From: Thermoplasmata archaeon
GTDB taxonomy: Archaea > Thermoplasmatota > Thermoplasmata > Thermoplasmatales > Thermoplasmataceae
NCBI GenBank assembly: GCA_021822985.1
Contig: JAKAPZ010000010.1
Coordinates: 1 to 36,574, forward strand
DNA length: 36,574 nucleotides
Direction: 5' to 3'
How positions within the stretch are numbered: the first letter of the stretch is position 1; every line of letters starts with the position of its first letter. Below the pieces are notes generated by a model. The model was not told where the DNA came from. It saw only the letters and a program-made list of their open reading frames with translations, and did not search any database. The position numbers and the translations under genes are program-made. Of this stretch, positions 1-36,574 are shown one piece after another.

Positions 1-426
1 GCCATATTCATCAGTGAAGTGTATGCACGCAAAAGAAATATCAGCCTGATCCCACTTGCATCTTTCCTTATGATTGCAGGGATAATCATACTCTTTGGGG
101 GATTTATCTGGTACATTTCTTTTCAACTTGTATGGATATTTCTTATATGCTATTATACCGGATTTTCCCTTTATGAAATTAGTGCAATTCCTGCCATAAC
201 AAGAAATATAAGAACGGAAAATTATGGTTCAGGCATTGGCATCTTTTTTTCATTTCAGTTTATAGGAAATGGAGCCGGAGCACTGATAGCGGGCTCTGCA
301 GCTGGAATTGGCAATACTCCCGGAGATTTTGCCGTTCCATTTGCAATCGCCCTTGCGCTTTCCATAATTGGATCATTAATTTTATTTTCCCTTGCTGAAA
401 CCGGAAATAACATTCACAACCTTTGA
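1..426 (+). CDS. MFS-type transporter, C-terminal fragment truncated by window edge
   Basis: Open frame continues to base 1; hydrophobic TM-rich C-terminus (IPLASFLMIAGIIILFGGFIWYISFQLVWIF...GSGIGIFFSFQFIGNGAGALIAG). Confidence 0.6.
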   Translation, partial: AIFISEVYARKRNISLIPLASFLMIAGIIILFGGFIWYISFQLVWIFLICYYTGFSLYEISAIPAITRNIRTENYGSGIGIFFSFQFIGNGAGALIAGSAAGIGNTPGDFAVPFAIALALSIIGSLILFSLAETGNNIHNL

Positions 427-984
427 TGAAATTGTTTGGGCCCCCATGGATAGCACCGTATTTTTGGCTGTGTCGATTATTGTAATGCTGCAGTTTTTCA
501 TGAACAGCCCGCCTGCATCCTCTTCTTCTACTCCCAGCATAGTGCATACAAGTGCTTTGATGGGAAGCATATGGGACACGAATATATTGATCCCCGCATA
601 GGAAAATATTGCATCATGCATCCTTTGTGCCTGTGATTCGAAGGATTCTATTTCTCCACCGGGTTTATGGAATTTTGGAACATTTTTAGAACTGGTGTTA
701 TTGAGGTTTCCAAAATAGGTTTCGTGAATCTCATCATTTATGGATATATGTTTCCTGAATCCACCTGCTTTGGCAAGAATTTCCCCTGTCTGAAGTGCCC
801 TTTCCAGAGGACTGCACACAATTTGATCCACAAAAGGCATTATTTCTGACAGTGCCTCTCCAACTGCCTTTGCCTGTTTCCTTCCATTTTCTGTCAGGGG
901 AAATCCCTTATGGTCATGGGAAACCACGTTGATTTTATTTCCCTCACTCTCACCATGCCTGATCAATATTGCTATTCCTGTCAC
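382..984 (-). CDS. histidine phosphatase / phosphoglycerate mutase-like protein
   Basis: N-terminal LIRHGESEGN motif, LTENGRKQAKAVGEAL, CSPLERALQTGEI. Confidence 0.85.
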   Translation of the reverse strand: MTGIAILIRHGESEGNKINVVSHDHKGFPLTENGRKQAKAVGEALSEIMPFVDQIVCSPLERALQTGEILAKAGGFRKHISINDEIHETYFGNLNNTSSKNVPKFHKPGGEIESFESQAQRMHDAIFSYAGINIFVSHMLPIKALVCTMLGVEEEDAGGLFMKNCSITIIDTAKNTVLSMGAQTISSKVVNVISGFSKGK

Positions 985-1029
985 GCTTTTGAATGAATAA
1001 GTAATAATAATATTTTTTCTTCATGGTAA

Positions 1030-3045
1030 GTGGTTAGAATGGAAGGCAAGTATAATCATCTTAAGGATGAAAAAAGCCCGTATCTTCAGCAGCATGCTTC
1101 AAATCCCGTAGATTGGTATCCCTGGGGAGAGGAAGCTTTCAATCTCGCAAAAACACTCAATAAGCTTGTAATGGTCAGCATCGGATATTCGACCTGCCAC
1201 TGGTGCCATGTGATGGAGAGGGAGAGTTTCAGCAGGGAAAGAATCGGAAAAGTTCTCAACGATAGTTTTGTCTGCATAAAGGTAGACAGGGAAGAAAGGC
1301 CAGATCTGGATGCATTCCTGATTGATTTTTCCATAAAGACAACAGGTTCTGCAGGTTGGCCCCTGAATGTAATAATGACACATGAGAAAAAACCCCTTCT
1401 TGCATTCACATATCTTCCTCCAGAGAGCAGGGGTCAAAATTTGGGGCTATACCAGCTTGCAACGGGCATTGCCGAATCATGGAAAAATGATCCTTCAGAA
1501 CTTCTCAACAGGGCAGAGGAAACATCCTCAAACATCACAAATTTCCTTAAAAATGAGCCTACATATTCCCAGTATATTCCTTCAACCACATATGCACAGC
1601 TTGAAAAAATTTATGATTCTTATTATGGCGGATTCAGCCGCGGAACAAAATTTCCGTCTCCACATAACCTGATGTTCCTTGCTTCATACTATCATTCAAC
1701 CGGGAATGGAAATGCCCTTTCTATGGCAGAGCACACTGCAGGTGCAATGAGAATGGGCGGCATATACGATCATGCTGGTTATGGGATTCACAGGTATGCA
1801 ACAGATACAGGATGGAAAATACCGCATTTTGAGAAAATGTTATACGACCAGGCATCAATGATACTTGCACTCTCTGATCTCTATCTTGTTACAGGGAAAA
1901 ACGAATACCATGAAATGATCAGGGAATTTTTCCATTTTCTCAGGGCAAACATGAAATCTGATTCGGGAGGCTATTACACAGCGATGGATGCAGACAGTGA
2001 GGGTATCGAAGGAAAATATTACACATGGACACAGAGTGAAATAGATGAGATAATCAAAGAAAAAGCTGAAAAATTTTCCAGAATATTCAATATAATGGAT
2101 AGCGGCAACTACTCTGATGAGGCCAGAGGAGAATCTACCGGCAGGAATATCCTTTATTTGGATAATGAGGCATCTTCCGTAGATTCTTTTGTAAAAGATG
2201 GGTTTTTCTGGCTTGACCCTGAAACCCGCAGGGAACTTTCATTGCTTGAAGAAGTCAGGAAGGATCGTATACCGCCACTGACAGACACGAAGGTTTGTTC
2301 AGATCTGAATGGTTTTCTCCTTTTTTCCGTATGCAGTGCATATTCAGCAACTCTTGATCCTGAATTCCTGAAAATAGCCGATGAACTTGCCCGGTATCTC
2401 ATGGGGATCTCTAACAATGGCAATCTTCCACATATCAAATACCATGATGGAAAAATAATAGATGGTTTCTTTTCGGATTATTCCTTTGTTTCTTTGGGAC
2501 TGACAGCCTATTCAGGGCTTATTCCCGACAATTCCATCATTTCACGTGTGAAGGATCTGATGAATACTGCTGCAGAAAAGGCTGAGAAAGATATTTCCGA
2601 AAATAATGCAAAGGGATACGGAATGTTTCTTGGTGCATGGAATTCCCAGGAAGATTCGGCTATGCCTTCGCCTTTTTCAGCATATGAGAGAGTTCAGATA
2701 TATCTTCGGACGCTTGGGATTGAAACTGAATCAGCAAACGTGACTCCCGAAGAGTTTGAGGGAAGCATTGCAAGGTATCCTGCATACTTCACTTTCAGAG
2801 TGCAGAATCAGATTCTCAGGGATCACATATATCTAATAAAGAAAAATGGACTGACTGCTGAAGAAAGTGAAAATGTATTGAAAATGCTGAGAGAAAAGGG
2901 TATTGTCGATCAGATACTGTTTTCCAATGCCGGTTCCAATGGCGAAAACTATTCCCTGTGCACAGGAAGCGCATGTGTGCTTGAAAATTCCCCAATTGAA
3001 AAAATTTTAGGGTATATCTGGGATAGGCATAATAAGGGAGATTAG
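1030..3045 (+). CDS. YyaL-like thioredoxin-domain protein (DUF255 / SSP411 family); start possibly at 1039
   Basis: [60 protein letters not shown] family hallmarks. Confidence 0.93.
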
Positions 3046-5429
3046 TTAATTCTCTTACTTATGGCCGTATATATCCCCATTGTTTCTTTTGCCCTTTCGA
3101 TTCCATTTACAATATCATCGTCACTGATGCTTTCCAGCATGTTTAAAGTGGAAAGGTCTCCATTAAGTGACAGGTATGGAAGAGAATCTTCTATGAATGC
3201 AGATGTGTATCTGGAACCTGAATAGAACTTTCTCAGGTTCTGAACCAGATCCTTCATGTTATTTGCGAGGAACTTTCTTGCAGACACATTGTGTGAGCAT
3301 GCAGTGTAGAACCTGATCGCATTTTGCTTTTTTATTTCACCCTTTTCTATGGCATTTAAAACATTATTAAGCAGTTCTTCTTCCTGAGTCCACCCAAGCG
3401 CAGTTATGATTTTAAGCCTATCCTCCTCTGCTGTGGCTTCATTGTACACCTTCATCATTTCGTTGAAGTTTCTTTCAGTCTTGCCATGTGAAGATGCATA
3501 TGCAACCGCATAGGCAAGTTTCATGTCTGGATCGAGAGATGAGAAATGCGCAAAATGATGCGATATTTTATGGGCATATGATCTGTCTATGACTGTACGG
3601 GCAAGAGCTACTGAACCCCTCGCAATGCTAACTTCAGAGGCCTCTTCTGCCAGACGTTCCCCAAGGTTCTTTGAGGCCCTTTCAAGGTATGAAACTGCAA
3701 ATGCATTGAATTTTTTTGCTTCCGGCTTTATGTAGTGAATTTTCAGAATCTGGGAAGATATCTCCCTCAGCACCATCGGTTCTGTATCATTTTTGAAAGT
3801 TTCCAGCACTTTCATATATTCCTCAAAATCGATCAACGAACCGGAAAGGAATGAATAGTAATCATTGAGAATTCCCCATTTTTCATACATGTCCATGCCT
3901 GATGTTTTTGACAGCACTTCGTTGAGTAATTCCCCTCTATACATAACCCTGTAAAATCCTGATGCCGTTCTGTTAAGTGTTATAATGGAAGTTGAATCAT
4001 ATTTTACAGAATCGGACTCCATCAGGAAAACATCATTCTTATTTTCTGCCTTAATACTGATTGGAACTGGCCACACATCCTTATCCAGCCCGCTCAGTTT
4101 GAACCTAAACTGCTCCAATTTGAGAGATCCTGATTCCTTAGTGGCAATTATTACGGGATAGCCGGGTTTTTCGATCCAGCTGGACATGATTTTTGAAACA
4201 GGAACTTTTGACTCTGTCTCAAGGGCATTCCACAATTCTGATCCCTTTGCATTCTTGTACATGTTATTGTTGAGGTATTTTCTCAACCCCTTTTTGAAAT
4301 TTGCTTCTCCAAGGTATGTTTCGATCATACGCAATATGGCAGCTCCCTTTCCATAGCTTATGTTATCGAAAATCTGGGAAATCTGTTCGGGATTGTCTAC
4401 ATTCACATCTATGGGGTGCGTATTTATTAGCGAATCGTTGAACAGGGCCAATCCGGTTCTGGTGAACTGATCCACCACAGGATTCCACTCGGGATATATT
4501 TTCTCAATCATTTTGTATGAAAGGAAAGTTGCAAAACTTTCATTGAGCCACAGATCATTCCACCATTCCATTGTGACAAGATTTCCAAACCACTGATGCA
4601 CAAGTTCGTGTGCAATGACCTCAGCTATTGCCTTATAGTTTGCTGAACTGGTTGTATCATCTATGCTCAGATAGTAATCCCTGAAGGTTATGGCCCCCCA
4701 GTTCTCCATTGCACCTGAAGAAAATTCAGGAACATATATCAGGTGAAGTTTGTTCAAAGGGTACAAAATTTCAAAATAACCCTGAAGCAGTGAAAGTGTT
4801 TTCGATGCAATATTCAATGGAAAATCAGATTCGGTAAGATATCCTTCAGGGGCAGATAGTATTATTTCGACACTGTCCGATTTTTTTGAACGAGATTTAA
4901 TTTTTCCTATACCGAGGTAAACCAGGTATGTGGACATTATAGGAGTCATCTCAAATGTTACAATTTTGCGATTTCCATCCTTTTCAATATTGTCAACGTG
5001 AGTGTTTGAAATGGCTTCGAGATTGCTGTCTATTTTTACAGATATCAAAAATCTTGCCTTGGCATTTGGCCTGTCAATACAGGGAAACATCCTCCTTGCA
5101 CCTGTTGATTCGAACTGCGTGGTAAACATCTCTCCCCCCTTGTACGAAGCCGTGTAAAAACCTGTCAGGAGTTTGGAAATTGATCCTGAGAAAGAAATTT
5201 CCGCTTTAAATTCACCCTCTGGCAATTTGAATTTCAGAATATTTGTTTCTTTATTCAACTGGAAGTCTGTTTTCATTCCGTTAACATTGACATTGTTTAT
5301 ATCAAGATCAACTGAATCAAGTTCTATTGGTGTGCCATCCCATTTGCCTGTTATATTCTCAATTACTTTAAATTTATGTTCTTTTGTATCTACATCAATA
5401 AATAATTTATAAATATCAACTGTTTGCAT
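3042..5429 (-). CDS. M1-family zinc aminopeptidase (tricorn protease interacting factor F2/F3-like)
   Basis: [16 protein letters not shown] exopeptidase motif and [27 protein letters not shown] (HEXXH-X18-E). Confidence 0.93.
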
Positions 5430-5513
5430 CGATTGTGTAATTGAACAACCGTAAAATAGTTTTTCTTACTGGAAAATTTATCATGATTGGATGCGCATTG
5501 CACAAAATTAATT

Positions 5514-7205
5514 TTATTTAAGAAGCAACTTAAGGTCTTTTTTCAGGATCTTCCCCAGTGGGTTCTTTGGAAGGTATTTAACAAAATAAACCGTGGTAGG
5601 AACCTTATAATCAGCAAGATATTTGTGGCAGAACTCTGTCAGTTCCTCCTGTGTCAGAACCTTATCATTTTTAACAACGACGAAAGCTATAACCTTCTCC
5701 CCTGCATTCTCATCTTGAACGCCGACAACTGCACATTCACTGACCTTTGTGTTCATCATAATCACTTTTTCTACTTCAGTGCTGTACACATTATATCCTG
5801 ATACCAGGATCATATCTTTCTTTCTGTCAACAATATATAAATAACCTTCATTATCCATTTTTCCGATATCACCGGTATATAACCAGTCGCCTTTGAGTAC
5901 CGGTTCGACTATTCCGTCATTGAGATATTCCCGTATAATCTGGGGGCCATTCACAGCAATTTCCCCTTTTTCCCCAATGGGAAGATCTGTTTTTCTTGTT
6001 TTCAGGTCAACTATCCTTATTTTTGTGTTCGGAAGAGGCATCCCAACGGATCCGTGCCTGTTCATTGTTTCGTCCATTGGCGATAACGATACGGAAGGTG
6101 ATGCTTCAGTAAGGCCATAAGCTTCATATATTTCCACTCCGAATATTGCCCTGAAAGCTTCCCTCGTATTATCTTGAAGCCCTGATGCACCGGACATCAC
6201 TATAAAGGTTCCACCGGGCGTAACTTTCCTGCCGGAAGCAACAGAAATAAGAGAATTAAGCAGTGCAGGAATTGCAGGATATACAACATTGTCATTTTTT
6301 TCAATAATCCTCATTACGCCCTCATTGTCCATAGGGTCCATTATAATATTGACCTTTGCGCCAAGAAAAATTGGAAGAATGATGGAAGTTGTCAAACCAT
6401 ATACATGAAAGAAAGGCACTACGGATATGAATGTAAGATCTGTTCTTGCCAGATTGCTTGACCATTCATCCAGTATGTACACATTTGAAATAATATTATA
6501 GTGAGAAATAAGTGCCGCCCTTGGCCTCCCTGTCGTGCCCCCGGTGTATTGTATGAAAGCACGATCTTTCCTGGAATCAAATTTTTCCTCCGGAACTGGG
6601 GGCATTCCCTCACCGAGCTTCTCGAATGGAATAATATTCCTGTCAACAGGTGAATGCTCCTTCTCAACCAAATTCCTGATTATAGGGATAGAACTAAGGG
6701 GAATCTTTGAAACACTCGAATCGTTTATTATGACAACCCTGTCAATGGCGACCGGAAAAAGATTTGCAATTTTCGGAAAAAAGTAAATATGCGTAAATAC
6801 AGTCCTAAGTTTTGTGGCCTGTACCACAGACTGGATTTCATTAAATGTGTAAAGAGGATTGATATTCACGGGTACGATTCCGAGTTTTGTGCATGCAATG
6901 AGTAGATAAACATATTCTGGCATGTTTGGAATAATCACACCAATCATGTCGCCTTTTTTCAGCCCCATTCCATGAAGGCCTGACGACAGAGTTTCGACTT
7001 TTTCATTAAGTTCAGAAAAAGTTATTTTATTGTTTTGAAAATGAATGGCATCTCTGTCCCCGTATTTTTTAACTGATTCCTTGAACATAGAATAGACTGA
7101 AATATCCGGAATGTCAATTTTTCTTCTTGCATGTCCGGGATAGTTTTTTTCAAGAATCACTTCAATCTGTTCAACGGAATTCTGTATCATATGCTGTATC
7201 TCCAA
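5514..7205 (-). CDS. AMP-dependent acyl-CoA synthetase/ligase (long-chain-fatty-acid-CoA ligase-like)
   Basis: QYTGGTTGRPRAALISHYN, YEAYGLTEASP, GDWLYTGDIGKMDNEGYLYIVDRKKDMI, NPLGKILKKDL. Confidence 0.92.
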   Translation of the reverse strand: MEIQHMIQNSVEQIEVILEKNYPGHARRKIDIPDISVYSMFKESVKKYGDRDAIHFQNNKITFSELNEKVETLSSGLHGMGLKKGDMIGVIIPNMPEYVYLLIACTKLGIVPVNINPLYTFNEIQSVVQATKLRTVFTHIYFFPKIANLFPVAIDRVVIINDSSVSKIPLSSIPIIRNLVEKEHSPVDRNIIPFEKLGEGMPPVPEEKFDSRKDRAFIQYTGGTTGRPRAALISHYNIISNVYILDEWSSNLARTDLTFISVVPFFHVYGLTTSIILPIFLGAKVNIIMDPMDNEGVMRIIEKNDNVVYPAIPALLNSLISVASGRKVTPGGTFIVMSGASGLQDNTREAFRAIFGVEIYEAYGLTEASPSVSLSPMDETMNRHGSVGMPLPNTKIRIVDLKTRKTDLPIGEKGEIAVNGPQIIREYLNDGIVEPVLKGDWLYTGDIGKMDNEGYLYIVDRKKDMILVSGYNVYSTEVEKVIMMNTKVSECAVVGVQDENAGEKVIAFVVVKNDKVLTQEELTEFCHKYLADYKVPTTVYFVKYLPKNPLGKILKKDLKLLLK

Positions 7206-7302
7206 ATACCCGATATCTTTCGAATTTAATATATTATACTTTTGTATTTAAACTTATTTGCAAAGTGTATACAATTTAACAATAGATTAATTTAAAGCAA
7301 TT

Positions 7303-8865
7303 TCACTCTTCAGAAAATTTCATGAATTCTTCATTAGTTTCAAGATCCTCTTCCCTGAATCTTTTCCTTATATTTCCCGGTATAAAGTTTTCTGCAATTC
7401 TGAAAATATCCCCAATAGAAGTCTCTTTAATCAGGATTGCCACAATAGTGTATATCATGATTGATACAACCGTGATTGCGCCAAGTGTCAATATGTCCCT
7501 TGGGGCAGCAATAGTTTCAATGAATAAAATAAATAGCGCCTGTGTGCCTGCAGGAATTGCCTGTTTTAATATACTGATATTCAACGGTATCCTTTCCATC
7601 CTGGACACGATAATTCTGTATATTACGAATGATGCGATCCCAGATATCAGCATTGCATAAGCAGCCCCAAATGGGCCCATGGAATATCTGCCTGTTCCAA
7701 GGAATTCCGGTGGAACAAGAATAAACATGAGGATAATATTGAAAACAATAAGCATAGTATCAACTCCTGCGACAAGCTTAGTCTTTTTTCTGCTAATGAT
7801 TGCTGAGTTGTAAGGAGAATTGATTGCGCTAAAATAAGCCCTCCATGCAAGAAGGGAAAGCATAATGTTATAAGCCATATAATTCGCAGTAAAAATATTC
7901 ATCACATCAACTGCGAGAAGAGATAATGGCACTACAAGAGGAAGCGTGTAGAGAGATATGAGCCTCTCAAATTCATGTATAGATTCGTTGTGTTTTTCCT
8001 TTCCTGACGTTTTCTGATACTTTATCAGTAGGGGCATGAAGAACATGGATAAGGATGTGGAAAGTGTGGTAATGAGTGCTGCTATGGTTTGTGAAGTATA
8101 GAATGCGCCTGTTGCTGTTGCATGCCAGTAGAATTGGATTATTACCTTGTCTATATTTCCATTTATTGTTCCCACTGAAAGGGCAAATATCAGCGGAAGT
8201 GCAATTTTTGTGTAATTGTTGAGCATTTTTTTGGTAGGCCTGCCTATTTTCCAGGGTCTGCCAAGCAATATTGAAACCACAAAAAACAACGTGTATGACA
8301 CACTGTAAACCAGTGCCAGATATAGTGCATCAACATATCCATACAGTGTAGGATTACTTCCGATTACAAGGGCCATCACGATGAACACGGAATTCCTGAA
8401 TATCGCTTCAATCAGGGGAGGGATAGAATTCCTCACTGACTTCAGTGTCGCTACATAATAGGCAGAACTGAATGCAGTCATATTCTTGAAAAAGAAGTAT
8501 GGTATCAGTGCTATGATAACCCAGAACTCCACTGGTGACTGGAAACCCTTGTGGAGAACCTCAGTCCATATGGCCAGCGATATGATCACTATAATCGTAA
8601 ATACGAATCCCATCACAAGTTTGATTGAGAGGTACGTGCCATTGCATTCATCAATGTTCTCACCATGCGTTATGTTTATTGTGTGGGCAGTGGAATAACC
8701 AAGATCACCAATTATTGTGAATATACCCACGAAACCCATACCAAAGGCAAGAAATCCCCAGCTTGTTGTTCCTATATACTTGATGATGAAAAACATCCCA
8801 GCCATGCCAAAGACAGCACTTAGAATGTTCTGGATTATTACCACAGGCGATCTCTGGGCAAACAC
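7303..8865 (-). CDS. polysaccharide flippase / MATE-like multi-TM export protein
   Basis: Long multi-TM ORF starting FAQRSPVVIIQNILSAVFGMAGMFFIIKYIGTTSWG typical of Wzx-type flippases. Confidence 0.75.
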   Translation of the reverse strand: MFAQRSPVVIIQNILSAVFGMAGMFFIIKYIGTTSWGFLAFGMGFVGIFTIIGDLGYSTAHTINITHGENIDECNGTYLSIKLVMGFVFTIIVIISLAIWTEVLHKGFQSPVEFWVIIALIPYFFFKNMTAFSSAYYVATLKSVRNSIPPLIEAIFRNSVFIVMALVIGSNPTLYGYVDALYLALVYSVSYTLFFVVSILLGRPWKIGRPTKKMLNNYTKIALPLIFALSVGTINGNIDKVIIQFYWHATATGAFYTSQTIAALITTLSTSLSMFFMPLLIKYQKTSGKEKHNESIHEFERLISLYTLPLVVPLSLLAVDVMNIFTANYMAYNIMLSLLAWRAYFSAINSPYNSAIISRKKTKLVAGVDTMLIVFNIILMFILVPPEFLGTGRYSMGPFGAAYAMLISGIASFVIYRIIVSRMERIPLNISILKQAIPAGTQALFILFIETIAAPRDILTLGAITVVSIMIYTIVAILIKETSIGDIFRIAENFIPGNIRKRFREEDLETNEEFMKFSEE

Positions 8866-9004
8866 TTCCCGGTAATGTAAATTTCCGTTTTAAAGTTAAC
8901 TAATGATCTGCAGTTTCCACAACATATTATTATGTGTTAATTTTTTTACAATTTTATGAGTAAGAAAGCCATCGAACTTGCGATGGAGAGTATACCGGTT
9001 ATTT

Positions 9005-10702
9005 TCATTTATGCGTGTCAAGGTACCATTTTTTTAATTCTGTTTTAAGGACTTTTCCAAGCGGATTCTTTGGGAGATGATCAGAAATAATTATGTCACT
9101 GGGTACTTTTAAAATATACATATTATTCCTGCAATATTCAAGAATCTCCTCTTTGCTCAAAGTTTTATTGTTCCTGACTTCAACAAATGCCACAACGGAT
9201 TCACCAGTTATGGAATCTGGTACTCCTATGACGGCACAATTCTCGACCTTGGGGTTTGATCTTATTATCTTCTCGATCTCCAGTGGATATACCCCTACTC
9301 CCTTGACCTTTATCATATCTTTTTTTCTGCCCATTATATAGATATACCCATTTTCATCCACCCTGCCTAAATCCCCCGTATGAAGCCACCCATCTTTAGC
9401 GACCAGCTGCTTTGAAGCATTGTTCAGAAATCCTTCTATGACCTGGGGGCCCTTCACAAGCAATTCTCCTGTTTCACCAAGTGGCATATCGACAGTTCCT
9501 GTTTTGAGATCTACAATTCTGACAGATGTATTTGGAAGGGGAAGACCGACGGAATTGGGTCGTTCCATATCCTCATTATCAGGGCACATAGCAACTACTG
9601 GAGAGGCTTCAGTGAGACCATATCCCTGGCAGAGTTTGATTCCAAATCTGTTTACAAAATTTGCACGCAGGGATGCAGGCAATGTGGAAGATGTACTGAT
9701 TATTCTTACTGTCCCGCGCGGGGTTATTTTTTTGATGTGGTAGTCTTCCACCATTCCATTGAATTTTGAAGGCAGATCCGGATAGAATACATTCGGATAT
9801 TTTTCAATGATCTTTACTATCTGTTCAAGATCAAGACGATCTGAAAGTATTTGTATTTTACCCCCTATCAGAAGAGGCAAAAGAATGTTCACTGTGATTC
9901 CAAAAACGTGAAAAAAAGGGGGTGTTGCGATGAATAAAATATCGTTCCTGTCTATATTCTTTGTCCATTCATTCAACTCGTAAACATTAGCTATGAGGTT
10001 ATAGTGTGAAATCAGGGCAGGTTTTGGTTCACCTGTTATTCCACCGGTGAAATGAATCGTAGCAATATCCAATTTTGGATCTATCAATTCTTCTTTTACA
10101 GGGGGAAGATTTTTCCCAACATCGATCATGAATAAAATATTTTTATCCCTTGGAAGTTCTTCCTGGAATAATACATTCTTAAGACCCGGAATTGAACTTA
10201 AGGGGTTTTTAATATGGATTTCAGTTCTGACAACAATAATTTTTTCAAGTGTAGTGGGGAATAAAGCGATCACCTTTGTGATGAACTCTGCAAAGACGAA
10301 TATGATTTTTGACTTCGCAACTTCAATGGAATTTTTTATTTCATTGAATGTATACATAGGATTGATGTTTATTATGGTCACACCAATTTTGGCTGAAGCA
10401 AGCAATATATAGATATACTGAGGACAGTTGGGAAGCAATACAACAATACGATCCCCTTTCTTCAATCCCATGGAAGAGAGGCCGGATGCTATTCTTTCGA
10501 CTTCATTGTTCAGCTCGGAATATGTCTTCACCATATTCTCAAATCCTATGGCCTCTCTTGAACCGTATTTTTTTACCGATTCCTTAAACATCTGGTAGAT
10601 TGAAATTTCAGGAATATCTATTTTTCTTCTTGCATGTGCAGGATAGTTTTTTTCCCATAAAATTTCCAACCTCTCCTGTGTGTTATTATACATGCAGTTC
10701 AC
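9005..10702 (-). CDS. AMP-dependent acyl-CoA synthetase/ligase, paralogue of 5514-7205
   Basis: Near-identical N-terminus (YPAHARRKIDIPEISIYQMFKESVKKYGSREAI), HFTGGITGEPKPALISHYN, GYGLTEASPV, NPLGKVLKTEL. Confidence 0.9.
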   Translation of the reverse strand: MNCMYNNTQERLEILWEKNYPAHARRKIDIPEISIYQMFKESVKKYGSREAIGFENMVKTYSELNNEVERIASGLSSMGLKKGDRIVVLLPNCPQYIYILLASAKIGVTIININPMYTFNEIKNSIEVAKSKIIFVFAEFITKVIALFPTTLEKIIVVRTEIHIKNPLSSIPGLKNVLFQEELPRDKNILFMIDVGKNLPPVKEELIDPKLDIATIHFTGGITGEPKPALISHYNLIANVYELNEWTKNIDRNDILFIATPPFFHVFGITVNILLPLLIGGKIQILSDRLDLEQIVKIIEKYPNVFYPDLPSKFNGMVEDYHIKKITPRGTVRIISTSSTLPASLRANFVNRFGIKLCQGYGLTEASPVVAMCPDNEDMERPNSVGLPLPNTSVRIVDLKTGTVDMPLGETGELLVKGPQVIEGFLNNASKQLVAKDGWLHTGDLGRVDENGYIYIMGRKKDMIKVKGVGVYPLEIEKIIRSNPKVENCAVIGVPDSITGESVVAFVEVRNNKTLSKEEILEYCRNNMYILKVPSDIIISDHLPKNPLGKVLKTELKKWYLDTHK

Positions 10703-11065
10703 CAGCTCAAGTTATTTTAAATTATATTGCTTATTCCCTAAAAGTTATTTGGTACAAAAACGGATCATAATAGTTTTCATGAAATTTTACACATATTCCT
10801 TATCAAGCACAGATCTGTTCTTCGTACAGAATTCAGGTCTCTTCCTCTAAACAATAAAGTTTTGGATTATAAAATTTTCTGTAGAATATTGGAATATAAT
10901 GGTATGAAATACAGGATCTGCATAATTTTTCCTGTTTATGTGAACTCTTTGCAGCAATTCCATTTATTGCTGGAATAATGATTCTGGGGCATTCGTTCCC
11001 GATAAAATATTAAATTTCGGAAGTCAGAAAAGTTATTTCTCCTGAAAATAATTTCATGTCACTGC

Positions 11066-11395
11066 TTATAATTCCTTATAAACATCTATGAATTTGAGAT
11101 ACCAGTTCCGGAATTGGTCTTCCGTGCAGAAATGCAATTCCAATGGCGCATCAAATTCCCCGTACACTTTCAGAATTATTTGATCTTTCATACTTTGATC
11201 TTTTAATATTATAAGTATGTCAATATCACTATTGGCATTCCAGTCTCCTCTTGCGGTAGATCCAAAATGAATTATCTTTGCCTGATCATCAAATTTTTTC
11301 ACCATGTTTCGAACTGCAATTGCAATCTCTTTTGAATTTCGAAGCTTTTCAGAACGCATTTTAGCATATTCAATCAATATATCTGTCATACACAT
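11066..11395 (-). CDS. minimal nucleotidyltransferase (MNT) of HEPN/MNT module
   Basis: HFGSTARGDWNANSDIDILI (GSxxxGD...SDIDIL) motif; overlaps upstream HEPN ORF by 26 nt. Confidence 0.88.
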   Translation of the reverse strand: MCMTDILIEYAKMRSEKLRNSKEIAIAVRNMVKKFDDQAKIIHFGSTARGDWNANSDIDILIILKDQSMKDQIILKVYGEFDAPLELHFCTEDQFRNWYLKFIDVYKEL

Positions 11396-11750
11396 CCTGA
11401 ACGAATTTCAATAGGGGGGCAACATCATCTTTCCCAAATCTGATCGGAAAATAACGTGATGAAATATAACCCTCCTCTATCCTTGATTTCCTGAGAAGAT
11501 TGTCCGGGTTAGAGAGTAAAAAGGAGACTTTATTATCTAACTTTTCTACTATTTTTATCAGTTCTTTCAGGGAATGAGTTTTTGGGTATGGGACTCCCCT
11601 TCTTAGAATTGAACTCCTTATCCTCAAATCACAGTGAAGATGTATGGCAGATATGGCCAGATCGTATTTTCCCACGCTGACGAGGTGAAGTGTTTCTTCC
11701 AGATACTCATCACTTCTAAGTTTAAGAATCTCTTCCTCTTGCATGCCCAT
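11370..11750 (-). CDS. HEPN-domain protein, partner of downstream MNT
   Basis: GKYDLAISAIHLHCDLRIRSSILRRGVPYPKTHSLKELIKIV; translational overlap with MNT gene. Confidence 0.75.
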   Translation of the reverse strand: MGMQEEEILKLRSDEYLEETLHLVSVGKYDLAISAIHLHCDLRIRSSILRRGVPYPKTHSLKELIKIVEKLDNKVSFLLSNPDNLLRKSRIEEGYISSRYFPIRFGKDDVAPLLKFVQDVYDRYID

Positions 11751-11810
11751 GATTACTTAAGATTGTTCAGTATAATATTCTTTATGCAACCAGTTTAACC
11801 TGACTGTTAT

Positions 11811-13916
11811 TTATTCAGTGAATGATGAAGTTTCTGAATGTATACTGGATCCTTTGAAATTTTTCCAGTCACTGTCAATCTTCCCTCTCAGGAATAACGA
11901 ATTTATAATAACAGAAGTAGAGCTCATGCCCATTGCAAAAGCCGAAATCATGGGCAATACGAAGAATATTGAAAGGCCCGTGAACGGTACAAGAACACCT
12001 GCAGCAACAGGTATGAGCATTATGTTGTATCCAACCGCCCATGCCATGTTCTGTTTTATCTTGGAAATGGTTCTGATTCCAATAAGTTTTGCAAACTGAA
12101 CCTGTTCAAGATCATTACTCAAGAGTATGATATCCCCACTCTCCCTTGCAATATCCGTACCTGATCCCATGGCCACTCCAACGTCAGCAGTTTCAAGGGC
12201 CACAGAATCATTTATCCCATCCCCCACAAACATTAGATAATCACCTCTTTCCTGATATTTCCTGATTATCTCCGCTTTCTCTCCCGGCAGTACTTCATAA
12301 TGGACATCGTCTATTCCAAGATTTTCGGCGACCCTTAAGGCCTCGCCTTCAGAATCACCAGTAATCATGCTTACCCTGAACCCGTTGCCTTTGATATCTG
12401 CGATTGCGGAAAATGCCGAATCCCTTATTCTGTAAATTAAAGATATTTTCCCAATCAATCTGTTACTGACAATAACTGAAACGGATGAGACTCCTTTCAT
12501 ATCAGATCTTGAAATTTCCACCTTCAAACCATCAACTGTTCCGGATATGCCTTTACCTGGTATCTCAACAATATCTGATGCTTCCCTCAATGATTTTGAT
12601 GATTTCAGTGCTTCGTTCACTATAGCCTTCGCAACAGGATGATTTGATCTGGATTCAACTGATGCAGCTGTAAGCAGTATGTATTCTTTAGAAACTGAAC
12701 TGTCCTCAACCAGTATATCTCCTACGGTTGGTTTTGATTCGGTGAGTGTGCCGGTCTTATCAAACATGAACATGGTCACCTTTGAAAGCCTGTCAAATGA
12801 ATTCGGATTCTTTATGATCACGCCTCTTTCAGAAGCCTTACCTGATGAGATGAGCAGAGATATGGGCACTGCAAGGCCAATGGCACATGGGCATGCAACA
12901 ACTATCACTGAAACAAAGGCAAGGAGGGAGATTTCACCTGTTGAAGCATATCCGATACTGCTCAGATAAATATACCAGAAAATGGAAGAAACAGTTGCGG
13001 TGATCATGACAACGGGAACAAAAAGGGATGAGAATACGTCAGAAATTCTCTGAACCTTTGCTCTTCCGGAAACCGCTTTCTGAATCATTTCGTATATCTG
13101 GATGACTGTGCTGTTTTTCCCGGTACCGGTAACTTCGATTTCAACAGAACCGTTCAGGTTAAGAGTTCCGGAATATACCCTATCTCCTTTCACCCTGACT
13201 GATGGCATCTGTTCACCTGTGAGCATTGATTCATCCACCTCGCTTCTTCCTTCCACAATTATTCCATCAACCGGAACATTTTCGCCCGGCTTAATCAGAA
13301 GTATGTCGCCATTATTGACAGAATCTGCTTTTCTTTCCTCGAACTCACCAATGCCTGTTTTAAAGTGGACAGTGTCAGGAATAAGAGACAAAAGCTTCCT
13401 TGCTGCACTGTTTGATTTTTTCTTTGTCATATTTTCAATGAAATTCCCGGTCAAAATCATTGTTATGATAAATACGGATGCATCAAAGAAAACATCCAGC
13501 CTGTTTGACTGCCCCGCAAGTGTTACATATGCTGAAAAAATAAAGGCTGTCAGGGTTCCAACAGACACGAGAAGATCCATATTTCCGGTAAAGCTTCTGA
13601 CGGCATGATAGGCCCCCTGATAGAAACCGTAACCGGAATAGAACTGCACAGGGAATGAAAGAAACATGAGCAGGTAGTCTTTATATGATATTCCTCCAAA
13701 ATATGATGGAGAAAGGGCATAACTTATCACAAGAACAGGAACTGACAGCGCCCATCCTACTGTAAGACGTTTCCTGAGTCTTGAATATTCGAGTTCCGGA
13801 GAACTGAACAGTTGCCTGCATGCAGTTGAACAGAAGTAGTATGTTTCCTGATCTGCTTCATAAGAAATATCGCTGTTTTCAGGCACAAACATGCCGCATA
13901 CAGGATCTGTGGGCAT
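11811..13916 (-). CDS. P1B-type copper-transporting ATPase with N-terminal YHS/TRASH-like domain
   Basis: N-term DPVCGMFVPE...YYFCSTACRQLF; VACPCAIGLAVPI (CPC); DKTGTLTESKP; GDGINDSVALETADVGVAMGSGTD. Confidence 0.94.
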   Translation of the reverse strand: MPTDPVCGMFVPENSDISYEADQETYYFCSTACRQLFSSPELEYSRLRKRLTVGWALSVPVLVISYALSPSYFGGISYKDYLLMFLSFPVQFYSGYGFYQGAYHAVRSFTGNMDLLVSVGTLTAFIFSAYVTLAGQSNRLDVFFDASVFIITMILTGNFIENMTKKKSNSAARKLLSLIPDTVHFKTGIGEFEERKADSVNNGDILLIKPGENVPVDGIIVEGRSEVDESMLTGEQMPSVRVKGDRVYSGTLNLNGSVEIEVTGTGKNSTVIQIYEMIQKAVSGRAKVQRISDVFSSLFVPVVMITATVSSIFWYIYLSSIGYASTGEISLLAFVSVIVVACPCAIGLAVPISLLISSGKASERGVIIKNPNSFDRLSKVTMFMFDKTGTLTESKPTVGDILVEDSSVSKEYILLTAASVESRSNHPVAKAIVNEALKSSKSLREASDIVEIPGKGISGTVDGLKVEISRSDMKGVSSVSVIVSNRLIGKISLIYRIRDSAFSAIADIKGNGFRVSMITGDSEGEALRVAENLGIDDVHYEVLPGEKAEIIRKYQERGDYLMFVGDGINDSVALETADVGVAMGSGTDIARESGDIILLSNDLEQVQFAKLIGIRTISKIKQNMAWAVGYNIMLIPVAAGVLVPFTGLSIFFVLPMISAFAMGMSSTSVIINSLFLRGKIDSDWKNFKGSSIHSETSSFTE

Positions 13917-13927
13917 ACCTGCACCGA

Positions 13928-14068
13928 TTATCTGCTGTGTTTCAGTGGGTTCTTGTCAAATTCAGTCTTGCAGTGACTGCTGCAGAAGTAGAATGCCTTC
14001 CCCTGGAACTGGCTTGTGAACTGTGTATCTTCCTTCACCTTCATGCCGCACATTACATCTTTTGCCAT
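13928..14068 (-). CDS. 46-aa YHS/TRASH-like mini-protein MAKDVMCGMKVKEDTQFTSQFQGKAFYFCSSHCKTEFDKNPLKHSR, likely metal-binding, co-oriented 11 nt upstream of Cu ATPase
   Basis: Translated by hand from minus strand; VMCGMKV...FYFCSSHCK matches YHS pattern; below length cut-off of supplied ORF track. Confidence 0.8.
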   Translation of the reverse strand: MAKDVMCGMKVKEDTQFTSQFQGKAFYFCSSHCKTEFDKNPLKHSR

Positions 14069-14166
14069 GTTGCATTATTCCAAGGTTATAGATAAATATG
14101 CACATGGAATTTACAAAATCAAATTAAAATACGGTTAAAGTATTTATTATTCATTATGAATCTTGA

Positions 14167-14757
14167 ATGGTGGATGATAAGAAACGCTGTTCATGGAGCT
14201 ATACAGGAAATAACCAGCTTTACATAGAATACCATGACAATGAATGGGGAGTACCGCTCCATGATGATAACCGCCTTTTCGAGATGCTTGTTCTTGAAGG
14301 GGCCCAGGCAGGCCTCAGCTGGCTAACTATCCTGAAAAAAAGGGAATCTTTCCGCAAAGCGTTTAAAAATTTTGATCCCGTAATTGTTTCTACATTTGGA
14401 GAAACCCAGATCACCGAACTGCTGAAAAATTCGGAAATAATCAGGAATGAAAAGAAGATAAGATCTGCCATTTCGAATGCTGCCAATTTCCTTAGAGTGG
14501 GGGAAGAGTTTGGAACCTTTGATAATTATTTATGGCGTTTTGTTCATGATGAGCCTATTGTGAATTACTGGAAATCCGTCAGTGAAATTCCTGCGAGAAC
14601 TGAACTTTCAGATGCTTTGAGCAAAGATCTGATTAGGAGAGGTTTCAAATTTGTCGGTTCTACTATCTGTTATGCGTATATCCAATCAACAGGACTCGTC
14701 AATGATCATGTTGAAGATTGCTACAAGTTCCATGAAATAATAAATAAAGTAAAATAA
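14167..14757 (+). CDS. tag: DNA-3-methyladenine glycosylase I
   Basis: CSWSYTGNNQLYIEYHDNEWGVPLHDDNRLFEMLVLEGAQAGLSWLTILKKRE; RRGFKFVGSTICYAYIQSTGLVNDH. Confidence 0.95.
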   Translation: MVDDKKRCSWSYTGNNQLYIEYHDNEWGVPLHDDNRLFEMLVLEGAQAGLSWLTILKKRESFRKAFKNFDPVIVSTFGETQITELLKNSEIIRNEKKIRSAISNAANFLRVGEEFGTFDNYLWRFVHDEPIVNYWKSVSEIPARTELSDALSKDLIRRGFKFVGSTICYAYIQSTGLVNDHVEDCYKFHEIINKVK

Positions 14758-14781
14758 CATTCGAATTAATGACCGATTAAA

Positions 14782-15180
14782 TCACTTCACCTCTACTTGA
14801 GCCACTGCAAGTTTAGACTGTTTTCTGTATTTGTAAATAATGTAGATGAAGATCGCAGTCGCAACTGCTCCCAATTCAAACAGAATATTAGAATAAAACT
14901 GGTATTGTGCTGCATCATTTAGCATGTATCCATAATTCTGGATGAATGAAGTATTGAATGCATCCTTTAAAGATAGGTATGTAGGATATTGTGTTCTTAA
15001 ACTACTAAAGTACACTGAATTCTTCCAAACAGTATAAATTTTGTTCCATTCAGTATTGTACAAAGAGTTATATTGAGAGTAATACCATTCAGCAATCAAT
15101 TCTTCAGCAATCCCTCCCCCTAACAAACACACTGATGCAGCTCCACCAAGAATCATAATTATTTTTTGTTTCTTTTCCAT
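14782..15180 (-). CDS. hypothetical protein with two predicted TM segments
   Basis: MEKKQKIIMILGGAASVCLLGGGIAEELI... and C-terminal ILFELGAVATAIFIYIIYKYRKQ. Confidence 0.6.
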   Translation of the reverse strand: MEKKQKIIMILGGAASVCLLGGGIAEELIAEWYYSQYNSLYNTEWNKIYTVWKNSVYFSSLRTQYPTYLSLKDAFNTSFIQNYGYMLNDAAQYQFYSNILFELGAVATAIFIYIIYKYRKQSKLAVAQVEVK

Positions 15181-15574
15181 TTCACATCACCAATTTCCAA
15201 CCCGTTATTTCTTTTGCTAATTTTTACTCCTTTTATTATATATAGCACTTTACCATAGGAACTTATCTCCTTGATTGGCGTCTTAACAGTGTATTCAATT
15301 TTCTATATCTAATTATATTCTTTTGCGCCAAAAATTGCACTTTGTAATAGATTTAAGATGCTTATTTACATATTAAATAATATAAATAAATGATTTTCTA
15401 ATATAAAAGTGATGAGACAGGTATATTTATATGGTTTTTACATATAGTTTGAATATTTAGAATAAAAAAAGATTTTAATCTAATTCGGTAAATTCACATT
15501 TCTGCTACATGAATTTTATTCAGCCAAAACGTGCCTTGATGCCCCATTACATCAAAACTTTTAAGATTAATACA

Positions 15575-16024
15575 CTATCTCTGGATGGTTGGTGAGGGAT
15601 TTTTCAGCATCTTCCATCTTGAATCTATTGCATCTATGATCAATTCCGAGATTCGAATCGCTTCATCGACATCATCAAGCGTATAAAAATCGTTAGGCAT
15701 TCCGTCAGGCCATGCGTCGGGATCCCGTGTTGGGATAAAATACATATCAATCTGTTTTGCGATGTTTATTACATCATCGTCAAATTCAGCTTTTTTCAGG
15801 AGCATGGATACTGAATGGCATGAGGAATCTTTTCCAATCCCCTTGAGAAACCCTTTAACAGCATATTCAGTGGCCTGTTGGCACTTGAAACATGCCCAGT
15901 TATAGGATCCGGAACTTCTATCATTCACTATGGCTTTGAATGTAGATTTCGCATGAGCCATCCAGCGTTCGTATTCATCGTTATCAGGATATTCCTTCAT
16001 ATCCAACATTCTCCCTTTTTTCAA
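15575..16024 (-). CDS. HEPN-domain protein without adjacent MNT (solo); start may be at internal Met
   Basis: YERWMAHAKSTFKAIVNDRSSGSYNWACFKCQQATEYAVKGFLKGIG...HSVSMLLKKAEFDDDV...YFIPTRDPDAWPDG. Confidence 0.85.
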   Translation of the reverse strand: MKKGRMLDMKEYPDNDEYERWMAHAKSTFKAIVNDRSSGSYNWACFKCQQATEYAVKGFLKGIGKDSSCHSVSMLLKKAEFDDDVINIAKQIDMYFIPTRDPDAWPDGMPNDFYTLDDVDEAIRISELIIDAIDSRWKMLKNPSPTIQR

Positions 16025-16283
16025 CAGTTGCTTCCACGCACATTACTTATTTCTTCCGTAAGTTATAGTGTATTATTGCACTCCAATGACCACTAAGGTA
16101 TTGTCTCTCTGCGCAATTTTCAATTGTTCATGTCTTATTATTTTCCGCTATGCACAAAAAACTGCAATTCTGGAAAAATCTAAAACAAGCGTTTATATAT
16201 TGTTATAAATCAATATAAACTTTTCTAATATAAAAACACCGAGATGAGTATTTTACAGCAGTTTTGATTCCTGATTTGAATGT

Positions 16284-17936
16284 TCAAAACAAACCCGTAA
16301 TTTTCCCATCGTCTGAAATGCCGATATGTTCCGCAGCCGGAATAACTGGAAGCCCGGGCATTGTCATAATATCCCCAAGCATAGGGACAACGAAACCTGC
16401 ACCCGATGATATTGATACTGATTTGACCGTAATGGTGAAATGTTCCGGCCAACCAAGCAGATCAGGATTATCTGAGATACTGTACTGTGTTTTTGCCATG
16501 CATACATGCATCTTTCCAAAGCCAAATTTTTCAATATCCCTGAGATCTTTCTCAGCTTTCCTGGTGAATGTCACCTCAGACGCACCGTATACTTTTTCTG
16601 CAATGGCAAGAATCTTCTCCCTGACATTATTCCTATCAGTGTATGTTCTTTTGATTGCATGATTCCTTTCCAGTGAATGAAGAATCTTCTTTGCAAGATC
16701 CATTCCACCTTCTCCCCCTTCGCTGAACACCGTGGAGAGGGCCCATGATACTTTTACAGAATCAAGAATTTCTCCAAGTTTTTTTATTTCCGATTCCTCA
16801 TCGGCTGGAAACCTGTTGATTGCCACTACCGGTTCAAAGCCAAAATTCCTCATGATTTCAATATGCTTAAGAAGATTCCCTGAACCCCTCTCCAGAGACT
16901 CCGTGCCAGTACCTCCGTTTACCCTGATAGATCTAATAGTTGCCACAATTACGATTCCGTCAACGGGCAGATCTCCCATCATGGATACCATGTCAATGAA
17001 TTTCTGGGCCCCCAGTTCAGAACCGAAACCTGCTTCGGTTATTACGTAATCTGCCAGACCGAGAGCAATTCTGTCGGCAATTATGCTTGAAGTCCCATGT
17101 GCAATGTTTCCAAAGGGGCCCGTGTGAATAAATGCCGGGACTCCCTCAGTGGTCTGTACCAGGTTTGGCCTCAAAGCATCCTTCAGCAATGCAGCCATTG
17201 CTCCTTCTGCTTTCAGATGTCCCGAAAATACCGGATTTCCGTCATAATCAAGCCCAATCAGTATTCTGGAAAGCCTCTCCTTCAGATCCTTATATCCAGT
17301 GGAAAGTCCGGTGATGGCCATGATCTCAGAAGCGGGAGTGATCACAAACCTGTCTCTGATCATCACTCCTGTATCGTGGTTTCCTGCTCCCACTATTATT
17401 TCCCTCAACGACCTGTCGTTCATGTCCATGGTCCTTGGGAACTTTATGTTTCTTGGATCAATCTTCAGTTTGTTGCCATGGAATATGTGATTGTTTACCA
17501 TGGCTGAAAGAAGATTGTGAGCTGCAGATATGGCAGGGAAGTCTCCGGTGAAAAGGAGGTTTATGCTGTCACTGGGCTCAACCTTTGATCTGCCTCCTCC
17601 TGTGGCCCCTCCCTTAATGCCGAAACAGGGGCCAAGCGATGGTTCACGCAGGGCTATGGCAACCTTCTTTCCAAGTTTATTGAAAGCCTGCCCAAGACCT
17701 ATGGTAGTTGTTGTCTTTCCTTCACCCTCCTTTGTGGGGCTCATGGCGGTTACAAGGATCAGCTTTCCTCTTTTCTTGCCATCTACCCTGTTGAGAATAT
17801 TCAGTGAAAGTTTTGCTGTGTATTTTCCATAGGTGTCATATTCATCATCATTCAGATCAAGAATGGATGCAATTTCTGAAATATTACGCATTGTGTTCTT
17901 ACCCATTTCAACCACTGCCAATTGATGTAATATCAA
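16284..17936 (-). CDS. fhs: formate-tetrahydrofolate ligase (start may be internal, e.g. MGKNTMRN)
   Basis: TAMSPTKEGEGKTTTTIGLGQAFNKLGKKVAIALREPSLGPCFGIKGGATGGGRSKVEPSDSINLLFTGDFPAISAAHNLL. Confidence 0.96.
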   Translation of the reverse strand: MILHQLAVVEMGKNTMRNISEIASILDLNDDEYDTYGKYTAKLSLNILNRVDGKKRGKLILVTAMSPTKEGEGKTTTTIGLGQAFNKLGKKVAIALREPSLGPCFGIKGGATGGGRSKVEPSDSINLLFTGDFPAISAAHNLLSAMVNNHIFHGNKLKIDPRNIKFPRTMDMNDRSLREIIVGAGNHDTGVMIRDRFVITPASEIMAITGLSTGYKDLKERLSRILIGLDYDGNPVFSGHLKAEGAMAALLKDALRPNLVQTTEGVPAFIHTGPFGNIAHGTSSIIADRIALGLADYVITEAGFGSELGAQKFIDMVSMMGDLPVDGIVIVATIRSIRVNGGTGTESLERGSGNLLKHIEIMRNFGFEPVVAINRFPADEESEIKKLGEILDSVKVSWALSTVFSEGGEGGMDLAKKILHSLERNHAIKRTYTDRNNVREKILAIAEKVYGASEVTFTRKAEKDLRDIEKFGFGKMHVCMAKTQYSISDNPDLLGWPEHFTITVKSVSISSGAGFVVPMLGDIMTMPGLPVIPAAEHIGISDDGKITGLF

Positions 17937-18243
17937 CTGAATGAATATAATAGTTTAGCCTGTTTCCTCAGGGTTTCTTCAATATCCATTTATTTTTTCC
18001 CCGTCGTTTCCCCCTATTATATGATTTTATTGCTGTCTGTTATATTCCTTTTTAACCTGAATCTTTCCATCTCAAAAGTTCTCACCATGATTGAACGATT
18101 CTGAAATAAAAATTAATATTACAAATAATCCCAATTTGTTCCAGATTAAAATATAGTTCTAAAGTATATAGTATCTGTATACTATGCTATTGTTATTCCT
18201 ATTAAGTTAATTATAAGAGGATGACATGTCATCAGAATTTGTT

Positions 18244-19443
18244 TTAAGAGCTGTTTTTCACTGTGATTCTCCTTGTCTGTGACCGGGTGTAAAGCGGGAG
18301 AATGAATCCCATAGCTATGCTGAATGACAGAAGCACGAACCATGTACTCGATGAATGAATGGTGAAATACTGAAGCATGGATGTTCCTGCAAGGGCCCCC
18401 AGAGGAGTAATTATTCCCGATATGGATGAATAAACTCCCATGTATAGGCCCCTGCTGTTCTCAGGGGCCAGTTTAGAAGTTATAACTGTTGCCATGGGCA
18501 GTACCATGTTCTCCCCAATGCTGAGTATTGCAATGATGAGTGCAACCATATAGAAATTGTATATCTGGCCTATGAGGAAATAGCATATTCCATATATCAT
18601 GAGACCCAGTGATATGGTAACTATTTCGCCCAATCGCTCAGCCAGCTTGTTTATGGGTAACTGAAGTGTTACAACAACCAGAGTGTTGATGGACAGGAAT
18701 AAGGATATCTGAAGCGGTGAAAAACCGTCCACCAGTTCAAAGAACATCGGGAACATAGGGGTCAAATACATAATGGCGGCTAAGGATGAAAGGGATAACA
18801 GTATGAACATCAATAGAATATTTCTCTCAAAATGGAATTTGATACCATTATCCTTTTCAACTTTAACTGAAAAGCGTGTTTCTGGAACATATGTATTTAC
18901 AATGAAGATCACACAGAGTATACCAATCACGGGCAGGAGGAAGAACAGAAAGGGGCCCGCTTCAAATGCGAGTCCGGCTACAATCATCCCAATTCCAATT
19001 CCTGCATTCGAAAATACACGCTGTTTCCCGAAAACAGATATGTGTTCATTCCCAGTGATAAGATCCGTTAGCATTGCCCTGTTGAATACTCTGGTCAGAG
19101 CAGTCGCAATACCCTCTCCCATAAAAGCAATTATGATCACTAATGAGTTTAGGCTGAATAGCACTGAGAATAGCATAGTGAGGAAGGATAATTCTGATAA
19201 AGATAGGCTGGTGAGAAGTGATTTTTTTCTTCCATGGGTGTCAGAAAATTTTCCTGCAAATGGAGTTATTGCAACAGGAATAAGGCCCTGCAGAGTAAAA
19301 ACTATACCAATATCCACATAACTTAGATTGGTGTAAGTCAGGAAATAAAGTGTCATCAGTGTCCAGACAGGGAATCGGTATATACCACCGATAAAGCCAG
19401 AAAACAGGATGGCCCTAATGGCCCTGTTCTGAAACAGTTTCAT
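18244..19443 (-). CDS. MFS transporter
   Basis: Multi-TM; GKFSDTHGRKKSLL loop 2-3 MFS motif. Confidence 0.85.
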   Translation of the reverse strand: MKLFQNRAIRAILFSGFIGGIYRFPVWTLMTLYFLTYTNLSYVDIGIVFTLQGLIPVAITPFAGKFSDTHGRKKSLLTSLSLSELSFLTMLFSVLFSLNSLVIIIAFMGEGIATALTRVFNRAMLTDLITGNEHISVFGKQRVFSNAGIGIGMIVAGLAFEAGPFLFFLLPVIGILCVIFIVNTYVPETRFSVKVEKDNGIKFHFERNILLMFILLSLSSLAAIMYLTPMFPMFFELVDGFSPLQISLFLSINTLVVVTLQLPINKLAERLGEIVTISLGLMIYGICYFLIGQIYNFYMVALIIAILSIGENMVLPMATVITSKLAPENSRGLYMGVYSSISGIITPLGALAGTSMLQYFTIHSSSTWFVLLSFSIAMGFILPLYTRSQTRRITVKNSS

Positions 19444-19567
19444 TGAGATGTATAGATCGTGGTTATTTAACCATTAGAACCTTTTGAATGGAGCCTTCAA
19501 TTCTTTAAATCATAAAATGACTCCCAATCCATCAATGACGCGTTTAAACTGATAAAAATGTGTCCAA

Positions 19568-20530
19568 TCAATTTAAAACCATTCCATATAAATCGGCTTG
19601 TTCTCTGAGTTCATTCACTTTGGGCAATGGCCATTTTCTATTTCTACCATTGCTTCTGATATAACTGATGAAAATTTTCACTTTTTCTTCGAGTTTATAT
19701 TTTCGAGACTTGGCCATGAGTAAATCCATATCAATATCATTCTTAACTTTAAATGCCAGCAATAGAGCATATGATGCATAAGTTTGGCTCTCCGGATCAA
19801 TAAGCAGAGTGTGAAGAATCTTTTCTTCCAATGTTAATTCAATCAGGTTTGGCTCAAAGTAATAATATGAATCAGATGTTATGAATTGTATTCCAAACTC
19901 AGGTGATACAGTGAGTGCGGTGGGAAAAGTCCCTTTGGGAAGTGCTTCAGGCTTGATATCAGAAAGAGACTTTATCCTGAAAAGACATCGATAACCGCTT
20001 CTCCATAGAATTACTGCATCTTTTGGCAGTATACCCATAAGATATTTCCTGCTGACCTGATCAGAATAGTCACTTATGAATCGTGACAGATATCTATCCC
20101 TGATCAACAGTCCTTCTGGCTCAGCTGTGATCATACCATGCATCGATAAGTTATTTAAAGCTCTCCAGGTAGAAACATGTGAAAGTTCATGTTCAAAACT
20201 CTCTTCTCCAGTTGAAATCCTGAATAATACAGGAATACTGGAGTTTGAAACCAGTTTTTCCCATGGAACATAGGGTTCAGTCTTTAGCATCTCAAAAAGA
20301 GATAAAGCATAATTCCTATCGGATATGTCCACATATTTCTTCATGCCTTCTTTTCTTGTCTTTACAATTCCCTTGATCTCAAGGCTTTTGACATTTTTGG
20401 AAACAGAACTTTCTGGAATTTTCATTAAAGTTGATAATTCCCGGATGGATGCCTCTCTGTGGTCAGTGATAATCCTGACAGTGAAAATTTCGCCTTTTGA
20501 GAAAGTGAATGGTAATGTTTGTACTTTCAT
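19568..20530 (-). CDS. winged-helix transcriptional regulator with C-terminal unknown domain
   Basis: N-term VRIITDHREASIRELSTLMKIPESSVSKNVKSLEIKGIVKTRKEGMKKYVDI. Confidence 0.75.
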   Translation of the reverse strand: MKVQTLPFTFSKGEIFTVRIITDHREASIRELSTLMKIPESSVSKNVKSLEIKGIVKTRKEGMKKYVDISDRNYALSLFEMLKTEPYVPWEKLVSNSSIPVLFRISTGEESFEHELSHVSTWRALNNLSMHGMITAEPEGLLIRDRYLSRFISDYSDQVSRKYLMGILPKDAVILWRSGYRCLFRIKSLSDIKPEALPKGTFPTALTVSPEFGIQFITSDSYYYFEPNLIELTLEEKILHTLLIDPESQTYASYALLLAFKVKNDIDMDLLMAKSRKYKLEEKVKIFISYIRSNGRNRKWPLPKVNELREQADLYGMVLN

Positions 20531-20758
20531 TTATGTTTCTAAATATGAAACTGCTATATAATGACTTTCTATTAATGAAATAATTATTGATAAATGATAC
20601 GTTATTATTACCATGAATCTGAACAAAATCATGTATCCCATGCTTTAGTCATAAAATCTGTTATTGACTCTGCTTATGATAAATATGGATCTCTTTGGAT
20701 CACGGGGGTAAATAATATATCCCCAAAATATTTCATTATGTGAATTCAGAGGAATTGT

Positions 20759-20971
20759 TCAGGAAACTTCTTTGCCTCGAGGAACCATGTTTCCGAATTG
20801 TACAGATATTGAATTGACATGAATTGTGCTTTGTAAAGAAACATTATTCTGGGTAACTACAATTTTAAGATTGTTACCTCCGTATGAGTTATCCACATCT
20901 GTGGAAAATCCAGATAATAAAAAAAGTGCCACCACTGATTTTCCTATAACAGCACTTATGTTTCTATTCAT
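20759..20971 (-). CDS. possible small secreted/membrane hypothetical protein
   Basis: N-terminal hydrophobic stretch SAVIGKSVVALFLLSGFS; opposing ORF exists, so uncertain. Confidence 0.3.
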   Translation of the reverse strand: MNRNISAVIGKSVVALFLLSGFSTDVDNSYGGNNLKIVVTQNNVSLQSTIHVNSISVQFGNMVPRGKEVS

Positions 20972-21192
20972 ATATTTGCCGTATAAATTATACTGTATTG
21001 ATTTTTCTATTCCAAGTAATATGTCAGTGGAATGTGTGTCTCATTTCGAATCAGATTTCTTCCTTTAAACGATCTTCTTTGGTATGTCCTTGATGAAACT
21101 CTGTCCAAAGGAATTCCCCTGAAAGACAGCATATCTTATAATTGAAAATAAAAGAAGTGACGACTTATGTCACAAAGTCAAACACATCATAT

Positions 21193-21486
21193 TCATTCGA
21201 TGTGCTGTTCATTCTTTTCTCTTTGATTCCGTGGTGGTCTGTCCATAAATTTTATACCTAATTGGCAGTACAATGTAAAACAAATACATACCAGAAATAC
21301 CCACAATTCTATAGGTGATTGAAAGTTACCATCCAAGGCTTGATAAAAACTATAAAATTCAAATACTGTTGGAGGTGTTAACAGAATCCCAAGAGCAATA
21401 AGATTCTTCTTATTCCATTTTATATGGATTATAAAAAATTTAAGGAAGTTGTTTATTTTTCCCATGTAATTCCCTCTCAAAAGCAC
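21193..21486 (-). CDS. hypothetical membrane protein
   Basis: Two hydrophobic segments; overlaps 3' end of next ORF by 10 nt. Confidence 0.5.
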   Translation of the reverse strand: MLLRGNYMGKINNFLKFFIIHIKWNKKNLIALGILLTPPTVFEFYSFYQALDGNFQSPIELWVFLVCICFTLYCQLGIKFMDRPPRNQREKNEQHIE

Positions 21487-21917
21487 CGTGTAGCTATGGG
21501 TACAAATTCAGGAGCCGGGTTTGAATTGAGCATAGGGTAAGGCACGCCAATTGTTGTGAGGCACAAGTTAAATACACTAATTCCTATTTCAAAATAGATT
21601 CCCATATAACCACCCAGAGCAACGGTGTTGGCCCCCGTTCCAGATGCATAATAGATTAAATGGATGCTAATGTATGAATCAATGTTTTCAGTAATCTTCC
21701 TGATCTTCACAAATCTGTTCTCCGTAATTATATATCTTTCAAAGGCAACGCTTGACTGATTTATATTCTTTGCAAGCATTGCATTCAATTCATTGCCCGC
21801 AGCAGTATTTACATACTGATTATTGTGGATGGTTGCAGGATGCATTCCGGTTCTTAAGAACAATATCACGATGACGATAGCAGTTGCTTCCATTAAAACT
21901 CTCTTGATTGCCATCAA
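21477..21917 (-). CDS. hypothetical membrane/secreted protein
   Basis: N-terminal TM VLMEATAIVIVILFLRTG; co-oriented and overlapping with 21193-21486. Confidence 0.5.
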   Translation of the reverse strand: MMAIKRVLMEATAIVIVILFLRTGMHPATIHNNQYVNTAAGNELNAMLAKNINQSSVAFERYIITENRFVKIRKITENIDSYISIHLIYYASGTGANTVALGGYMGIYFEIGISVFNLCLTTIGVPYPMLNSNPAPEFVPIATRCF

Positions 21918-22234
21918 AGCCGGATAATATATATTTGAATATTGCGCGACATACAGTGACTTGCAGAATTTAGTAATGAATCTTCGATATTATAACAAAA
22001 TAATTTTAATAAACCAATGCTCCTGCTAAAGTGAAACCTATTTGAAAGAGACCGGTGAAGAATTATTGGATGAGCATAAGTTGTGATCTGCTCCATCAAA
22101 AAGGGGAGTATTGCATTTCAACTATATTTTTACTGTCTCAGTGGAACGATAATGATATAAGTTTCATGATTACAGTTCCTGATGATCTCTCATATGTCCG
22201 TATGATTATATACGTATATGCATGTATAAGTATT

Positions 22235-22459
22235 ATGACTAAGCCCGTAACCTTATCTGATGCAGCTTATGAAGCATTGACAAAAGTAAAAGGAAAAGAT
22301 ATGTCCTTTTCGGATGCGGTTCTGATGCTGGTGGAAAAATCCAAACAAAAACGGGATTTCCAGAGGTTTGCAGGCATGTTAAAATCACAGGCACCGGAAT
22401 TAGAGAAATTTAAAGAAGAGATAGAAGGGGATAGAACCAGAAACGTCGGGAAGATGTGA
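22235..22459 (+). CDS. vapB: VapB-type antitoxin MTKPVTLSDAAYEALTKVKGKDMSFSDAVLMLVEKSKQKRDFQRFAGMLKSQ...
   Basis: In-frame Met at codon 61 of ORF 22055-22459; antitoxin-like sequence followed after 4 nt by PIN-domain gene remnant. Confidence 0.8.
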   Translation: MTKPVTLSDAAYEALTKVKGKDMSFSDAVLMLVEKSKQKRDFQRFAGMLKSQAPELEKFKEEIEGDRTRNVGKM

Positions 22460-22463
22460 ATTC

Positions 22464-22828
22464 ATGGTGGTACTCGATACAAATATAATCATCGACTACT
22501 TGATAGGAAAAGAGAATATAGTAAAAGAAGTAGACAGTTACAATAAAGATGAGTTAGCTATCACATTTGTTAATGAATATGAGTTATAGAAACATAAGAA
22601 CAGAGGAATACTGGAAGATGCGGTTCAAAACCTCAAAATATATCATTCAAACGAGTTATCAGCAGGTCAGCAGACAAATCTTATAGAGAACTCAGGTCAA
22701 CCGGAAAAATGATGAGCGATAATGGCCTTCTAATATTGGGGGTGTGCATAGCTAACAATGAAACTCTTATCACTCAGGACAAGGCTTTTGCGTATCTTGA
22801 GAGTGAATTTATCAAAATATTAAAATAA
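22464..22828 (+). pseudogene. vapC: decayed VapC PIN-domain toxin (amber at 22587-22589 and a later frameshift)
   Basis: MVVLDTNIIIDYLIGKENIVKEVDSYNKDELAITFVNEYEL*KHKNRGILEDAVQNLKIYHSNELSAGQ..., then shifted frame ADKSYRELRSTGKMMSDNGLLILGVCIANNETLITQDKAFAYLESEFIKILK*. Confidence 0.85.
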
Positions 22829-23093
22829 AGGTTATTTGCCAGATATATGGACAAATTCAGGTGCTGACTCAAAAATTTTTAGTGAGATGATAGCTGCAGG
22901 ATTCCGGTTAAAAAGCAGGAAGTTTTCATTTTGTGCAATATACCATACATTTCCTTATACGATCTGGTTCAAACACCACAGAATCCTTCATTAATATTGA
23001 TATACAAAGAATTGCAAAGCAATTATGTTGATATATAATAACAAACTAACAAAAGATAACATTTATATCATACATATAGCATAACTTCTGATC

Positions 23094-23996
23094 ATGGGAT
23101 CCAAGTTTAATAAATACCCAGGTCTTGTTATCTTGATAGCATTTTTGTTCCTTGCAACATCTGCGCCTGTGCAATCCACATCCGGACATTCATCTGCCAC
23201 TCCTCTCTCCGTCTCCACCACCTCGGACACATATGTAATCCTTGTGCATGGCTATAGTCCTGGCGATACGTCGGGAACTCCAAACACGGGAACCTGGTCT
23301 GGCGGGGTTGACTTCAGGAGCCAGCTTATTTCGGCTGGATATACTGTCGGTGTTGTTTCATACTACGGAAAGTTCACCATAACCTTCAGCAACGGATATA
23401 CCTATTCCAATTCCTCCTTCTTCGGCACAGCCAATACCCCAATCCAGAACATCGGTTCTCAGTTCGGTATTGCAATGTCAAGGATTTTCTCATCCGGTAC
23501 CACGAACGTTGACATAGTCGCTCACAGCATGGGTGGGCTTGTCACCCTCTATGCACTCGAGCACTATTATGATCCTCACATTGCACTGAAGAATGTGATA
23601 TTCATTGCCTCGCCATTCGGTGGATCGCCTTTTGCAAATGTGGCCCAGTTCCTTGGACTGTCCAGCATTGTAGGCTGCGAGGCCTATCAGATGGAAGGAG
23701 GATCTCCATTCCTCACCGGACTTCAGAATAATGTTGGAAATGCATATATCAACTATCCCGGTTTCGTCTGGACCGTTTTTGCAGGGAACTATGATCCATG
23801 GTGGGGATACCTGTTCTTTGGTGGAAGTAATGATGGAGTGGTTTCTGTCAATTCCGCCACATATCTTGGGTATGACAATCTTTACGTGTTTCCGGATCTT
23901 CATACAGGAACCCTTGACGGACTTACCTGGTCCGGAGTGACTTACTTCCAGGATCAGAATGTGGCTAACACGATGCTGTATGTCCTGGGATCTTAA
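23094..23996 (+). CDS. secreted lipase/esterase-like alpha/beta hydrolase
   Basis: Signal-like N-term (KYPGLVILIAFLFLATSAPVQS), VILVHGYSPGD, VDIVAHSMGGLVTLYALEHYY nucleophile elbow. Confidence 0.85.
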   Translation: MGSKFNKYPGLVILIAFLFLATSAPVQSTSGHSSATPLSVSTTSDTYVILVHGYSPGDTSGTPNTGTWSGGVDFRSQLISAGYTVGVVSYYGKFTITFSNGYTYSNSSFFGTANTPIQNIGSQFGIAMSRIFSSGTTNVDIVAHSMGGLVTLYALEHYYDPHIALKNVIFIASPFGGSPFANVAQFLGLSSIVGCEAYQMEGGSPFLTGLQNNVGNAYINYPGFVWTVFAGNYDPWWGYLFFGGSNDGVVSVNSATYLGYDNLYVFPDLHTGTLDGLTWSGVTYFQDQNVANTMLYVLGS

Positions 23997-24244
23997 ATTT
24001 CGACGTAATGAGTTGATGCCTTCAAGGGACAAATCGTTCAGGATCTGACTTGAGTGGGAAAAACTGGGAAGCGTCGTCTTCAGTGCTTTCCCCTACACAA
24101 AAGATCTTATTTCCTACCGGGTCAGTTCACAGATTTCTTCATTTCTTTTTTTGCTTTTCAACATTGGTTCCGGGGCTTTAATCGTTTTAGAAACTGGATT
24201 TTCTGACAGTTAACGTATATATGCATGATTACATATGTTATGGT

Positions 24245-24472
24245 ATGACAAAACTTGTAAGTATAAGAGTTGATGAACAAACATTTGAAGAAGCTAAGAG
24301 ATTGAAGATTAATTTCTCGGAAGTTATGAGAGAATCTCTGCAGAATGAAATAGAGAAGAGAAAGACTAAAGACACTCTTGAAACTCTTTCGAAGATACAC
24401 AGAATGCTGAAGAATGTGGACAGAGAACAGATTGTCAGCGACTTGAGAAAAGACAGGGATCAGAGGAGATGA
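24245..24472 (+). CDS. vapB: VapB-type antitoxin
   Basis: MTKLVSIRVDEQTFEEAKRLKINFSEVMRESLQNEIEKRK; directly upstream of PIN gene. Confidence 0.85.
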   Translation: MTKLVSIRVDEQTFEEAKRLKINFSEVMRESLQNEIEKRKTKDTLETLSKIHRMLKNVDREQIVSDLRKDRDQRR

Positions 24473-24473
24473 A

Positions 24474-24899
24474 ATGTCCTCAGGTTACATTTTAGATTCT
24501 AGTTCACTCTTTACTTTATTCTTTCATGATTCCGAAGAAACTGTACAAGAAATTCTTAAGGAGTCGTACATCCTTGATTTGACCTGCTATGAAATAGGCA
24601 GTGTTCTGACAAAGGGGAATGATGGCCACATTAAAGGGCTCGATAAAAACCTCATAAATAGTTTAACAAAGGAAATCGAAAAAATACTTGCCGGGATCAA
24701 TGTAATTAAACTCCGGGCCCCAGATTTATCTGAAATAATACAACTCGCATTATCCACGGGACTTACATTTTATGACTCGTCCTACATTTTTTACTGTAAA
24801 TCCCATCAATTAAGCCTGCTGACAGATGATAGCAAAATGTTTAGAGAGGCCATGAAATTGGGTTTAGATGCAAAGAAGGCAGAAGAAGTAATGAAGTGA
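24474..24899 (+). CDS. vapC: VapC PIN-domain toxin
   Basis: YILDSSSLFTLFF...LTCYEIGSVL...LALSTGLTFYDSSYIFYCKSHQLSLLTDDSKMF. Confidence 0.88.
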   Translation: MSSGYILDSSSLFTLFFHDSEETVQEILKESYILDLTCYEIGSVLTKGNDGHIKGLDKNLINSLTKEIEKILAGINVIKLRAPDLSEIIQLALSTGLTFYDSSYIFYCKSHQLSLLTDDSKMFREAMKLGLDAKKAEEVMK

Positions 24900-24941
24900 C
24901 ATGCCTGCAATCCCGAAAACTGGATGGATTGCTCAGGAAAA

Positions 24942-25096
24942 GTAAAAGGAAAAGACATGTCTTTTTCGGATGCAGTTCTGATTCTGGTAGAAAAATACGA
25001 GTTAAAAGACGATTTCCACAGATTTGCAGGAGCGTTATAATTACAGCCACCAGAATTGGTGATATTCAATGAAGAGATAGAAGAGGATAGAACCTG
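24942..25096 (+). pseudogene. vapB remnant, paralogous to 22235-22459
   Basis: VKGKDMSFSDAVLILVEKYELKDDFHRFAGAL*LQPPELVIFNEEIEEDRT* aligned to intact VKGKDMSFSDAVLMLVEKSKQKRDFQRFAGMLKSQAPELEKFKEEIEGDRTRN. Confidence 0.85.
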
Positions 25097-25120
25097 AAAC
25101 CACGAAGAGGTAAACTGAAA

Positions 25121-25507
25121 TCAGACAATAATTGTCAATATGCCATTCTCAGAGGAAATCCTGCCCTGTTTCTCATCAGAGGTCACAAGATCGCAGTTTT
25201 CACCCAAAGCAGTAGCAATAACCAGTGAATCATATATTGTAATATGATATTTTGTTGCAATTTCAAAAGCAGCTTTTACATATTTCTTCTGGTCATAAAA
25301 TTTAACTATACGCTGGAATTCTTGCAAAACTTCCCTGGCACTATCCATTTCAAACTGCATGCTATTCACTTTCTTCCATAAGGCATTGCCGAGTTCCTAT
25401 ATTGATAATTCAATTGTCACTGGCACGTTAAGATATGGCCTCTGTTTTTCCCATCCGGGTTCTGCACTGAAATACTTGACAATGGTTGAGGAGTCAATGA
25501 TTTTCAT
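25121..25507 (-). pseudogene. vapC: VapC PIN-domain toxin interrupted by a single in-frame TAG (25397-25399)
   Basis: MKIIDSSTIVKYFSAEPGWEKQRPYLNVPVTIELSI*ELGNALWKKVNSMQFEMDSAREVLQEFQ...YHITIYDSLVIATALGENCDLVTSDEKQGRI, otherwise continuous frame. Confidence 0.82.
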
Positions 25508-25763
25508 TCCTGTCCTCTTGAATCGATTTTACTGCAAATCCTGCAGGAGAAGGTGATGAATGCTCACGTACGATAGATTCCAATTTATCCAGTGTATTCT
25601 TTACTTCCATTTCCCAGGCCAGTTTCTCCAGATAGTTCCTTGTTTCTTCGGAAGTATTGATTCCCAGTTGTTTCAATCTGGCCCTCGTTCCTTTTTTCAA
25701 ACGAACACTCATAATCTCGCTATCCATGGAAAAATCACCATGCAATAGTTGATTACAAACCAA
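25494..25763 (-). CDS. vapB: VapB-type antitoxin (start may be internal Met, MDSEIMSVRLKKG)
   Basis: MSVRLKKGTRARLKQLGINTSEETRNYLEKLAWEMEVKNTLDKLE; overlaps start of PIN gene. Confidence 0.8.
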   Translation of the reverse strand: MVCNQLLHGDFSMDSEIMSVRLKKGTRARLKQLGINTSEETRNYLEKLAWEMEVKNTLDKLESIVREHSSPSPAGFAVKSIQEDRNENH

Positions 25764-26008
25764 TAAACATTTCTGTAAATGAGGCTGTAATCAAAACATA
25801 TTTGTGCTGAATAAGAGGAAAATAAAGAACGTTGTCAGCTTGTACTCAACGTTGCGACATGGAGTGCAGCACCATCTAATTTCCAAATTCAACATAAAAA
25901 AATATCGATTATTGGAATACAATAAGGACTTTGTTATTTCAATATGTAGTTGTTACAGGATTCAAAATTTTAAATTTGGATAGTGTAATATACAAAAATT
26001 ATTAAATT

Positions 26009-26028
26009 ATGTATAGTATACTATACAT
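26009..26028. promoter_or_regulatory. 20-bp perfect palindrome ATGTATAGTATACTATACAT, candidate operator
   Basis: Sequence equals its reverse complement; ends 1 nt before Met codon at 26030. Confidence 0.7.
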
Positions 26029-26029
26029 T

Positions 26030-27340
26030 ATGGTAACAATTGAGGATTTCAAATATGCAATGACACTTTGGAATGGCTTAGAAATACCAGATATTATTGA
26101 GCGCGACGTGAAAATAGATCTGGACTCAAACAAAGTTATCGCAATCGCCGGCGTGAGACGTTCCGGAAAAACTCATGTGATGTTCCAGTGCATAAATTCA
26201 CTCCTGAGAAAAGGCATCAGGAGAGATAATATTTTTTACATTGATTTTGAGAATGAAAGGCTTATAGGTGCAAGGGCAGTTGATCTTGACAACCTTCTTG
26301 TTGCCCATCGGGAAATGTTCAACCCGGAAGGCACAGTATACGTTTTCCTTGATGAAATTCAAATTGTCGAAAACTGGGATAAATGGGTAAGAAAGGTGTA
26401 TAATACTGGAAAATACAGACTCATAATAACCGGTTCTTCTTATGAACTGCTCAGCAGTGAAATTGCGACCTCATTAGCCGGAAGAAACCTCACATATGTT
26501 GTTTACCCTTTTTCCTTTGAAGAGTACATTTCTGCCAGAGGGATTAAAATCAGCAAACTTCAAAAGTACTCAGCTGAGAAGGGAATAATCCTTAAGGTTT
26601 TTAATGATTTTTTAGAGTATGGTTCATTTCCGGAAATAACTTTAAATCCAAACATATCTCAAAGACTTGAAATACTTTCTTCCTACTTTGACGCAATTTT
26701 TTTCAGGGACATAATAAGAAGATATAGGGTGAGGGAGTTTGGTGAACTTAATATCTTTCTAAAAATCATTTCCAGCAAGTATTCTTCCTATTTCAGTTCG
26801 GTTAAATCACTCAATTATTTCAAAAGCATGGGAATGAAAATTAGCAGAGTAACCATATTGAATTTCCTTGAATATGCAAAATCTGTTTTTCTGGTAGGGT
26901 TGCTTGAACAATATGAGAAAAGCGTACAAAATCGTGTTTCCGGTCAGACTAAGAGCTACATCATAGATATAGGAATCTCAAGGCTTTTTACAGACATAGA
27001 TAGGGGGAGGGCCCTTGAAAATGCAGTATACCTTGAACTCTTAAGAAAAAAGGGCCCGGGAGACACTATAAACTATTTGAAACTTAAATCGGGCAAGGAA
27101 GTGGACTTTATTACTGGAGGTGCAGCCAGGGAGCTCATACAGGTGTGTTATGATGTATCCGATCATAAGACCAGGTCGCGTGAAACCAGTGCAATAGTTG
27201 AAGCTGCTTTAAAATTGGGATTGATGAAGGGAACCATAATCACATACGATTATGAGATGGATGAAACGATTGATGGTATTTTCATACATTACGTACCATT
27301 TTGGTTATGGGCCATACCTGAGATTGGTGTGAAAACATAG
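26030..27340 (+). CDS. AAA-family ATPase with C-terminal DUF4143-like region
   Basis: Walker A AIAGVRRSGKTHV, Walker B VYVFLDEIQIVENWDKWVRKVYN, ITGSSYELLSSEIATSLAGRNLTYVVYPFSFEEY, C-terminal KSGKEVDFI. Confidence 0.9.
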   Translation: MVTIEDFKYAMTLWNGLEIPDIIERDVKIDLDSNKVIAIAGVRRSGKTHVMFQCINSLLRKGIRRDNIFYIDFENERLIGARAVDLDNLLVAHREMFNPEGTVYVFLDEIQIVENWDKWVRKVYNTGKYRLIITGSSYELLSSEIATSLAGRNLTYVVYPFSFEEYISARGIKISKLQKYSAEKGIILKVFNDFLEYGSFPEITLNPNISQRLEILSSYFDAIFFRDIIRRYRVREFGELNIFLKIISSKYSSYFSSVKSLNYFKSMGMKISRVTILNFLEYAKSVFLVGLLEQYEKSVQNRVSGQTKSYIIDIGISRLFTDIDRGRALENAVYLELLRKKGPGDTINYLKLKSGKEVDFITGGAARELIQVCYDVSDHKTRSRETSAIVEAALKLGLMKGTIITYDYEMDETIDGIFIHYVPFWLWAIPEIGVKT

Positions 27341-27497
27341 ATTCATGAAAGTTTTAATCTGACTTCTTCATAAACAACCTGCCTGTTTTAAACAGAATAA
27401 AACTTATACAAAGTTTCAATAGTTCCTCCATTGAGCAGGCTCAAGAATTTCAAATCATTAATTTTGAAAACTATACAACGAAGTTAAGCTATATGAT

Positions 27498-27677
27498 TTA
27501 AGGTAAGAGCAAAGAAAAAAAGGCAAATAAAACGCCCAAAAAAAGGACGATGAGGACAATAGGATGTTTGCTCCAATATCCTTCTGGGAGTCTCTGATTT
27601 GGTTTTGTCTGTTTCATGTTATAAATGATCACTGAAAGCACAATAGAAATTGATACAAACAGCAACCCTAAATTCAT
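27498..27677 (-). CDS. 59-aa small membrane protein MNLGLLFVSISIVLSVIIYNMKQTKPNQRLPEGYWSKHPIVLIVLFLGVLFAFFSLLLP
   Basis: Hand translation of minus strand; two hydrophobic helices around a polar loop; not in ORF track. Confidence 0.5.
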   Translation of the reverse strand: MNLGLLFVSISIVLSVIIYNMKQTKPNQRLPEGYWSKHPIVLIVLFLGVLFAFFSLLLP

Positions 27678-27864
27678 AAAAATTTAATGTAATAGTTATA
27701 TTTAAAGTGTATTGAAGGATAAATTTGCTATAAAATAGAGATCCTTCCCCCTCTATGATGAGACATTGTTGTCCCATAACTGTTGTCAACATTTTCATGT
27801 ATCTTTGTTTTTAAAGGAAATCAATTAAACTGACTTCGGGGAATATTAATATGTTGGGTAATAT

Positions 27865-28284
27865 TTGGAAAGTGTAATGGCTAATTATCTTTATAGTGGA
27901 GAATTTGAACGCTGGATGGCCAGTGCAAAATCAACATTAAAATCCGCGATGACTGACAGGTCGGCAGGATTCTATAACTGGGCATGCTTCAAATCTCAGC
28001 AATCTGCAGAATTTGCATCAAAGGCATTTTTGAATGGTATAGGTACTTATTCTTTTGGACATTCTGTGTCGTTGTTGCTTAAAAAGGCTGATTTTGATAT
28101 AGAGTTGATTAACAGGGCGAAAACCGTGGATAAATATTACATTCTGACCATAAAGACAGACGCATGGGCTGAAGGGCCACCGGAGGATTATTACACTCTT
28201 GACAATGCAAATGAGGCAATTGAATGCTCTGAATCAATAATAAGCGGGGTTGAGGATAGATGGAAATCATTGAAAAAAGAGTGA
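27865..28284 (+). CDS. HEPN-domain protein (start possibly at MANYLYSG, 27877)
   Basis: FERWMASAKSTLKSAMTDRSAGFYNWACFKSQQSAEFASKAFLNGIGTYSFGHSVSLLLKKADFDIEL; paralogous to 15575-16024. Confidence 0.88.
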   Translation: MESVMANYLYSGEFERWMASAKSTLKSAMTDRSAGFYNWACFKSQQSAEFASKAFLNGIGTYSFGHSVSLLLKKADFDIELINRAKTVDKYYILTIKTDAWAEGPPEDYYTLDNANEAIECSESIISGVEDRWKSLKKE

Positions 28285-28598
28285 AACAAAGAAAAAGCAT
28301 AATTGATGAGACAGCAGCTTTTTCAAGCCATCTAAACTTCAAATGTACTTCTATCCTGATTGGTTCATATGCAAGGGGAGATTTCAACCTGTGGAGTGAT
28401 ATAGATCTTCTTATCATAGGGGAATTTAAGTCAAAGAATCCCATTGAAAGACTGAAATCTATTGATCTTCCACCAGGATATGAGGCTGTTCTATTGACCG
28501 CGGAAGAAATGGAGAAAATGAAGGCAAAAAATAATAAATTTATAACTGAAGCACTTAAGGACGGAATTGTATTAAGAGATGATTTTCATTTATTATAA
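28260..28598 (+). CDS. minimal nucleotidyltransferase (MNT)
   Basis: ILIGSYARGDFNLWSDIDLLII motif; overlaps HEPN gene by 25 nt. Confidence 0.9.
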   Translation: MEIIEKRVKQRKSIIDETAAFSSHLNFKCTSILIGSYARGDFNLWSDIDLLIIGEFKSKNPIERLKSIDLPPGYEAVLLTAEEMEKMKAKNNKFITEALKDGIVLRDDFHLL

Positions 28599-28716
28599 CC
28601 ATGGAAGGGGCCCACAAATTGAGAGACTATTTTTCTGTTGAAGCTCTGTGCTGGCCCCTTAAATAGTTGGAGCAGATTGGCTAATAGGGATATTAATATA
28701 TTAAATGTAATATTGA

Positions 28717-28830
28717 ATGGAGTTTTGGGTTAACAATGGCAGAACGAAAACGATAAAAGCAGAGGAGAAACTTGCCCTGATCAACGAGATAAAGGAAAAA
28801 GGGTATACTGTTTCTTTCAAAATGAGATAA
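28717..28830 (+). pseudogene. possible short remnant of a transposase/HTH gene (…AEEKLALINEIKEKGYTVSFKMR*)
   Basis: Short interrupted frame AEEKLALINEIKEKGYTV resembling N-terminal HTH of transposase OrfA-type proteins; weak. Confidence 0.25.
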
Positions 28831-29059
28831 ACCACGAAAAGAATTAAGAGATACTCCACTTCACGTCCATTTCTTTTATTATGTTCTTCTCCTTTCTAAT
28901 CCTTTGAATTGTCAATCTTGGACTGCCCCGTTCTCAGGTGTTCATCTGGATAACAAGGAGAATATCACCCTTTGAAGGGGCCTGTTCAGTCAAGAAAAGA
29001 ATATTTTCCGTATTATCGTTTTAATCACATATCATGAAAACAACAATTTGGAAGATTGA

Positions 29060-32000
29060 TTACCTCCTCTTTCTCATGACAACCAATGCAGACCCAATTA
29101 CTACTACCGCTACCACTACTCCGATTATGCCATATAGCTCCATGCCGGATATACCCGAAGGTGAAGACGGTTTTTTGATGGGAGTGAATGTAACAGCTTT
29201 TGATACACCGTTTCCATTAACGGATATTGAACCTGATGATGCCGAGATATTATATCCTGTTACGTTACCGAAAGTGTAAGAATAGGTTCCATTCATCAGC
29301 GTGAATGAATACGAAGTCCCGGTGATTGCTCCGGATTTCATGCCGTTGCTTAGATTCACATACCATGTGGTTCCTGATGGAAGACCTGATTCCGTGAATG
29401 TCACCGTGTATTTGACCGGAGAGAATGTGACTGTTTTTCCGGTATTCTGTCCACTTACGAGTATTGAACCCGATTGTGATGACACTGTATACCCGGAGAC
29501 TTTACCTATTGTGAATGAGTACGATCCATTTATTAAATCAAATACATAGGATGATCCTGATATTGCACCTGAGTGTGAAACATAACCTGTAGATGTGTTT
29601 GTCAAATTCACATACCATGATGATCCAGAAGGTAACCCCGTTTCCGTGAATGTTGCTGTGTATTTCACAGGAGTGAAAGTTATATTCAATTCTTTATTAA
29701 AACCGTTTATTGTAACTGATCCTGTTGCATTTACGGATGTTATATAATCAGAAAGCTTTGTTACATTGTATGAGTAGGTTCCATTCATTTCGTTGAAGAC
29801 TATTGTTGATGTTGAGGACGATTCTGTTGCACCATTCAGTGTTACATTCCATGATGATCCAGATGGTAACCCTTTTTCTGTAAATGTTACTGAATATGTG
29901 TATTGTGAAAATGTTACCTGAATTAAAGATGGTGTTCCAGCTGATTCATTGAATGATCCCCCATTTGCATGATATAGCTTGTTGCTTGTTGATATGACAT
30001 ATGTGTATGTTCCCTTAATCAAATTGAATGAAAGTGAATTTGATGTCCCTGATTCTGTGAATATATGACCTGTTGAGTTTGTGATGTTAACATACCATGT
30101 GGTTCCTGATGGGAGATTGGATTCTGAGAATGTTACCGGATATCCAGTAGGAATAATACTGACTGTTCCAGATTTATAATTTACAACGTAAACGTTCCAG
30201 TTGGATGAATCGAATGCTGCTACAAGAGGTTCTGAACCAACGGATATTGTACTGATGATAGAATTTGTTGTGCCGTTGATCACGGAGACGTTGTTGGAAC
30301 AATCATTGGCTACGTAAACGTATCCGTTAAATGGATCGAATGCTGTCCCATCAGGGTTTGAACCGGCTGCTATTGTATCTATGACGGAATTTGTTGTGCC
30401 TTTGATCACGGAGACAGTGTTGGAACCAGAATCAGCAACGTAAATGTACCCGTTGGATGAATCAAATGCTGCTGCATCAGGGTATGAACCAACGGTTATT
30501 GTATCTGTGACGGAATTGTTTACACCGTTGATCACGGAGACGTTGTTGGAACCAGGATTGGTAACGTAAACGTACCCGTTAAATGGATCGAATGCTGCTG
30601 CATCGGGAATTGAACCGACAGATATTGTCTTGATGATGGAATTGTCTACACCGTTGATCACAGATACAGTATTAGAACCAAGATTGGTAACGTAAACGTA
30701 TCCGTTGGATGAATCGAATGCTGCCCCATCAGGGTTTGAACCGGCTGCTATTGTATCTATGACGGAATTGTTTACACCGTTGATCACGGAGATGCTGTTG
30801 GAATTATAATTGGCAACGTAAACGTATCCGTTGGATGAATCGAATGCTATTGCATCAGGGATTAAACCGACTGTTATTGTATCTATGACAGAATTTGTTG
30901 TGCCATTGATCACAGAGACCGCATTGGAGCCAGGACTGGTAACGTAAACGTACCCGTTGGATGAATCGAATGCTGCTGCATCAGGGATTAAACCGACCGT
31001 TATTGTATCTATGACGGAATTGTTTACACCGTTGATCACGGAGACGTTGTTGGAACCAGAATCGGCAACGTAAACGTATCCGTTGGATGGATCGAATGCT
31101 GCTCCTTCAGGTGTTGACCCAACAGATATTGTCTTGATGACAGAATTTGTTGTACCATTGATCACAGAGATGCTATTGGAACAACCATTGGAAACGTAAA
31201 CGTACGCATTGGATGAATCGAATGCTGCTGAATCAGGGTTTGAACCAACGGTTATTGTATCTGTGACAGAATTTGTTGCGCCATTGATCACAGAGATGCC
31301 GTTGGAATTATAATCAGCAACATAAACGTACCCGTTGGATGGATCGAATGCTGTTCCATCAGGTCCTGGGCCAACGGATATTGTCTTGATGACGGAATTG
31401 TTTACACCGTTGATCACGGAGACCGCATTGGAACCATAATTAGCAACGTAAACGTATCCGTTGGATGGATCGAATGCTGCCCCATCAGGGATTGAACCGA
31501 CAGATATTGTCTTGATGATGGAATTGTTTACACCGTTGATCACAGAGACAGCATTGGAACCATAATCAGCAACATAAACGTATCCGTTGGATGAATCGAA
31601 TGCTACTGCATCAGGGTTTGAACCAACGGTTATTGTATCTACGACAGAATTGGTTGTGCCATTGATCACGGATACTATGTTTGAGCCAGAATCGGCAACA
31701 TAAACGTATCCGTTGGATGAATCGAATGCTGCTGTATTAGGGTTTGAACCAACGGATATTTTCTCGATGACAGAATTTGTTGTTCCGTTGATCACGGAGA
31801 TGTTGTTGGATCCATAATCGGCAGCATAAAGATACCTGTTGGATGAATCGAATGCCACAGCTTCTGGAGAGAGCTCATTGGTACTGTTTATAAAATTTCC
31901 CGGTATCAATGTGTTGTTCAATAAAACAAGTGTGTATTTTACATAACCGGCACCCGTATTATTCTGATGGGAAGATGGGACGAAACTGATTACTGAGTTG

Positions 32001-32107
32001 TCATTTGCTACAATGCTAGTAGTGTTTTGACCTGACATAGCAAATGATGTAAAACAAAGGACAAGAATGACTACAACAACTTCTATTTTTAAATCTGAAT
32101 GTCGCAT
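29060..32107 (-). CDS. large secreted/cell-surface protein: signal peptide, 14 YVTN-type beta-propeller repeats, four FTExGLPSGxxW repeats, C-terminal TM anchor
   Basis: Repeated AFDSSNGYVYVADYGSNxVSVINGxxNSVIxTIxVGSxPD; YxVTFTExGLPSGTTWYVNL x4; C-term GIIGVVVAVVVIGSALVVMRKRR. Confidence 0.92.
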   Translation of the reverse strand: MRHSDLKIEVVVVILVLCFTSFAMSGQNTTSIVANDNSVISFVPSSHQNNTGAGYVKYTLVLLNNTLIPGNFINSTNELSPEAVAFDSSNRYLYAADYGSNNISVINGTTNSVIEKISVGSNPNTAAFDSSNGYVYVADSGSNIVSVINGTTNSVVDTITVGSNPDAVAFDSSNGYVYVADYGSNAVSVINGVNNSIIKTISVGSIPDGAAFDPSNGYVYVANYGSNAVSVINGVNNSVIKTISVGPGPDGTAFDPSNGYVYVADYNSNGISVINGATNSVTDTITVGSNPDSAAFDSSNAYVYVSNGCSNSISVINGTTNSVIKTISVGSTPEGAAFDPSNGYVYVADSGSNNVSVINGVNNSVIDTITVGLIPDAAAFDSSNGYVYVTSPGSNAVSVINGTTNSVIDTITVGLIPDAIAFDSSNGYVYVANYNSNSISVINGVNNSVIDTIAAGSNPDGAAFDSSNGYVYVTNLGSNTVSVINGVDNSIIKTISVGSIPDAAAFDPFNGYVYVTNPGSNNVSVINGVNNSVTDTITVGSYPDAAAFDSSNGYIYVADSGSNTVSVIKGTTNSVIDTIAAGSNPDGTAFDPFNGYVYVANDCSNNVSVINGTTNSIISTISVGSEPLVAAFDSSNWNVYVVNYKSGTVSIIPTGYPVTFSESNLPSGTTWYVNITNSTGHIFTESGTSNSLSFNLIKGTYTYVISTSNKLYHANGGSFNESAGTPSLIQVTFSQYTYSVTFTEKGLPSGSSWNVTLNGATESSSTSTIVFNEMNGTYSYNVTKLSDYITSVNATGSVTINGFNKELNITFTPVKYTATFTETGLPSGSSWYVNLTNTSTGYVSHSGAISGSSYVFDLINGSYSFTIGKVSGYTVSSQSGSILVSGQNTGKTVTFSPVKYTVTFTESGLPSGTTWYVNLSNGMKSGAITGTSYSFTLMNGTYSYTFGNVTGYNISASSGSISVNGNGVSKAVTFTPIKKPSSPSGISGMELYGIIGVVVAVVVIGSALVVMRKRR
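30145..31858 (-). repeat. 14 tandem 126-bp (42-aa) coding repeats
   Basis: Recurring taaacgta(t/c)ccgttggatgaatcgaatgctgc... every 126 bp; 14 blades counted in translation. Confidence 0.9.
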
Positions 32108-32275
32108 AAAGGTTTATGAACGGTCAGTTAATAATACTTATGCCTTATTATAATGCTTAACTCCACGTTATATATGTAATATGACACACATATACCGGCA
32201 TTTTAACTTCAACTTATTGCCTGTTTTGTGACATTTCAGCCTAATTGCAAAAGATCTTTATACAGATTACACGTG

Positions 32276-32692
32276 CTACGCAATATTGCAGTTCTTCCTG
32301 ACTTGGTCAGATAATACAAGACCAAAGGTGTAGAGATCCGTATATCTGGAGAGAATTACTATGCCTATGAGATGACAAGCAGATGGAACAGGGAGAAGAA
32401 GTATGGGGCCCGTCTCATTGGAGATCCCTAGGTGAATTTTTAGAAGTGAGAAATAGACAAGAAAATTTAAAAAAATAATAGATAATGTGCATATAATTGT
32501 AACGATGCATACATCCTGAAAAATAGTATACCTTATTGGCACATGTTTATGATTGTTCATCAACTTCGTTGCTTCTTTTTTAGCCCGGATATTGCCTCCA
32601 TCGAAGAGAAAAGCCAGCATAACCAAATTTACCGTTTGAAATGAACCTGATAAAACAAAATTTTCAGCAAACGGAATGAAATTAAATGTCAA
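32276..32692 (-). CDS. hypothetical membrane protein
   Basis: Several hydrophobic segments (VCIVTIICTLSIIFLNFLVYFSLL; SACHLIGIVILS). Confidence 0.5.
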   Translation of the reverse strand: MTFNFIPFAENFVLSGSFQTVNLVMLAFLFDGGNIRAKKEATKLMNNHKHVPIRYTIFQDVCIVTIICTLSIIFLNFLVYFSLLKIHLGISNETGPILLLPVPSACHLIGIVILSRYTDLYTFGLVLSDQVRKNCNIA

Positions 32693-32821
32693 CTGAACAC
32701 CTCGCGTAATTTACAGTGATTAATTCTCAATTTTATGGATTATAAGCATTTCTAAGGGGTAAATATTGAATTGTGTATACACATTTATATCTATTATGAG
32801 ACATTTTCTTTTATGTGAGTT

Positions 32822-32920
32822 ATAATCAGAAGCACCTGAATTTAAGAAATTCGAGAAAGGGATAGAAGAAGATATGGGCAGAAACACCGAGAAGATGTGA
32901 ATTCATGGTGGTACCTGACA
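32822..32920 (+). pseudogene. vapB 3' end plus first codons of vapC, third copy of the 22235 family
   Basis: L*SEAPEFKKFEKGIEEDMGRNTEKM* then ttcATGGTGGTACCTGAC; matches 22350-22480 (agaaac..cgggaagatgtgaattcatggtggtac). Confidence 0.8.
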
Positions 32921-33079
32921 TCCCCTCCATCGCAAGCTCAGTAGATTTCTTGCTCATATTTTTTGTAATCAGCGACTAAGGACACATAACTTTTTAACAT
33001 TCGTTGCCAAAATCGGATAAAAAGAAAATTTGTAAAGTTAAAATGTGGGATAAAGTTTTTTAAAGAATACATTTAAATG

Positions 33080-33100
33080 TAAGTAAGAAATACTTACTTA
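33080..33100. promoter_or_regulatory. perfect inverted repeat TAAGTAAG-AAATA-CTTACTTA, candidate operator
   Basis: 8-bp perfect arms, ends directly at ATG 33101. Confidence 0.7.
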
Positions 33101-33382
33101 ATGAGCCGTGAGACTTACAAAACAAAATTCACTAAAACAAGTTCAAAGGGTCAAATAGTGATCCCTTCAAGCATACGTAAAAAACTCAACATTAGTGATG
33201 GAAGCATTCTAGCGGTCACATTTAAGGACGACTTGATTATTTTAAAGAAAGTCAGCTCAAAGATATCTCCCGCAGATATGAAAACAATAAAACTCATTGA
33301 GGAAGCATGGAAAGATATTGATAATGGAAATTACAAGACAAGAACCAAAGATGATTTCCTCAGAGAGCTTGAAGAATGGTAA
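33101..33382 (+). CDS. AbrB/SpoVT-family antitoxin
   Basis: KFTKTSSKGQIVIPSSIRKKLNISDGSILAVTFKDDLIILKKV swapped-hairpin AbrB signature. Confidence 0.9.
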   Translation: MSRETYKTKFTKTSSKGQIVIPSSIRKKLNISDGSILAVTFKDDLIILKKVSSKISPADMKTIKLIEEAWKDIDNGNYKTRTKDDFLRELEEW

Positions 33383-33636
33383 TTCATATAGATAAAATAG
33401 TCTACACTTCTAAATTTGAACAGGAAGTAAAGAAAGTGGTGGATAAGAAAGTGAAAGAGAGGTTAGGAAAGAGCATTAAGAAATTAATAGAAACCCCTGA
33501 AATTGGGAAACCTCTAAGATATGCCCTAAAGGGGGAAAGAACCATTAGAATTCCACCGTTTAGATTAATCTATGCAATAAATGGTAATGACCTGATTTTG
33601 TTGCGATTTGAGCATAGAGGAGATGTATATGACTGA
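33376..33636 (+). CDS. RelE/ParE-family toxin
   Basis: VYTSKFEQEVKKVVDKKVKERLGKSIKKLIETPEIGKPLRYALKGERTIRIPPFRLIYAINGNDLILLRFEHRGDVY; overlaps antitoxin gene. Confidence 0.88.
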   Translation: MVIHIDKIVYTSKFEQEVKKVVDKKVKERLGKSIKKLIETPEIGKPLRYALKGERTIRIPPFRLIYAINGNDLILLRFEHRGDVYD

Positions 33637-33740
33637 TTTATTTTTCTCTGCTATTTTTGATAATAATTTTCGCTACATCGTGAATAATCATAGTCGTGAC
33701 ATCATTTTTGACTATTTCTCATAAACACATTGAAGAGTGC

Positions 33741-33756
33741 GGTTAACATGTTAACC
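33741..33756. repeat. 16-bp perfect palindrome GGTTAACATGTTAACC
   Basis: Equals its own reverse complement. Confidence 0.85.
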
Positions 33757-34015
33757 CAGTGGCGGCCATAGCCATAATAGTATAATATACAGCCGGGAAC
33801 ATGGAATTGCTATCAGAAGTTGCTTTCAACGACTTGTTTCTGTTGTCCATAATATCATTGTGCTTACCCCGTTCTTCAGTAATTATAAATTTGATCAAAA
33901 TTTGGAACAGCTACAGGAAAACATGAGATGACGGATATTCAATAGACTAAATTCTATTGTCCTTATTCATGACTAATTGCTTAGAGCGAACTCAATCGAC
34001 CAAAAGTGCATTGCC

Positions 34016-34045
34016 AATGTTGTATAACATAGGTTATACAACATT
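34016..34045. repeat. perfect inverted repeat AATGTTGTATAAC-ATAG-GTTATACAACATT
   Basis: 13-bp perfect arms, 4-nt spacer, in non-coding DNA. Confidence 0.9.
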
Positions 34046-34568
34046 AGAATATCCTTAAATGGAAAAATCGGGATGGTTGTTGCTAAAAGGGGCCATTCTC
34101 GTGCCATGGTTTATCTATTATTCACATTGAGGGCATTATATTCAATTTAAAAAGACTTTTGGGTATAATTTATCATTGAGATGTCGAAGGGGGCCTTAAA
34201 TCTTTTTTAAAATTGATATTAATAAAAATATTTTTGAGTAAGTTTGTAAAATGACGTACCTCAAATTGAGGATTCTGAAGACAAGGTTTCAAGACGAATA
34301 ATACTTTTCTTATATCTAGGTTCATTGTCAATATTATCTATTTATTTTACATTCTATAACATCCTATATGCAGATTTATTGGAATTGAAACCAATGGAAA
34401 AAAATTAGTTATAATGAATATTCCTTATATGAGTAGTTGTTATAAATCTGATACATATACAATAGATATAATATCTCTATTAATAGCTGAAAAATATAGT
34501 TTATAACAATTCTAATTTATTGATAACCATTTTACATTTTCCATCCTTGATCACTCCATGTTCCGAAG

Positions 34569-35184
34569 TGTTTCACATATGTTGATTTCCTATTTCCCCT
34601 TGTGTTTCATCAGTGTTCCATTACTATTTCGGGTGTTCCACCGGAACAGTTTTTTAATTTTTTGTTTTCACTTGTGGAACACGGTATAGAGCCATTAATT
34701 AATGTTTTTACAATCTTACAGATTTAATTATTTTTCACATAGATTGTTTCAATCTGTTTCACTGTCTCATCGCTCTATTTATCCATATCGATAATTGATT
34801 ATGCATTTCCTTAGGACTTGCCTGATAAAAGACACTACAGTAGCACTGCTACTGGTACATGGACACTGCGCCAGTTACAGTACCAAATGTGTACCATTTT
34901 TGTACCACTGTACCTCACTGTACCAGTTACGTTTTCACTGTACCGCACTGTTTCGCCATAGTGTTTTGGTACATAGTTTTACGGCTTCTGCGGTTGGTGT
35001 ACCACACTGTACCTGTTACTGTTTCACTGTTTCAGGGGTGTTTCAGGTTGAAACACTAGAAGGTGATATACATGGGGGCTAAAAAAGGCGAAAATTTAGG
35101 GGATCGTATTTGCAGAAACTGCAAACTAGATCAAATCATTTCATGTTTTTGGATGTTTCATGTTGGTAGTGTTTCACTGTTTCA
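34569..35184. repeat. dense array of degenerate heptamers TGTTTCA / TGTTCCA / TGTACCA
   Basis: About 20 exact copies and about 7 one-mismatch copies counted by eye, mostly + orientation, adjacent to CRISPR array. Confidence 0.85.
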
Positions 35185-35190
35185 TCATAT

Positions 35191-36545
35191 GCTTCAATAG
35201 AGCCGTGATTTTTCAACCACGGAAACTTTAAAATCTTATCATCATAATTTTTGAGATTACTCTCGCTTCAATAGAGCCGTGATTTTTCAACCACGGTAAC
35301 TTTGTCGCAGATATGATTTTCGTGTGCCTCAAAATTGCTTCAATAGAGCCGTGATTTTTCAACCACGGAAACTTTCAAGCCTGTCTTTCTGTTTTATAAA
35401 ATATGGCACGCTTCAATAGAGCCGTGATTTTTCAACCACGGAAACTTTTGATCGTGTACATGAAAAAAGGTCTTACTGGATCGCTTCAATAGAGCCGTGA
35501 TTTTTCAACCACGGAAACTTGAACTCAATTTCGATCATCTGATCTATTGGCCTGCCGCTTCAATAGAGCCGTGATTTTTCAACCACGGAAACCCGGTTGC
35601 AACACCAACAAGCCAGACACCAAATGCTCGCTTCAATAGAGCCGTGATTTTTCAACCACGGAAACCCAATATCTCCTTCCAGCTGATGAATGGAACATAT
35701 TATTGGCTTCAATAGAGCCGTGATTTTTCAACCACGGAAACTGGGAAACCCCAGCCACAATGCACAAGTAACAGAGAGCTTCAATAGAGCCGTGATTTTT
35801 CAACCACGGAAACTCCGAGTTTGAGCCAACGTGAACTTTATATACACCTGCTTCAATAGAGCCGTGATTTTTCAACCACGGAAACGTTGTTAAGGGGGTT
35901 TGGGATGTTAGTCGCCCAATATTGCTTCAATAGAGCCGTGATTTTTCAACCACGGAAACTCACTATACGGTAAAATGGGGCAACGTGTTAAATCTTTGCT
36001 TCAATAGAGCCGTGATTTTTCAACCACGGAAACTTTAACTGCGTGCTTGTCGGCACACTGCTCTGAACAGCTTCAATAGAGCCGTGATTTTTCAACCACG
36101 GAAACCTGCCTGAATGTCGTAGTCGTTATAGATTAAGGCTCTCGGCTTCAATAGAGCCGTGATTTTTCAACCACGGAAACCCCCCAATCCCTGCTGTCCT
36201 GCCGGTGTTGTCAAAGTGCTTCAATAGAGCCGTGATTTTTCAACCACGGAAACATTTGTTATAGAGGTTAATTTTGTCGTATATTGTGGGGCTTCAATAG
36301 AGCCGTGATTTTTCAACCACGGAAACTCGTTGACATCTTATAGGTATTTCGTGATATCCTATGCTTCAATAGAGCCGTGATTTTTCAACCACGGAAACCA
36401 TGTATAAATAAGAGTATTATTTTCATAAGCAACATAGCTTCAATAGAGCCGTGATTTTTCAACCACGGAAACCTTCAACCCTCTCCCACTACTTCCCCAT
36501 TTCCCTTAAGCTTCAATAGAGCCGTGATTTTTCAACCACGGAAAC
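35191..36545 (-). CRISPR. CRISPR array, 19 repeats (36 nt) and 18 complete spacers (36-40 nt), continuing past the window; inferred crRNA strand is minus
   Basis: Repeat GCTTCAATAGAGCCGTGATTTTTCAACCACGGAAAC with unit starts 35191, 35265, 35337, 35410, 35483, 35557, 35630, 35706, 35778, 35850, 35924, 35998, 36070, 36145, 36218, 36291, 36363, 36437, 36510; internal CCGTG/CACGG stem. Confidence 0.98.
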
Positions 36546-36574
36546 TGGAAAAATTTGAAGATAGAGGAAACAGA

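Follow-up and report, generated by a model that had tools for sequence, protein, structure and literature searches.

CRISPR trailer ends in Thermoplasmatales carry heptamer tracts whose word differs between species: candidate arrays of protein-binding sites

In Thermoplasmatales, tracts of repeated heptamers are found repeatedly at the trailer ends of CRISPR loci, and the heptamer word is particular to the species. The tract analyzed here covers about 600 non-coding bases next to a CRISPR array in an acid-loving archaeon. It lies on contig C4, whose 36,574 bp are the whole stretch of DNA that was analyzed and are called the window below. The genome is 1.41 Mb in 119 contigs and is 81% complete, and the gene content of the window, with genes for an M1 peptidase and a formate-THF ligase, fits Thermoplasmatales. 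We give about even chances to the reading that the tract is an array of some 20-30 predicted binding sites for one sequence-specific protein, likely an HTH protein of a mobile element, and that it resembles an iteron or operator array. That a protein binds, and which one, as well as an origin from a mobile element and what the tract does today, are inferred.

The tract extends from about 34559 to 35184 and has no assigned strand. It contains 20 exact copies of TGTWYCA and about a dozen sites with one mismatch, direct as well as inverted. The exact copies are TGTTTCA (11, one reverse), TGTTCCA (three, one reverse) and TGTACCA (six, two reverse), with 16 of the 20 on the plus strand and four on the minus strand. 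These flavors are segregated along the tract (five runs, permutation p of about 8e-5). A TGTTCCA block at 34614-34681 contains the inverted pair TGTTCCACCGGAACA at 34634-34648. It is followed by a TGTACCA block at 34853-35014 that holds copies of a 33-nt internal repeat (34909-34941 and 34998-35030, 88% identical) and by a TGTTTCA block at 35020-35055 that ends in the inverted pair TGTTTCA-GGT-TGAAACA (35039-35055); none of these three blocks has an assigned strand. The last TGTTTCA block, at 35154-35184 on the plus strand, stops 6 nt short of the first CRISPR repeat, which begins at 35191. The initial annotation had correctly reported the heptamers and near matches, with every listed position right, and also the segregation, the prevailing orientation and the 6-nt gap. 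It had also proposed helical phasing of the sites. The best spacing period is indeed about 10 bp, but the resultant is only 0.45 for 20 sites after many periods were scanned, so helical phasing is weakly supported.

The density of the heptamers is far above chance, as had been claimed. The 20 exact copies in 34560-35184 (625 bp) compare with a mean of 0.74 and a maximum of 5 in 2000 dinucleotide-preserving shuffles of the tract. This comparison had been named beforehand as a refuting test, and the enrichment held. Because the heptamer words had been picked after seeing the sequence, a motif-free test was added. The commonest non-overlapping 7-mer, counted on both strands, occurs 11 times in the tract against a shuffle mean of 2.84 and a maximum of 5. 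The remainder of the window has a mean of 0.73 exact TGTWYCA per 660 bp, with a maximum of 4. Pairs of the word CACTGTWYC were found four times in the whole genome, always at this locus, and the order's other 116 genomes together hold one.

Where selection is absent, short words can be multiplied by slippage or by duplication of local DNA, and the tract would then be a neutral satellite. The 33-nt near-duplicates fit this, and so do the different words found among relatives. However, the spacings between copies are irregular and the copies occur in both orientations, Tandem Repeats Finder reported only very short arrays in the tract, control stretches of 0.8 Mb contained no tract, and the TGTNNCA frame recurs across genera. 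We consider a neutral satellite unlikely.

No open reading frame explains the tract. A 95-codon frame at 34795-35082 starts with TTG, and its translation simply reads out the repeats. Neither a coding frame nor a homologous gene for the tract was found anywhere in the order. A decayed coding gene, which the initial annotation had named as a refuting outcome, was therefore rejected, even though a fragment of an MFS pseudogene lies in the left flank (33724-33853; another piece of a decayed MFS transporter gene is at 32276-32692). The companion idea, that the tract is a CRISPR leader, was decided by the orientation of the array.

The array occupies 35191-36574 and, judged by homology, is transcribed on the minus strand. 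Its 36-nt repeat, which reads GCTTCAATAGAGCCGTGATTTTTCAACCACGGAAAC on the plus strand, is present 19 times before the contig end truncates the array. Within the order, arrays located close to cas4-cas1 fusion genes have homologous repeats. When the homologous arrays are placed in the orientation of the window, the cas2-side leader is on the right and degenerate repeats are on the left. Since the tract is on the left, it sits at the trailer (leader-distal) end, and the leader of the window array and any cas genes should lie past the contig end. In the window's genome, which is 81% complete, cas1 did not turn up, and the array is cut by the contig end. The framing of the tract as part of the leader was thus wrong: in homologous arrays the cas2/cas1-proximal end is the opposite one, and relatives show degenerate repeats on the side of the tract. 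To the left of the window tract itself, no degenerate CRISPR repeat stood above chance (best match 20 of 36). Taken together, a decayed gene or a leader is extremely improbable. By its sequence the array appears to be kin to type I-G, an assignment made with the gene list of Cuniculiplasma divulgatum S5 (PMC5155288). Very probably this organism, with its 57 spacers, Cas4/Cas1 fusion and Cas2 (PMC5155288), is the genome G048 of our set, which belongs to the same genus as the window genome and has the order cas4/1, cas2, leader, array.

Related genomes were searched for similar clusters, and tracts were found beside CRISPR loci, with other words than in the window. G048 has a non-coding tract of 17 TGTSACA located 1.2 kb beyond the trailer end of the homologous array, from which it is separated by the remnant of an NYN gene. 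G101, which we take to be Thermoplasma volcanium, has 22 copies of TGTTGCA/TGCAACA on the trailer side of a type III-associated array, and degenerate CRISPR repeats stand on either side of this tract. A second copy of this tract (L398) is also placed between degenerate repeats, near a cas1 remnant. The two G101 tracts (L368 526-1565 and L398 11187-11841) look as if they were inside the old end of an array. A stretch related to them is present in G041 (L367), again with a cas1 remnant. The trailer of the corresponding array in G098, a member of the same genus as G101, carries another word, GGGATAT/ATATCCC, and a third word, GTATTGT, occurs in G098 near a cas1 remnant, upstream of an HTH-like ORF. 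The position of the tract is therefore kept while the word changes between relatives: TGTWYCA in the window vs TGTSACA in the genome of the same genus, and TGTTGCA vs GGGATAT at the same position in the second genus. Similar C-terminal cas1 remnants were noted in three genomes (L367 2021-2410, L398 about 9990-10136, L387 about 9537-10003). Each sits in a region of glycosyltransferase and methyltransferase genes and has a heptamer tract on its 5' side.

The association with CRISPR was measured in several ways. A search with the triple GTGTNNCA pattern, made regardless of CRISPR, matched six loci in all 117 genomes of the order, and the backward control matched one. A CRISPR array, cas1 or the remnant of a cas1 gene lies no more than about 3 kb from four of these loci, although we estimate that cas1 neighborhoods make up roughly one percent of the order's DNA. 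The four include G008, where three sites precede a winged-helix gene. When 1.28 Mb of cas1/CRISPR neighborhoods, a sample picked around cas1, were scanned without a preset motif, seven non-coding tracts were found (the window, L115, L368, L398, L367, L108 and L387; scan row L107 is the same tract as L368), whereas 0.8 Mb from elsewhere yielded none. Three of the seven are related (two in G101, one in G041), so the number of independent events is smaller than seven. TGTNNCA ranked first among 3-2-2 gapped patterns for dense clusters. When the CTGTNNCA triple was searched in 400 genomes of the class, matches were about equal to the control, and no new CRISPR tract appeared. Forty-three arrays were checked, and four had a tract, in every case on the trailer side; this 4:0 split is weak evidence by itself, with a chance of 1 in 16. 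A literature search returned no description of such trailer-end heptamer tracts.

The tail of a CRISPR array is commonly regarded as inert. The location of the tract fits the idea of a tie to array termination, and the tract could be a trailer element that acts as a transcription end or insulator, either through a DNA-bound protein or as a hairpin-rich tail of the pre-crRNA. The consistent trailer side agrees with such a role, as does the lineage whose tract lies between degenerate repeats. In addition, each of the seven tracts gives a more stable fold than its shuffles, whichever strand is folded. An RNA role may exist, though the inverted sites alone would give such folding. A search of the window against Rfam gave no match. 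About nine tenths of the examined arrays have no tract, however, and that of C. divulgatum is 1.2 kb away from its array, past the NYN remnant. Overall, a trailer element seems rather unlikely.

Clusters of similar words were also found next to HTH genes. In G062 (L025), TTTACATGTAAA-N5-TGTAAA-N6-TGTAAA lies upstream of an HTH_23 gene. In G104 (L363), a TGTTGCA cluster lies around or upstream of an HTH_38-like gene, and in G008 (L366) and G019 (L365), three TGTGGCA precede a winged-helix gene. These clusters mix direct and inverted copies like the window tract, with fewer sites. Since they look like operators or iterons, we read the window tract as a large array of predicted half-sites. Within the HTH_23 gene region of L025 (1612-2602, with the upstream TTTACATGTAAA and direct TGTAAA copies), we also observed 43 bp of AT-rich DNA directly behind the gene that are 81% identical to window 34193-34235, to the left of the tract. 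The protein of L387 belongs to no significant family, and its HTH assignment was made by eye.

According to the binding-site reading, many copies of the protein would bind cooperatively to direct and inverted TGTWYCA half-sites, and in an intact element such binding would govern its replication or transcription. The contig contains no Rep or Par gene, and no Rep or HTH initiator is found among the larger ORFs of the window. The same holds for the four CRISPR-trailer tracts together: none has a gene for a replication initiator, a partition protein or an HTH protein next to it. As a partner gene is absent nearby, the window tract is probably either what is left of such an element or a site for a protein whose gene is located elsewhere. 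The findings suggest a fast-changing, putative landing site for protein that was perhaps left over from a mobile element. A kept position with words that change within a genus is not what would be expected of random decaying insertions, and this counts against a mobile-element remnant.

Searches for the element itself found no mobile element of the order with a matching word array. The window tract had no match in plasmid and phage records. Viral contigs contained no relatives of four HTH proteins or of one conserved stretch of a tract, and plasmids contained none of two of these proteins. Most matches of the triple CACTGTWYC in viral and genome contigs were tandem repeats within coding sequence, and no archaeal record was among the genome matches listed. 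By targeted search of 2.9 million viral contigs, non-coding clusters of TGTTTCA and TGTACCA were found. Three of these contigs (L193 5322-5591, L483 2526-2751, L564 2733-3112) have dense intergenic TGTACCA or TGTTTCA arrays in both orientations, which are possible phage iterons or regulatory arrays.

A different origin was considered for the words, namely the spacers of the arrays. This was rejected since spacers and tracts of the same arrays had no common match of at least 12 nt. The same result bears on a host-kept decoy, a tract that would copy the iterons or operators of invaders and titrate their initiator or regulator, giving an incompatibility-like defense beside CRISPR. The architecture equals that of the HTH-gene operators, the partner gene is absent, tracts recur at CRISPR trailers with species-specific words, and the region is rich in CRISPR, toxin-antitoxin and HEPN genes. 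Nevertheless, neither a matching mobile-element array for this order nor a spacer match of at least 12 nt was found; we regard a decoy as quite doubtful. A slightly broader proposal, that Thermoplasmatales CRISPR loci carry a dedicated trailer-end heptamer module with fast word turnover, which may serve as a decoy titrating the initiators or regulators of invaders in an incompatibility-type defense, is likewise rather improbable.

The surroundings of the tract were examined as well. Window 11370-33636 is rich in toxin-antitoxin and defense-like genes and has no synteny with relatives. It includes HEPN genes at 11370, 15575 and 27865 (the last paired with a nucleotidyltransferase), PIN/VapB-like pairs, an AAA_14/DUF4143 ATPase and a MazE-like/ParE pair at 33101-33636. 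A beta-propeller (NHL/YVTN) gene of 1015 residues contains a 126-bp tandem repeat in 13 copies (30184-31855). At 34016-34045 there is a perfect 13-bp inverted repeat, AATGTTGTATAAC-atag-GTTATACAACATT, and a 90% copy of it is located close to the end of a contig from a different family of the order (G002:C26:100-129). Between these and the tract, an AT-rich segment without an assigned strand (34200-34560, GC 0.21-0.25 in 200-bp windows) abuts the heptamers.

Such a segment beside repeated words could point to a chromosomal replication origin with Orc1/Cdc6 boxes, or to a parS-type centromere, since TGTTTCA and TGTTCCA equal the half-sites of bacterial parS. The AT-richness is not unusual, however. 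GC falls to 0.19 per 150 bp beside the tract, which is inside the range of the control stretches; GC dips are common enough in the order, and the segment is not diagnostic of an unwinding element. The orc1 genes of the window genome and of eleven congeneric genomes are elsewhere, on other contigs, with no such clusters in their 1.5-kb flanks, and an Orc1/Cdc6 origin was rejected. The parS candidate was also rejected, as the 16-bp palindrome TGTTTCACGTGAAACA is absent; the best match in the window has four mismatches, and none is inside the tract. An origin or centromere is very unlikely. The initial annotation had offered an iteron- or centromere-like array or a regulator array. Its iteron and regulator parts are the best supported, by the CRISPR-side tracts in relatives and the HTH-gene clusters, while a parS-type centromere is unsupported.

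Binding-site arrays that recur at trailers, in the same place but with another word in related archaea, would point either to control regions of mobile elements being captured repeatedly at CRISPR loci or to a role of the array tail that is new. Two of the tract-bearing genomes are apparently those of C. divulgatum S5 and T. volcanium, which are culturable, and this makes the question directly testable.

Among known systems, plasmid iteron arrays resemble the window tract in having many short, mostly co-oriented sites with some inverted copies, non-coding DNA, an AT-rich neighborhood and a species-specific word. The tract shares with iteron origins one short word repeated far above chance; it differs in having no adjacent rep gene, in its place at a chromosomal CRISPR trailer and in its irregular spacing. 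Type I-G CRISPR leaders of Thermoplasmatales also adjoin the array, but the tract is at the opposite end and has no leader motif, and in C. divulgatum S5 it is cas2 and the array that enclose the leader. The ParABS centromere parS shares the half-site words TGTTTCA and TGTTCCA, whereas its full palindrome is missing and the half-sites of the tract are many and spaced differently. The operator clusters of mobile-element HTH genes (G062 L025, G104 L363, G008 L366, G019 L365) have direct and inverted TGT-type words like the tract; they consist of a few sites before an HTH gene, whereas the window tract is larger, with 20 exact sites, and is accompanied by no HTH gene.
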